DNA from: Silanimonas sp.
GTDB lineage: Bacteria > Pseudomonadota > Gammaproteobacteria > Xanthomonadales > Xanthomonadaceae
NCBI RefSeq assembly: GCF_027531545.1
Contig: NZ_JAPZSC010000020.1
Span: 89,061 to 153,060 of the forward strand
DNA length: 64,000 nt
Direction of reading: 5' to 3'
The stretch's first letter is position 1, and each line of letters opens with the position of its first letter. A program made the translations under genes and the position numbers. Below the pieces are notes generated by a model. It ran no database searches, had not been told where the DNA came from, and saw only the letters and a list, made by a program, of their open reading frames with translations. Below, piece after piece: positions 1-64,000 of the stretch.

Positions 1-1
1 C

Positions 2-313
2 GCCGGCTTGCCGATCGAACGATTGACGATGAGCTCCGACGGCCAGGCCAGCCTGCCGCACTTCGATGCGCAGGGACGGCTGGTCTCGCTTGAGGTCGCG
101 CCGATCGGCAGCCTGCTGTCCAGCGTCCGCGAGGCCGTGGAGCTGCACCGGCTGCCGCTCGCCACCGCGCTCGCCGCGGCCACGTCCTCGCCCGCGGCGG
201 TTTGGGGACTGGCGACGAAGGGCCGCATCGCCCCGGGCATGGATGCCGACCTCGTCCTGCTCGACCGCGACACCTTGGGGCTGCGTTGGACGATGGCCGG
301 CGGCAGGCTCTGA
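2..313 (+). CDS. iadA: C-terminal fragment of isoaspartyl (beta-aspartyl) dipeptidase / amidohydrolase, 5' truncated by window edge
   Basis: SSDGQASLPHFDAQGRLVSLEVAPIGSLLSSVREAV and SSPAAVWGLATKGRIAPGMDADLVLLD are typical of the C-terminal half of IadA-type amidohydrolases. Confidence 0.75.
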   Translation, partial: AGLPIERLTMSSDGQASLPHFDAQGRLVSLEVAPIGSLLSSVREAVELHRLPLATALAAATSSPAAVWGLATKGRIAPGMDADLVLLDRDTLGLRWTMAGGRL

Positions 314-422
314 TTGCCGCCTCGTGCGACGGCCGCTGAACGACGGCGTCGCAACGGGGAACCTTAAGTACGCATTCACTCCGGCGGCGGATGATGGATT
401 GGCCCACCCGGAGACCGCCCCC

Positions 423-1517
423 ATGCTGCGCCGCACCGCGTTCCTTGCCTTGTCGTCGCTGGTCCTGAGCGGCTGCGTCACCTACGAAGTCGTCGAGCGG
501 CGCGTGTACCGCGAGGACGGCAGTTACACGCGCACGTACGATCCCTACGACGACGGTCGCCGCTACGAGGAGCGTTCGTACGATCGCTACGACGATCGCT
601 ACGACGATCGCTACGACCGTGACGGACGGGTCCGGCGCTACGAGTACGACGCGCCGCGCTACGGCGGCTACGACGACGATCCCTACGACCGCTGGTTCTA
701 CGGCTACCGCGGTTACGGCTCGGCGTGGGCGCTCGATCCGTACTTCGGCTACAGCGGTTCGTCGGTGCGCATCGTCTACGGCCATCGCGGCTACCGACCC
801 ACGTGGTACTGGTCCTCGTGGTATTCGCCGTCATGGTCGAACCGGTGGATCTGGTCGCCCTCCTGGAACAGCGGTTACCGGCCGTGGGGCGGCGGCTACT
901 ACCTCCATGGTTACGGTTATAGGTACGGCCGTGGCCGCGGCTACACGCCGTCAAGGCCGCACGTGCCGCGCCCGCAGGAGCCGCGCCCGGTGGAAGCGCG
1001 GCCGATGCCGAAGCCGGCCGTGCGCAGTGTCGGGCCCGACGTCTCGCTCCCGGTGATGACCGGCCCGAGCATTGGCGGCGAAGCGTTGCGCCCCGCGGCG
1101 CGCGAACAACACTGGGAACAACCCGACCAGCCCGCGGCGATGCCGGAGGCCATGCCACGGGCGAAGCCGCAGCCCGTGTTCGTCGACGCGCCGACGCAAG
1201 AGACGCCGATGCCGCGCTTCGAGCGCAAGCCGCACGAGGAACCGCCGCGCTTCGATGAACCCCGCTTCGAACCCCGCGAGGAGCCCCGCTTCGAACCCCG
1301 CGAGGAGCCCCGCTTCGAACCCCGCGAGGAGCCCCGCTTCGAACCCCGCGAGGAGCCCCGCTTCGAACCCCGCGAGGAGCCCCGTTTCGAACCCCGCGAG
1401 GAGCCCCGTTTCGAACCCCGCGAGGAGCCGCGTTTCGAACCCCGCGAGGAGCCCCGCTTCGAGCCGCGCGAGGAACCCCGCGAGGAGCAGCCCGTCGTCG
1501 AGGATCACCTCCAGTAG
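423..1517 (+). CDS. Tyr/Arg-rich low-complexity lipoprotein with C-terminal EEPRFEPR repeats
   Basis: Signal peptide plus lipobox MLRRTAFLALSSLVLSGC; low-complexity RYDDRYDD and repeated EEPRFEPR; ATG at 423 in frame with ORF 66..1517. Confidence 0.75.
   Translation: MLRRTAFLALSSLVLSGCVTYEVVERRVYREDGSYTRTYDPYDDGRRYEERSYDRYDDRYDDRYDRDGRVRRYEYDAPRYGGYDDDPYDRWFYGYRGYGSAWALDPYFGYSGSSVRIVYGHRGYRPTWYWSSWYSPSWSNRWIWSPSWNSGYRPWGGGYYLHGYGYRYGRGRGYTPSRPHVPRPQEPRPVEARPMPKPAVRSVGPDVSLPVMTGPSIGGEALRPAAREQHWEQPDQPAAMPEAMPRAKPQPVFVDAPTQETPMPRFERKPHEEPPRFDEPRFEPREEPRFEPREEPRFEPREEPRFEPREEPRFEPREEPRFEPREEPRFEPREEPRFEPREEPRFEPREEPREEQPVVEDHLQ
1258..1490 (+). repeat. In-frame 24-bp tandem repeat (gaggagccccgcttcgaaccccgc), 9 units
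   Basis: TTCGA recurs every 24 bp at 1266,1290,1314,1338,1362,1386,1410,1434,1458. Confidence 0.95.
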
Positions 1518-1575
1518 TCGACGGCCGGCGCCGCCCTGATATCGTCCGCAGATCGCAGGCTGCGGACGACCGACG

Positions 1576-4500
1576 TTGCCGAACCCTCTCCCGGAAACCG
1601 CCGCCGACCCGGCCTCCGTGACGCCGGGAGCCCGTAGCGTCGACTGGCGCGGGCGCAGCCTCGTCCTGCTTCAGTTCACCCTGCTGGCCTGCATCGCCAA
1701 CAGCCTCGCGATGCAGCTGCCGGGCAGCACCCCGTTCCTCGTCGGGAACATGGCGGCGGTCGCCGTCGCGATGCGCTTCGGACTGCGCATGGGTTTGCCG
1801 GTGGCGCTGGTTGCCAGCGGCATCACGGGGAACCCGCTGTGGGTCTCGCTCGCCGTGCTCGAGTGCATTCTCGTCGCCCGATGGCGGCTGCAGCCATGGA
1901 GCCCGTTCACGCTGTGGTGGCGCGTCTGGCTGCCGCTGTCGCCCGTGGTCGCGTGGATCACCCTGCCCGCCGGCATCAACGATCCCTGGCTCTGGCTGGG
2001 CGGGTTCGCCGTGGTGCTGACGACCGGCGCCACGTCCATCGTCGGTGGCCGCCAGCTCGCCAGCGTCACGCGCTCGAGGCGGCAGCGCGCGGGCCAGCCC
2101 ATGGCCCTGCAGCTTTCCGTCCAGCTCTCCACCCTGATGGCCGCTCCGGCGACAGTCGTCATCGCGATGCTGGTGCAATGGGGACACCAGGTCGACGTGC
2201 AACGCACGGCGCTGTTCATCGACGGCAAGGCCGAACAGCTGGCCGTCGGCACGTCGGAGGAAGTCCGCCGCCACCGCGATGCCGTGGCGCAGGCCGCGCT
2301 TTCCTTGCCCATCCTCGGCGCGCCGACCCTGCTGCGGCAGGTGTCGTCGGTGCACCCCGGATTCCTGTCACTGCTCAGCGCCGACGGCCTCGGCCAGGTC
2401 CAGTACTCGATGCTCCGGGGCGAAGCACCTCGCCAACGCGCCAGCGACGTCTCCGACCGCGCCTACTTCCGCGAAACCGTCGCCCGCGGCGAGCCCACCG
2501 TTTCGCCAGTGTTCCAGGGCCGCGGAATCGGCAGCGACCTGATCGTCGCCGTGGCCGCGCCCGTCCGGGCGAGCGATGGCCGCATCGATGGCGTATTGCA
2601 GGGCTCTCTCTCACTCGGCCAGCTGGTGCTGGAAGAACGCAACCGCCTCGATACCGCGGCCCTGCGCTATGCCGTCAGCGATGCCATCGGGCAGATCGTC
2701 ATGTCCAGCCTCCCCGACCTGCCGGTGAAGACCAGCTCGGTGATCGCCCGCGGGCGCCTTGACGGCCACGCGGCCCAGCCGTGGTGGGCGCAGCGCCTCT
2801 ACGCGGCACCAAGGCTGGTGTTCGATGCCAAGCAACAGTTCCTGGTGGCCGTGCACGACGTCGATGGCATCGCTTGGCAGGTGCGCGTGCTGCAGCCATT
2901 GCGCCCCCTCGAACGCCGGCAGACCCTGCGCTCCCTGCTGGCGGCCCTCCTCGTTCTGGCACTGATCGTCGGACTGCAGCGGCTCGCGCGGCGCTTCGCC
3001 GAGAGCCACGCGCGCGGGCTGGCGCAAGTGGTGGATCGCCTGCGGGGGCTCGACCCCTCGCGGAACGGCTCCCGGTTCGCCGGCGTGATGGAAGCGAGCA
3101 GTGCCGAACTGTCGGAACTCATCCACGATTTCGAGGCGGCCGAGTCGCGGCTGCAAGCGATGCATGCGGCGCTCCGCGACGCCGCCGAACAGCAGCAGGC
3201 GCTGAACCGCGAACTGGAGGCGCGCGTCGAAGAGCGCACCATCGAACTCCGCCAGGCTTTGTCGCGCGCCGAGCATCTGGCCGCGGCGAAATCCAGCTTC
3301 CTCGCCAACATGAGCCACGAGCTGCGGACGCCGTTGGCGGCGATTCTCGGTTACTCGGAACAGGGCCTTCGCGACGAGGCAGGGCCTGGCGAGATGCGTC
3401 GCAGCCTGCAGACGGTCGTGCGCAACGGCCGCCACCTGCTCGAGATCGTCAACGACGTGCTCGATGCCAGCAAGATCGAAGCCGGCCAACTGCGCGTACA
3501 ACAGCAACCGGTCGCGCCGCTGCCGTTGCTGGGCGAGGCCATCGAGCTGCTGCGTCCACGCGCCCTGGAGAAGAACCTGCAGCTCGTGCTCTCGGCCCAC
3601 TGGCCGCTGCCGGCGAAGGTGCTGGCCGACCCGCTGCGCCTGAAGCAGGTGCTGCTGAACCTGCTCAGCAATGCCATCAAGTTCACGCCGCACGGCTTCG
3701 TCGCGGTACGCGTCCGTGCCGACGCCGCCACCCGCCATTGGTCAATCGAAGTCGAGGACACCGGCATCGGGATGGACGCGGCGCAGTGCGAGCGCGTGTT
3801 CCAACGCTTCGAGCAGGCCGACGACTCGACCACCCGGAGCTACGGTGGCACCGGGCTCGGCCTGTACATCTCGCGCCAGCTCGCGCGGCAGATGGGCGGC
3901 GACCTGACGGCCACCAGCACGCCGGGCACCGGCAGCCGGTTCCTGCTGGCACTGCCGATCGGCCTCGATGCGCCCTGGCTCGAAGACGGCGAGGACCTAC
4001 CGGCGACCGAAACACCGCTGCAGCGCGAGACGCCGCGCCTGCGCGGCCGCGTGCTGCTGGCGGACGACGTCGACGACCTGCGCGCGCTGCTGCGCGCCCG
4101 GATCGAGGCCACGGGCGCCGAGGTCATCGAGGCCGTGAACGGTCGCGAGGCCCTGGACCGCCTCGCCGCCGCGGCGCCGGATCTCGTCCTGATGGACATG
4201 CACATGCCGGTGATGGACGGCCGCGACGCGGTGGCGCAGCTCCGCCGCGAGGGCCACGCGATGCCGGTCTACGCCTGCAGTGCCGATGTGATGGAGGACG
4301 ACGTCGCGGCATTCATCGCGCTCGGCTGCAACGGCGCACTCGCCAAGCCGGTCGACATCGATGCGCTGCATGCCGTGCTGGCACGCCACCTGCTGGCGGC
4401 CGACATGACGGCACCGATGGTGCCTGCGCCCTCCCCCATTCCAGTGGCCCCCAGCACCCCGGCGGCGGCGCCCGACCCCCTGGCCGCGGCACTGGCCCAG

Positions 4501-4794
4501 ATCCGCCAGCGCTTCAGCGCCAAGGTGCCCGAGGAGCGCGCGGCCTTGGCCGAAGCCCTCCAGCTCGTTTCGGCAGGCCAAGGCCGGGAGGCCCTCGTGC
4601 AGCTCGCCCATCGCCTCAAGGGCAGCGCCGGCACCTTCGGCTTCGACGAGGTGAGCAGCGCAGCGGGCGCCCTCGAACGAGCGGCCAAGGTCCCCTCGGA
4701 GCCCATCGAGGGGCTCGCGACGACGCTCGACCATGAACTCGCCGCCCTACAATCCGACGGGCCCTCGACCCGTCCGAAGGACGCCCCACCGTGA
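1576..4794 (+). CDS. Hybrid sensor histidine kinase: N-terminal membrane domain, periplasmic Cache-like sensor, HisKA, HATPase, REC, Hpt
   Basis: KSSFLANMSHELRTPL, NLLSNAIKFT, GGTGLGLYISRQLARQMGG, REC LVLMDMHMPVMDG, Hpt LAHRLKGSAGTFGF. Confidence 0.9.
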   Translation: MPNPLPETAADPASVTPGARSVDWRGRSLVLLQFTLLACIANSLAMQLPGSTPFLVGNMAAVAVAMRFGLRMGLPVALVASGITGNPLWVSLAVLECILVARWRLQPWSPFTLWWRVWLPLSPVVAWITLPAGINDPWLWLGGFAVVLTTGATSIVGGRQLASVTRSRRQRAGQPMALQLSVQLSTLMAAPATVVIAMLVQWGHQVDVQRTALFIDGKAEQLAVGTSEEVRRHRDAVAQAALSLPILGAPTLLRQVSSVHPGFLSLLSADGLGQVQYSMLRGEAPRQRASDVSDRAYFRETVARGEPTVSPVFQGRGIGSDLIVAVAAPVRASDGRIDGVLQGSLSLGQLVLEERNRLDTAALRYAVSDAIGQIVMSSLPDLPVKTSSVIARGRLDGHAAQPWWAQRLYAAPRLVFDAKQQFLVAVHDVDGIAWQVRVLQPLRPLERRQTLRSLLAALLVLALIVGLQRLARRFAESHARGLAQVVDRLRGLDPSRNGSRFAGVMEASSAELSELIHDFEAAESRLQAMHAALRDAAEQQQALNRELEARVEERTIELRQALSRAEHLAAAKSSFLANMSHELRTPLAAILGYSEQGLRDEAGPGEMRRSLQTVVRNGRHLLEIVNDVLDASKIEAGQLRVQQQPVAPLPLLGEAIELLRPRALEKNLQLVLSAHWPLPAKVLADPLRLKQVLLNLLSNAIKFTPHGFVAVRVRADAATRHWSIEVEDTGIGMDAAQCERVFQRFEQADDSTTRSYGGTGLGLYISRQLARQMGGDLTATSTPGTGSRFLLALPIGLDAPWLEDGEDLPATETPLQRETPRLRGRVLLADDVDDLRALLRARIEATGAEVIEAVNGREALDRLAAAAPDLVLMDMHMPVMDGRDAVAQLRREGHAMPVYACSADVMEDDVAAFIALGCNGALAKPVDIDALHAVLARHLLAADMTAPMVPAPSPIPVAPSTPAAAPDPLAAALAQIRQRFSAKVPEERAALAEALQLVSAGQGREALVQLAHRLKGSAGTFGFDEVSSAAGALERAAKVPSEPIEGLATTLDHELAALQSDGPSTRPKDAPP

Positions 4795-5186
4795 ACCTGC
4801 GCCCCCTGCAGCACATCCTCTGCGCCGATGACGACGCCGACATGCGGATGATCCTCGAGGTCGCGCTCGGCACCCTGGGCGGCTGGCGGGTCACTCTCGC
4901 CGCCGACGGGGAAGAGGCCATCGCCGCCGCGCGCAGCGACCGGCCCGACCTGATCCTTCTCGACGCCTCGATGGCCGGTGGCATGGGTGGCGCGCAAGCC
5001 CTCGGCGTGCTCCGTTCCGACCCCGAACTGGCCGCGATCCCGGTGGTCTTCGTCACGGGCTTGGCGACGGACGCCGATCGCGCCTCGTTCCAACGCTTCG
5101 GTGCCGTCGACCTGATTGCCAAGCCGTTCGACCCGCTGACCCTCGCGGCGCGCGTGCGGGCCATCTGGCAGGACTTGCCGGGCTAA
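4791..5186 (+). CDS. Stand-alone receiver (REC) domain response regulator
   Basis: CADDDADMRMIL, LILLDASMAGGMGG, VVFVTG, IAKPFDP; overlaps the upstream kinase stop codon. Confidence 0.9.
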   Translation: MNLRPLQHILCADDDADMRMILEVALGTLGGWRVTLAADGEEAIAAARSDRPDLILLDASMAGGMGGAQALGVLRSDPELAAIPVVFVTGLATDADRASFQRFGAVDLIAKPFDPLTLAARVRAIWQDLPG

Positions 5187-5201
5187 GCCCGGATTCCGGG
5201 C

Positions 5202-5237
5202 AAAAAAAAGCCAGGAGCTCCCCCCGGAACTCCTGGC
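5202..5237 (-). terminator. Intrinsic terminator-like hairpin with A-tract (T-tract on minus strand) between convergent genes
   Basis: aaaaaaaa GCCAGGAGcTCC cccc GGAaCTCCTGGC; 12-bp stem with one mismatch. Confidence 0.75.
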
Positions 5238-5418
5238 TTGTGTTCCGGCCCTCCTGGCTGCGACGCTCTCGCGCGGCTGCCACGCCCCCCGGCGCTGGAA
5301 TATGGCTGGAACATTTCCATGATGCCTCAACCACAACGATTGCGCATCATGAATTTGTCAATCGGCGTCAAACCGTGCCGGCCATCCCACCCCGGGCCGG
5401 GCGGCGCCGGGGGCCGAA

Positions 5419-8034
5419 CTAGCGGCCGCCGCCGGGCAGCACGAAGCGCGAGGCGATTTCCGAAAGCTGGTGGGCCTGGTCGCTCATGGACTGCGCCGAG
5501 GCGGCCATCTCCTCCACGAGGGCGGAGTTGGCCTGCGTCGACTGGTCCATCTGGGTGACGGCGTTGTTGACCTCGCCGAGCCCCTTGGCCTGCTCGATGC
5601 TCGCTGCGGTGATCTCGCCGATGATGTCGGCCACCTTCTGCGACGAGCCGACGATCTCGCTCATGGTGCGACCAGCGCGCTGGGCGACGTTGGCACCTTC
5701 GGCGATCTTGGTCACCGATTCGTTGATGAGCTGGGCGATCTCCTTCGCGGCGGTCGCGGAGCGCTGCGCCAGCGCGCGCACCTCGGCGGCGACCACGGCG
5801 AAGCCACGGCCCTGCTCGCCAGCGCGTGCGGCTTCGACGGCGGCGTTCAGCGCGAGGATGTTGGTCTGGAAGGCGATCCCGTCGATGGTGGTGGTGATGT
5901 CCGCCATGCGCCGCGAGCTGTCCTCGATGTCGCGCATCACGCGCACCACGGCCTCGACGGTCTGGCCGCCGTCGCCGGCCACTTCGGCGGCGCGCGTCGC
6001 GATCTGCTTGGCCTGCTGCGCGTGCTCGGCGCTCTGCTTGATCGTCGCCGTCATCTCCTCCATCGCCGCGGCGGTCTCTTCGATGCTGGCCGCGGCCTGC
6101 TCGGTGCGCTTGGAGAGATCCATGTTGCCGGAGGCGATCTCGGCCGCCGCATCGTTGATGGCGCCGACGGCCTGCTGCACCTCCCCGATCGCTTGGGCGA
6201 GGGCTTCAGCGGTGGCGTTGGCGTTGCTGTTGAGCTCGCCGAAGCTGCCCATCATCTGGGCGGTCGAACGCACGGTGAGGTTGCCCTCGGCGAGGGCGGC
6301 CATGGTGCGCTGCACCTCGTCGATAGCCTGCGCCGTGAGGTCCATCAGCGAGTTGAAGATGCGGCCCAGTTCGGCGTAGCGCTCCTCGCCGGTATTGACT
6401 TCGACACGCGCGGTGAGGATGCCGGCGGCGGCCTTCTGGGCCGCGTTGCGAAGCTGGTGGCGGAAGTTCGTGTCCGCGGTGCGGTCCTGCCACTCCACAG
6501 CAGTACCGATGCGCTGCCCATCGACATCGAACACCGGGGTCGCCGCCAGGTCGAAATGCATTGCGCCGAGCGAAAGGCGGGCGCGGTGCGTGGCCTTCAG
6601 GCCGACGATCAGATTGCGCTGCTGCCCGGGTTCGCCATCGAACGGGTCGAAGGCGCTTCCCATCACCCGGTCGGCGCGGAACTCGGGCTGGCGCTCGCGA
6701 ACCACCGCTTCGCCGTCCCTGAGCACCTTGGCGACCGCCGGATTCATGTAGACGATCTTCCCGCCGGCGTCGGCAATCATCATGCCGCTGGTGGCCACGT
6801 CGAGCGCACTGCGCACGCGGGCGTTCTCGGTGGCGATCTCGCGCTCGCGCTCGATCTGCTCCCACAGCTTGGCCTGCATGGTGTTGAGGGCGCGCAGCAG
6901 GTCGCCCAGCTCGTCCTCCGACTGGATCTCGATCGGGTTGTCGAGCTGCAGGTTGGCGATGCGGCCCGCCACCTTGACGCTGTAGGCCACCGAGCGGGTC
7001 ACCGCCGCGGCGATGCGCCAGAGGATCAGGGCCATCAGGCCCAGCAGCGCGACCAGCGACACCGACGTGAGCGCGAGGCTGCGCTTCGCATTCGCGAGGT
7101 TCTCCGTCGAGAGCGCCTCCATGTCCTTGGCCGCCAGGGCCACGAAGGCCCGCTGGGCCTCCATCGCCGCGGAGAACTGCTCGAAGTACGCCACCACATC
7201 GGCCGGCGGCGGCGCACCGTCCAGCTGCGCCTGCAGGGCCTCGCGGGCGGCGGCGCGGCGCGCTTCGACGTCCGCTTCGGCGGGCTCGTAACGGGCGGCG
7301 AGGTCCGTTCGCTGCGCGAGCACTTTGGCGAGCTCGCGATCGTTCACCGCCATCGCGCCGTCTTCCAGCGCCAGCAGCGAATGCAGGCGGCCCGCGAGCA
7401 CCGGATCGGCGTTGCCGCCCATCGCATGGTGCATCGCACGGGTACGCATCTGGCCCTGCAGCTCCAGCACGTGCGGCGCGGTGACCGCAACGAGGTTCTG
7501 CAGGTGGTAGATGTCGACGAAAGGCGTGTAGGTGTAGGCGGACTCGTCGTGCAACACATCGAGCACCGCGTAATAGCGGGCGATCAGCGCGGTGAACTGC
7601 TCGAACGAGGCATTCGTGTCGAGACCACTGCTGGCGATCGCCTCGCGCAGGGCCGTTTCGTCGGCCGCAAGCGCTTCGAGGCCGGCCTGCGTGCCGGCGA
7701 AGCGGCCATCCGCTTCGCCCAGATGCTTCACCAGCGCCTCGCGCTGGGTCGTCGCCTTGCCCAGCGCCGCGTCGAGTGCCGCCTGCTGGTCGGCGAAACC
7801 GGCCAGCACCAGGGCGTGCCGGCCACGGGCTTCCTGCAGGGCCACCAGCACATCGAGCATTTCGACCAGCGGCCGGGCGCCGGCCACCTCGGATTCACTG
7901 ATGTCGACGGCCGCCGACGTGCTGCGAATGTAGAGGCCAGCGGGAATGCCCGCGGCGATCAGGGCGAGCAGCGCGATCAACTGGAACTTCCGGGCGACCG
8001 AAAGCCGGCCAAGCATCGACGTCAACGACAGCAT
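5419..8034 (-). CDS. Methyl-accepting chemotaxis protein with PAS and HAMP
   Basis: [23 protein letters not shown] start; MCP hairpin [50 protein letters not shown]. Confidence 0.92.
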
Positions 8035-8194
8035 CGCGATTCCCCCCTGATGGACCGCCCAGCCCCGACGGCTGCGGTCCCGAGCATAAATCGATTGCCG
8101 AAGCCAGCAAGGCGTCGGCGATCTCGTTTTCACAGTTGTTGATGCCGCCCTTGATGCGATCGCCACGCCGTTACCGGCGTGGTGATTGAGTTCC

Positions 8195-10672
8195 TCAGAA
8201 CTCGGTCCATTCGCCCTCGGACGCGCCGTCCGACTTGCCCCGCGAAGCCCCCGGTTTCGGCGTTTCGACGCGCGCCGCCGGACGCGCCGCCGGCTTTGCG
8301 GCGGCCTTCGGCGCGGGTGCTGCGGAAGCGGGCTTGGCCGGAGCGCGCGGTGCCGGGCTGGTGGCGCGCATGTTGCGCGTGCCGCCAGTGGACGGCGCGG
8401 CCATGGCGCTGCCGGCGGAGCGAGCCGACGAGCCCGCTGCGGCGGCCGGCGCGGCCGTGTCGGCGATCTTGAAGCGGCCCACGGCTTCGGCGAGCTGCTG
8501 GGCCTGGTCTTCCATCGAACGCGCGGCGGCGGTGGCTTCTTCAACCAACGCGGCGTTCTGCTGCGTGGTCTCGTCCATCTGCGTGATGGTCTGGTTGACC
8601 TGCTCGATGCCGGTGCTCTGCTCGGCCGAGGCCGCGCTGATCTCGGCCATGATGTCGGTGACGCGCTTCACCGAGCCGACGATCTCGGCCATGGTGGCGC
8701 CGGCCTGCTGCACGAGCCGCGAGCCCTCGCCGACGGTTTCCACCGAGGCTTCGATCAGCTCCTTGATCTCCTTCGCCGCCTGCGCCGAACGCCCGGCGAG
8801 GCTGCGGACCTCGCTCGCGACGACCGCGAAGCCGCGGCCCTGCTCGCCGGCACGCGCGGCTTCCACCGCGGCGTTCAGCGCGAGGATGTTGGTCTGGAAG
8901 GCGATGCCATCGATGGTGCTGATGATGTCGGCGACGCGCTTCGACGAATCCTCGATCTCGCGCATCGTGGTGACGACCTTGCCCACCACTTCGCCGCCCT
9001 GCTCGGCGACGCCGGCGGCGCCGCTGGCGAGCTGGTTGGCCTGGCGCGCGGAGTCGGCGTTCTGCTTCACCGTCGCGGTGAGCTCTTCCATCGAGGCGGC
9101 GGTCTCCTCGAGGTTGGCCGCCTGCTGCTCGGTGCGCGCGGAGAGGTCCTGGTTGCCGGCGGCGATCTCGGAGGCCGCGGTGTTGATCTGGCCGGCCGCC
9201 ATCTGGATCTGCCCGATCAGCGAACGCAGCTGGGTGACGCTGCCCTCGATGCTGTCGCGGATCTCGGCGAACTGGCCCTCGTAGTGGCCGTCCATCCTTG
9301 CCGTCAGGTCGCCCTGCGCGACGAGGCCCATCACGCGACCGATCTCGGTGAGGGTGCCGCGGGTGCCGGCGAAACCGGCATTCAGGGCAGTCGCGAGCGT
9401 CAGGAAGAAGCCGCTCTTGCCCTCTTCGGCGATGGCCTTCGAGAAGTCGCCGCGGGCCGTGGCCTGCACCACGCCCTGCACTTCGGCTTCGACCGAAACT
9501 TCGTCGGTGCGGTCGCGCCAGTCGACGAGGGTGCCAAGGCGCTCGCCCTCGGCGTTGCGGATCGGCGTGGCGCTGAGCTGGAAGATGCGGCCGACGAATT
9601 CGCGCTCGACCACGTGGGTGTCGGTGATGGACGCGAGTGCATCGGCAGCGAGCACGTCGATGCCGGTCAGCTCGCCGAGCGAGGAACCGACGAGGTTCGC
9701 GGCGGTGAAGCCCGGCGAGCGCTGGGCGATGCGCTCCTCGAGGTCGGCAAAGCGGTGCGAGAGCGAGCCATTGGCGTAGATCACCTGCCCGCCGTCATCG
9801 GCGATCAACACCGCGGCGCTGGCACTGTCCAAGGCGTTCTTGATGCGCAGGTTGGCCTCGGCCACGAGGCGGTCGGCCTCGATGCGGCCATTGAGGTCGT
9901 TCTGCATGCGATTCAGCGCCGCGAACAGGTCGCCGATCTCGTCCTTGCGCTTGGTGTCGATGACGTTGTCGAGCTTGCCGCCGGCCACGGCGTTCGCGAT
10001 GGTCACGGCCGAGTTGACGCCCTTCGAGATGGCGCGGGCGATCAGCAGGGCCAGCACGACGGCCAGCACGATGGCGACCAGCAGGCTGGTCCAGATCACG
10101 CCCTCCGCGGTCTCGTAGGCCTCTTCCGCGCCGGTGCGCGCAGCGGTGGAGCCCTGCAAGCCGTAGTCGACGCGCTCCTGGATCAGCGTGGCGACTTCCT
10201 CGTACTTGGCGCGGTTGTCGGCGAGGAACATGTCCAAGGCCTCGTCGACGAAGCCCATGTCATAGGCCGAGGTGACTTCGCCGGTGTTGGCCACGTAGGC
10301 CTCCCAGGCCGCCTTGATCGCAGCGACCTTGGCCTTGTCTTCCTCGTTGATGGCGGTGGATTCCAGCGAAACCAGCAGATCCTCGAAGTTGAACTTGTGA
10401 TTCTCGATCTCACCGCGCGCCGACTCCTTGGCCTCCTCGGAGGTGCGCAGCACGAGTCGGAAGTTCTGCAGGCGGTAGGCCGCAGCTTCCGACTTGAGGT
10501 CCTGCGAGGTCGTCAGTTCGACCATCCAGCGCTGGGAGATCTCGGTCGTGGCGTCGTTGAGCGTATTGAGCCCGCGGAAGGCGCTGACGGCCAACACGAT
10601 GATGAGAACGACGACCACGCCGAAGGCGAGCAGCAGTTTCGGGGCGATCTTGAGGTTGCGCAGCCAGTCCAT
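8195..10672 (-). CDS. Methyl-accepting chemotaxis protein with PAS-like and HAMP domains
   Basis: [23 protein letters not shown] start; [54 protein letters not shown]. Confidence 0.92.
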
Positions 10673-10729
10673 TCGGAATCCTTGCACTCGAATGTGGCCC
10701 CCGGCCCGGAAGGGTCGGAGGAAAACGGA

Positions 10730-11122
10730 TTACTTGACCTTGAGGTTGCGCGCGCCGCGCACGACGATCTCGGGGCGGCCATTCGATGTGCGGATCTCGC
10801 CGGTGACACAAACCGTCTTGCCGGTCAGCGTGTCGGGTGCCGGATTGAAATCGCCGCGATCGCGACCCCAGATGCGGGCCGAGAACTTGTGGCCGGGGAA
10901 GTTGCCGCCCATGAAGAGGAAGGTCGGCTGGCCTTCGGCATTCTCGGCAAAGCGGGCGCCGTCGACGACGCCACACACCGTGCCTTCCTTGCCAACGAAC
11001 TGGGCGGCCTGCACGACGGGGATCTCACCGCGGATGCGGTTGCTGCCGGCCTGGGCCATGGCGGAAGGACTGGACGTCGCGCAGAACCACACGACGCAAA
11101 ACGCAGCGACACCGGAACGCAT
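10730..11122 (-). CDS. Secreted OB-fold nucleic-acid-binding-like protein (copy 1)
   Basis: Signal peptide; VGKEGTVCGVVDGARFAENAEGQPTFLFMGGNFPGHKFSARIWGRDRGDF; near-identical to 11311..11700. Confidence 0.75.
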   Translation of the reverse strand: MRSGVAAFCVVWFCATSSPSAMAQAGSNRIRGEIPVVQAAQFVGKEGTVCGVVDGARFAENAEGQPTFLFMGGNFPGHKFSARIWGRDRGDFNPAPDTLTGKTVCVTGEIRTSNGRPEIVVRGARNLKVK

Positions 11123-11310
11123 GCTCACGAAGCACCCCCTGGTCGATTCGCCGGGACGGACCCGGACGGTCAATGCATGATGAACCTATCCAAGCCGTGA
11201 TCGGCGGCGCCCGGACAGGCTTGAACGCGAATTGACGATTCCCCTCTTGGGGGATCGTGGCACAGCGCACGACGCGCCGCGAGGGGCACGTCGCCCTTCG
11301 GCCGATTCCG

Positions 11311-11700
11311 TCACGAGACCTTGAGGTTGCGGGCCCCGCGGACGACGATCTCGGGCCGGCCATTGGCCGTGCGGATATCACCGGTCACGCAGACCGTGCG
11401 GCCGGCCAGGGTCTCGGGCGCCGGGTCGAAGTCGCCGCGGTCGCGGCCCCAGATGCGGGCCGAGAACTTGTGGCCGGGAAAGTTGCCGCCCATGAAGAGG
11501 TAGGTCGGCTGGCCTTCGGCGTTCTCGGCGAAGCGCGCGCCATCGACGACGCCGCATACCGTGCCCTCCTTGCCGACGAACTGGGCGGCCTGGACGACGG
11601 GGATCTCACCGCGGATGCGGTTGCTTCCGGCCTGCGCGCTGGCGGACGAAGCGACGACGAGGCTGGCGACGGCGGCGGTGCAGAGCAGGAGGGTGCGCAT
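11311..11700 (-). CDS. Secreted OB-fold nucleic-acid-binding-like protein (copy 2)
   Basis: MRTLLLCTAAVASLVVASSASAQAGSNRIRGEIPVVQAAQFVGKEGTVCGVVDGARFAENAEGQPTYLFMGG. Confidence 0.75.
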   Translation of the reverse strand: MRTLLLCTAAVASLVVASSASAQAGSNRIRGEIPVVQAAQFVGKEGTVCGVVDGARFAENAEGQPTYLFMGGNFPGHKFSARIWGRDRGDFDPAPETLAGRTVCVTGDIRTANGRPEIVVRGARNLKVS

Positions 11701-11856
11701 GACGGTTTCCTTTCGGTCGAATGAGGTGGCACGGCGGGGTGGGCGGATGCTGGGCCGACGCGCCCCGCACTTGCCAGCGCCGAGCTCGCGTTCCGTGACG
11801 GGCTTGGCTCGGGCGTTGTTCATTCCGTGACGGAGTTCGACGCTTATGCTTCGCGC

Positions 11857-13203
11857 ATGCCGGCCTACCCCCCTCTTGTCCTGCGCGCGACGCTGATCCT
11901 GCTCGCCCTGCTGCTCGGCGGCTGCGCCAGCCGCCAGGGCCCCGACCTCGAGACGCTCTACGCCCGGGCCGCCAGCGACCCGACCCAGCCGCCGGTCATC
12001 GTCATCCCCGGCCTGATGGGCTCGCGGCTCGTCGACCGCCGGACCGGCGAGGAGCAATGGCCCGGTTCGCTCTCGACCATGGCCTTCAGCGACTACGCGC
12101 GGCTCGCCCGCATCGGGCCGGACTGGGAGACGGACGACGGCCTCGTCGCCGGACCGCTGATCCGCGACTTCGGGCGTTACGACATCTACGGCCAGCTGCT
12201 CGGCACACTGGAGGGCGCCGGCCGCTTCGCCCCCGGCGAGCCGGGCCACCCGCCCACCAACGGCTGGCGACGGCGCTACTACACGCTGGCCTACGACTGG
12301 CGGCAGCCGAACATTGTTGCGGTGCGGCAGCTGCACGCGCTGATCGACCAGATCCGCAAGGATTTCGACGACCCGAACCTTCGGGTGGACATCCTCGCCC
12401 ACAGCAACGGCGGGCTGATCGCGAACTATTACCTGCGCTATGGCCCGGAAGACGTGCTGGAGGCCGCCCAGCCGCAGCCCTGGGCGGAGGGCGGGAAGCG
12501 CGTCCGGCGGGTGGCCATGCTCGGCACGCCGAACCTCGGCTCGGTGTCCAGCCTGCGCCGGCTGCAGCAGGGCTTCCGCTTCGGGCTGCGCACGGTACCG
12601 ATCGAGGCCCTGGCCAGCTTCTCGACCGTCTTCGAAACCCTGCCGCACCCGCACACGCAGGTGGTGTACGACCGCGGGGGCCGCGCCCTGCCGCTCGACC
12701 TCTACGACCCCACGATCTGGCGCGACAACCGCTGGTCGGTGTTTTCGCCCGAGGTGGAGGCGCGGGTGCGCGAGGCCTGGGGCGACGGCGCGGAAGGGCG
12801 GCTGGTGCTCTCGGTGATGCAGGCCAACTTCGAGCGCAACCTGCGCCGCGCGCGCCGATTCAACGAGGCCTTGGCCCGCCCCTTCCCGACGAAGGGGCTG
12901 CGCATGGCGGCCTTCGGCGGCGATTGCGAGCTGACGCTGTCCGGCGCGGTGCTGGAAACGGTGGGCGAACGCGCCGTGCTGGCCTTCGAGCCCGGCGAGG
13001 TCGATGCGCCGATCGACGGCGTCGACTACGAAGGGCTGATGCGCGCCGCCGGCGACGGGCTGGTGACGCGCGAATCGCAGGACGCCGGTGCGCACGGCTT
13101 CGTGCCGCTGCGGCAGAGTTTCTTCCTGTGCGAGAACCACGGCCGGCTGCTGGCGAACCGCTACTTCCAGAACAACCTGCTGAACTTCCTGCTGAGCCCC
13201 TGA
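11857..13203 (+). CDS. Lipoprotein LCAT-like alpha/beta hydrolase (lipase/acyltransferase)
   Basis: Lipobox LLLGGCAS; PPVIVIPGLMGSRLVDRRTGEEQWPG; nucleophile elbow ILAHSNGGL. Confidence 0.8.
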   Translation: MPAYPPLVLRATLILLALLLGGCASRQGPDLETLYARAASDPTQPPVIVIPGLMGSRLVDRRTGEEQWPGSLSTMAFSDYARLARIGPDWETDDGLVAGPLIRDFGRYDIYGQLLGTLEGAGRFAPGEPGHPPTNGWRRRYYTLAYDWRQPNIVAVRQLHALIDQIRKDFDDPNLRVDILAHSNGGLIANYYLRYGPEDVLEAAQPQPWAEGGKRVRRVAMLGTPNLGSVSSLRRLQQGFRFGLRTVPIEALASFSTVFETLPHPHTQVVYDRGGRALPLDLYDPTIWRDNRWSVFSPEVEARVREAWGDGAEGRLVLSVMQANFERNLRRARRFNEALARPFPTKGLRMAAFGGDCELTLSGAVLETVGERAVLAFEPGEVDAPIDGVDYEGLMRAAGDGLVTRESQDAGAHGFVPLRQSFFLCENHGRLLANRYFQNNLLNFLLSP

Positions 13204-13250
13204 GCACCGGCGGGCACGGTGCCGTGACGCCCGCCCGCTAGAATCGCCGC

Positions 13251-13892
13251 ATGACCTCGCCCCGCTCCCCCTTCGACGCGCTGAAGCCGCTCGCCGGCCG
13301 CCTGCTCGAAACCGCGCTCAACCGCGCCCTGGCGCTCGACCCGGAAACGCGGGCCGCGCTGGCTCCGCTCGACGGACAGCGCCTGCAGCTGCACCTCGAA
13401 TCCCCGCCGCTGGCGATGGAGCTGCGCGTCGACGGCGAGGCGCTGCGCGTCGGCCCGGCGCAGGGCGAAGAGCCCGACCTCGCGGTGCGCGCCGGCCTCG
13501 GCGCCCTGCTCGGCCAGCTGCCCTTCCTCAAGTCCTCGGGCGCGACCCCGGTGGGCAAGGTGCGGATCAGCGGCGACGCCGAACTGGCGCGCCAGCTGCA
13601 GCGCCTGGCCGAAGGCTTCGACCCCGACTGGGAGCAGCCCTTCGCCGACGCCCTCGGGCCGGTGATCGGCCCGCAGGTCGCGAAGGCCGTGCGTGCCGGA
13701 TTGCGCGAGGCGCGGGTGCAGGGCGCCGCGTTCGCCAAGGCCGGTGCCGACTACCTCACCGAGGAATCGCGCGACCTCGTGCCGAAGGCCGAGCAGCAGG
13801 CCTTCTTCGATGACGTCGATGCGCTGCGCGACCGCGTGGAGCGGCTGGCCGCCCGCGTCGCGCGCCACCACGCTTCGGGGCCCGCCGGATGA
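13251..13892 (+). CDS. ubiJ: Ubiquinone biosynthesis accessory factor UbiJ (SCP2 domain)
   Basis: SCP2-like N-terminus, [33 protein letters not shown]; directly followed by ubiB. Confidence 0.85.
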
Positions 13893-15556
13893 TCGCCGCG
13901 CCGCTGCGCGCGCTGCGCATCGTCCGCGTGCTGTTCAAGCACCGGCTCGACGCCCTGCTCGAAGGCACGCCGTTCGCCAAGCTGCGCTGGGTGCTGCGCC
14001 CGCTCGGCCGCGGCACGTCGGACACACCACGGGGCGAGCGCCTGCGCGCCGCGCTGGAGGAGCTGGGGCCGATCTTCGTGAAGTTCGGGCAGATCTTGAG
14101 CACGCGCCGCGACCTGCTGCCCGCCGACGTGGCCGACGCCCTGGCCCTGCTGCGCGACCGCGTGCAGCCTTTCGACGGTGCGGAGGCCCGGCGCATCATC
14201 GAGGCGCAGCTCGGTCAGCCCATCGATGTGCTTTACGCCGAATTCGACGAGACGCCGCTGGCCTCGGCCTCGATCGCGCAGGTTCATGCCGCACGCCTTC
14301 GGAACAGCGATGGCAGCGCCGGCCGCGCCGTGGTGGTGAAGGTGGTGCGTCCCGGCATCGACCGTCAGATCGACGCCGACCTCTCGCTGCTGAAGGCGCT
14401 GGCCGAGGTGGCCGCGAAGACGCACCCGCGCGCCGACAAGATCCGCCCGCACGAGGTCGTGGCCGAGATCGAGACCACGCTGCGCGGCGAACTCGACCTG
14501 CAGCGCGAAGGCGCCAACGCCTCGGTGCTGCGCCGGTTCTGGCTCGACAGCGACGACCTCTACGTGCCCGAGGTGTTCTGGACGCATTCGCACGAGCGCG
14601 TGCTGACGCTCGAGCGCGTCACCGGCATTCCGTCGGACGACATCGCGGCCCTTGAGGCCGCCGGCATCTCGCGCGAGAAACTCGCCGCCAAGGGCGTGCG
14701 GGTGTTCTACACGCAGGTGTTCCGCGACAACTTCTTCCACGCCGACGCGCATGCCGGGAACATCTGGGTCGACGACGACCCCGCGCGACGCGACAACCCG
14801 CGCTTCATCGCGCTGGACTTCGGGATCATGGGCCAGCTCTCGGCCAACGATCAGTACTACCTCGCCGAGAACTTCATGGCGATCTTCCAGCGTGACTACC
14901 GCCGGATCGCCGAGCTGCACGTCGAAGCCGGCTGGATGCCGGCGCACCTTCGCCTCGACGATCTGGAGGCGGCGACGCGCGCCGTGTGCGAGCCCTACTT
15001 CACCCGCCCGCTCGCCGAGATCTCGCTGGGCGAGGTGCTAGTGAAGCTGTTCAAGACCGCGCAGCAGTACGAACTCACGCTGCAGCCGCAGCTGATCCTG
15101 TTGCAGAAGACCCTGCTGAACATCGAAGGCGTGGCCCGCCACCTCGACCCGAAGCTCGACATCTGGGCGGTGGCGCAGCCGGTGCTCACCGAGATCCTGA
15201 AGAAGCGCTACAGCGCGGCGTGGCTGGCCGAGGAATTCAAGAAGCGCCTGCCCGAGATCATCACCCGCGCGCCGGAGTTCCCGCGCCTGATCCACGGCTT
15301 CCTCGCGCAGCAGGTGGAAGGCCGGCACCGCATCCGCATCGACTCCACCGACATCGCCGACCTGGCGCGGATTTCGGCGATCAACCAGCACGCCGCGGTC
15401 TACGCCATCCTCGGTGCCGGCCTGATGATCACTGCGGCCGTGCTGTTCGGCTTCGATGCCGGCGGCCCGGCCTGGGGCGGCGTGCGCGCGGCGACCTGGA
15501 TCGCCGGCGCCGGCGCGCTGGCCTGCTTCGTCGCCGCCTGGCCGCGGCGGCGATGA
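13889..15556 (+). CDS. ubiB: Ubiquinone biosynthesis regulatory protein kinase UbiB
   Basis: [58 protein letters not shown]. Confidence 0.92.
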
Positions 15557-16338
15557 GCGGCACCGACGCCGAACACACGCCGGAAGACCTCGCCGTCCCG
15601 GTCCTGTACGCCGACGCGCAGCTCGCCGTCGTCGACAAGCCCGCGCGCCTGATGGCGCACGACAGCGGCCTCGCCCGCGGCGAGAACGACTTCCTCGCCG
15701 ACCGCCTGCGCGCGCAGTTCGGCCGGCCCGTGCACCTGATCCACCGGCTGGATCGCGCCACCTCGGGCTGCCTGCTGCTGGCCTTCGACAAGGACACGGC
15801 CCGCGCCTTGGGCGAGCAGTTCATGACCCGCGCCGTCGAGAAGACCTACCTCGCCGTGTGCCGGGGTTGGCCCGAGCCCGCGGAAGACGTGATCGACCAC
15901 CCGCTCGACGGTGGGCCCGGCAAGCCGGAGAAGAAGCCGGCGCAGACGGCGTACCGGGTGCTGGCCACCGGCGCGATGCCCTGGGCCTACGGCGAGCACG
16001 CCGAGTCGCGTTTCGCGCTTTTGGAGTGCACGCCACACACCGGGCGCTTCCGGCAGATCCGCCGGCACCTGAAGCACCGGCATCACCACCTGATGGGCGA
16101 CACCAGCCACGGCGACGGCGCGCGCAACCGCATGTTCCGCATGCACCTCGGCGTGCACCGGATGCTGTTGCATGCGTGGCGACTCGCCTTCACGCACCCG
16201 GTCGACGGCCGGCGCGTGGTCGTGGAGGCGCCGCTGGATGCCGAATTCGTGAAGGCCTTGGCCGCGCTGGGCTGGGCTGGACGACCGCCGCCGCCTCGTG
16301 ACGCGGGGCAGCTTGAATCGTCGTGGGCCGCGCCCTAG
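15553..16338 (+). CDS. truC: RluA-family pseudouridine synthase, TruC-like
   Basis: [46 protein letters not shown]. Confidence 0.75.
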
Positions 16339-16347
16339 CCTCGGCCC

Positions 16348-17289
16348 ATGGTCCGCTTCCCCGCCCTCGCCGCCGCCGTCCTGAGCACGCTGCTGCTCGG
16401 TGGCGGCGTGTCGCCGGTCGAGGCGCAGACGCTGGCGCAACGCGTGGCGGAAAAGACGGTCCGCTACCCCGGTCGCGCCGAGGAACCCGGCGACGTGCGC
16501 GGTGCGTTCGCCGCCGACCTGCTGGCGCTGGTGCTGGCGAAGTCGGACGAGGGGTTCCGCCTCGAGATCGTCGGCGGCATGAACCAGCCACGGCGCATCC
16601 AAGCGGCGCACGACGGACTCGTCGACGTCGTGGTGCTGCCGCACCAGGCGTCGGCGAAGTCGCGATTGGTCCCCGTCCGCCATCCGCTGCAGCGCGGCCT
16701 GCTCGGGGTCCGCGTGCTGCTGGCCCGCCCGGAGATGGCCGAGCGCCTGATGACCATCGGGTCGCTCGAGGAGCTCAAGCGCGGCTACGTGATGGGCTAC
16801 GGCGCGAACTGGCTCGATCGCGACGTGATGGCCGGCCTCGGTTTCCGCATGGAGTACGGCAGCCGCTACACCGACCTGTTCGAAATGCTGCGTGCCGGGC
16901 GCTTCGACTACCTGACCCGCGGCGTTGGCGAACTGCACGCGGAACGCCAGCAGCCGCAGCTCGCGGGCTCCGACTTGGTCGTCGTGCCGGGCATCGCCCT
17001 GTACTACCCGCTGGATCACTATTTCCACGTGTCGCCCCAACGCCCGGCGCTGGCGCGGTCGATCGAGCGCGGCTTCCAGCGCGCGCTGGCGGACGGCAGC
17101 TATGCCGCGTTGTTCGAACGCCACTACGGCGAGGCCATGCGTGAGATCGGCCTGAGCGAGCGCAGCATCGTCCATGTGCTCGGCTACCCGGTGCCGTCCG
17201 AAACGCCGCTCGAGGAGTTCGACGTGCTCGGGTTGGTGCGCTCGCGGGGCGTCTTCCAGCCCTTGGGCGAGCCCGTGGGCGCGGAGTAG
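16348..17289 (+). CDS. Periplasmic substrate-binding-domain protein (copy 1)
   Basis: Signal peptide; RFDYLTRGVGEL...VVVPGIALYYPLDHYFHVSPQRPALARSIERGFQRALADGSYAALFERHY. Confidence 0.7.
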   Translation: MVRFPALAAAVLSTLLLGGGVSPVEAQTLAQRVAEKTVRYPGRAEEPGDVRGAFAADLLALVLAKSDEGFRLEIVGGMNQPRRIQAAHDGLVDVVVLPHQASAKSRLVPVRHPLQRGLLGVRVLLARPEMAERLMTIGSLEELKRGYVMGYGANWLDRDVMAGLGFRMEYGSRYTDLFEMLRAGRFDYLTRGVGELHAERQQPQLAGSDLVVVPGIALYYPLDHYFHVSPQRPALARSIERGFQRALADGSYAALFERHYGEAMREIGLSERSIVHVLGYPVPSETPLEEFDVLGLVRSRGVFQPLGEPVGAE

Positions 17290-17294
17290 CAGCG

Positions 17295-18227
17295 ATGCGG
17301 CGGCCGTGGCTCGCGCTTCCGATGCTGCTCGCCGCATTGGCGCTTTGCCCATCCCTGCCCGTCGCCGCGCAGTCCGCGACGGCGGCGCCCGCGACCCGCG
17401 AGGTGCGCTTCCCCGGCCGCGGCGAGCCGGGCGACCAGCGCTTCGACTTCAGCGCCGAGCTGCTCGTGCTGGTCCTGCAACGCGCCGGCGGCGGGTGGAA
17501 GGTCGAGATCATCGATGCCATGAAGCAGCCGCGTGCGCTGCAGGCGGCGCGACAGGGCGACGTCGACGTCGTGGCCCTGCCCAACCTGGCCTCGGACCGC
17601 AGCCGGCTGATCGTCGTTCGGAAGCCCCTGCGCCGCGGCCTGCTGGGCATGCGGCTGCTGCTGGCGCGCCCCGCGGATGCCGAACGCATGATGCGGATCG
17701 AGAACCTCGAAACGCTCAAGCGCGACTTCGTGATGGGCTATGGCGACACCTGGATGGATCGCGAGGCCTTGGCCGACCTCGGCTTCCGCCTGTCGACCGG
17801 CAACAACTACCCGGGCCTGTTCGACATGCTGCGGGCCGGCCGCTTCGACTACCTCAATCGCGGCGTCAACGAGTTGGGCCCCGAATTGGCCGACCCTCGG
17901 CTGGCCGGTAGCGGCCTCGTGGTGGTGCCGGGCATCGCCCTCTACTACCCGCTGGACGATTACTTCCACGTCACGCCGCGGCGCCCTGACCTGGCGCGCG
18001 CCATCGAGCGCGGCTTCCAGCGCGCACTGGCCGACGGCAGCTACTCCGCCCTGTTCCAGAAGCACTTCGAAGCCGCCATGCGCGAGGCGAGGCTGCAGGA
18101 GCGCAGCATCATCCACGTGAGCGGCTACCCGGTGCCGCCGGGCACGCCGCTCGAGGACTTCGACGTGCTCGGCCTGGTGCGGTCGACGGCGGTGTTCAAC
18201 CCGCCGTCGGTCAACGCTCCACGATAG
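17295..18227 (+). CDS. Periplasmic substrate-binding-domain protein (copy 2)
   Basis: Collinear with the upstream protein: VVVPGIALYYPLDDYFHVTPRRPDLARAIERGFQRALADGSYSALFQKHF. Confidence 0.7.
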   Translation: MRRPWLALPMLLAALALCPSLPVAAQSATAAPATREVRFPGRGEPGDQRFDFSAELLVLVLQRAGGGWKVEIIDAMKQPRALQAARQGDVDVVALPNLASDRSRLIVVRKPLRRGLLGMRLLLARPADAERMMRIENLETLKRDFVMGYGDTWMDREALADLGFRLSTGNNYPGLFDMLRAGRFDYLNRGVNELGPELADPRLAGSGLVVVPGIALYYPLDDYFHVTPRRPDLARAIERGFQRALADGSYSALFQKHFEAAMREARLQERSIIHVSGYPVPPGTPLEDFDVLGLVRSTAVFNPPSVNAPR

Positions 18228-19497
18228 CGACGACGCCCATCCCGCCGGCGGTGCAGACCGAGATCAGCGCACGGCCCGAACCCTTCTGCTTCAAAAGCTT
18301 CGCCGCCGTCGCCACGATGCGCGCGCCGGTGGCGGCGAACGGGTGGCCCAGTGCCAGCGAGCTGCCGACCACGTTGAGCTTGCTGCGGTCGATGCTGCCG
18401 AGCGGCGCGTCGAGGCCGAGCTTTTCCTTGCAGAACTCGGCCGATTCCCAGGCCTTCAGCGTGCACAGCACCTGCGCGGCGAAGGCTTCGTGGATCTCGT
18501 AGAAGTCGAAGTCCTGCAGGGTGAGGTTGTTGCGCTTGAGCATCTGCGCCACGGCCCAGGCCGGCGCCATCAGCAGGCCGTCGCCGTGGACGAAATCCAC
18601 CGCGGCCACCTGCGCGTCGCGCAGGTAGGCCTGCACTTCGAGGCCGCGCGCCGCCGCCCACTCTTCCGAAGCCAGCAGGCAGGCCGAGGCGCCGTCGGTC
18701 AGCGGCGTGGAGTTGCCGGCCGTGAGCGTGCCCTTGCCCGAGGTCTTGTCGAAGGCGGGCTTCAGCGTGGCGAGCTTCTCGGCGGTGGTCTCCGGGCGAA
18801 GGATGTTGTCGCGGTCGACGCCGCGGAACGGCACCACGAGATCGGCGTAGAAGCCGTCGGCGTAGGCCTTGGCGGCCTTGCTGTGCGATTCGAAGGCCAG
18901 CTGGTCCTGGTCGGCGCGGGTGATGCCCCACTCCTTGGCCATGATCTCGCAGCTCTCGCCCATGCTTTTTCCCGTGCGCGGCTCGGCGACGCCGGGGAAC
19001 TCGGGCGCGAGCTCCTTGAACGAGAAGCCCTTCAGCAGCGCGCCGATGCGCGCGCCCGCGGTCTTCGCCATGTTCATGTTCAGCAGGCGGCGACGGAAGC
19101 CCTTGCTGTGCACGATCGGCACGTCCGACGTGGTGTCGGAGCCGCCACCGATGCCGGCGTCGATCTGGCCGAGCGCGATCTTGTTCGCCACCGTGATGAC
19201 GGTATCGAGCGAGGTGCCGCAGGCGCGCTGCATGGTGATGCCTGGCGTGTACGGCGAAAGCCCCGAAGACAGCGCGGCCTCTCGGCCGATGTTCCAGTCG
19301 CTGGAATGCTTGAGCACGGCGCCCATGGCCACTTCGCCGAGCTGCACGCCATGCAGGCCGAACTTCTCGACCACGGCGCCGACCGCCTTGATCGACAGGC
19401 CGAGGTTGCCGACGTCGTAGTAGGCGGTGTTGTTGCGGCAGAACGGGATGCGTTGGCCACCAAGGATGGCGACGCGGCGGGCGGGGCGGGGATTCAT
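18211..19497 (-). CDS. Acetyl-CoA C-acyltransferase (thiolase)
   Basis: QRACGTSLDTVITVANKIALGQ, GGSDTTSDVP, LNVVGSSLALGHPFAATGARIV, LISVCTAGGMGVVAIVER. Confidence 0.92.
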   Translation of the reverse strand: MNPRPARRVAILGGQRIPFCRNNTAYYDVGNLGLSIKAVGAVVEKFGLHGVQLGEVAMGAVLKHSSDWNIGREAALSSGLSPYTPGITMQRACGTSLDTVITVANKIALGQIDAGIGGGSDTTSDVPIVHSKGFRRRLLNMNMAKTAGARIGALLKGFSFKELAPEFPGVAEPRTGKSMGESCEIMAKEWGITRADQDQLAFESHSKAAKAYADGFYADLVVPFRGVDRDNILRPETTAEKLATLKPAFDKTSGKGTLTAGNSTPLTDGASACLLASEEWAAARGLEVQAYLRDAQVAAVDFVHGDGLLMAPAWAVAQMLKRNNLTLQDFDFYEIHEAFAAQVLCTLKAWESAEFCKEKLGLDAPLGSIDRSKLNVVGSSLALGHPFAATGARIVATAAKLLKQKGSGRALISVCTAGGMGVVAIVER

Positions 19498-19519
19498 GGA
19501 CACGGGACTCCGGGAGACA

Positions 19520-20530
19520 TCAGGCCGCGACGGGCGGCCAGAGATGGGGGTGACGGTGCCAGATCGCGTCGAGCCATGCGATATGGATGGCCACTTCGGG
19601 CGGCGGGCCGGGCTCGGCGCGCCAACGGTCGAGCATGGTGGCGGGGTGCAGGCCGCCGATCAGCACTTCGCAGGCCTCGGCGAAGCACTGCACCCAGCGC
19701 GGCGAGAAGCCGATGTCGGCGCGGGCGGCCTCGAGGCGCTCCGCGACGGCAGCGGAACCGGCGGTGAGCGTCGAGCGGTCGAGGGGCAGGGGCGACGGCG
19801 CCACGGCCGGCAGCGGATGCTCCGGCTTGCGCGCCACCATGCCGACGAGATGCGCGTCGGTGTGCTCGAACACGAGCTCGAGGCCGGCGGCACGCACGTA
19901 AAGGCGCAGCTCCTCCGGCGTGCAGAACTGGTTGCGGGCGACGTCCTTGCGTTCGGCCGCGTCGCCGCGCGCCACCTGGTCGACCTCGTAGGCGAAACGC
20001 TGCCAGCCGACGGGGTTCGAGAGGTTCCAGTGGTCGAAGTAGAACAGGCCGCCGGGCTTGAGTACCCGCGCGACGTCGCGCAGGTAGAGGACCATGTCCT
20101 CCTTGTCCATGTGGATGAACACGGCCACGCAATAGCCCTTGTCCATCGACGCATCGGCGAAGGGCTTGAGGTGCGGGCCGTCCACCGCGGTGGCGGTGGC
20201 GCCCGGGTGCGAGTCGACGCGCGCGCGGGCGAGGGCCGCCATGTTCTCGGCGATGTCGATGCCGTGCCAGACGGCGACGTGCCCGGCGAGCTGGGCGCCG
20301 ATGCGGCCGACCCCGCAGCCGATCTCGAACACCCGATCGGCGGGCACGAGTTCCAGGGCGGCATGGACCTGCGACGCGGTGAACGCACCGGTGGCGGCGA
20401 GCACCGACTCGTCGGCGCTGCCATCGACGGCGGCCATGCCGTCGGATAGCGTGGCCGAACGCGCGTTCCACGCGGCTTTGTAGCTTTCGGGGGAGGAGGA
20501 CAAGGCGCAGGGCCGGTGACTTTGGACCAC
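19520..20530 (-). CDS. Class I SAM-dependent methyltransferase
   Basis: RVFEIGCGVGRIGAQLAGHVAVWHGIDIAENM; VLKPGGLFYFDHWN. Confidence 0.85.
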   Translation of the reverse strand: MVQSHRPCALSSSPESYKAAWNARSATLSDGMAAVDGSADESVLAATGAFTASQVHAALELVPADRVFEIGCGVGRIGAQLAGHVAVWHGIDIAENMAALARARVDSHPGATATAVDGPHLKPFADASMDKGYCVAVFIHMDKEDMVLYLRDVARVLKPGGLFYFDHWNLSNPVGWQRFAYEVDQVARGDAAERKDVARNQFCTPEELRLYVRAAGLELVFEHTDAHLVGMVARKPEHPLPAVAPSPLPLDRSTLTAGSAAVAERLEAARADIGFSPRWVQCFAEACEVLIGGLHPATMLDRWRAEPGPPPEVAIHIAWLDAIWHRHPHLWPPVAA

Positions 20531-20566
20531 AATAGGTTAGACCGCCCCGCCGAGCCGCCCAAGCCC

Positions 20567-21469
20567 ATGAGCCGAATGCCGACCCCGGAAGTGCTGACCA
20601 CCCTGGGCGTGATCGCCATCGAGCTGGCCGGCGAGGCGCCGGTCGGGCGCAACGCGCTGCCGCAGGCCGAAGCCGGCGACTGGGCGGCCGGTATCGCCGC
20701 CGACCTCGCCCGCGTGGTGGCCGAAACCGCCTCGCTCGACCTCGTCGTGGCCGCGGCGCTCTACGACCCGTCGGAAATCCTCCGGCCGAACGTGCCGCGC
20801 CACGCGCTGCTGGAGGCCTACGCGGCTCGCGTGCCGGGCGAGGCCGGTGGCCGAGTGATCGCCTTCGGCGCAGGCACCGACGGCCTGCCCGCCGACCTTG
20901 CACCGCAAACCGACCTCGCCGGCGGCCCGCTTCGCGTGCTGCCCTTCCTGCTGCGTGGGCCGGCCGACGCCGTGAAGCGCGTCGGGGAAGCGCTGGAGGA
21001 GCGCCTGCTCGACACCGGGATGGCCAACGCCGGCACGGCGCTGGCGACGCAGTCGGCCTTCGGCCTGCGCGTCGAGCACATGCGTTACCTCACCCTGCAC
21101 GACCTGATGGCGATGATGGCCATGCAGTACGAGCACGCGGGCCTCGCCGGCCTGTGGCCGATGATCGAGGCCGCGCTGTTCGGCGATGACGAGGAGCTGT
21201 GGCTCGATGCCCCGCCCGAGCCGCTGGTGCGCTACGCCAACGGCGCGGCGCAGATCGCGCTGATCGATGCCGACGCCTGGGCGCTCGGCGGCTTCGTGCC
21301 GCCCGGCGTGGACGCCGGCAAGCTCGGCGCCGAGGGCATGGAGCGCCTGTTCGAGCACTTCGAAGCCCGGCAGCGGCAGATCGCCGCGGTACTGGGCGCC
21401 CATGGCCTCGAGGTGACCTTCGCCCACTGCCCGGTCGGGAAGGACGCGCGCGCCATCCTGCGCGGCTGA
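20567..21469 (+). CDS. Conserved hypothetical protein
   Basis: Long ORF with consistent codon bias, no domain recognised. Confidence 0.6.
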   Translation: MSRMPTPEVLTTLGVIAIELAGEAPVGRNALPQAEAGDWAAGIAADLARVVAETASLDLVVAAALYDPSEILRPNVPRHALLEAYAARVPGEAGGRVIAFGAGTDGLPADLAPQTDLAGGPLRVLPFLLRGPADAVKRVGEALEERLLDTGMANAGTALATQSAFGLRVEHMRYLTLHDLMAMMAMQYEHAGLAGLWPMIEAALFGDDEELWLDAPPEPLVRYANGAAQIALIDADAWALGGFVPPGVDAGKLGAEGMERLFEHFEARQRQIAAVLGAHGLEVTFAHCPVGKDARAILRG

Positions 21470-21549
21470 GCCCTGACGCGCTGCGTCACCAACTCCGGCC
21501 TCGCCCGAGGCTATAGTCGAAGCTCGGAAGCCTCACGCAGGAACCGGGC

Positions 21550-22548
21550 ATGCGTACGGCGGTGGCGACGCAAGGCAAGTCGGGCTGGCGCGCAATAGCG
21601 CTCTTGACGGCGTTTTTGTGCGCGTGCGGAACCGCCGACGCCCCCAGTGCACCCACGCCGATGCGCCTGGGCATGGACCTTTGGGCCGGGTACTTCCCCG
21701 CGGTCATCGCCGAGCACGAAGGCCTGATGGCCGCGGAAGGCGTCGACCTCGAGGTGGTGGCCACGCGCGACACCAATGGCCTGATCGCCGAGTTCGCCGC
21801 CGGCCATTACGACCTCATCGCGGTGTCGCTGGGCGACGCCATCACCCTCTCGCGAAGCCGACCCGACCTCGTGGTGCTGCTGGTCGCGGACGAGTCGTCC
21901 GGTGGCGACCAGCTGCTGCGCGCACCCACCGTCGGCGCCGACCCCGCGGCCCCGCCGCGCTTGGGCACCAACCTTGGCGGTTTCGGTGAGCTGTTCATCC
22001 GGGCTTGGCTGGAGCGCGAGGGCATCGCCCCCGGCGACGTGCTCTGGTCGAACGTCGACGCGTCCGAGGTGCCCGCGGCGCTGGCCGAGGGCCGCATCGA
22101 TTTCGGCCACACCTGGCAGCCCTACGCAGATCAAGCCGCGGCAGCCGGCGCGACCCCGGTGTTCAGCAGCGCGGACACGCCCGGCCTCATCCTCGACGTG
22201 GTGCTGGCCACGCGTGCCGGGTTGGAACGCCAGCCCGAGGCACACCAGGGCTTCGTGCGGGCCTGGTTCGAAGCGGAACGCCGTTGGCGCGCCGACCCGG
22301 CGGCCGGCAACGCCGCGGCCGCCGCCGCCCTCGGGCTGGACGCCGCGACCGTCTCGCTGGCCGGAGTGAAGCTGTATTCGCTCGACGACAACCGTCATGC
22401 CATGGCGGGCGGCGCCGATTCCCCGCTGGCCTCGCTGATCGAGCGCTACACCGCGTTCTTCATCGAACGCGGCAGCCTGAGCACGCCGCCAGACCCGGCG
22501 GCGATGTTCGACCCGGCGGTGCTGCCCGAGGCCGCGCCCACGCCATGA
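21550..22548 (+). CDS. ABC-type nitrate/sulfonate-like substrate-binding lipoprotein (NMT1/SsuA-like)
   Basis: Lipobox TAFLCACG; LGMDLWAGYFPAVIAEHEGLMAAEGVDLEVVATRDTNGLIAEFAAGHYDLIAVSLGD. Confidence 0.85.
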   Translation: MRTAVATQGKSGWRAIALLTAFLCACGTADAPSAPTPMRLGMDLWAGYFPAVIAEHEGLMAAEGVDLEVVATRDTNGLIAEFAAGHYDLIAVSLGDAITLSRSRPDLVVLLVADESSGGDQLLRAPTVGADPAAPPRLGTNLGGFGELFIRAWLEREGIAPGDVLWSNVDASEVPAALAEGRIDFGHTWQPYADQAAAAGATPVFSSADTPGLILDVVLATRAGLERQPEAHQGFVRAWFEAERRWRADPAAGNAAAAAALGLDAATVSLAGVKLYSLDDNRHAMAGGADSPLASLIERYTAFFIERGSLSTPPDPAAMFDPAVLPEAAPTP

Positions 22549-25361
22549 AGGCCCGCACCCGCGTCGCCGCGGCGATCCTCGCTTTCGCCGCGCTTCCACT
22601 CATCCTCGTGAACGCGGGCAGCCTCGCCGACCGCCGCGACGATGCCGCGCGCAACGGCGACCTGCTGCTCTCCGGCAATGCCGACGAGCTCGCGGCCCTG
22701 CTCGCCGCCACGCGGACGCGCTGGCTGGAGAGCGTGCGCGCCGATGCCCGCCTGCCGATCTTCGAGGAGATGCTGTCGGGCAGCGCGCCGCCGTCGCCGC
22801 TGCGCCTGAGCCGCTTCTTCGCCGCCATGACCAGCCGCGACACGGTAAACATCGGCGCCATCGGCGTGCTCGACCTCGAGGGCCGCGTGGTGCAGGACTC
22901 GCAGGCGGTGAACCTCGGCCGCGACGAGTCACTGGAGCCCTGGTTCCTGCGGGTGGTGGCCTCCGGCCATCCGCAGATGGTCGGCCCCTACACCGCAGCG
23001 GGCGAACGCCGGCCGGCGCTCTACTTCACCGCACTCGTGCGCGATGCGGACGAAAAGCGTCGCGGCGTCCTGCGGATGCGCATGGAGCCGGCCGTGCTCG
23101 GCCAGGTGATGGCCGCGGCCCTCGTCGCGACGCCCGGCCTGTCGGCCACGCTCATGGACGAGGAGGGCCGCACGCTGGCCAGCGTCGGCGCCCTCGGCAA
23201 TGCCGAACTTGCCTTGGGTGCGAACGCCGACGGCAGCAGGGCGGAGCGCGTGCTTACGGTCGGCAACGAACGCGTGGCCATCAAGCCGGTGCCGAATGCG
23301 CCCTGGCGCGTGGTGGTGCGCCAGCCCTTGCCGGAATGGGTCGCACCGCAGGACCAGTTGAATCGCCAATGGGTGCTGGAGACCGTGCTGCTGTTGGTGC
23401 TGCTGCTCGGCGCCTCCCTGCTGCTGGGTCGCCGCATCGCGGCTCCGCTCGCCGGGTTCAGCGATGTTGCCCGACGGTTGGCCGAAGGCGACTACAGCCC
23501 GGTGCCGCGTTGGCCCGGCGCCGAGGAGGCCCGCCGACTTGGCGAGGCGCTCGATGCGCTCGCGGCGCGGCTGCGCGAAACCATCGGCACGCTCTCCAAA
23601 GAGTTGCATCAACGCCGCGACGCCGAGACGGCGCTGAGGGCCAGCAAGGAGCAGTACCTCGATCTCGTCGAACAGTTGCCCGCGGCGGTGTATCGCTGCG
23701 GCAACGCCCCCGGTTGGCCGATGGAGTTCCTGAGCCCGCAAATCGTGGCCCTCACCGGCTTCACGGCCTCCGACCTGCTGGCCGGTGACGGCCAGCACTT
23801 CGCCCGGCTGATCCACCCCGACGACATGGCGCACTGCGAGGCGGCGATTTCAGACGCCACGATCCGCCTGGGCAAGTACCAGCTGAACTACCGGATCCGC
23901 GACCGGGACGGTGAGACGCGCTGGGTTTGGGAACTGGGCAGCGTGCATACCGACGCCGCGGGTCGCCCCACCCAACTCACTGGCGTGATGTTCGACGTGA
24001 CCGAGCGGGAGACGGCCAACCAGGCCATGGCCCTGCTGCGAGGACGGATCGAAGCGCGGGTCGGCGGCGACTTCTTCCTCGCCCTCGCCACCGGCCTTGC
24101 GCGCTTGCTGGACGTCGAACGGGTGATGATCGGCCGCTACCAGGGAATGCCGCCGACGCGACTGACGTCGCTGGCGCTGGCTCACCGCGACGGACCCAGC
24201 GAGCGGGCGGACTTCGCCATCACCGGCACCCCCAGCGCGGCCGTGCTGGCGGAGGGCCAGATCGAGGTGCTGGACGGCGTCACCCAGCGATTCCCTGACG
24301 ATGCGACACTCGCGGCCCGCGGCTTGCGGTCCTACATCGGTCGCCGGCTGGATGACAGCCATGGCCGGCCGATCGGCGTGCTGGCCGTGCTGCATGGTCA
24401 GCCCCTGGGCGCGGACAGCGCCGCGGCGCGGCTTCTGGACCTGTTCCAGCCGCGCGTGGCCGCCGAGCTGGAGCGCGTCATCGCCGAGGAGGACCTGCAG
24501 CGGCTCGCCGACACCCTCGAGAACCGCGTGGCGGAGCGCACGCGCGAGCTCGAAGCGGCGAACGCCTCGCTCTCGCAGGCCATGGAACAGCTGGTGCAGC
24601 GCGAGAAGCTGGCCTCGCTGGGCAGCCTGGTCGCCGGCGTCGCGCACGAGCTGAACACGCCGATCGGCAACGCGCTGACGGTCTCGACCGCCCTCAACGA
24701 CATCCATCGCCAATTCGCCGACGTGCTGGCCAAGGGCGCGGTGAGGCGTTCGGCGCTCGATCGCTTCGTGGCCGAGAACAGCGAGGCCACCGAGCTCATC
24801 GAACGCAACCTGCAGCGCGCCGCCGCCCTGATCAGCCACTTCAAGCAGGTGGCGGTGGACCAGGCCAGCGTGCGGCGCCGGGAGTTCGACCTCGCCGCCC
24901 TGGTGGAGGACGTGCTCTCCACGCTCAGCCCACGGCTGAAGCGCTCCCCGCACCGGGTCGAGGTCGAGATCCCGGCCGGGCTGCTGCTCGAGAGCTATCC
25001 CGGCCCCCTGGAGCAGGTGCTCACCAACCTCATCGAAAACAGCCTCGTGCACGGCTTCGAGGCTGGGCGCGCCGGCGTGATCCGAATCTCGGCCGAGGCG
25101 GCGGGGCCCCGCATCCGCCTGCGCTACGCCGATGACGGGCTGGGCATTCCCCCGGCGCTCCGGCATCGGGTTTTCGACCCCTTCTTCACCACCAAACTCG
25201 GGCAGGGCGGCAGCGGACTCGGCCTGTACCTGGTGTACAACCTCGTGCACGGCCGGCTGGGCGGCAGCATCGAGTTGCTGGACGGCGCTGGACCGGGAGC
25301 CAGCTTCATCGTGGAATTGCCGGTGGTCGCCCCGGCCGCCGGAGAGGAGACGCGCGGATGA
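22545..25361 (+). CDS. Cache-PAS-GAF sensor histidine kinase
   Basis: LASLGSLVAGVAHELNTPIGNAL, NLIENSLVHGF, GQGGSGLGLYLVYNLVHGRLGG; ATGA overlap with upstream gene. Confidence 0.9.
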   Translation: MKARTRVAAAILAFAALPLILVNAGSLADRRDDAARNGDLLLSGNADELAALLAATRTRWLESVRADARLPIFEEMLSGSAPPSPLRLSRFFAAMTSRDTVNIGAIGVLDLEGRVVQDSQAVNLGRDESLEPWFLRVVASGHPQMVGPYTAAGERRPALYFTALVRDADEKRRGVLRMRMEPAVLGQVMAAALVATPGLSATLMDEEGRTLASVGALGNAELALGANADGSRAERVLTVGNERVAIKPVPNAPWRVVVRQPLPEWVAPQDQLNRQWVLETVLLLVLLLGASLLLGRRIAAPLAGFSDVARRLAEGDYSPVPRWPGAEEARRLGEALDALAARLRETIGTLSKELHQRRDAETALRASKEQYLDLVEQLPAAVYRCGNAPGWPMEFLSPQIVALTGFTASDLLAGDGQHFARLIHPDDMAHCEAAISDATIRLGKYQLNYRIRDRDGETRWVWELGSVHTDAAGRPTQLTGVMFDVTERETANQAMALLRGRIEARVGGDFFLALATGLARLLDVERVMIGRYQGMPPTRLTSLALAHRDGPSERADFAITGTPSAAVLAEGQIEVLDGVTQRFPDDATLAARGLRSYIGRRLDDSHGRPIGVLAVLHGQPLGADSAAARLLDLFQPRVAAELERVIAEEDLQRLADTLENRVAERTRELEAANASLSQAMEQLVQREKLASLGSLVAGVAHELNTPIGNALTVSTALNDIHRQFADVLAKGAVRRSALDRFVAENSEATELIERNLQRAAALISHFKQVAVDQASVRRREFDLAALVEDVLSTLSPRLKRSPHRVEVEIPAGLLLESYPGPLEQVLTNLIENSLVHGFEAGRAGVIRISAEAAGPRIRLRYADDGLGIPPALRHRVFDPFFTTKLGQGGSGLGLYLVYNLVHGRLGGSIELLDGAGPGASFIVELPVVAPAAGEETRG

Positions 25362-27559
25362 ACGACGAGTGGATCAGCTTCGCCAAGGAAGCGGAGGAAG
25401 GCGTCGATAGCGCGGTGCCCGGTTGGTGCATCGTGGTGGTCGACGACGACGAGGAAGTGCACGAGGCCACGCGCTTCGCGCTGCGCCATGTGCACGTACA
25501 CGGCCGGCCCCTCGAACTGGTGCACCTGTTCTCCGCCACCGAGGCCCGGCGCGTTCTGCCCACCCTCGACATCCCGGCGGTGATCCTGCTCGACGTCGTG
25601 ATGGAAACCGAGAACGCCGGGCTCGACCTCGTCGACTTCATCCGCAACGACTGCGAACTCGCCGCCACGCGCATCGTGCTGCGCACCGGCCAGCCCGGCT
25701 ACGCGCCCGAGCTCAGCGTGTTCGCGCGCTACGACATCAACGACTACTTCACCAAGGCCGAGCTTTCGCGCACGCGCCTGATCACCGCCATCACTTCGGC
25801 GGTAAAGAGCCACGAGCAGATCCGCACCATCGACGAGAGCCGCCGTGGCCTCGAGTTGATCGTGCGCTCCTCGCCGAGCCTGCTGCAGCCGCAAGGGCTG
25901 GCCAATTTCGCCGAGGGCGTGCTCACGCAGGCCAAGGCCCTGCTGCGCGGTCCGATCGACGGCATCGTCTGCGCCCAGCGCGGCTCGCCGCTCGACCCGA
26001 ACGACAACCGCCTGTACGTGGTTGGTGCCGCCGGCGCCCTCGCCGGCGCGGTGTGGCACCCGCTCTCCGACCTCCATGCCGAACCGGTGGTGGCGGCCAT
26101 CGCCCGGGCACTGCGCGAACGCCGCAACGTCCACGGTGACGACTACAGCGTGCTCTACCTCTCGACGCGCGAGCGCGAGGCGGCGATCTACGTCGCCACG
26201 CCGACGCGCCTCAACGACGTCGACCACCAGCTGCTCGAAGTGTTCGCCTCGAACCTCTCGGCCTGCTTCAGCAACCTGCAGCATTTCGAGGAAGTGCACC
26301 GGCTCGCCTTCCGCGACCCGCTTACCGGCCTGATGAACCGCTCCGGCCTGCTGCGCGAGCTCGACGGCGTGGCCGGACGGCAGGACCTGCGCCTGGTGCT
26401 GGTGGACATCGACCACTTCACCGACTTCAACGACGGCCTCGGCCAAGAGGCGGGCGACCTGCTGCTGAGCGCGGTCGGCCAGCGCCTGCGCGAACGCTTC
26501 GGCGGGCACGCCTCGCTCGCCCGCATCGGTGCCGACGTGTTCGCGGTGGTGGGTGATGCGGAACGCCTCGCGCCGTCCGAGCCGCAGGCCGCCTTCGAAC
26601 AGCCCTTCGCCTGTGGCGAACACCTGACACCGGCGCGCGTCACCCTCGGGCTGTGCGACCTCGGCGACTGCACCGACGGCGTCACCGCGCTGCGACACGC
26701 CAACATCGCGCTGAAGGCGGCGAAGCGCAGCCTCAACGACTCGGCCCTGCTCTACCAGGCCGGCCTCGCCGAACACACGCGGCAGCGGCTCGGGATGCTG
26801 GGGCAACTGCGCCGCGACCTGGAAGGCGACCGCCTGGAAGTGTGGTACCAGCCGCAGGTGGGGCTGGCCGATGGCCGGACGCACGCCGTGGAGGCCCTGA
26901 TGCGCTGGCCCGATGGCCGCGGCGGCTGGGTGCAGCCGCCCAATGTGTTCATCCCCCTCACGGAGTACTCCGGGCTGATCGTGCCGATGGGCGAGTTCGT
27001 GCTCGACCGCGCCTGCGGGATGCTCGCCGGGCTGGGCAGCGGCGGCACGGTGCCGGCGCGCATGGCCGTCAACGTCGCGATGCCCCAGCTGCGGGATCCC
27101 GGCTTCATTGCGATGGTCGAACGAACCCTGCAGCGCCATGGCCTCGCCGGCGATCGGCTGGAACTCGAGATCACCGAATCCATCGCGATGGACGAGGCGC
27201 TGGTGCTGCGCCGCAGCCTCGAGCATCTCCGCAGCTTGGGTGTCCGCGTCGCGATCGACGACTTCGGCACCGGCTATTCGTCACTGGCGCAGCTTCGCGC
27301 CTTGCCGGTGGATGCGCTGAAGATCGACCGCCGCTTCGTTTCCGAGCGCAGCGAAGGCCCCGATGAGGCCTTCGTCGAGTGCATCGTGGGGTTGGCGCGC
27401 CGACTGGGCTTGTCGACGGTGGCCGAGGGCATCGAAACCGAGGAACAGTCCCGGCTGATGGGGGCGCTCGGCTGCGAACTGGGCCAGGGCTACTGGCACG
27501 CCCGGCCGATGCCGGAGGCGATGCTGAGGCAGTGGCTGGCGCAGCGCGGGAAGGGCTGA
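25358..27559 (+). CDS. REC-DUF3369-GGDEF(degenerate)-EAL cyclic-di-GMP phosphodiesterase
   Basis: REC VILLDVVMETENAGLDLV; degenerate GGDEF RIGADVFAVV; EAL motifs VEALMRWP, ELEITES, AIDDFGTGYSSL, LKIDRRFV, AEGIETEEQ. Confidence 0.9.
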   Translation: MNDEWISFAKEAEEGVDSAVPGWCIVVVDDDEEVHEATRFALRHVHVHGRPLELVHLFSATEARRVLPTLDIPAVILLDVVMETENAGLDLVDFIRNDCELAATRIVLRTGQPGYAPELSVFARYDINDYFTKAELSRTRLITAITSAVKSHEQIRTIDESRRGLELIVRSSPSLLQPQGLANFAEGVLTQAKALLRGPIDGIVCAQRGSPLDPNDNRLYVVGAAGALAGAVWHPLSDLHAEPVVAAIARALRERRNVHGDDYSVLYLSTREREAAIYVATPTRLNDVDHQLLEVFASNLSACFSNLQHFEEVHRLAFRDPLTGLMNRSGLLRELDGVAGRQDLRLVLVDIDHFTDFNDGLGQEAGDLLLSAVGQRLRERFGGHASLARIGADVFAVVGDAERLAPSEPQAAFEQPFACGEHLTPARVTLGLCDLGDCTDGVTALRHANIALKAAKRSLNDSALLYQAGLAEHTRQRLGMLGQLRRDLEGDRLEVWYQPQVGLADGRTHAVEALMRWPDGRGGWVQPPNVFIPLTEYSGLIVPMGEFVLDRACGMLAGLGSGGTVPARMAVNVAMPQLRDPGFIAMVERTLQRHGLAGDRLELEITESIAMDEALVLRRSLEHLRSLGVRVAIDDFGTGYSSLAQLRALPVDALKIDRRFVSERSEGPDEAFVECIVGLARRLGLSTVAEGIETEEQSRLMGALGCELGQGYWHARPMPEAMLRQWLAQRGKG

Positions 27560-27565
27560 GCCGCC

Positions 27566-28030
27566 TCAGCCGCGCTGGAACTCCGCTTCGAACACACGGT
27601 AATGCGCATCACGCATGCCGAGCGCCGCATACGTGGCCTGCGCACGCGCGTTGTCGTTCTCGACGTACAGGCGCAGGCCGCACACGCCCGGCGTGGCGCG
27701 GGCCTCGTGCTCCACATGCGCGTAGAGCGAGCGAAACACGCCGAGGCGGCGTGCTTCTTCGGCGACGAACACGCTCTGGATCCACCACCACCAGCCGTTG
27801 CGCCAATCACTCCATTCGGTGGTGAGCATCAGCGTGCCCACGGCCCGGCCGTCGTGTTCGGCGACGAGGTAGCGCGCCTTGTGCGGGTCGGCGAGGCCGG
27901 CGGCGATGCCGGCGCGGATCGTCGCCGCGTCGAGCACCTTGGCTTCGGTTTCCAGCGCCATGGCCTCGGCCCAGCGGGCGAGGGTTTCGAGGTCGGCGGA
28001 CGTGGCGGTGCGGATCGTGGTCGGGCTCAT
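27566..28030 (-). CDS. GNAT family N-acetyltransferase
   Basis: MSPTTIRTATSADLETLARW; YLVAEHDGRAVGTLMLTTEW; SVFVAEEARRLGVFRSLYAHVE. Confidence 0.85.
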   Translation of the reverse strand: MSPTTIRTATSADLETLARWAEAMALETEAKVLDAATIRAGIAAGLADPHKARYLVAEHDGRAVGTLMLTTEWSDWRNGWWWWIQSVFVAEEARRLGVFRSLYAHVEHEARATPGVCGLRLYVENDNARAQATYAALGMRDAHYRVFEAEFQRG

Positions 28031-28361
28031 GGGCGCTCGGTTGGCGGCAAGGGGGCGTCGGAGTCGAGACCGTAGGCGCGCTCGACGCGGGCGATGCGGA
28101 CGGCGTAGCGGGCGTACCAGTGCTCGCGGCCGCGGCGCTGGGCGTCGAGGTGGTCGACGTCGCGCTTCCACGCGCGCACCGCGTCCTCGTCACGCCAATA
28201 CGAGACAGTGATGCCGAAGCCGTCGGCGCCGCGCGCACTCTCGATGCCGAGGAAGCCCGGCTGGGCAGCGGCCAGCGCCACCATGCGTTCGGCCATCGCG
28301 GCGTAGCCGTCGTCATCGACGCGGCGCTGCGAACTGAAGATCACGGCGATGTACGGGGGCG

Positions 28362-28365
<4 letters not shown>
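28027..28365 (-). CDS. Antibiotic biosynthesis monooxygenase (ABM) domain protein
   Basis: IAVIFSSQRR...MVALAAAQPGFLGIESARGADGFGITVSYWRDEDAVRAWKRDVDH. Confidence 0.8.
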
Positions 28366-29794
<1,429 letters not shown>

Positions 29795-29798
<4 letters not shown>

Positions 29799-30835
29799 GT
29801 CGTGGCCTCCGCGCCCTCATCGGGATCGGGCAGTGGCAACAGCACGGTGAACACCGTGTGGCCCGGGCGCGATCGATAGGCCAGCGAGCCGCCATGCTCG
29901 CGCGCGATCTGCTGCGCCAAGGGCAGGCCGAGGCCGGTGCCGTCCGCACGGCCGGACACCAACGGCAGGAAGAGGCGCTCGACGAGATCCTCGGGCACGC
30001 CGCGGCCGTCGTCGCCCACCTCGACGCGCACCGCGAGGCGATGGCTGCGATCTCCGATCAGCACCTGGTGTTCGGCGCGCGTGCGCAGGCCCACGGTGGT
30101 GGCACCGCTCTCGAGCGCGTTGCGCACGAGGTTCCACACCGCCTGCGTCAGCCGGTCAGCGTCACCCAACAGGTCGGGCAGGCTGGGGTCGTAGTCGCGC
30201 ACCACCTTCACCGACCAGCCGGCCTCGGCTTCGGCGAGCTGGCGTACGCGCTCCAGCACGGCATGGATGTTCATCGCCTCGAAGGGCCGCGGCGCGGCGG
30301 GATGCAGGATGCGGTCCACGAGGCCGTTGAGGCGCTCGACTTCGCTGGCGATGAGGCCGACGAGTTCGCGGCTGTCGGCGTCGCTGGTGCGTCGCGACAG
30401 CAGCTGCGCCGCGCCTTTCAGGCCCGCGAGCGGATTGCGCAGCTCATGCGCCAGTCCGCGCAGCGAGGCGCTCAGCGCCTGCGGCAGCGCGGTGACCGGA
30501 TCTTCCCCGGGGAACTCCTCGACCGGATGCAGTTCGACGCGCACGCCCCCCTCTTCGCGCACGCACCAGACGTCGGCGAAGCGCGCCGTCAGGCCACCGA
30601 AGCCGAGGCCCACGCGCTGCAGGCGCAGCGCCTGCTCGTCGTAGGGCACGCGCGGCAGGGCCGAAACGATGCGCTCGCCGCCGTCGAGCTCAGCGAGGCC
30701 GAGGCCGATCAGCCGGCGGGCACTGACACCTAGCCAGCTCGCGAAGGCCGGATTCGTGGCCAGGATTCGGCCTTCGGCATCGAGCCAGAACAGCGGCGTG
30801 GCGAGGCGATCGAAGGCGGCGAGGTCGGCGGGCAT
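29795..30835 (-). CDS. ntrB: Nitrogen regulation sensor kinase NR(II) NtrB
   Basis: PAS LFWLDAEGRILATNPAFASWLG; GLAHELRNPLAGLKGAAQLLSR; DGTGLGLPLAQQIAREHGG; coupled to ntrC. Confidence 0.92.
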
Positions 30836-30924
30836 GGCCGCAGTATCGCACCAGCATCGGGCATTTGATGCTCGGTACGGCCCGGCCGGGGTGACACGAC
30901 CGGGGCTGTCGGCCCGCGCGGGCG

Positions 30925-31248
30925 TCAGTCGAGATCGAAGTAGATCACGACGTCGTCTTCGCAGAAGTCGACCCAGTCGGAGTCCAGGGTCTCGCCACCC
31001 TCGAACGTGGCGCGGAACCGCCACTCGCAGTTGCTGGCATTGGTGCTCTGGTCCCAGACCAGTTCGGCCGAGTCGCCGGAGGCGATGCCGGAGCCGATGT
31101 CGAACGGGGCCCAGGACGCGTCGTCCTCGGACACCTCGATTTCCACGATGCGCTGGTTGGCGTTGTTCTCGACCGTGAAGCTGTAGTCCTCGGCAAGGGC
31201 CGGCGTGGCGGAAAGGGCAAGCAGGACGAACGGCAGCAGGTGGCGCAT
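30925..31248 (-). CDS. Small secreted hypothetical protein
   Basis: Signal peptide MRHLLPFVLLALSATPALAEDYSFTVENNANQRIVEIEVSEDDASW. Confidence 0.65.
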   Translation of the reverse strand: MRHLLPFVLLALSATPALAEDYSFTVENNANQRIVEIEVSEDDASWAPFDIGSGIASGDSAELVWDQSTNASNCEWRFRATFEGGETLDSDWVDFCEDDVVIYFDLD

Positions 31249-31367
31249 GGGGGTCTCCGTGATCGTGGGCCGGACAGGTCGGGGCGAACAGCGTCCCATC
31301 GCCCTCGCCGGGCAGCCTGCCGGGCAGGCCGCGGTCGCGCAAGCACCCCGGCCGCCGAGCCCACCGA

Positions 31368-32564
31368 TCAACGCCCGAGGCGCTGCTGCTGGTCGAATGC
31401 CTCCGCCCGGTCTTCGCGTCGGGGCGCCAGTCCGAAGAGCCAGCGCATTGGCGCCCAGCGGCGTACCGCAAACTCGTGGAGCAGCAGACAACCGAACACC
31501 GTGCCCCCGAGCACCACCGCGACGTCCGCCAGCGGCCCGAGCCCTCGCTGTCCCGCCCACCATGCAAGCGGCACGATCAGGCTCTGGTGGACCACGTGCC
31601 AAGGCAGCACGGCCTCGTTGGCGTAGGCGAGGCCCGGCCACGGCCGGTCGAGGGCGTGGCGCGCCCAACCCAGCAAGCCCAGCAGGACCGCCGCCATGTA
31701 AGCGGCGCGCAGGCTGCGCAAGCTCCAGACCTCCCAAGGCGGCAGGCGATCGTCCACCGCGAACAGCCAAGGGACGTAGGCGAGCGCGAGCACCACCGAA
31801 GCCCCGAGGCTCCACCAACGCGCGCGCCGGAGGGTTTCCCAGACCCCATCGCCCGAACCGAGCAGCAGGCCGAACAGGAAGACGGCGCCGTAGTGGGAAT
31901 GGTTGTAGAGATCCGGGAAGAAGTCCTTCCGGTCGGGACAGGCGTCGGCCAACAGGTTCATCGCCAAGGCCGCGGGCAGCGCGAGCCCGAGCCAGAGCAC
32001 GGGCAGCGGCGCGCGGTGGACGGCCGCGATGGCGGCATGGCCGGCCCGGGAGCGCCAGACGAAGGCCACGGCCAAGGCGAGCGCACCGTAGAGCCACGCG
32101 TAGGGCAGGAACCACAGGTGGTTCCAGGTGATGCCGTAGGCCCAGCCGCCGAAGGCGTCCTCGGGCCACGGGTGGCCGCCGAAGTAGAGGCCCAGGAAGT
32201 CGAAGTAGCCCGGCGGCACATGGCTGCCGCGCAGGGCTTCGATGTAGGGCTGGACTGGCACCACCAGCAGCATCCCGACCAGCAGCGGCAGCAGCAGGCG
32301 GCGACTGCGCTGGCCGATGGCGCGCCACGGCGTCGACCACGGCCGCGCCAGGCCAAGGGCGATGCCCGACAGGAGGAACAGCAGGGGCATGCGCCAGCGG
32401 TTGAGCAGCGTCATCGGCACCTCCAGCCAGGCGGTCTGGTGCGCGGACTTGATGTGGTAGTCCCAGTCCGCCACGTAGACGAGGCCCACGTGGTAGAGCA
32501 CCAGCAGGCCGAAGGCGAGCACGCGGAGCGCGTCGATGTCGTGGCGGCGGTGGGCGGCGGGCAT
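31368..32564 (-). CDS. Membrane acyltransferase family 3 / OpgC-like
   Basis: RRHDIDALRVLAFGLLVLYHVGLVYVADWDYHIKSAH and multiple TM segments. Confidence 0.8.
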   Translation of the reverse strand: MPAAHRRHDIDALRVLAFGLLVLYHVGLVYVADWDYHIKSAHQTAWLEVPMTLLNRWRMPLLFLLSGIALGLARPWSTPWRAIGQRSRRLLLPLLVGMLLVVPVQPYIEALRGSHVPPGYFDFLGLYFGGHPWPEDAFGGWAYGITWNHLWFLPYAWLYGALALAVAFVWRSRAGHAAIAAVHRAPLPVLWLGLALPAALAMNLLADACPDRKDFFPDLYNHSHYGAVFLFGLLLGSGDGVWETLRRARWWSLGASVVLALAYVPWLFAVDDRLPPWEVWSLRSLRAAYMAAVLLGLLGWARHALDRPWPGLAYANEAVLPWHVVHQSLIVPLAWWAGQRGLGPLADVAVVLGGTVFGCLLLHEFAVRRWAPMRWLFGLAPRREDRAEAFDQQQRLGR

Positions 32565-32743
32565 GGGCTTCTCCGAGGGGAGGCACCAGCGTGGGTGATG
32601 CCCCCGCGGCCCGGACGGGTGCGGTGACGGAACGCCGGAATCCGGGGAGCACCAGCACGGCACGCGTCGACGACGGGACGAATGGCGGTCCTCCGGGGAC
32701 GAGCCGCCGCCACCACGCGCAGGGCCCCCACTAGACTGCGCCG

Positions 32744-33658
32744 ATGCCTCCCGTCCCGCTGTTCGAGCGCTGGCTGCTCGCCCTCCACCGCCGCCCTCTC
32801 CTCGTTGCGGCGCTGGCGTGGAGCGTGGTCTACATGCTGTCGGGCTGGTTCGAGACGCGCACGATGCAGATGGAGTACGCGCGGCTCGGCATCGACACGG
32901 ATCCGTGAGAAATCCCCACCTGGCAGGGAACGAGCGCGCTGTCCTCACTCATGCTCGTCGCGCTGGTCGGCTGGGCCGAGGCGCGCTGGCCGCTGCGCTG
33001 GGGCGAACTGCGCCACCATCTCTTTTGTCACGCGGGCCTGTCGGTTGCCTACTGCTTGCTGCACGTGGGCGGCATGGTGGCGATGCGCGAGGCGGTGTAT
33101 GCCTTGCAGGGCGCCGACTACGACTTCGGCGATTGGCCTCGCGAACTGCTTTACGAGTACCTCAAGGACGCCCGCAGCTATGCGCTGCTGGTCGTGGTCT
33201 TCCACTACTCGCGGTCCCTGATGCGGCTGGCGCAGGGCGAAGCCCGCCTGCTGGACGAGCCGGACGTTGATGCCCTCCCGACCGCATCCGACGCTGCGCT
33301 ACCGGCCATAGCCCCGACCGACGCGCGCCTACCCCAGCGCTTCGTCGTAAGGAAGCTGGGGCGGGAGTTCATCGTCGAGGCCGAGCGTATCGAGGCCGCG
33401 TTGGCGAGCGGGAACTACGCCAACCTGCATGTGGGAGGGGCCGTCTACCCGCTGCGCAGCACGCTGGCACAACTCGAAGCACAGCTCTCCACCGAACGCT
33501 TCCTGCGCGTGCACCGGAGCGCGATCGTCCGCATCGATGCCATCGCTTCGGTGGCGGCCGGCGAGGGCGGCGAAGCGAGCTTGCAGCTGCGTTCCGGGCT
33601 GGTGGTGCCTTGCAGCCGCCGCTACCGCAGCCAACTGAAGGATCGGATCAAGGGCTGA
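32744..33658 (+). pseudogene. Membrane-anchored LytTR-family DNA-binding regulator interrupted by an in-frame TGA at 32906-32908
   Basis: ATG 32744 and ORF 32951..33658 share a frame; conceptual read-through ...RLGIDTDP*EIPTWQGTSALSSLMLVALVGW...; C-terminal LytTR FVVRKLGREFIVEAERIEAALASGNYANLHVGG...FLRVHRSAIVRIDAI. Confidence 0.65.
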
Positions 33659-33667
33659 CGCTGCCGA

Positions 33668-34459
33668 TCAGCGCCCCAACCGCTGCTGCTCCAGGTCGAA
33701 GAGCAGGCGACGATCCTCGTCATCGAACGCGACGGGCACGGCACCCTCGTCGCTGCCCACCGGCGTCGGCGCCGTGTCCATGCCCCGGAACCGCCGCCGG
33801 AACGCGGCCAGCGCGGCAGGGAGGTCCGTGGTGTCGTAACCGAGCAGCGCCAGGGCCAGCACCGGGTCGAATCCTTCCGGCGCGGGCGGCGCATCGGCCC
33901 GTGGCCATTCGCCGAAACCTTCGGCGGCCAGGCGCGCCCAAGGGAAATGCGCGGAAGGGTCGGCCTTGCGCGTGGGTGCGAGGTCGGCGTGGGCGATCAC
34001 CGCCGTCCGCGGGATAGCGAGGCGCGTGCACAGGTCGTCGAGTAGACGGATGAGCGCCGCGACCTGCGCCTCGGCGAAGGGCTCGGTGCCATCGTTGTCG
34101 AGCTCGATGCCGATCGACGCGTCGTTGAGGTCGGTGAGCGCGCCCCAGCGGCCGATGCCCGCATGCCAGGCACGGGCGCGCTCGTCGACGAGCTGCATGA
34201 TGCGCCCGTCCTCGGCGACCAGGTAGTGCGCGCTGACCCGTCCGCCGGCGTTTGCCGACTTCAACGTGCGCAGGGCCTCGTCGAACGAGGCCATCTGCGT
34301 GTGGTGCAGGACGATGAGCTGCGCCTGCCGGGCGTCATGGTTCGGCGAGGGCGACCACGCCGCCAGCGGGCTGCGCTGGGGTGCGCCGGCACATGCGGCA
34401 AGCAACAGCGCGACGGCCGCGACCACTGGCAACGACCAACCGCGCGTCATCGGCGTCAT
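33668..34459 (-). CDS. N-acetylmuramoyl-L-alanine amidase (Amidase_2/AmpD-like) lipoprotein
   Basis: Lipobox ALLLAACAG; LIVLHHTQMASFDEALRTLKSANAGGRVSAHYLVAEDGRIMQLVDERARAWHAG. Confidence 0.88.
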   Translation of the reverse strand: MTPMTRGWSLPVVAAVALLLAACAGAPQRSPLAAWSPSPNHDARQAQLIVLHHTQMASFDEALRTLKSANAGGRVSAHYLVAEDGRIMQLVDERARAWHAGIGRWGALTDLNDASIGIELDNDGTEPFAEAQVAALIRLLDDLCTRLAIPRTAVIAHADLAPTRKADPSAHFPWARLAAEGFGEWPRADAPPAPEGFDPVLALALLGYDTTDLPAALAAFRRRFRGMDTAPTPVGSDEGAVPVAFDDEDRRLLFDLEQQRLGR

Positions 34460-35715
34460 GTCGATGGCTCGTTCGCGCCATCACGAACAGCGGCCGGACG
34501 AACCGGCAGGGTGAGACGCATCAGGTGGTCGTTCTGCTCGTATCGCCGGGAACGCAGCGGCACCGAAATGGCGTTGACCGTCCCGTCGAAAACCAGCGGC
34601 CTAGGCCCTCCGCGCAGTTCGGCGGGAAGCGCAGCGAAACGCTCAGCGTTTGAAAGACCGACGGGCATCGCTTCCATCTGCAGGAAGGCGGCGAGCAGGC
34701 GACGCATGGCCACGTAGTCGAGCTGGCGCTCGCTGTAGTCACGATAGGCGGGCGTCGCGATATCCATCAGCACGGCGGAGCTCGCGAACGCGATGCGATC
34801 GACCCAGCGCAGTGGCGGAGCCTCCAGCGCATGGGGGCGGTCCTCGGCCGCGGCGCGACGCGCCTCCTCGCTGCAGGCCGAAGCAAAGTGCTGCGCACTC
34901 GCGGCGAGCTGCCAATCGATGTCGCTGACTATGGGGGTGATCGGCTTGGACCAATGCCATTCCGGCGCGGCAGCCATCTGGCGCTCCAGCTCCGGGAACA
35001 TCCGGCGCTGGTAGTGCCACTCGCCGCGAAGTGCGTTGCACACCGAGCCTTCGACGGCGGGGTCCGGGGCTTCGGCCAGCGCACGACAGCTCGACGGCAG
35101 CGGGTCGCTGGGCGCTCGCCGCCGCATGTCGGTGATCAGGTGCGCGTTCTGATGGACGATGGCGATTCCGATCATGGCGTCGATCAGGACGTCCGGGTTC
35201 GTCGCCCAGCGCACCGCACCCAAAGTATCGGTGCAGGTCGCATCGAGAGCCTCGGCCGTCTGGCCGGTGCTGAACTGAAAGGCCCGCAGGCTGTCGACAT
35301 TCGTGGGGCCCTCGTAGGAAGGGAAGTCATCTCCGCGCCCGAGGTACTCCGCACGGCGGTCGCGGTACACCGGCGCGCGCAGCGCGCGGGCGGCGGCCTC
35401 CAATCGCTCGCGCGACGCGTCGATCGCTGCGGCACTGGCTTCCGGCGCTGCATCGATGGCGGCGATGCACGAGGCCCGTTCGTCGCAGCGCAACACGGCG
35501 GGGAGACCGCCTTCCGGGCCCGGCGGCAGCGCCATCAGCAACTCGAAGCCGTTCTCGCCCTTGCCGGGCTCGTCGCGCTGCATCCGGTCGATCGCTGCCT
35601 GTTGCGACGCGGTCGGCGAAGTCAGGCGCCCGTAGGTCCAGATCGCGGCGAGCAGAAGGATCAGGGCGAGAAGTGCCAGCAGCAGTCGGGACAACCAGCG
35701 CCAAGCAAGGGACAT
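34456..35715 (-). CDS. Membrane-anchored hypothetical protein (paralogue A)
   Basis: N-terminal TM; shares FLQMEAMPVGLSNAERFAALPAELRGGPRPLVFD with the adjacent gene. Confidence 0.7.
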   Translation of the reverse strand: MSLAWRWLSRLLLALLALILLLAAIWTYGRLTSPTASQQAAIDRMQRDEPGKGENGFELLMALPPGPEGGLPAVLRCDERASCIAAIDAAPEASAAAIDASRERLEAAARALRAPVYRDRRAEYLGRGDDFPSYEGPTNVDSLRAFQFSTGQTAEALDATCTDTLGAVRWATNPDVLIDAMIGIAIVHQNAHLITDMRRRAPSDPLPSSCRALAEAPDPAVEGSVCNALRGEWHYQRRMFPELERQMAAAPEWHWSKPITPIVSDIDWQLAASAQHFASACSEEARRAAAEDRPHALEAPPLRWVDRIAFASSAVLMDIATPAYRDYSERQLDYVAMRRLLAAFLQMEAMPVGLSNAERFAALPAELRGGPRPLVFDGTVNAISVPLRSRRYEQNDHLMRLTLPVRPAAVRDGANEPST

Positions 35716-35726
35716 GGGCAGGCTCC

Positions 35727-36980
35727 TCATGGGGCCAGGGAGGCGGCCAACGGGGCTGAGGCCGGCGACACGGATGGCAGCATCAGCAGCGCCTCGTTGC
35801 CGGGTGCGCCATCATGCTGGCGGCCGCGAAGGGCCACGCCGAGCGTGTTCGCCCCGGCATCGAATCGCAGCGGGCGCGGCCCATCGCGCAACTCGGCGGG
35901 AAGCGCAGCGAAGCGCTCGGCGTTCGAAAGACCGGCCGGCATCGCCTCCATCTGCAGGAAGGCCGCGAGAAGGCGGCGGCGCGCGACATGGTCGAGTTGG
36001 CGCTCCCAGTAATCGGCGTACATCACGCCCCCGGCGATCTCGCCGAGGATGTGCGAGACAGGGAAGCTCAAGCGATCAATGGCACGCGGTGGCGAATCGA
36101 GGCGCGCGCCGTCGATGTCGTCGCGCAAGGCGGCGTCGACCGCCGCAGGCCCGCAGTAGCCGGCCATCCGCTCTGCGCTGCGGGCGGAGAACTGCTCCGG
36201 GCTGTGCAGCCAATGCACGCTCGGACGCTGCGCCTCCGGCACCTGGTCGACGACCGAAATGCCGATCCCGTCAATCATCCGCCACTCGCTTCGCAAGCCG
36301 TCGCAAATCAGCCCTTCCGCCGCCGGATCCGGCAACGCCGCCAAGGCGAGGCAGGCGTCAGGCATCGGCACGGTCGGGGTGCGAGCACGCATCTCACCGA
36401 TCAGCGCGGCGGACTGCCGAAAGCCCGCGACCGCGATCATGGCGTGGACCATGCTGTCCTGTTCGCGCGACCAACGCGCGAAGTCGGCGGCGTCACGACA
36501 CGTCGCTCCCAGCGCGGCGGATTCGCGACCGGCCGCGAATTCAAAGGCGCGCCGAGCCGAAAGCCGGATCACCATCTGGAAAGGGGGCAGCACGTCAGTG
36601 GCGGCCGGCGTCATGTCGGGGTTGCGGAACACCGGGGCGCGGAGTGCGCGCTCCGCGGCATCGAGTGCGGGCGAATTGGCCAGCAGGGCCGCCTCGTGGG
36701 CCTCGGGGGCGGACTGCACGGCGTCAAGACAGGATGCACCCTCGCCACGGCAAGACAGCGCCATCGGCCAATCGCCTTCGGGCGGCGACGCCACCATCAG
36801 CAGGGGGAATCCGTTCTCGCCCTCGGGCATCGGGGCGCTCTCCTGCATCAGCGCCAGTGCGTCGCGCTGAGAGGGCGTCGGCGTCGTGAGCCGGCCGTAG
36901 GCGTAGAGCGCCAAGACGACGGCGATCGCCAGGGCGATCACGGAGAGCACGCGGGAGAGCCAACGCCAGACGGTCGACAT
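35727..36980 (-). CDS. Membrane-anchored hypothetical protein (paralogue B)
   Basis: MSTVWRWLSRVLSVIALAIAVVLALYAYGRLTTPTPSQRDALALMQ; FLQMEAMPAGLSNAERFAALPAELRDGPRPLRFD. Confidence 0.7.
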   Translation of the reverse strand: MSTVWRWLSRVLSVIALAIAVVLALYAYGRLTTPTPSQRDALALMQESAPMPEGENGFPLLMVASPPEGDWPMALSCRGEGASCLDAVQSAPEAHEAALLANSPALDAAERALRAPVFRNPDMTPAATDVLPPFQMVIRLSARRAFEFAAGRESAALGATCRDAADFARWSREQDSMVHAMIAVAGFRQSAALIGEMRARTPTVPMPDACLALAALPDPAAEGLICDGLRSEWRMIDGIGISVVDQVPEAQRPSVHWLHSPEQFSARSAERMAGYCGPAAVDAALRDDIDGARLDSPPRAIDRLSFPVSHILGEIAGGVMYADYWERQLDHVARRRLLAAFLQMEAMPAGLSNAERFAALPAELRDGPRPLRFDAGANTLGVALRGRQHDGAPGNEALLMLPSVSPASAPLAASLAP

Positions 36981-37030
36981 GGTTTCGTCCTTGATGGGGG
37001 GGTGCGACAGAGCCTAGCAATCCAATCGGA

Positions 37031-37513
37031 TCAGAGCATCCGCGTCATGCACACGCTGCAGGGATCGGCGCGATAGTCACCGAATGGCGGGCACACGACG
37101 AAGCCGAAGCGCGCGTACAGCGCGCGCGCTGGCGCGAAGGCGGCCATCGACCCGGTTTCAAGGCTGACGCGCTTGCAGCCCATGTCGGCGGCCACCTGCA
37201 GCAGGTGCCGAAGCATCACGGCCGCAATGCCACGTCGCTGGAAGGCATCCACCGTGCGCATCGACTTGAGTTCGGCATGGTCGGCGGCGAGGCGCTTGAC
37301 CGCGCCCATCGCCGCGAGCTCGTCGCCCACCCACGCAGTGAAGAGGCGCAAGCCCGGCTGCCGCAAGCGCTCGACGCCCAGCGCATGCACGCTTTCGGGC
37401 GGCGAGTGCTCCGCCGCGCTGGCCAGGTGCTGGCGCACCAGCGCGATGACGGCGGGATGCTCGAGGCCGCCCTCCTGGATGCGCACGATGTCGTTGATTC
37501 CCGGTGTCGCCAT
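37031..37513 (-). CDS. GNAT family N-acetyltransferase
   Basis: ELKSMRTVDAFQRRGIAAVMLRHLLQVAADMGCKRVSLETGSMAAFAPARALYARFGF. Confidence 0.9.
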   Translation of the reverse strand: MATPGINDIVRIQEGGLEHPAVIALVRQHLASAAEHSPPESVHALGVERLRQPGLRLFTAWVGDELAAMGAVKRLAADHAELKSMRTVDAFQRRGIAAVMLRHLLQVAADMGCKRVSLETGSMAAFAPARALYARFGFVVCPPFGDYRADPCSVCMTRML

Positions 37514-37565
37514 GGGTTCCCTCGCTGAAGCCTTCGCCTCCCTGCGGAGGCCGACACAACCAACG

Positions 37566-37588
37566 AAAACGGCCCGCTTGCGCGGGCC
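37566..37588 (-). terminator. Intrinsic terminator-like hairpin downstream of glnA
   Basis: aaaac GGCCCGC ttgc GCGGGCC; perfect 7-bp GC stem, T-rich tail on minus strand. Confidence 0.6.
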
Positions 37589-37648
37589 GGCTCCGTCGAC
37601 GTCCGTTGTCGAAAGCACCGGCGCTCCCCCGCCGGCACCGCGCGATCG

Positions 37649-39058
37649 TCAGATCGCGTAGTACAGCGCGTACTCGAGCGGGTGCGTGGCCGCGCGGAAC
37701 TTGGTCACTTCCTGCATCTTCAGGTCGATGTAGCCGTCGATGAAGTCGTCGGAGAACACGCCACCGGCCTTGAGGAACTCGCGGTCCTTGTCCAGCGCTT
37801 CCAGCGCGATGTCCAGCGAGTGGCAGACCTTCGGGATGTTCTTCTCTTCTTCCGGCGGCAGGTCGTACAGGTCCTTGTCCGAAGCGGCACCCGGATCGAT
37901 CTGGTTCTTGATGCCGTCGAGGCCGGCCATCATCAGCGCGGCGAAGGTGAGGTAGCCGGACTGCATCGGGTCGGGGAAGCGGATCTCGATGCGGCGCGCC
38001 TTCGGGTTCGACACGTACGGGATGCGGCAGCTGGCCGAGCGGTTGCGGGCCGAGTAGGCCAGCATCACCGGGGCTTCGAAGCCCGGCACCAGGCGCTTGT
38101 AGCTGTTGGTGGTCGAGTTGGTGAAAGCGTTGATGGCCTTGGCGTGCTTGAAGATGCCGCCGATGTACCACAGCGCGATCTGCGAGAGGCCGCCGTAGCC
38201 GTCGCCCGAGAAAAGGTTGTTGCCGCCCTTCGACAGCGACTGGTGCACGTGCATGCCCGAGCCGTTGTCGCCGACGATCGGCTTCGGCATGAAGGTGGCG
38301 GTCTTGCCATTGCGATGCGCGACGTTCTTGACGATGTACTTCATCGTCGTCAGCTCGTCGGCCTTCTTCACCAGCGAGTTGAACTTGACGCCGATCTCGC
38401 ACTGGCCAGCGTTCGCCACCTCGTGGTGGTGCACTTCGACTTCCTGGCCGACGGCGGCGAGCACCTTGCACATCTCGGCGCGCAGGTCATGCAGCGAGTC
38501 GGTCGGCGGCACCGGGAAGTAGCCCCCCTTCACGGTCGGGCGGTAGCCGTGGTTGTTGCCGTCCTGCTTCTGGTTGGTCGCCCAGGCGGCCTCGTCCGAG
38601 AAGATCTCGTAGCCGACCTTGCCCATGTCGTTGCTGAAGCGGACGCCGTCGAAGATGAAGAACTCGGGCTCCGGGCCGAAGAAGGCCTGGTCGGCGATGC
38701 CGCTCGACTTCAGGAAGGCCTCGGCGCGCTTGGCGACGCCGCGCGGGCAGCGCGAGTAGCCCTGCATCGTCGACGGGTCGAGCACGTCGCAGAGCAGGAC
38801 GATGGTCGGGTCGGCGAAGAACGGGTCGACGAAAGCCGAGGTGGCATCCGGGAGCAGGATCATGTCGCTCTCGTTGATGCCCTTCCAACCCGAGATCGAG
38901 CTGCCGTCGAACATCTTGCCTTCCTCGAACAGCGCGGCGTCGACGATGTTCACCGGGAAGGTGACGTGGTGCTGGACGCCACGCATGTCGACGAAACGCA
39001 GGTCGACGAATTCAATCGCGTGGTCCTTGATCAGCTTCTGGACGTTCTCGAGGCTCAT
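37649..39058 (-). CDS. glnA: Type I glutamine synthetase
   Basis: [73 protein letters not shown]. Confidence 0.96.
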
Positions 39059-39092
39059 GGCCGCTCCGATGGGTGGTGGATGCCCCATGGAT

Positions 39093-39109
39093 AGCAAGGC
39101 CCATGCCAA
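39093..39109 (-). promoter_or_regulatory. Sigma54 (-24/-12) promoter for glnA
   Basis: Minus strand TTGGCATGGGCCTTGCT: GG and GC separated by exactly 10 nt, ending 35 bp upstream of the glnA ATG. Confidence 0.8.
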
Positions 39110-39170
39110 GGCGCGCGGGCGGCATCATTCCCAAGAAATCAATGACTTGGCAATCGTCTGGAATGGGGCT

Positions 39171-39199
39171 TGCACCAACATGGACGATCTAATGCACCA
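39171..39199 (-). promoter_or_regulatory. Two NtrC-like half sites (TGCACCA) 22 bp apart upstream of the glnA sigma54 promoter
   Basis: TGCACCA at 39171-39177 and 39193-39199; NtrC consensus TGCACY-N5-RGTGCA. Confidence 0.5.
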
Positions 39200-39613
39200 C
39201 TAGAGGCTTTTTCGTCCGGCGCGCAGGACAGGCAGCAGCCCGAACACGAGCTGCCCGGCGAGGCCGAGCTGCGCCTCGGCCGTGCGATACAGCGCCCAGT
39301 GCGCCGCGAGCTCGCGACCGGCGAGCAGGGACACGCCCGCCTCGGCGGCGAGCAGCAGGAGCAGGGCGACGCTCCCGGCCACCACCGCCGAGCCGCACGA
39401 CAGGGGCCATCGGCGCAGCAGGCGGCCCGCGATGAAGGCGCTGAACCCCAGCATCAGCGGCAGCTCGAGGGCCACGGCGGCGAGCGGCCCTACGGCAGGG
39501 GCCAACCACAGCGTGCGGACCACACCGAGGACGAAGCCCGCGACGAACACCGCGCCGAAGTAGGCGGCGGCGAAACGCAGCGGCGCGGTGGGGGCGGCAG
39601 GCACGGCATCCAT
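39200..39613 (-). CDS. Hypothetical integral membrane protein
   Basis: About four TM segments; start MDAVPAAPTAPLRFAAAYFGAVFVAGF. Confidence 0.65.
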   Translation of the reverse strand: MDAVPAAPTAPLRFAAAYFGAVFVAGFVLGVVRTLWLAPAVGPLAAVALELPLMLGFSAFIAGRLLRRWPLSCGSAVVAGSVALLLLLAAEAGVSLLAGRELAAHWALYRTAEAQLGLAGQLVFGLLPVLRAGRKSL

Positions 39614-39677
39614 GCCGGCATCGTGCGCGGTCGCCGCGGCTGCGTACACTGCCGCGTCCCCTGCCGCCGCCTCCCGC

Positions 39678-40520
39678 TTGAACGACCTGCTCATCGCCCT
39701 GCTGCTCGGGGTCCTCGAAGGCCTCACCGAGTTCCTGCCGGTGTCGTCCACCGGCCACCTGCTGATCGCGCAGCACTGGCTCGGGCCGGAGTCCGACCTG
39801 TTCAACATCGTGATCCAGAGCGGCGCGATCCTCGCGGTGCTGCTGGTGTTCCGCGCGCGCCTCTGGGCACTGGCCACGGGCTGGCGCGAGCGCGCCGCGC
39901 AGGACTACGTGCTGAAACTGGGCGTGGCCTTCGCCGTGACGGCCGCGGTGGGCCTGCCGGTGCGCAAGCTGGGCTGGGAGCTGCCGGAAACCGTGTGGCC
40001 GGTGGCCATCGCGCTGATCCTCGGCGGCATCGCGATGATCCTGATCGAGCGCGTGGTGGAAGCGCGCGCCGCACGCCGCGCCGTGACGGCGGACGTCAAC
40101 AACAGCGGCTCGCTGGCGTCCTCGCTGCCGGCGGTGAGCTGGAACATCGCGATCTGGGTGGGGCTGGCGCAGGTGCTGGCCGGCGTCTTCCCGGGCACCT
40201 CGCGCTCGGCGGCGGCCATCTTCGCGGCGATGCTCGCCGGCCTGGCCTCACGCCCGGCAGCCGCGGAGTTCGCCTTCCTGCTCGGCATCCCGACGATGTT
40301 CGCGGCCAGCGCCTACGCGCTGCTGGAATACGCGCGCAACCCGGCCGCCCCGCGCGAGGACTGGGCGGCTCTGGCGGTGGCCTTCACGGCGGCGGCGCTC
40401 ACCGGTTTCGTCGTGGTGCGCTGGCTGTTGGCCTACGTGAAGTCGCGGCGCTTCACCGTCTTCGCGGTGTACCGCATCGTGCTCGGCCTGGGCCTGCTGC
40501 TGTTCCTTCCCGGGCAGTAA
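39678..40520 (+). CDS. uppP: Undecaprenyl-diphosphate phosphatase
   Basis: LLLGVLEGLTEFLPVSSTGHLLIAQHW; VFPGTSRSAAAIFAAMLAGLASRPAAAEFAFLLGIP; probable TTG start. Confidence 0.92.
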   Translation: MNDLLIALLLGVLEGLTEFLPVSSTGHLLIAQHWLGPESDLFNIVIQSGAILAVLLVFRARLWALATGWRERAAQDYVLKLGVAFAVTAAVGLPVRKLGWELPETVWPVAIALILGGIAMILIERVVEARAARRAVTADVNNSGSLASSLPAVSWNIAIWVGLAQVLAGVFPGTSRSAAAIFAAMLAGLASRPAAAEFAFLLGIPTMFAASAYALLEYARNPAAPREDWAALAVAFTAAALTGFVVVRWLLAYVKSRRFTVFAVYRIVLGLGLLLFLPGQ

Positions 40521-40557
40521 GACGGCGCGGCGCGCGAGGCGCCGCACCCGCCGGGCT

Positions 40558-42507
40558 TCACTCGGCCGGGTAGCCGAGGCGCACCGCGATCTCGGTGAAC
40601 GGCGCGAACAAGCCCTGCAGGGGCTCGGCGTAGTTCCGCCAGGTGCCGGCAGGGAAGTCATTCGGCAAGCCGCTCGGGCCACGGCCGAGCAGGAGGGCAG
40701 GCGTCGGGTCCGGGGCCGTGGGCAGGTCGAAGATCGCCTGCAGGCGCGCGCTGAAGGCCGCAGGGTCGCTGTCGAGCAGGTCGGCGTCGATGCGCTCGAC
40801 ACGGACCCGCGGGTCGGCTTCGGCCGCCACGAGGTGCTCGAGCGTGCGATGCAGCCATGCCGCCACCACGTCCGGGGCCGGGAAGCCCAGCCCAAGCGAA
40901 CTCCCCCACGCCAACCAGTTCAACAGCAGGTCGCGTGGGTCGCGAAGCACGACCACCAGCGTCGTGCCATGGAGCATGGCCTGCGTCCAACCGTCCCAGA
41001 AGGGCAACGCATCCACGACCTCAGCCGGCACGAGACCCGCACCCTCAAGGGCCGAACGCCAGCGCAGGGCCGTGCCCCCGCGATCATCGGCCGGACCGGC
41101 GCGGAACAGATTGAAGCCGTCATCGCGGCGCGGCGCATGCCAGCGATCAAGCAGCAATCGCCCGCCGAGGGCCGGCATCAGCGCCGCCTGCACGCGCTCG
41201 ATGCGACTGCCCGGAAGACCCCACAACAGCCGACCCTCGCCACCGTCCGCCGCGGGGCGCGCCGACTCGGCAGGCTCCGGATTCGGAAGCGGCAGGCCAA
41301 AGGCCGGCCCGTCGGTCCACATTCGCCGCCAGGCCAGCAGGGCTTCGCGATGGCGGCCAGCGCGATGGCAGGCCTGGCCGAGCCAGCCCTGCAGCGCGCG
41401 GGCCTGTTCGGGCATCGATGCCGCGGCGATGAGGCCTTGCACTCGAGCCACGGCCGCCTCGGGCGGCAGTGAGAGGGCTTGGCGCGCGAGCAGCAACCGC
41501 GCCTCCGTGAGAAGGGGCTCCAGGGCGATACCGCGCTCGGCGTGGTCGATCGCCTCGGCGACGCGCCCCTCCTGTTCCGCGAGGAGCGCGGCGACTTCCT
41601 CGGCTTCGCCACTGTCCGGCGCCGCGGCGTGCCAACGCCGGACCATCGCAGCCACGTCGCCGGCCTCCACCAGGCCGAGCAGCAGACGCCATGGCAAGGA
41701 CCACGCCGGATCGGTCGCCACGCGCGCCTCGAGGTCGGCCACCACGGCCTGGGTGCCACCCAGCCGGCCACGGAGGCGGATGGCGAGTTCGAGCGCCTCG
41801 GCGTGTCGCGGCGCGTTGGCCAGCAGGCCGTCGAGCTCGGCCACGGAATCGTCCAGGCGGCCGAGCAGCGCCAGCAGTCGCGCATGGTGCCAGTGCGCCA
41901 GCAACGACTCCGGCTGCACGGCGCGCCAGGACAGCGCCTCCGCGAACGAAAGGTCGAGGTGGCCCTGGGCGTCGAAGGCCGCGATGAGGGCAGCGCGGAG
42001 GGCCGGAGAGGCGGGGCTCAGGTCGATGGCCCGGCGCAGCGCCTCGGCGGCAAAGGCGTAATGACGACGCTCGAGCAGGCCCAGACCGAGTGCCGCAAGC
42101 ACCATCGGATCGGACTGGGTGCGCTTGGCCGCCGCGTGCAGCAGCGCCAGCGAGCGATCGGCTTCGCCGTCGCTGCCCGCCATCCAGGCATCGAGCACCA
42201 ACGCGCGCGGATGCTGGGCATCGACACGCTTGGCGTAGGCGAGGTGCTTCTCGGCGTCCTTGCGGTCACCGCGCGCCCAGGCCATGTGGGCCAGCGCGAG
42301 ATAGGCGTCGATCTGGTTGGGGTCATGGGCCAGCGCGGCCTGGAAGCCCGCCTCGGCCTTCGCCGTATCGCGCACCTGCAGGTCGACAAAGGCGCGCAGG
42401 GTGAGCAGGTCGGACCGGTCAGGGGTGGCGACGAGTGCTCGGTCCAAGGCCGCGGCGGCGGAGGACAGGTCACCGGCGCGCAGCGCGGTCAGGGCATCTT
42501 GCAGCAT
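40558..42507 (-). CDS. TPR-repeat protein with C-terminal sulfotransferase-like domain
   Basis: Repeated TPR-like helices; GTTLVVVLRDPRDLLLNWLAWG sulfotransferase-like motif. Confidence 0.75.
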   Translation of the reverse strand: MLQDALTALRAGDLSSAAAALDRALVATPDRSDLLTLRAFVDLQVRDTAKAEAGFQAALAHDPNQIDAYLALAHMAWARGDRKDAEKHLAYAKRVDAQHPRALVLDAWMAGSDGEADRSLALLHAAAKRTQSDPMVLAALGLGLLERRHYAFAAEALRRAIDLSPASPALRAALIAAFDAQGHLDLSFAEALSWRAVQPESLLAHWHHARLLALLGRLDDSVAELDGLLANAPRHAEALELAIRLRGRLGGTQAVVADLEARVATDPAWSLPWRLLLGLVEAGDVAAMVRRWHAAAPDSGEAEEVAALLAEQEGRVAEAIDHAERGIALEPLLTEARLLLARQALSLPPEAAVARVQGLIAAASMPEQARALQGWLGQACHRAGRHREALLAWRRMWTDGPAFGLPLPNPEPAESARPAADGGEGRLLWGLPGSRIERVQAALMPALGGRLLLDRWHAPRRDDGFNLFRAGPADDRGGTALRWRSALEGAGLVPAEVVDALPFWDGWTQAMLHGTTLVVVLRDPRDLLLNWLAWGSSLGLGFPAPDVVAAWLHRTLEHLVAAEADPRVRVERIDADLLDSDPAAFSARLQAIFDLPTAPDPTPALLLGRGPSGLPNDFPAGTWRNYAEPLQGLFAPFTEIAVRLGYPAE

Positions 42508-42546
42508 GGGATTCCTCGGAAAGGGCGGCCGGCGTCACGCCCGCGA

Positions 42547-43572
42547 TCAGTGGCCGGCGAGTGTACCGGCTCCGGCCGGGGCCGCCGAACCTAGGGCCGC
42601 GCGGAACCGACTGCGGATCCAGCGCTCCGCGAAGCCTTCCAGCCGGGCGTTGAGGATGAAGCCGCAATGCCCGCCGTGCTCGGCGATTTCAAGCTTCGCG
42701 GTCGAGGGCAGGCGCAGGTCATGGAAGTCCGCCACCGGGATCACCGGGTCGTCGGCCGCCGTCAGGATCGAGGCCGGCACCTGCAAACCGGCCAGCCGGT
42801 CGCCGGCGATGGCGTAGCCGTCGAGGTAGGCCTCGAGGGTGGGAAACTCGGTGTACTGCTCGACGAGGAAACGCGTGAGCCCGCGCATGTCGCGGTCGAG
42901 GTCCGCCGTCACGAAGCGGTGGCGGTCCGGGAAGTGCCGGCGCTTGGCTTCAAGCGAGCGCCGCCACTTCATCATGAAGTACCAGTGGTAGAGGGGGAAG
43001 CCGGTCTCCAGCGCGCGCAGGCCGGATTCGCCGTGCACCACCGGGCACACGGCCACCGCGTGGGCGAGCTGCAGGCCGGCCGCCGGCGCGGCGCAGGCCA
43101 CCCGCAGCGCGAAATTGCCGCCCAGCGAGAACCCCGCCACGAACCAGGGCAGCGCCGGAAGCCGCGCCTGCGCGGACTTCGCCGCCTGCACGACCTCGTC
43201 GAGCCGGCAGGAGTGGAAGGGCTCCGGATTGAGGTGATGCGTTTCGCCGTGATCGCGGAAGTTGAGCTGCACCACGTCGATGCCGGCCTTGAGCAGGGCA
43301 TTGGCGGTGTGTCGCACGTAGCTGGACCGGTGGCTGCCTTCCCAGCCGTGCAGCAGCAGGGCGACGCCCCGCGGCGGGCGCGCCGGCAGGGTCAGGTGGA
43401 AGGCCTGCAGGGTCGCGTCGCCGGCCGGCAGCAGCCATTCCTCGATGCGCGGCGCCAGCGCGCGCAGCAGGCGTTCGCCGGCAAGGCGACGCGGCGGCGC
43501 GGCGGAAAGCAGCGACTGCACGTGGCCGTTACGCAGCCAGACGGGGGGGCGGTAATCGGAAGCGGTCAGCAC
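42547..43572 (-). CDS. YheT-like alpha/beta hydrolase
   Basis: YRPPVWLRNGHVQSLL; LLLHGWEGSHRSSYVRHTANALLKAG; FVAGFSLGGNFALRV. Confidence 0.88.
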   Translation of the reverse strand: MLTASDYRPPVWLRNGHVQSLLSAAPPRRLAGERLLRALAPRIEEWLLPAGDATLQAFHLTLPARPPRGVALLLHGWEGSHRSSYVRHTANALLKAGIDVVQLNFRDHGETHHLNPEPFHSCRLDEVVQAAKSAQARLPALPWFVAGFSLGGNFALRVACAAPAAGLQLAHAVAVCPVVHGESGLRALETGFPLYHWYFMMKWRRSLEAKRRHFPDRHRFVTADLDRDMRGLTRFLVEQYTEFPTLEAYLDGYAIAGDRLAGLQVPASILTAADDPVIPVADFHDLRLPSTAKLEIAEHGGHCGFILNARLEGFAERWIRSRFRAALGSAAPAGAGTLAGH

Positions 43573-43629
43573 GGGGTGGCGACGGTGGGGCGTCGCGGAA
43601 GCCTAATGCAGTGCGACCTTGGCCGCGCT

Positions 43630-44382
43630 CTAACGCGCCAAAGCCGCGGCGATGCGCTCGCGGCAGGCGTCGGCCATGCGCCGGCGGCCGTCTTCGCTCG
43701 GCGACACCGGCTCGAGGAAATGCACCTCGGCCACCCGCGAGGGCTCGCCGAGCAGGCGCACGAAGTTGCCCATGAAGGTCTCGTTCGGGGCAAAGGCGAC
43801 GATGGTCTGGGCGTCGCCACCGGCGCCATAGCGCAGGGCCACGGGCTGGGCCGGCACGTTGGCCAGCACGGCGGGCTGGAAGATGCGGGCGTGGAAGACG
43901 CCGAGGCCTTCGCCCGACGTGGTCCGCCCTTCGGGAAACACCGCCACCGGGCGGCCCTCCTCCAGGCGCAGCACCATCTGGTGCATCACGCCGTGCAGCG
44001 AATCCTGGCTGCCGCGATGGTGGTAGATCGTGCCGCCGAGGCTGGCCAGCCAACCGACCAGCGGCCACTTCTCGACCTCGGCCTTGGAGACGAAGCCGGC
44101 CCAGAGCTGGCTGTGGAACAGCTCGATGTCGATCCAGCTCACGTGGTTGGCCACGAACAGCACGGCGCCCGGCAGCGGCGTGCCGAAGCGCTTCACCGTG
44201 AAGCCGAACACCCGCATCAGGCCCGCCGACCAGCGGCGGATCATCCGCCCGTGCAGGCACTCGCCGTTCCAGGCCCAGCGGCGGCTGCCCGGGAAGACCA
44301 GCACGGCCACCAACAGGGGCAGGAACACGCCGAGGTGCACCGCGAGGAACGGCAGGCGCCACAGGGTGCGGAGGGCGCGCAT
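43630..44382 (-). CDS. 1-acyl-sn-glycerol-3-phosphate acyltransferase (PlsC family)
   Basis: VANHVSWIDIELFHSQLW; VAVFPEGRTTSGEGLG. Confidence 0.9.
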   Translation of the reverse strand: MRALRTLWRLPFLAVHLGVFLPLLVAVLVFPGSRRWAWNGECLHGRMIRRWSAGLMRVFGFTVKRFGTPLPGAVLFVANHVSWIDIELFHSQLWAGFVSKAEVEKWPLVGWLASLGGTIYHHRGSQDSLHGVMHQMVLRLEEGRPVAVFPEGRTTSGEGLGVFHARIFQPAVLANVPAQPVALRYGAGGDAQTIVAFAPNETFMGNFVRLLGEPSRVAEVHFLEPVSPSEDGRRRMADACRERIAAALAR

Positions 44383-44385
44383 CGC

Positions 44386-44829
44386 TCAGGCCTTGCGAAC
44401 GGCGAGGGTCAGGCGGCTGGCGCAGACGAGCCGGCCCTGCTCGTCCTCGATGCGGATGTCCCAGACCTGCGTGCTGCGGCCCACGTGCAGCGGGCGGGCG
44501 GTGCCCACGACCCAGCCTTCCGTCATCGCCCGCACGTGGTTGCAGTTGAGTTCCAGGCCCACCGCCTGGCCGGCGCCCTCCTCCATGCAGAGGTTGGCGG
44601 CGATGCTGGCGAGGGTCTCGGCCAGCAGGGCCGAACTGCCGCCGTGCAACAGGCCGTAGGGCTGCTTGGTGCGAGCGTCGACGGGCATCCGGCCGCGCAG
44701 GAAGTCGGGGCCAAGCTCCGTGAGTTCGATGCCGAGATGGCCGACCGCGCAGCCCTCACGCTGCGCGTTCAGCACGTCGATCGGCGGGCGGCGCCGGAAG
44801 GGGCCGCCCGATGACGCCTGCACCGCCAA
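44386..44829 (-). CDS. Hotdog-fold thioesterase (PaaI/MenI-like)
   Basis: HLGIELTELGPDFLRGRMPVDARTKQPYGLLHGGSSALLAETLAS. Confidence 0.88.
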   Translation of the reverse strand: MAVQASSGGPFRRRPPIDVLNAQREGCAVGHLGIELTELGPDFLRGRMPVDARTKQPYGLLHGGSSALLAETLASIAANLCMEEGAGQAVGLELNCNHVRAMTEGWVVGTARPLHVGRSTQVWDIRIEDEQGRLVCASRLTLAVRKA

Positions 44830-44833
44830 GGGG

Positions 44834-45442
44834 TCAGCGCACGTAGGTGCTGGGGCGCCAGACGTTCTTCAGGTAGCTGCGACGACCGTAGCCCGAGCTG
44901 CTGCCGTAGCCCTGGCCTTCCTCGCGCTCGCGGCGGCGGTGCATGCGGTTCTGCAGCTCCTCGCGGCGGCCTTCCAGCCAGTCAGCGCGGCCGACGGTGG
45001 CCGGCTGCACGCCGCGGCGCTCGGCCTCGCCCTGGCGGTATTCGCAGAAATCGTCGTAGGCCTCGAACTCGTGGCCGAGCTCGCGGACGCACAGCTCGAT
45101 GGCGATGGCGTCATCGAGGAAGCCCAGCACCGGCACGTGGTCCGGGATGATGTCCTTTGGGTCGGCGAAGTAGGCCAGCGCACCGATGACGCGCTTGGCG
45201 TCCGATTCCGGAAGCGCCCAGCCCTCGTCCTTGACCATCGCCACGAGGGTGTCGAGCTGGTCGAGGCGGTCGGCGATGAAGTCGGGCAGCTGGCTGGCCT
45301 GGGCAGTCGCGAGCAGGCCGGTGGCGGCAGCCATCACGTCGGCAGCCGACTTGTGTTCGGCGGCGACGCGCGCGGCCTCGATGGCCTTGGTGAAGTGCTC
45401 GAGGTCGCGGTCGGAGAGTTGGATCGTCAGGGTCAGGGACAT
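44834..45442 (-). CDS. DUF1232 (YkvA-like) family protein
   Basis: VIGALAYFADPKDIIPDHVPVLGFLDDAIAIELCVREL. Confidence 0.85.
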   Translation of the reverse strand: MSLTLTIQLSDRDLEHFTKAIEAARVAAEHKSAADVMAAATGLLATAQASQLPDFIADRLDQLDTLVAMVKDEGWALPESDAKRVIGALAYFADPKDIIPDHVPVLGFLDDAIAIELCVRELGHEFEAYDDFCEYRQGEAERRGVQPATVGRADWLEGRREELQNRMHRRREREEGQGYGSSSGYGRRSYLKNVWRPSTYVR

Positions 45443-45501
45443 GGCTGGCGCTGGGTGTGAGGGATCGCCGGGAGCCTAGGCGGGGGGCGTGGCGGCGTCA
45501 A

Positions 45502-47382
45502 TCACAAGATCGGCGTCAGGCCCGCACCAAAGCCCGTGATGATGCGGGTGTAGATGCGCTTGCTGCCCACCTCGACCTCCGGGAAATCCCCCACGTCCTC
45601 CCAGCATTCGAAGAAGCGCGGGTCGCCCCACGGCAGGGGCTCGCAGCCCGGCCTCAACGCGTAGCTGCGGGCATAGGGGAAGGGCCAGATCCACAGGTCG
45701 AAGATCGGCAGCGCCTCGGAGAGCTTGCCCAGGCTGTAGCTGATGCCGGACAGCAGCGGCGGCTTGGCGCGCGGGGCGATCAGCCAGGCGTTCTCCGGGG
45801 CCATGTCGCGCTCGATGGCGTCGGAGAGCGCGTCGGCGAAGGCGGCGCCCTCGACGACCACGAGGCTCTCGGTGTTCCAGTGGTCGGAGCGCGGGTCGAA
45901 GTTGTGCGTGCCGACGATGGCGATGCGGCGGTCGATGACGATCGACTTCGCGTGCAGACCCACCCGCACCCCGGCGCGGCGCAGGGGCACCGGCCCGTTG
46001 CCGCTGCCGCGGGTGGCCGAGCCGAACAGCGGGAAATCGGCCGCCGCCTGCGCGCCCAGCGCACCCGTCGACGCCGGGTCGATCGGCGTGTCGGTCGGAT
46101 AGGGCTTGTACTCGTGGATGCGGAAGCCGAGCTCGCGCAGGTAGGCGCGCTTGTACTTGTGGCTCATGGCGTAGACGGGGAAGGCATCCGTCGCCGCGAG
46201 CGAGTTGGTGGAGACGCGCACCGTCGGCCGGTCGTCGCGCTCCTGCAGGTCGTGGAACAGCTCGCGCGCCGGCCGCGACATCACCAGGTAGGGCGTCTGC
46301 AACAACACATCCTCGCGGGCGCCGGCGATGATGGCGCGCATCGCTTCACTGGCGTCGCGCCACGCCGCCGCGCCGCCAGCGTGCTTCTCGGGCAGGTCGG
46401 CAATGAAACGCACCGGCCCCACCTCGAACGTCGCCTCGCGCAGGCCCGCTCGCAGCGCCGCATCGTCCGCCGCGGCCTGGCGCATGGTGCCCAGCCGGCC
46501 CTCGTCGAGCCGATCGCGGAAATCGAGGCGGCCGGGCGGCGCTCCGCCGTCACGACGCCAGCGCTCCGCCACGTCGACGAGCCCCTCCGCGGGCACGCTG
46601 CGTTCGGCGTCCCAGAACAGGTCGAACTCGTCGCGCATGGCGCGGGCCGCCGGCCCAGCCACGACGAGGTCGCGATCGCGGTAGTTGTAGACCGGGTCCC
46701 AGTCGAAATAGCGATCCTGCACGTTGCGGCCGCCGGTGATGGCCACGGCGTCGTCGACCACCAGGGTCTTGCCGTGCATCCGCTGGTTGAAGCGGCGGAA
46801 GCAGCAGACGATGCCGGCGGCAAACTGCAGCGGCTGGGTGCGCGCCTCGTCGAAGGTCGGGTTGTACAACCGCAGCTCGAAGTTCCGGTGGTGGCTGGCC
46901 AGTGCCGCCTGCAGGTTCGGCTCCGAGAGGCCATACAGCTGGTCGAGCAGCACGCGCACGCGCACGCCGCGCTCGGCGGCGTCGAGCAGGGCGTCGAGCA
47001 CCAGTTGGCCGCTGTCGTCGAGTTCGAAGATGAAGCTCTTGAGCTCGATGCGCTGCTGGGCCGAGCGGATCAAGGCCAGGCGCACGGCGAGGGCGTCGGG
47101 GCCGCGCTCCAGCAACACCAGCTCGTGCTGCGGCGCCTCGGGCGTGGACGCCGCGAGCTTCGCCACGCCGGCCTCGCGGAAGCCGGAGGGCGTGGCGCAG
47201 CGCTCGGGCAGCGCGCAATCGACGACGGTGCTGCGCGCCGCGACCATCTCCGCCGCGATCGCCGCCCGCTCGGGCGCGGGCAGGCTCTGGCAGGCCGCCA
47301 TCAACACGGCCGCGAGGGCCACGGCCAGCGTGCGGCAGCGGCGCGCGAACCCGCCCGCCGGGCACGGCCCTGCGCCGCTCAC
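45502..47382 (-). CDS. Phospholipase D family protein (cardiolipin synthase-like)
   Basis: Two HKD motifs: MHGKTLVVDDAVAITGGRN and LHAKSIVIDRRIAIVGTHNFD. Confidence 0.9.
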   Translation of the reverse strand: MSGAGPCPAGGFARRCRTLAVALAAVLMAACQSLPAPERAAIAAEMVAARSTVVDCALPERCATPSGFREAGVAKLAASTPEAPQHELVLLERGPDALAVRLALIRSAQQRIELKSFIFELDDSGQLVLDALLDAAERGVRVRVLLDQLYGLSEPNLQAALASHHRNFELRLYNPTFDEARTQPLQFAAGIVCCFRRFNQRMHGKTLVVDDAVAITGGRNVQDRYFDWDPVYNYRDRDLVVAGPAARAMRDEFDLFWDAERSVPAEGLVDVAERWRRDGGAPPGRLDFRDRLDEGRLGTMRQAAADDAALRAGLREATFEVGPVRFIADLPEKHAGGAAAWRDASEAMRAIIAGAREDVLLQTPYLVMSRPARELFHDLQERDDRPTVRVSTNSLAATDAFPVYAMSHKYKRAYLRELGFRIHEYKPYPTDTPIDPASTGALGAQAAADFPLFGSATRGSGNGPVPLRRAGVRVGLHAKSIVIDRRIAIVGTHNFDPRSDHWNTESLVVVEGAAFADALSDAIERDMAPENAWLIAPRAKPPLLSGISYSLGKLSEALPIFDLWIWPFPYARSYALRPGCEPLPWGDPRFFECWEDVGDFPEVEVGSKRIYTRIITGFGAGLTPIL

Positions 47383-47972
47383 GGCGAGGCCTCGAGGCGG
47401 ATGGCGAAGTCGAAGCGCACGGGGTCCTTCACGGTGAAGCGGTAGGCCTGCATGCCGAAATCGCGCCGGCTCACCTCACCGCTGACGCGGATCGCGCAAG
47501 CCTGTCCGGGGGTGTCGCATTCGGCGGGACGGAGCGCGAATTCTACGGGCCGCTCGCGGCCGCGAAGCCTGAGGCGGCCGCGGATCGATCCGCCCTCGTT
47601 CAGCCACGCCACGGGGAAAGCCGCGGAATCGAAGGCCACGTCGGGGTGGGATCCCGCATCGAGAAAGGCCGGCGAGCGCGTGAGCTTCGCCATCCATTCC
47701 GGGCCGGAGTATTCGACGGTGTCGGCGCGGAGCCGGACTCGCACTTCGCACTGCCCGTCCGGCCGGGGCACAAGCTCGCCTTCCATGCCAACAAAGCGGC
47801 CCTCGGCCTTGATCGGCAAGCGAACATCGACGACGAAGCGGGCTTCGCTGGCAGCGTCGTCGATGCGACCCCGGCAGGCGGGCGCGGCCTCGCCGGTGTC
47901 GGCTGCGGGCGGCGGCGCCGTGGCGAGCGCCACGCCCCCCGCGAGAGCGAACAGCAGTCCGCCTACGGCCAC
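47379..47972 (-). CDS. YceI family periplasmic protein
   Basis: DAASEARFVVDVRLPIKAEGRF...SPAFLDAGSHPDVAFDSAAF...LTVKD-type C-terminus. Confidence 0.85.
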   Translation of the reverse strand: MAVGGLLFALAGGVALATAPPPAADTGEAAPACRGRIDDAASEARFVVDVRLPIKAEGRFVGMEGELVPRPDGQCEVRVRLRADTVEYSGPEWMAKLTRSPAFLDAGSHPDVAFDSAAFPVAWLNEGGSIRGRLRLRGRERPVEFALRPAECDTPGQACAIRVSGEVSRRDFGMQAYRFTVKDPVRFDFAIRLEASP

Positions 47973-48439
47973 CAGAACTGGGTGAGCGTGCCGATGCCCG
48001 GTTCGAGCGCGGCGCCGGCCGGCAGGCTGAGGCGCGCAATGCCGGCGGTGGGCATGCCCCGCGCCTCGCCGCTGATGCCGCTATGCAGCAAAGCCACGAC
48101 CTGCTCGAAACCGGGGTTGTGGCCCACCATCAGCACGTGGTCGATGTCAGCGTGCTCGTCGAGCACGGCCATGAGCGTGCCGGGCGCGGCATCGTAGATG
48201 CGCGGCTCGTAGCGCACTTCGGTGTAGCCCAAGGCTTCGAGGACGCGTTCCAGCGTCTCGCGGGTGCGGCGCGCCGGCGAACAGAGCACGCGCGTCGGCT
48301 TCGCGTTGTGGGACTTCAACCACTGGGCCGCGGCTTCAGCCTCGGCCTGGCCGCGCAGCGAAAGCGGGCGGTCGGCGTCGGACTGGCCCGGCTGTGCGGG
48401 CTCGGCGTGGGCGTGGCGAAGGAGGATCAGGTCGCGCAT
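47963..48439 (-). CDS. sixA: Phosphohistidine phosphatase SixA
   Basis: MRDLILLRHAHAEPAQPGQSDADRPLSLRGQAEA; LMVGHNPGFEQV. Confidence 0.9.
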   Translation of the reverse strand: MRDLILLRHAHAEPAQPGQSDADRPLSLRGQAEAEAAAQWLKSHNAKPTRVLCSPARRTRETLERVLEALGYTEVRYEPRIYDAAPGTLMAVLDEHADIDHVLMVGHNPGFEQVVALLHSGISGEARGMPTAGIARLSLPAGAALEPGIGTLTQFWWP

Positions 48440-48452
48440 GGGGTTCCTTGGG

Positions 48453-49085
48453 TCAGGTGTGCTTCTTGATCCAGCGGTAGATGGCCGCGAAATCGTCCTG
48501 GTGGCCGCGCATCTGCTCGGAGCGGTAATCGTCGACGCAGCGGCCGAGCGCCGCGAGCAGCACGTAGGCCTGCGAATCGCGCAGCTGCGCCACCAGGGGG
48601 TAGGGCCAGGACTGCAGTTGCTCGACAGCCTGCTGGCTCACCGAGGTCCAGGCCTTGACGCGGTTCGCCACCAGCCCGACGGGCAGCTTGCCCTTCTTGA
48701 TGCGCGGCACCTGGGCCAGCGTATTCAGGAAGGGCACGGTGGCTTCGATGTCGATGGCCGAGGGCAGCACCGGGACGAGCACGACATCGGCGATCTCGAG
48801 GAAGGGCTCGAGGTCGTCGGCCATGGCACCGGCGGGGGCATCGATGATGACGCGCTCGGCATCTTCGGGCAGCTGCTTGCGGAAGGCGCGGGAATGGCCG
48901 TTCACCGGCAGCACCGCGGTGTCGAGGTCGGCGCGCTTCTCGCACCAGCGGGTGGAGGAGGCCTGCGGGTCGGCGTCCACCAGCACGGTGGCCTTGCCGC
49001 TGACGGCGAAATGCCCAGCGAGCTGGGTGGAGAGCGTGGTCTTGCCGGCACCACCCTTGGAGCTGGCCACGAGGATCGTCTGCAT
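48453..49085 (-). CDS. ParA/MinD-family ATPase
   Basis: MQTILVASSKGGAGKTTLSTQLAGHFAVSGKATVLVDADPQASSTRW. Confidence 0.92.
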   Translation of the reverse strand: MQTILVASSKGGAGKTTLSTQLAGHFAVSGKATVLVDADPQASSTRWCEKRADLDTAVLPVNGHSRAFRKQLPEDAERVIIDAPAGAMADDLEPFLEIADVVLVPVLPSAIDIEATVPFLNTLAQVPRIKKGKLPVGLVANRVKAWTSVSQQAVEQLQSWPYPLVAQLRDSQAYVLLAALGRCVDDYRSEQMRGHQDDFAAIYRWIKKHT

Positions 49086-49176
49086 GAGCGCGCCTACCTG
49101 TCGAGCCTGCGGGGGACTGTAGCAAGGCGGCGCGGCCCGTACACTCCTGCGCTGTCTTCCCGTGCCCTGCCCCCGG

Positions 49177-50664
49177 ATGCCCACCCACGACCTCAAGGAC
49201 CTGGCCGCCCTGGTGCGCGCCGGCACGCCGCTCATCCTGATCGAGACGCCGGAAGAGCCGCGCGCGGTGGAGCTGTTCCGCGGCCTGTTGGCCGAACTGT
49301 TCCGGCCGCTGTACCGCTGGACGATCACGACCGGCCTCGTGCGCCTCGACATGGACCTGGAACAGGAAGAGCGCGGCGGCTCGGACGCCAGCAGCGCCCT
49401 GCGCGCGATGGCCGGCCACACCCAACGCGGCCTGTACCTGCTGCTCGATTTCCACCCCTACCTCGGCTACGCCAGCCACCAGCGCCAGCTGCGCGAACTG
49501 ATGCAGGCCGAGAACGGCGTGCAGCACACGATCGTGATGGTGGGGGGGAAGATCGAGCTGCCGCCCGAATTGGAGTCGCGCGCCGTACGCTTCTCGCTGC
49601 GCCTGCCGGACGAGAAGGCGCTGCGCAAGATGGTGCGCGATGAGCTTCTGGCCTATGCCCGCGAGCACGGCGGCAAGCGCGTCGTGGTCGACCCCGGCGC
49701 CGAGGTGGCACTGGTGCGAAACATCAAGGGGCTATCGATGGTCGACGCCCAGCGCATCGTCCGCCAGCTGATCTTCGACGACGGCGTGCTGGATGCCAGC
49801 GACCTACCGCGGCTCGGCAAGCTCAAGTTCGAACTGCTGAACAAGGGCGGCACCCTGCAATACGAGCCCGACACCACGAAGTTCAGCGACGTCGCGGGAT
49901 TGCGCAAGCTCAAACGCTGGGTCGAGCAGCGTGGCGCCGGTCTGCGCGGCGAACCGCTGCCGCCGGGGCTGGATTCACCGCGCGGCATCCTGCTGCTCGG
50001 CGTGCAGGGCTGCGGCAAGAGCCTGGCCGCGAAGGCCGTGGCTGGCGGCTTCGGCGTGCCGTTGCTGCGCCTCGACTTCGGCGCGCTCTACAACAAGTAC
50101 CACGGCGAGACCGAACGCAACTTGCGCGAGTCCTTGGCTTCCGCCGAACAGCTGTCGCCCTGCGTGGTGTGGATCGATGAGATCGAGAAAGGCCTCGCGT
50201 CATCCACCAGCGACGATGGCGTCAGCAAGCGCGTGCTCGGCACCTTCCTCACTTGGATGGCCGAGCACAAGAGCGGCGTGTTCCTCGTGGCCACCGCGAA
50301 CGCCATCGACCAACTGCCGCCGGAACTGCTGCGCAAAGGCCGTTTCGACGAAATCTTCTTCGTCGATCTGCCGAAACCCGACGTGCGCGAGGCGGTGCTG
50401 GGTTTGCACTTGAAGCGGCGCAAGGTGGACGTGAACGGCTGGGACTTCGCGCCTTTGATTGAAGCCAGCGAAGGTTTCTCAGGCGCGGAGATCGAGCAGG
50501 CTGTGGTCAGCGCGCTGTATGCCGCGCATGGCGCCGGCGAGCCGATGGACGCCAAACACGTGTTGCAGGAGATGCAGCTCACGAAACCCTTGAGCGTGCT
50601 GATGGCCGAGCAGGTGAATGCGCTGCGCGAATGGGCGAGTACGAGGACCGTGGCGGCGGATTGA
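49177..50664 (+). CDS. AAA family ATPase, Ycf46-like
   Basis: FSDVAGLRKLKRWVEQRGAGLRGEPLPPGLDSPRGILLLGVQGCGKSLAAKAVAGGFGVPLLRLD; CVVWIDEIEKGLA. Confidence 0.9.
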   Translation: MPTHDLKDLAALVRAGTPLILIETPEEPRAVELFRGLLAELFRPLYRWTITTGLVRLDMDLEQEERGGSDASSALRAMAGHTQRGLYLLLDFHPYLGYASHQRQLRELMQAENGVQHTIVMVGGKIELPPELESRAVRFSLRLPDEKALRKMVRDELLAYAREHGGKRVVVDPGAEVALVRNIKGLSMVDAQRIVRQLIFDDGVLDASDLPRLGKLKFELLNKGGTLQYEPDTTKFSDVAGLRKLKRWVEQRGAGLRGEPLPPGLDSPRGILLLGVQGCGKSLAAKAVAGGFGVPLLRLDFGALYNKYHGETERNLRESLASAEQLSPCVVWIDEIEKGLASSTSDDGVSKRVLGTFLTWMAEHKSGVFLVATANAIDQLPPELLRKGRFDEIFFVDLPKPDVREAVLGLHLKRRKVDVNGWDFAPLIEASEGFSGAEIEQAVVSALYAAHGAGEPMDAKHVLQEMQLTKPLSVLMAEQVNALREWASTRTVAAD

Positions 50665-50738
50665 GAAGCCAGCACTCTCGACTATAGTCAGGACCACCCA
50701 CCCACTTACCACCACACCGCCGTTGGGGCATCGCGCTG

Positions 50739-51275
50739 ATGAGTGACTTCGAATACGTCTTCACCTTCTACAGCGTCTTGCTGGGCCTCGCTGCAGCCAA
50801 TGTCGCAACGGGCTTCGCGGACATGTGGCGCGACCGTCGCGCGGTTGAGGTTGGTTTTTGCACCCCGATGCTGGCGGCGATTGTGTTGATCGCCACGATG
50901 AATCTCTGGCTGCGCTTCTGGAGCAATTGGTCCGGCGTAGACGTAGGACCATGGCAGCTCATCACTTTGGTCGCCTTCGCGCTTCCCATGGTGTTTCTCA
51001 GTCGCGCCATGTTTCCGCCTGCAGGCGGTGAAATGTCGCTAGAGACGCACTTTTTCGATCATCGCCAGGTCTTGCTTTTGGCACTCGCCGCCACCCCGGG
51101 CTTCTCGATCCTCTGGTACGTGGTGAACGGAAATCTCACCACGGATTGGACTTCGATCTGGCTGATGCTGCGGTTCCTGTTGCCTTTGGCTCTCATCCCA
51201 TTCAGCGGACGAAACGTCAATCGCGCAGGCTTGGTTGTGATCTGTGCTTGGGTTCTCCTGGGGCTCTTCCGGTGA
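50739..51275 (+). CDS. Hypothetical membrane protein (paralogue 1)
   Basis: FEYVFTFYSVLLGLAAANVATGFADMWRDRRAVEVGFCTPML and further TM segments. Confidence 0.7.
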   Translation: MSDFEYVFTFYSVLLGLAAANVATGFADMWRDRRAVEVGFCTPMLAAIVLIATMNLWLRFWSNWSGVDVGPWQLITLVAFALPMVFLSRAMFPPAGGEMSLETHFFDHRQVLLLALAATPGFSILWYVVNGNLTTDWTSIWLMLRFLLPLALIPFSGRNVNRAGLVVICAWVLLGLFR

Positions 51276-51811
51276 GCGCGTTCGAGTTTTACTTCGGATT
51301 CTTCGGACTCGTTCTCGGCATTGCCGTGGCCAATGTTGGCATCGGGTTCGGGAAGCTATGGCGTGTGCAGCAGACCACAAAAGTCGGCGTCTGCTTGCCC
51401 TTGCTTGGAGTCTGGTTACTGAGTCATGCCGTGTTGAACTGGTTGTTTGCTTGGAACGCGCTGCAGAACGTTCCCATCGACGCCACCGCCTTCATCATTG
51501 GGCTGTTCGTGGCGCTGCCCTACGTCGTGGTCAGCACGGTCATGTTCCCAGACGATGCGGATCGTCACGCATCGCTTGACGAGTTCTACATGGCCCACTC
51601 TCACGTGGTGATGATCGCCATGATGGTGCCGACGACCGCGGGCACCATCGCGCATCTGGGCTACGGCGGGAGCTACACCCCGGAACAGATCGTTGAACGT
51701 TTCGTGGTGATCTATCTGATTCCCGTGGTGCTGATCTTCTGGAAGAACCTCTGGGCTCATCGGATCGGCTTGGCGTTGCTTTCCGCGCTCGTGATCTGGT
51801 GGATGTACTGA
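51272..51811 (+). CDS. Hypothetical membrane protein (paralogue 2), GTG start overlapping the preceding stop
   Basis: FEFYFGFFGLVLGIAVANVGIGFGKLWRVQQTTKVGVCLPLL parallels the upstream protein. Confidence 0.65.
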   Translation: MSAFEFYFGFFGLVLGIAVANVGIGFGKLWRVQQTTKVGVCLPLLGVWLLSHAVLNWLFAWNALQNVPIDATAFIIGLFVALPYVVVSTVMFPDDADRHASLDEFYMAHSHVVMIAMMVPTTAGTIAHLGYGGSYTPEQIVERFVVIYLIPVVLIFWKNLWAHRIGLALLSALVIWWMY

Positions 51812-51870
51812 GAAGGCACCTTTGGAGCAGTAACGTGCGTCAGCGCCGACGGGTGGCGTGCGCAATGTCT

Positions 51871-52749
51871 TCAGCGACGATAGGACCGGAGCTCGCCACT
51901 CACCGGATCCACGAAGCCCAGGCTCTTCGCCACCAGCTGCAACGGCGCCTCGAAGTCCCCCGCTTCCCGAAACCGCACCTCGGGATACAACGGGTCATTC
52001 CGGATCGGCGCACCCAACGCGGCCATGTGCACCCGCAGCTGGTGCTTCTTCCCGGTGATCGGCTGTAGCGCATAGCGCCACCACGTGTCTCCGCGCTCGA
52101 TCACGTCGATGCGCGTCTCGCTGTTTGGTTCGCCCTCCACCTCGCGCATTCGGAAGAAGGGCTCGCCGGGCACCATGCGGCTGCGACGGACCAAGGGAAA
52201 CTCCAGGTGCGGCAGGGCCGGCGCGATTGCCTCGTAGTACTTCTCGATGCGTCGCTCGGGAAACAGGGCTTGGTAGGTCGCTCGCGTCTGCGGGTTCGTT
52301 GAAAAGAGCACCAGCCCGGCCGTCTCGCGGTCGATTCGGTGCAGGGCCACCAGATCGGTGTTGCCGGTACGGCGGATCAAGCGCGCAAGCAGGGTTTCGT
52401 GCACGTGCGCGCCGCTGGGAATCACCGGCAGGAAGTGCGGCTTATCGGCAACGAGGAGATGCTCGTCGAGGTGCAGCACGGTTTCTTCGAACGGGATGTG
52501 CGGCTCGTCCGCCACTTCGCGGTAGTAGTACACGTCTAACCCAACGCGATACGGCGTGTCGGGCATCAGCACGTGGCCGTCGTCACCGAGCACTCGGCGG
52601 CGGGCGAAACGATCCATCCACACCGCGCGCGAAACTGCGGGGAAGTGCGCGCTCAGGCCATCGATCAGCGTCGCCCACGGCCCCGGCGGCAACTGGAGCG
52701 TGCTGGCCGGCAGGCCATCGATGGCGGGCGGGCAGTGGCGTGGGCTCAC
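51871..52749 (-). CDS. RluA-family pseudouridine synthase
   Basis: LVADKPHFLPVIPSGAHVHETLLARLIRRTGNTDLVALHRIDRETAGLVLFS; GKKHQLRVHMAALGAPIRNDPLYPE. Confidence 0.9.
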   Translation of the reverse strand: MSPRHCPPAIDGLPASTLQLPPGPWATLIDGLSAHFPAVSRAVWMDRFARRRVLGDDGHVLMPDTPYRVGLDVYYYREVADEPHIPFEETVLHLDEHLLVADKPHFLPVIPSGAHVHETLLARLIRRTGNTDLVALHRIDRETAGLVLFSTNPQTRATYQALFPERRIEKYYEAIAPALPHLEFPLVRRSRMVPGEPFFRMREVEGEPNSETRIDVIERGDTWWRYALQPITGKKHQLRVHMAALGAPIRNDPLYPEVRFREAGDFEAPLQLVAKSLGFVDPVSGELRSYRR

Positions 52750-52769
52750 GGCACCGCCCCGTGGCGCGC

Positions 52770-54494
52770 TCAGTAGCCCGCCGCCTGCCCGTCCTTGCGG
52801 CTCTCGCTGGCGCCCACCCAGCCGCCGTGCGGGTTCTTCGCGATGGCCTGGTAGCCGCCGTAGGGGCCGTCGGCGAACTCGATGTGGTGGCCGAGGCGCA
52901 TCAGGCCGCGAATGGTCGCGTAGTCGAAACCGGTTTCGAGCTGGACGACGCCGCCATCATTCATCGGCGTCACCGCGCCCACGGGCTCATCGCTACCGTC
53001 ATGGTGCAGGCGCGGCGCGTCGCCGGCTTCCTGCAGGTTCATGCCGAAATCGACGAGGTTCATCACGATCTGCACGTGGCCCTGCGGCTGCATGGCGCCG
53101 CCCATCAGGCCAAAGCTCACCCAGGGCTGGCCGTCCTTGGTGATGAAGGCGGGGATGATGGTGTGGAAGGGCCGCTTGCCCGGGGCGTACTCGTTCGGGT
53201 GGCCAGCTTTCAGCGAGAACTGCTCACCACGGTTCTGGAAGATGAAGCCGAGGCCCGGCGGCGTCATGCCGCTGCCCATGCCTCGGTAGTTGCTCTGGAT
53301 CAACGACACCATCATGCCGCTGCTGTCGGCGGTGGTGAGGTAGATGGTGTCGCCTTCGTCCAGCGAGGGCGGCGTGCCCGGCGCCACCACGGTCTGCGCG
53401 CGGTTCGGATTGATGCGCGCTCGTTGTGTGTCGGCGTACGCGTCGGAGATCAGGCCGGCCACCGGCGCCGGATGGAAGCTCGGGTCGGCGTAGTAGCGCG
53501 CGCGATCGGCGAAGGCGAGCTTCTTGGCTTCCGTCAGCAGGTGCAGATGCTCGGTGCTGCCGAACGCGATCTTGCTGAAGTCGTAGCCTTCGAGGATCTG
53601 CAGCATCTGCAGCGCGGCGATGCCCTGCCCGTTCGGCGGCAGTTCCCACACATCCACGCCGCGGTAGTTGACGCTCGCCGGCTCGACCCATTCGCCCTTG
53701 TGGGCGGCGAAGTCGGCGGCGGCGAGGAAGCCGCCGTTTTCCTTGAAGTAGGCCTCGACGACCTTCGGCAGCTCGCCTTCGTAGAAGCCGGCGCGCCCGT
53801 TCGTGGCGATGCGCTCCAGCGTGCGGGCGAGGTTCTCGTTGGTCCAGCGCTCGCCGGTGCGCGGCGCGCGCCCGTCGAGGGTGAACTGCTCGGTGAAGCC
53901 CGGGAACTGCGACAGGCGCGGCACGGAACGATCCCAGTAGTAGGCGATGGTCTCGTGCACCGGATGGCCGTTGCGTGCGTAGTCGATGGTGGGCTGCAGA
54001 AGATCGGCCATCGGCAGCTTGCCGAAGCGCCCGTGCAGCGCGAACCAGCCGTCCACGGTACCGGGCACCGTCACCGGCAAGGCGCCGTGCGACGGGATCA
54101 GCGCCATCTTCTGTTCGTCGAACCATTCGCGGGTGAGGCCCAGCGGCGAACGGCCCGAGCCGTTGTAGCCGTGCAGCTTCCCGGTCTTCGGGTCCCAGAC
54201 GATGGCGAAGAGATCACCGCCGATGCCGTTGCCGGTGGGTTCCATCAGGCCGATCGCGGCGTTCGCGGCGATGGCGGCATCGACGGCCGTGCCGCCCTTG
54301 CGCATCACCTCGAGCGCGACCTGCGTGGCCAGCGGGTGCGAGGTGGCGGCCATGGCCTGGTTCGAAAACACTTCGGAGCGCGTGGCGAAGTCGCGGCCGG
54401 TAATGCGGTCGGCGGCGGCCGCGTCGGGCGCAGCGAGGGCGGACGAGGCCAGCAGCAGGCCGAGGGCGACGGGGCGAAGGGCGGATCGGGACAC
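52770..54494 (-). CDS. ggt: Gamma-glutamyltransferase
   Basis: MAATSHPLATQVALEVMRKGGTAVDAAIAANAAIGLMEPTGNGIGGDLFAIVWD; DEGDTIYLTTADSSGMMVSLIQSNYRGMGSG. Confidence 0.93.
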   Translation of the reverse strand: MSRSALRPVALGLLLASSALAAPDAAAADRITGRDFATRSEVFSNQAMAATSHPLATQVALEVMRKGGTAVDAAIAANAAIGLMEPTGNGIGGDLFAIVWDPKTGKLHGYNGSGRSPLGLTREWFDEQKMALIPSHGALPVTVPGTVDGWFALHGRFGKLPMADLLQPTIDYARNGHPVHETIAYYWDRSVPRLSQFPGFTEQFTLDGRAPRTGERWTNENLARTLERIATNGRAGFYEGELPKVVEAYFKENGGFLAAADFAAHKGEWVEPASVNYRGVDVWELPPNGQGIAALQMLQILEGYDFSKIAFGSTEHLHLLTEAKKLAFADRARYYADPSFHPAPVAGLISDAYADTQRARINPNRAQTVVAPGTPPSLDEGDTIYLTTADSSGMMVSLIQSNYRGMGSGMTPPGLGFIFQNRGEQFSLKAGHPNEYAPGKRPFHTIIPAFITKDGQPWVSFGLMGGAMQPQGHVQIVMNLVDFGMNLQEAGDAPRLHHDGSDEPVGAVTPMNDGGVVQLETGFDYATIRGLMRLGHHIEFADGPYGGYQAIAKNPHGGWVGASESRKDGQAAGY

Positions 54495-54526
54495 GGTGGG
54501 CTCCGGTGGAACGCGGGAGTCCGACT

Positions 54527-56185
54527 TTACGGCGCGAGCAAGCTCGTGCGGCGGACTTCCCGACAGGGCGCGAGGAGGTCTTCACCCGGCATTCGCGCCG
54601 CCGTCTCCACCCGCATCAGCCCGAGGACGGTGCTGAACAGCACGTCGTGGGTGCGCGGATCGGCGTCCTGCTCCCGAAGGCAGGCGAGTTCGATGCTGTC
54701 GGCCTCGCGCAAGGCCGGCGAGAGCCACAGCCACATCGGCACCTTCAGCTGCTCTTCGGGCGCAATCATCCGCGGCACGCCATGGAGGTAGAGGCCGGAC
54801 TCCCCAAGCGATTCACCATGGTCGGAGAGGTAAATCAGCGCCGTATCGCGCGCGGCAGATTGGCCCTCCAGCCACGCGACCGCATCGGCGACGACCGTGT
54901 CGGTGTAAAGGATGGCGTTGTCGTAGGCGTTGACGATGGTGTCGCGCTCGCAGTCGCCGAGTTCATCGACCTCGCAGACCGGCGTGAAACGCTTGAAGGC
55001 CTCGGGATAACGCGCGTAGCAGGACGGCCCGTGGTTGCCCAGCATTTGCAGCACCACCACCGCATCGCCGGGCATGCGCGCGACCGCGGCATCGAGCTCG
55101 TGCAGCAGCACGCTGTCGAAGCACCGGTTGCCCTCGCAGTGGCCGGGCACGTTCGCTTCGAGGAAGCTCTCGAACGGCAGGCCCTCGCAGATTCCTTTGC
55201 AGCCGGTCTGGTTGTCGCGCCAGAGCGTTGAGACACCGAGGTGGGCGAGCAGATGCAGCAGCGACTCACTGCCGCGGATGGATTCGCGGTCGTAGTCGTG
55301 CAATCCCTGGCTGGAGAACATGCACGGCAGGGACACCTCGGTATTGGTGCCGCAGGCCTCGACGTCGGGGTAGTTCACGCCGTCGAGCGCAGCCAGCCGC
55401 GGCGTCGTTTGCCGGGCGTAGCCGTTGAGGCCCCAGTGGGCCGCATTCACCGTCTCCCCGACGACGATGACGACCAACCGCGGCCGCGCCCCCGCAGGGC
55501 GCTCGATGCGGGCATCGGTCGCGATGATCTGGCGCGGCGCATCCGCTCCGCGCCGCTCGCGCAGGGCTTTGCCGAGGGCGACCATCCAGTTGCCCGGAGC
55601 GATCAAGTGACGCATCGACTTCTCGTTGCGCATCAAGGACGAGAGTGACTGGTAGTTCAGTCCGATCGCCCCTAGGGCGACGACGAAGGCGATGGCGATG
55701 CCGACGGCGTGCATCGCGATCCCCTTCCCCGCGCTGCGCGACGGCGCACGCGTCCACCACACCAGCACGGAGGGCAACAGTCCGTGGAGCATCAAGGCCA
55801 GCAAGAAATCGGGCGTGATGAGCTCGCGGGCTTCCTTCGGTTCGGTGACCAGCACGTTCGCGACCATGTCACGGTCGATATAGACGTGGTAGCGGTCCAT
55901 GTAGAACGCCGCCGCCGCGGTGATGAAGAACACGACGGGCAGCACCACGTTCCGCGTCCAGCGGTTCACCACGAGAAGCAGCAGGCCGGCATGCAGCGCA
56001 GTGATGGCCACGAACATGCCGAGCCCCAGCGCCCACGCGCCGGCGGAGTGGCCGGGCTCGCTCGCGCGGAACGCCGCCCAGAACGAGGCGTTCGACGCGA
56101 GACTGAAGTACAGCGCAGCCAGCAGGGCCAAGGTGCCGCTGCCCACCGTCGGCCGGCGGAAGTCAACGAATGTGCGGACGGACAA
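54527..56185 (-). CDS. eptA: Lipid A phosphoethanolamine transferase, EptA-type
   Basis: DRDMVANVLVTEPKEARELITPDF; VVIVVGETVNAAHWGLNGYARQTTPRL; CGTNTEVSLPCMFSSQG; IYLSDHGESLGESGLYLHG. Confidence 0.9.
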   Translation of the reverse strand: MSVRTFVDFRRPTVGSGTLALLAALYFSLASNASFWAAFRASEPGHSAGAWALGLGMFVAITALHAGLLLLVVNRWTRNVVLPVVFFITAAAAFYMDRYHVYIDRDMVANVLVTEPKEARELITPDFLLALMLHGLLPSVLVWWTRAPSRSAGKGIAMHAVGIAIAFVVALGAIGLNYQSLSSLMRNEKSMRHLIAPGNWMVALGKALRERRGADAPRQIIATDARIERPAGARPRLVVIVVGETVNAAHWGLNGYARQTTPRLAALDGVNYPDVEACGTNTEVSLPCMFSSQGLHDYDRESIRGSESLLHLLAHLGVSTLWRDNQTGCKGICEGLPFESFLEANVPGHCEGNRCFDSVLLHELDAAVARMPGDAVVVLQMLGNHGPSCYARYPEAFKRFTPVCEVDELGDCERDTIVNAYDNAILYTDTVVADAVAWLEGQSAARDTALIYLSDHGESLGESGLYLHGVPRMIAPEEQLKVPMWLWLSPALREADSIELACLREQDADPRTHDVLFSTVLGLMRVETAARMPGEDLLAPCREVRRTSLLAP

Positions 56186-56511
56186 GGTGATTCAACGATG
56201 GCGATGCAAGGGCGCGCAGTGTGCTCCGTTGTTCGCGCGCTTTCGCAAACCTTCCGTTAGTCGATGCTTAATCGCAATGCGAACGCTTCTTCTGCTGCGA
56301 ATTCGTATCGCGCCGAGCGAGGGGACTCATCCATTCGGCAAAGTCGCCGAAGCGCGATGGCCAGCGCGGCGCCGCGCCTTCAGCACGAAATGAATCGCGC
56401 GAGTTCGGTGGACCGCTCGGAGTCGTACATTAGCCCAACGACCGGGGGCTGCCGCGGTGGCGGCCCCGTCGACCGTTCCGCCCATCCACCCCGATCGCGA
56501 GCACTGCCGCC

Positions 56512-57240
56512 ATGAATGCCATGAACCGCCCGAACCTTCCGCTGGTCGTCGTCGCGATCACCCTCGCACTGGCCGGCTGCGGCCCTTCGAACGAGTCCGC
56601 CCCAGCCAGCACACCCACGGCCACGCCCGATGACGCGCCCGCAGAGAGCGTCGCACCGGAGCCGGCATCGGCATTCGTATGGCCCGCCAGCCTCGTGGTG
56701 GTCGGCGACGGCTTCCCGCAATCGGGAGACGCCTGCCGGCGTATCGGCGAAAGCGCCGCCACCGTCAATTGGCTCGATGACAGCGCGAGCCTCGTCGGTT
56801 GCCCGGCGGTCGAGGCGGCAGCGGCGCTCGGCGGCACGGCCGTCGGGGAGGTCGACGGCGTGTTCCTCGTCTCCGTGCCGAACAGCCCGGCCGCTGCCGG
56901 CGATGGCGACGGCCAAGGCGACGCCCTTGTCGAAGGCACGCCCTACCACGCCACGGCGCAAGTCCGCTGCGAGGGCTACAAGGGCGCCGCGCCGGGTTTC
57001 TGCGATGCCGGCGTGGTGCGGGGCCTTGAGACCGGCCCCTACGTCGAGGTGAGCCTGGCCGACGGCCGCCAGCGCACGATCTTCTTCAACCCCGACGGCA
57101 GCTTCCTGACCTTCTCCACGGCGGAAGCAGACGGCACCGCCGCGATGGCGACGGAATCGCGCCGCGAAGGCGACACCACGATCGCCATCCTCGGCACCGA
57201 GCGTTACGAGATCCCTGACGCCTTTGTTCTCGGGGACTGA
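56512..57240 (+). CDS. Hypothetical lipoprotein
   Basis: Signal peptide and lipobox LALAGCG followed by a Pro/Ala/Thr-rich linker. Confidence 0.7.
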   Translation: MNAMNRPNLPLVVVAITLALAGCGPSNESAPASTPTATPDDAPAESVAPEPASAFVWPASLVVVGDGFPQSGDACRRIGESAATVNWLDDSASLVGCPAVEAAAALGGTAVGEVDGVFLVSVPNSPAAAGDGDGQGDALVEGTPYHATAQVRCEGYKGAAPGFCDAGVVRGLETGPYVEVSLADGRQRTIFFNPDGSFLTFSTAEADGTAAMATESRREGDTTIAILGTERYEIPDAFVLGD

Positions 57241-57316
57241 CGCCCATGCGCGTTGCCTTGGTCACGAACGCTGACGCCTTCGGCGGGCGGGAGCGTCGCG
57301 CGAGGCAGCGCCTTGA

Positions 57317-57748
57317 TCAGGAACCGGGGCCCTCGACCGCCCGCTCGCGCTCGATGACGTCGCTGCCGAAGCTCAAGCGCTTCGCGATCGGGCTGCCCGG
57401 GTCGATGACCCGCCAGAACGGCGGCACCGCGTCACGCGCGGCGCCGGCGCACAGGTCTTCCCACGCCGACTCGGCGATCACCCGCAGGTAGATCGCCGTC
57501 GTCACGGGGCAAGTCGCGTCGGCGCGATGACGTCGCGCCAGTTCGTTTCGCAGGCGCACGAGGTTGCGCGTCTCCCCGGACGGAATCGCCATCAGGTAGC
57601 GCGCGAGGATCTCTGGGCTGGCGATGAGCAGGCGGCTGCCGGCGCGGATGCCGGCGAAGTCCGCTTCGGTGGTCACCACGTGGGCCGGCTTCGCCTTGGC
57701 GATGCGCGCCTTCCACGACACGGGTTTGCTCTTCTTGCGCTCAGCCAT
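57317..57748 (-). CDS. MGMT-domain-like small protein
   Basis: MAIPSGETRNLVRLRNELARRHRADATCPVTTAIYLRVIAESAWEDL...PPFWRVIDPGSPIAKRL resembles small MGMT-family proteins. Confidence 0.5.
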   Translation of the reverse strand: MAERKKSKPVSWKARIAKAKPAHVVTTEADFAGIRAGSRLLIASPEILARYLMAIPSGETRNLVRLRNELARRHRADATCPVTTAIYLRVIAESAWEDLCAGAARDAVPPFWRVIDPGSPIAKRLSFGSDVIERERAVEGPGS

Positions 57749-58247
57749 TCGTCGTCGCCTTGCGGGATAGTTCCGCCTCGAGGTCTTCGAACCACGCCGC
57801 GAGGAACGCGTCGGGGTCGAAGAACACGCGGGCCATCAGCCGCGACCAAGGATGCCGCAGGGTGATCCGCTCTTCCACGCGCAGGCGCAGACCCTCGGGC
57901 GTCGGTGTCCATGCCGCCGTCCACGTGCCTTGAAGGCCGCGGTCATCCTCGAACACCAACCGATAGCGGTCGTCGCTCCGTTCGGTCCAGCGGAACCGCA
58001 GCACCCGGCCTCGCGCGTCGGTCTCCGTCCACTCATCCCCTGACACCTCGACGTGGGCGATGTCCCGACGCCAACGCGGCTGGTTCTCGACGGCGTCCAA
58101 CACCTGGCGCAGCGTGGCCACATCGGTGGCAAACACCCGTTCGGCGGCATGGTGGGTGGTGTCTGGCAGGGCCCGCGCCACGAACCACAGCAGGACGGGC
58201 ACGAGGACGAGCAGGGACAGCAGCAAGGTGGTGCGCATCGGCAGCAT
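57741..58247 (-). CDS. Membrane-anchored SRPBCC-like hypothetical protein
   Basis: N-terminal TM; ERVFATDVATLRQVLDAVENQPRWRRDIAHVEVSGDEWTETDARGRVLRFRWTER. Confidence 0.6.
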   Translation of the reverse strand: MLPMRTTLLLSLLVLVPVLLWFVARALPDTTHHAAERVFATDVATLRQVLDAVENQPRWRRDIAHVEVSGDEWTETDARGRVLRFRWTERSDDRYRLVFEDDRGLQGTWTAAWTPTPEGLRLRVEERITLRHPWSRLMARVFFDPDAFLAAWFEDLEAELSRKATTNG

Positions 58248-58975
58248 CGGAGCGGGGCAGGAAGGGGGCTGCGATACGCTCGCACGGCGCGGTCTGCGGC
58301 CCAATAATCGGCGGAATTCCCGAGGAGCATCAGGGACATACCGCGATCGCGTCGGCCTCGAGCACGCTGGCGAACGCCGCCGTGTAGGCCGCGGGTTGCC
58401 ACGCCGGCCACACCACCGAAGCAATCATCCCCGCGGCGAGCACGAGAGCGGCAGCGGAAAAGGTCGAGGTGATGGCGGCAGGACGATGGTGGGCTACGCG
58501 CAGGATCGCGCCCGGCCCTGCGGCGCGCTTCCACGAACATCCTGCGTGCCACGGCCCCCGGAACCCTCCCATGGCGAGCCGAAACAAAGTTCCAAATTGT
58601 CGGGCCGCTAGGACGGGGCTAAAGGCGTTCGGAGCGGTCCCGTCTAGGGGGCAATAGTTCCAAATGGACCCCCGTGACATGGCCAACTGTCGGGCGTTAG
58701 CGAAAAGAAAGTTCCAAACGCCGCGCCGTAGGCGAAAAATGCCGACTAAACGTCGGGATAGACCTCCAGAACGAGCCCACCGGGCGGTCCGCGTGAAATG
58801 CGGGCGCTGCCCCGCCTAGGTCCTAGCCTCTCTGAGTTGAACGCCGCAGTGCCCGATGGCGAGTCGCAGCCCTTGCGATGACGTCACGAGAACCTGCGCG
58901 TGCATGCTGGCCCTGCCCTAGATCAAGCCGGCGCCAGTGGACATCATGCGGCGCGCATAGAGGAATCATCGGACC

Positions 58976-59290
58976 ATGAAAAAGCGCACAGACAAGTCGA
59001 TTCTTGACGCGGGTCTTTACCTTAGCCACATGAACTACTACGCCACCGGCGAAGGTGTCAGGTCCTGTCTTGCGATAGGAGGCACCAAGGAGCGCTCGGA
59101 GACACTACTCAAAGAAAAGCTACCCGATTACTTTCATGCCTTGATTGTCACGGGACTAGCAGAAGCGAACGCAAGCCAAGACATACTGGCGATGATCGAG
59201 TGGTTGCCAGCGAAGGTCCGAGATGCTCTCGCCGAGATGCCACCTGGGACGGCGGAGTACTACTCGGAGTTCCACTACAACCTCGCGTGA
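58976..59290 (+). CDS. Small hypothetical protein in the AT-richer accessory region
   Basis: 104-aa ORF with upstream gagga RBS; MKKRTDKSILDAGLYLSHMNYYATGEGVRSCLAIGG. Confidence 0.6.
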   Translation: MKKRTDKSILDAGLYLSHMNYYATGEGVRSCLAIGGTKERSETLLKEKLPDYFHALIVTGLAEANASQDILAMIEWLPAKVRDALAEMPPGTAEYYSEFHYNLA

Positions 59291-59583
59291 GCGCACACCA
59301 CATAGAGCGGGCGCCATTACGCTAGGTCCGAAATCGGACAAGATGGTCGGTCGCGTTGGCGCGACTGAAGATGCCGAGCTACACAGAGTCGGGGGGACGT
59401 CGCTGAGTAGCAAGTCTCTTTAAGGGCCGCTCGCTCAGTCGAATGGCCGGTGCGGGTCGGCTTGAGCCACCCAGCCGACGAACCAGCAGTCGCTCCCGCC
59501 GGCCTATGCCTCTCGATGGGATCAGGTGCTCAAAGCCAGCGGATAGTGCTGGACATCTGATCTCAGCATCAGAGCCAAAGTGC

Positions 59584-60024
59584 TTAGGCCGATCGGAGCG
59601 TCTCCAGGCGGCGCATCACTTCCTTTTTGCCGAGCTTCCTGAGCTCAACAAGAAAAGCGATAGCCTTGCCCTTGGGCTGAGAGCGTTGAGCTTCCCAGTG
59701 CGAGACGGCTCCGCTACTGACGCCGCAGAGCTGCGCCACATCCGCCTGCGAAAGGCCAAGCCGGACCCGCAGTGAGATGATCCCCTTAGCCGTGATCCGC
59801 TCTCGGGTGGCTGCACCTTTGGCGGCGGGCTGTTCCTTAGCCCCTCGCCCTGTCGAGCGCTTCAGACTGGCGACCTCGCGCTTCAGCGCTTGGACCTCCT
59901 GCTTGAGGTCGGAGAGCAGCTTTTTGTTGCCACGCGTGGCCTTGATCGATCCGTCGAAGAGTGCTTTTGCTTCCTTACGAGCCAGTCGGCGGATTTCAGC
60001 CCTGAGTGCTTCGTAAGCGGACAT
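59584..60024 (-). CDS. XRE-type helix-turn-helix protein with coiled-coil N-terminus
   Basis: ISLRVRLGLSQADVAQLCGVSSGAVSHWEAQRSQPKGKAIAFLVELRKLGKKEV. Confidence 0.8.
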   Translation of the reverse strand: MSAYEALRAEIRRLARKEAKALFDGSIKATRGNKKLLSDLKQEVQALKREVASLKRSTGRGAKEQPAAKGAATRERITAKGIISLRVRLGLSQADVAQLCGVSSGAVSHWEAQRSQPKGKAIAFLVELRKLGKKEVMRRLETLRSA

Positions 60025-60148
60025 CTTGCTGCCTTTCTTTGGTTGAAGCTCGAGGATGCCTGCTCGCGGGCCAACCTGCACTCACTCCTTCTCTCGGGGA
60101 ACTAAAACGAAACCTCCCCAATCCGTCGCACGACGTCCAAAAGCGCTC

Positions 60149-60221
60149 ATTCAACGTGCGAGCTAAACGGCCGGATTAATCGCGAAGCGATTGATTGGTC
60201 CGCTTGAGCGAGTTGTTATGC
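60149..60221 (-). mobile_element. attC-like integron recombination site 1 (73 bp)
   Basis: Minus strand GCATAAC...CTCAAGCGGACC AATCAATCGC-TTC-GCGATTAATCC GGCCGTTTAGCTC...GTTGAAT; R' fits GTTRRRY, stem has bulged bases. Confidence 0.85.
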
Positions 60222-60222
60222 C

Positions 60223-60528
60223 TCAAAGCGGAAGATCCGATATGGGGACGACTCGACACTCTATGGCCGCCGAACTCTCGGCCGAGTCTCTCGACGGATA
60301 GGGAACAAGCACAACGAGCATGAGATCAACTGGCACCCCTCTCGCCCGAGACGAAATGCTCCGAAGCCAGTCTTGTGGCGCAACGGATAGCCGCTTCTCT
60401 GCGGCACGACTTATCTGATAACGCCCGCAAAATGAGCACGAGAAGCTCTTTCGATTCCCCTGATCTGCAAAGGCAAAAACGGCCGGATTGGCACAAAGAA
60501 CGCAGTTTTGCTCTTGATTTGCGCTCAT
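60223..60528 (-). CDS. Small Cys-rich (zinc-ribbon-like) hypothetical cassette protein
   Basis: NCVLCANPAVFAFADQGNRKSFSCSFCGRYQISRAAEKRL; stop codon directly abuts the attC R'' core (TGAGGCATAAC). Confidence 0.6.
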   Translation of the reverse strand: MSANQEQNCVLCANPAVFAFADQGNRKSFSCSFCGRYQISRAAEKRLSVAPQDWLRSISSRARGVPVDLMLVVLVPYPSRDSAESSAAIECRVVPISDLPL

Positions 60529-60535
60529 TTTTGGC

Positions 60536-61456
60536 TCAGCCCCTACGAACGCAGTTGTCTAGATCGCTCCTCGCGTCCTCATGTAAGCGAGCATACTCCG
60601 CCAGCGGAGCATCCTGAGGGATGGCCGCGGTCACTCTCTGATAAGCATCCCAACAGCGAGCGTTGTGCTCGTCCTTGTAGTTGACGCCAACTGCGGAATC
60701 CTGAACAGGCTGATGGGTCGGAGCGTTTTGAATGTGGAAACTTGAGCCCTGCTGGATGATCGACAGCTTGTTCGTGACAGCAATTTTCTCCAACGCATAG
60801 TCCCAAGGCACACTCACAGCGCACGCCGCTACGTTGCCACGCACGCCTTCGTCTGCGGTGAATTGCATACCAGACTCTTGTGCGATAAGGCTCAACAATG
60901 TGCGCAGAGGCACAGAATCAAACTGAAAAGAAACCGTCGTCCCGGAGTAGCCACTCATGTCATGCCCAAGCGGCGCGACGATGCAGTTGCTCGGCGCACT
61001 TGGCTGGCCTGCAATTGGATTGACGAACACCTCTGGCTTATTCGGCGAAACCGCCACTTGGGGCTCGACGACCCCGCTCGTTGGCTCTGCAACGGAGAGG
61101 TTCGAGTCAACCTTATGGGCGTCGATCGGCCGATCGGAACGCGATGAAATGACCGGAATGACAATGCCGGCGACTATTCCGATCGCGCAAATTCCAAGCA
61201 ACATCCAGCCGATGATTCGAGTCTCGGATTGCTTTTGCTCAGCCCCACTAATGCGCGCCTTGACTCTTCCAAGCCATACGTAAAGTGCGCTGCACACAAC
61301 CAAAACCAGCGCCTTGAGAAGAGCAACTGCCCACATGCCCCCCGTGACCTCACGAATGTTCGGAAGCCAACTCGTGATCACCGGCAGAAGACCAAGGATC
61401 TGCCAGGCAGCGACCAGACCTACCAGTACGCGAAGGATTCGAATCATCGTCAGCAT
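60536..61456 (-). CDS. Inner-membrane protein with C-terminal orphan secretin-N/STN-like domain
   Basis: About three N-terminal TM helices; VSFQFDSVPLRTLLSLIAQESGMQFTADEGVRGNVAACAVSVPWDYALEKIAVTNKLSIIQQGSSFHIQ resembles the PilQ/secretin STN module; RBS ggGAGttcacggcATG. Confidence 0.65.
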   Translation of the reverse strand: MLTMIRILRVLVGLVAAWQILGLLPVITSWLPNIREVTGGMWAVALLKALVLVVCSALYVWLGRVKARISGAEQKQSETRIIGWMLLGICAIGIVAGIVIPVISSRSDRPIDAHKVDSNLSVAEPTSGVVEPQVAVSPNKPEVFVNPIAGQPSAPSNCIVAPLGHDMSGYSGTTVSFQFDSVPLRTLLSLIAQESGMQFTADEGVRGNVAACAVSVPWDYALEKIAVTNKLSIIQQGSSFHIQNAPTHQPVQDSAVGVNYKDEHNARCWDAYQRVTAAIPQDAPLAEYARLHEDARSDLDNCVRRG

Positions 61457-61476
61457 GCCGTGAACTCCCTTTTGCG

Positions 61477-61549
61477 GCCTAAGGTTTGAGCTAAGCGGCC
61501 ACATCAATCGCGAAGCGATTAACTGGTCCGCTTGAGCGAATAGTCAGCT
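61477..61549 (-). mobile_element. attC-like integron recombination site 2 (73 bp), degenerate cores
   Basis: Minus strand AGCTGAC TATTCG CTCAAGCGGACC AGTTAATCGC-TTC-GCGATTGATGT GGCCGCTTAGCTC AAAC CTTAGGC; stem-loop closely matches site 1. Confidence 0.8.
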
Positions 61550-61558
61550 CTGAACTCC

Positions 61559-62599
61559 TCATTGAAGCCCTTCAATGAAGCGCTGGATCTGCTTGACGAA
61601 CACTTGCGTATCCAGAAAGTAGTTCGGGTACGCCTTTCGCAGAGACTCTACGGGACCGGCAGAAACCAAGACTGCCTCTACTGGCTCACCTGACTTGGTT
61701 CTCGCCTCAATTGCGGCATAAGCAATGTTTGCCTCCTCAAGCTTTGCCACCGCGAAGGGCCTGATAGAAACAGTTCGCTTTAGAGAATCTAGCGTGATCA
61801 AGTGATAGCCACCTTGACCGCGCTCAGTTGTAATCCGATCTGTCGCAATTGCGAAGCCTCTCAGCTTCTCAAGTACACGCAAGCGTTGCTCTGATGCATG
61901 AAGGCGCTCGTAGATCTGCTGCGTAGTACAGCTCTCAAAGCCTGGAACCGGAGTTGTTTTCTCCAGATCAGCAAGTGCCGCACTAGCAACCGCAAAGAAC
62001 TCGCGCCACTGCTCCTCGCCTTGACCTGACTTAAGTGCTTGCCCGAGAAAAGTACCCATCGTCTCTACGGCTGTAGCCCACGCGTGCTGCAACCGAGTGC
62101 GAATCTGGAGCTCAAGGGAGAGTCCGTCGTACTCAACCGCCCTCGGGTTGGAGTACTTGTAGATCAAGTGGATTCCGCGGTACCCATCGGCCTTTGGGTC
62201 AGCCAAGTAGTCTTTTGACGAGACCAGTTCATGCAGGAAACTTGACTGCATGTAAGAGCTCTCGAGTTTTCGTACCCGAGCCACGGTTGAAACGACCGCC
62301 CGTAGCCCGCCGATATCTTGCATTCGCGCGAGCTTCATCCCCTCAAAGCGCCTCAGCTTCAAGACGATAGAAGGAGTACGCTTTAGGCGCTGCGCGACAA
62401 TGGCCTTCTCGTCAATGCTCTTGAGCTTGGAACGCAATGTGGCTTGAAAGGTATTGATCGGATAGCCATGCGCTGCTCTGTAGTTGGTCAATACTTGGTC
62501 TGCGAAGACTCGATCGCTCAACGACGCATCATCCGAGATCAGGATGTCTCCCGCTCGGTTGATCTGCTTTTTTGAGTACTCAGGCTTCGCAAAGGACAC
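61559..62599 (-). CDS. RelA/SpoT nucleotidyltransferase-domain protein
   Basis: ARMQDIGGLRAVVSTV, PKADGYRGIHLIYKY, LSLELQIRTRLQHAWATAVETMG; GTG start preceded by gggag. Confidence 0.85.
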   Translation of the reverse strand: MSFAKPEYSKKQINRAGDILISDDASLSDRVFADQVLTNYRAAHGYPINTFQATLRSKLKSIDEKAIVAQRLKRTPSIVLKLRRFEGMKLARMQDIGGLRAVVSTVARVRKLESSYMQSSFLHELVSSKDYLADPKADGYRGIHLIYKYSNPRAVEYDGLSLELQIRTRLQHAWATAVETMGTFLGQALKSGQGEEQWREFFAVASAALADLEKTTPVPGFESCTTQQIYERLHASEQRLRVLEKLRGFAIATDRITTERGQGGYHLITLDSLKRTVSIRPFAVAKLEEANIAYAAIEARTKSGEPVEAVLVSAGPVESLRKAYPNYFLDTQVFVKQIQRFIEGLQ

Positions 62600-63181
62600 G
62601 GAATCTCCCAAAAGAGCTAACTACTTGTGTTACCCGGATGTGGGGGCTATCAAAAGCCTGCACCGCTGCCGGGCGATGGGTCAATCTCCGAGATGTTTCG
62701 CCAGAACAACGGAATGGCCGGCCTGAGCGGACTCCCAAGCCTTGGGCGCATGCGCCACGGACGTCGGAACATGCGGAGGAAGAAACAGCACTAAAGAGTA
62801 GGGAGGCGTTACGGGGATGCCGAACGCGCCGGCTCAGGCCGACAGAGGCTGCCAATAGTCCTGGCGTGATCACCGCATGCTGCCGACTACTGCCTGCTGT
62901 TCTGGGGGTTTACCGCCCTTGCACCACGATTTCACACGGCGAGTTGGTCGGTCCATTGCAGGCGACCACCTGTGGATGGGTATGGAAATGGACGGGCGAT
63001 ACGCCTGAGACAAGGCGCCGTCTTTTTGCCGGATGTAGAACCGCTAGGGGAATGACCGCTATGGGTCGTCTGGAGCCACCCAGCCATCGGGCTGAGTTCG
63101 GCCAAAAGCGGACAGTCGAAGCCAGCGGCTTGCTTGCCGGTAGTATCGGTTCAATATGGTCGTCCCGCCCCGGAGGCGGCC

Positions 63182-63805
63182 ATGCAAGCTCAGCGATCTA
63201 CACCGTCCCAAGACCCGTGGAACAAGGGAAAGCTAACAGGCCAGAAGGCGCCACTCAGGTTGAACGAGATCTACGCGATCAGGGTCAGGCTCCAGCTTTC
63301 GCGACGCACCCGTGATCTGGCGCTGTTCAACCTGGCAATCGACTCGAAGCTGCGTGCGTGCGACCTGTTGAACCTAAGGGTCATGGACGTGATGCATGGC
63401 TCGCAGCTAGCCAGCCGCGCCATCGTGATGCAGAAGAAGACGAAGCGTCCCGTGCAGTTCGAAATCACCGAGCAGACAAGAAAGTCTCTTGCCGACTGGA
63501 TTGAGCAGGCCGCGCTGCGGAACGGTGAATTCCTCTTCCCAAGCCGAATTCGAAGTTCGCCACACCTAACCACCCGGCAGTACGCCCGGATCGTTCATCA
63601 GTGGGTTCGCGAAATTGGCCTCGACGATTCGTCCTACGGGACACACACCATGAGACGAACGAAGGCGGCCCTCATCTATCGGCGAACCCGAAATCTTCGT
63701 GCCGTCCAACTGCTTCTTGGGCACACAAAGATCGAGAGTACCGTTCGGTACTTGGGCGTCGAGCTTGATGATGCCCTTGAGATTGCGGAGCAGACCGAGG
63801 TTTAG
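63182..63805 (+). CDS. Minimal (catalytic-domain) tyrosine recombinase/integrase
   Basis: Catalytic set present: DSKLRACDLLNL (R), VMQKKTKRP (K), THTMRRTKA (HxxR), LLLGHTKIESTVRYLGV (H, Y); no room for a canonical IntI-length N-terminus. Confidence 0.88.
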   Translation: MQAQRSTPSQDPWNKGKLTGQKAPLRLNEIYAIRVRLQLSRRTRDLALFNLAIDSKLRACDLLNLRVMDVMHGSQLASRAIVMQKKTKRPVQFEITEQTRKSLADWIEQAALRNGEFLFPSRIRSSPHLTTRQYARIVHQWVREIGLDDSSYGTHTMRRTKAALIYRRTRNLRAVQLLLGHTKIESTVRYLGVELDDALEIAEQTEV

Positions 63806-63822
63806 CCAAGGAAGGGCCTCGG

Positions 63823-64000
63823 TCATCGTCCCGGCTGAAGCGCGATCACCGCCATCCCTGCCAAGGCAAGGCTCACGCCCGCCACATCCCAAAGGGACGG
63901 CCTGATGCCGTCCACCATCCACAGCCAGGCAATGGCGAGGCCGATGTAGACGCCACCGTAGGCCGCGTAGACGCGCCCCGACGCCGCTTCATGGAAGGTC
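63823..64000 (-). CDS. C-terminal part of YnfA/UPF0060 family small membrane protein (truncated by window edge)
   Basis: Minus-strand translation [57 protein letters not shown]; not in the supplied ORF track. Confidence 0.85.

Follow-up and report, generated by a model that had tools for sequence, protein, structure and literature searches.

A pair of cassettes at an attI without intI in Silanimonas: very probably a decayed second integron with CapRel-type cargo

Near the right end of the stretch of Silanimonas sp. DNA analysed here (the window, 64,000 nucleotides at the end of contig C38), two gene cassettes lie on the minus strand with no integron integrase gene (intI) beside them. The usual definition of a CALIN is a cluster of two or more attC sites with no intI close by (PMC12444791), and the initial annotation, made from the letters of the window, described an integrase-less, CALIN-like cluster. 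We asked whether these are loose cassettes, the broken-off end of another array, or what is left of an integron in its own right. As set out below, the cluster is in all probability a decayed second integron, with its own attI and two cassettes, one of them with CapRel-type cargo, from which intI has been lost. It consists of the following features, in cassette order:

62617–62824, minus strand: attI and part of the former intI–attI spacer (HMM of the intI–attI regions of the genus, E = 6.5e-12)
61483–62620, minus strand: cassette 1, from the attI crossover to the R' core of the inner attC; start and end cores 6/7 complementary
61559–62599, minus strand: CapRel-type fused toxin-antitoxin ORF of cassette 1 (PDB 7ztb/9erv, E = 9e-39, full length; PADLOC PDC-S33, E = 3e-123)
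61477–61549, minus strand: inner attC, which ends cassette 1 (leave-out covariance model, 76.2 bits)
60155–61482, minus strand: cassette 2, between the R' cores of both attC sites; own start and end cores 5/7, against 3/7 when swapped
60536–61456, minus strand: ORF in cassette 2 that has hydrophobic N-terminal stretches and a putative short secretin-type N domain (TIGR02515 positions 1–74, 33.9 bits, below the cut-off)
60223–60528, minus strand: 101-aa ORF of cassette 2 with CxxC pairs, its stop 1 bp from R''
60149–60221, minus strand: outer attC, which ends cassette 2 (leave-out covariance model, 63.6 bits)

The attC sites of the window

The same genome holds an intact integron on contig C65, whose IntI (C65:78470–79411) scores 479 bits against a cut-off of 265 and whose intI–attI is followed by an array of 12 attC sites that reaches the contig end. 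A covariance model trained on 11 attC sites of contig C65 alone, with the window sites excluded (the leave-out model), would have spoken against attC sites in the window had it found nothing; instead it matched the inner site at E = 1.8e-19 and the outer site at E = 8.8e-16. Both are 73 bp long and in one orientation, as had been claimed in the initial annotation. The leave-out model found no further convincing attC in the 64-kb window, where the third-ranked match, a weak antisense echo of the same attC stem, reached 14.6 bits. By blastn, the window and C65 sites form one family, mostly with 76–91% identity.

We call attC a stem in which L boxes are conserved and two bases are extrahelical, with complementary cores on its two sides, R'' (RYYYAAC) and R' (GTTRRRY), and both window sites fall into this class. 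In the stem alignment 97.5% of the cells are paired, and six pairs show changes on both sides among 13 distinct sites, compared with at most one such pair after sliding of the partner column. Two bases are unpaired in the R''-side arm, at alignment columns 16 and 23, and this is the arm where extrahelical bases are expected in attC sites. The DNA folding energies of the two sites gave z-scores of −2.4 and −0.2, folding energy alone being a weak test here, and an Rfam scan of the region returned no credible match. In the outer attC (R'' GCATAAC, R' GTTGAAT) both core triplets are intact and R'' is one base off the consensus. The inner attC (R'' AGCTGAC, R' CTTAGGC) has lost both the conserved AAC and the conserved GTT triplet, from which we conclude that it is decaying.

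A helix-turn-helix regulator ORF (59584–60081, minus strand) lies just beyond the outer attC, and its stop codon shares bases with a GCCTAA, an arrangement found in real cassettes. We looked past this ORF for a third, degraded attC and found no support for one: the best hit in an unfiltered covariance search reached 8.6 bits on the opposite strand, and the alignment scored 28 where the 95% level of the controls was 29. Isolated single attC-like sites were also seen off both clusters, at G000:C38:59274–59344 (minus strand, 43.6 bits) and G000:C71:16894–16957 (minus strand, 35 bits).

Genuine but worn cassettes

Each attC lies directly downstream of a minus-strand ORF. From stop to R'' we measured 9 bp for the RelA/SpoT-like (CapRel-type) ORF, whose stop ends at 61559 with R'' starting at 61549, and 1 bp for the 101-aa ORF (60223 versus 60221), in agreement with the 1–10 bp given before. 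Cassette 2 contains two ORFs, the 101-aa one having no family match in our family-profile searches. The start and end cores of a cassette should be complementary, and the initial annotation had counted 6/7 for each cassette. Our recount reproduced 6/7 for cassette 1 and lowered cassette 2 to 5/7, the earlier figure having arisen from a C replaced by G. Swapping the ends reduces the values to 4/7 and 3/7, so that each cassette matches itself best; we therefore regard both as genuine but worn. In the C65 array, taken as a control, the cores are 7/7 complementary in all 12 cassettes. The cluster is also AT-richer than its surroundings, as had been noted, with about 55% GC against about 70% elsewhere.

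Stem-loops fixed at syntenic positions would have been at odds with mobile cassettes. The single syntenic locus found, in genome G150, retains the left flank at 87% identity over 1.07 kb, continues into different genes and has no attC, and the CapRel-type gene is absent from the other seven genus genomes searched; the cluster is thus not a fixed element of the locus. We found no empty-site sequence that shows the insertion directly.

An attI without its integrase

What precedes the first cassette helps to distinguish the readings of the cluster. We built an HMM from five intI–attI regions of the genus, that of C65 among them and the window locus excluded. It returned one significant match in the window, the attI and spacer segment listed above, with a runner-up at E = 1.1. 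Conservation is strongest at 62617–62668. The part of the spacer outside attI, when searched alone, gave a match that is weak by itself (E = 0.0056) but still correctly placed and oriented. The crossover G|TT falls at 62621/62620 and coincides with the start of cassette 1, where the window reads GGGTAACACAAGTAG|TTAGCT and the C65 attI ends in ACACAAGTAG|TTAGGC; the two attI sites are 82% identical over 44 bp. When two mismatches were allowed, the crossover 14-mer occurred in the whole genome only at the window site and at the C65 attI. At the start of its first cassette the cluster thus carries an attI that shares homology with the attI sites typical of the host lineage. An earlier attempt to follow the homology from attI on into intI by pairwise alignment stayed within loose-gap noise and was replaced by the profile search.

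The stretch to the right of attI comprises 1.4 kb, as the contig ends at position 64000. Within the window we found no IntI coding sequence after attI, and a complete integron, with intI adjoining attI, is therefore not present. The CALIN-like description of the initial annotation holds locally, in that there are two genuine cassettes without a nearby intI, but it is incomplete, because an attI of their own and part of the spacer accompany them.

This attI also bears on two other origins. The cluster could be the missing distal part of the C65 array, cut off solely by the assembly: C65 breaks off inside an attC at its contig end, the window stands at the end of contig C38, and the directions would fit. 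Yet what precedes the first cassette of the window is an attI rather than an attC, and the leave-out model found no attC in the 1.4 kb from attI to the contig end, which makes a mere assembly split highly improbable. The C65 IntI could alternatively have placed the cassettes into a secondary, attG-like chromosomal site, giving a CALIN that never had a platform of its own. Insertion at secondary sites is known, Xanthomonas commonly has CALINs at a distance from intI (PMC12444791), and the genome, through contig C65, encodes a possible source of such an insertion. We consider this origin very unlikely, as about 50 bp of the upstream sequence are a genus-type attI and the next 150 bp or so show weaker homology, which would be unexpected at a random secondary site. 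Because the cluster starts at its own attI, we favour a second integron minus its intI over loose cassettes and over a broken-off end of the C65 array.

For a second integron, the following course appears plausible. An IntI would have captured two circular cassettes at the window attI by attI × attC recombination, and intI would later have been deleted, the homology to the platform now stopping near 62824. The cassettes would at present be largely stranded, while the outer attC might still serve in trans for the intact IntI of C65. Integron cassettes next to attI are usually expressed from Pc, and cassette 1, which adjoins attI, may have been placed for such expression; a simple scan revealed no promoter.

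The CapRel-type gene of cassette 1

The gene in cassette 1, earlier called RelA/SpoT, is confirmed as a gene and can be classified more precisely as a CapRel-type fused toxin-antitoxin. The ORF list starts it at a TTG at 62611, whereas we prefer the GTG at 62599, which has GGGAG upstream and gives a 350-aa reading. The closest solved structures are those of CapRel-SJ46, matched over residues 10–347, and PADLOC PDC-S33 and a PHROG family match nearly the whole ORF. The predicted model (pLDDT 88) has 7ztb as its best fold match, with an rmsd of 9.6 over the whole length that perhaps reflects a difference between open and closed states. A toxSYNTH domain and a C-terminal antitoxin-like domain are united in one protein together with a G-loop tyrosine (Y144) and a YXXY motif (YPNY, 328–331), the combination by which we recognise CapRel proteins, and Y144 and Y328 are invariant across 13 homologues. 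In CapRel-SJ46, the G-loop tyrosine Y155 is required for defence and substitutions at Y352/Y355 of the YXXY motif render the protein toxic (PMC9712102); the equivalents in the window protein are Y144 and Y328/Y331. By analogy, the YPNY-bearing C-terminal domain would keep the tRNA-pyrophosphokinase site blocked, and binding of a phage protein would open it; we infer that the cassette 1 protein may act in phage defence, by abortive infection.

The window protein shares with CapRel-SJ46 and CapRel-Ebc (PMC9712102; PDB 7ztb, 9erv) the full-length one-protein architecture, the G-loop tyrosine, the YXXY autoinhibition motif and the predicted fold. It differs from CapRel-SJ46 in sequence (about 31% identity) and in being carried by an integron cassette rather than a prophage. 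Relatives of the gene occur in 7 other genomes among the 299 of the family searched. In another genus (G288), a CapRel-like gene is followed by an attC 65 bp on; with an attC model specific to the window/C65 type, none of the CapRel homologues in 14 genome records outside the source genome was recognised as a cassette. One close CapRel-type relative (65–69%; L117, G248:C6:847615–852392) is split, with its pieces about 3.7 kb apart.

Relation to known integrons

Phage-defence genes in integron cassettes reportedly feature in Darracq 2025, Getz 2025 and Kieffer 2025, as cited in PMC12444791, and the window resembles such defence cassettes in having a defence-type gene within an attC-bounded cassette. 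CALINs and integrons with an inactivated intI have been described in Xanthomonas (PMC12444791), as have intI pseudogenes and multiple intI genes per genome (PMC2426708). The window resembles these cases (PMC12444791, PMC2426708) in its cassettes without a local integrase, in the frequent decay of intI, in defence genes among the cassettes and in more than one integron integrase per genome. Unlike them, it has lost intI but kept attI and part of the spacer, and it shares its genome with an intact integron of the same attC family. Because an intact integron and a dying one of the same lineage thus occur together in one genome, with attI surviving in the latter, the stages of decay, namely the loss of intI and the mutation of attC cores, are visible side by side. 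In one relative of the genus (G113), two differing intI genes lie on contigs C250 and C33, and the C33 IntI is 48% identical to that of C65.

Integrase loss, CALINs and defence cassettes are already known; for a CapRel cassette we found no earlier report, and the literature searched contained no paper linking CapRel or toxSAS to integron cassettes. The window and the one other genus suggest that integron cassettes serve as vehicles for CapRel-type immunity genes, which would bring a concrete family into the current picture of integrons as reservoirs of phage defence. We regard it as a useful detail inside a known framework rather than a surprise.

A small recombinase and repeats around the remnant

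The initial annotation had also stated that the window has no IntI-like gene. This is correct for a true IntI, but a small tyrosine recombinase was overlooked, to which we add the repeats around the remnant:

63182–63805, plus strand: tyrosine recombinase, catalytic domain only, about 207 aa (Phage_integrase, 75.2 bits)
59441–59476, plus strand: left copy of a direct repeat, 83% over 36 bp to the right copy
63050–63085, plus strand: right copy, just 5' of the small recombinase

The recombinase has the position and divergent direction of an intI, about 0.5 kb from attI, and the known catalytic residues appear to be present, so it could be proposed as the working integrase of the window attI and cassettes in a new type of integron. 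Against the IntI model TIGR02249, however, it scored 26.9 bits, far from the cut-off of 265 and over profile positions 235–301 only; it has neither the N-terminal domain nor the IntI signature, and the true IntI of the same genus uses attI and attC sites of the kind present in the window. Homologues were found in 15 of 149 other family genomes and in 441 plasmid records, and showed no clear pattern of association with attC sites, beside which they do not generally lie. A new integron type is thus scarcely credible, and the gene is only a candidate for a tie to the integron, which we continue to read as a remnant that lost a conventional intI. A second copy of the recombinase, 77% identical, is found at G000:C38:64750–65343; directly upstream of it is a gene for a 1300-aa DUF4365/TPR protein (L065, 5603–9505, plus strand).

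The hairpin-like repeat (at least 36 bp, 80–84% identity) occurs at four places in the genome, all on C38 and on one strand (C38:52574, C38:58418, window 59441 and window 63050), and the integron remnant sits between the latter two. Related near-palindromes, TGWCCGCT...AGCGGWCA, form arrays in genera g40 and g46 (G040:C1:2774783–2810647, L118–L120; G106:C1:1946666–1960237, L121), where the sites are often paired about 37–70 bp apart with short ORFs between them. G040 has duplicates of two units, with about 98% identity between the copies, and the homology starts and/or stops at palindromic sites. Within 150 bp of the ends of small-recombinase genes we counted 12 palindromes where 2.2 were expected, at 8 of 19 loci. 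These observations raise the idea of a second cassette system, unrelated to the integron, with the remnant inside one of its modules. In such a system near-palindromes, with the window copies at 59441 and 63050 as a longer, hairpin-like version, would bound units moved by catalytic-domain-only tyrosine recombinases, and the short-ORF array of about 37 kb in a related genus would be an example. We consider this rather unlikely. Beside eight plasmid homologues of the recombinase the motif was missing, and the G040 array occurs without a match to the small recombinase, so the link between palindromes and recombinase stays a lead. A literature search on the palindrome motif or catalytic-domain-only recombinases gave nothing relevant. 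On Pseudomonas plasmids (L123, L124 and L129), small recombinase genes are flanked by short inverted motifs unlike the g40/g46 palindromes; those of L123 are GGCCGGTTAGCGAC before and GTCGCTAACCGGCC after the gene.
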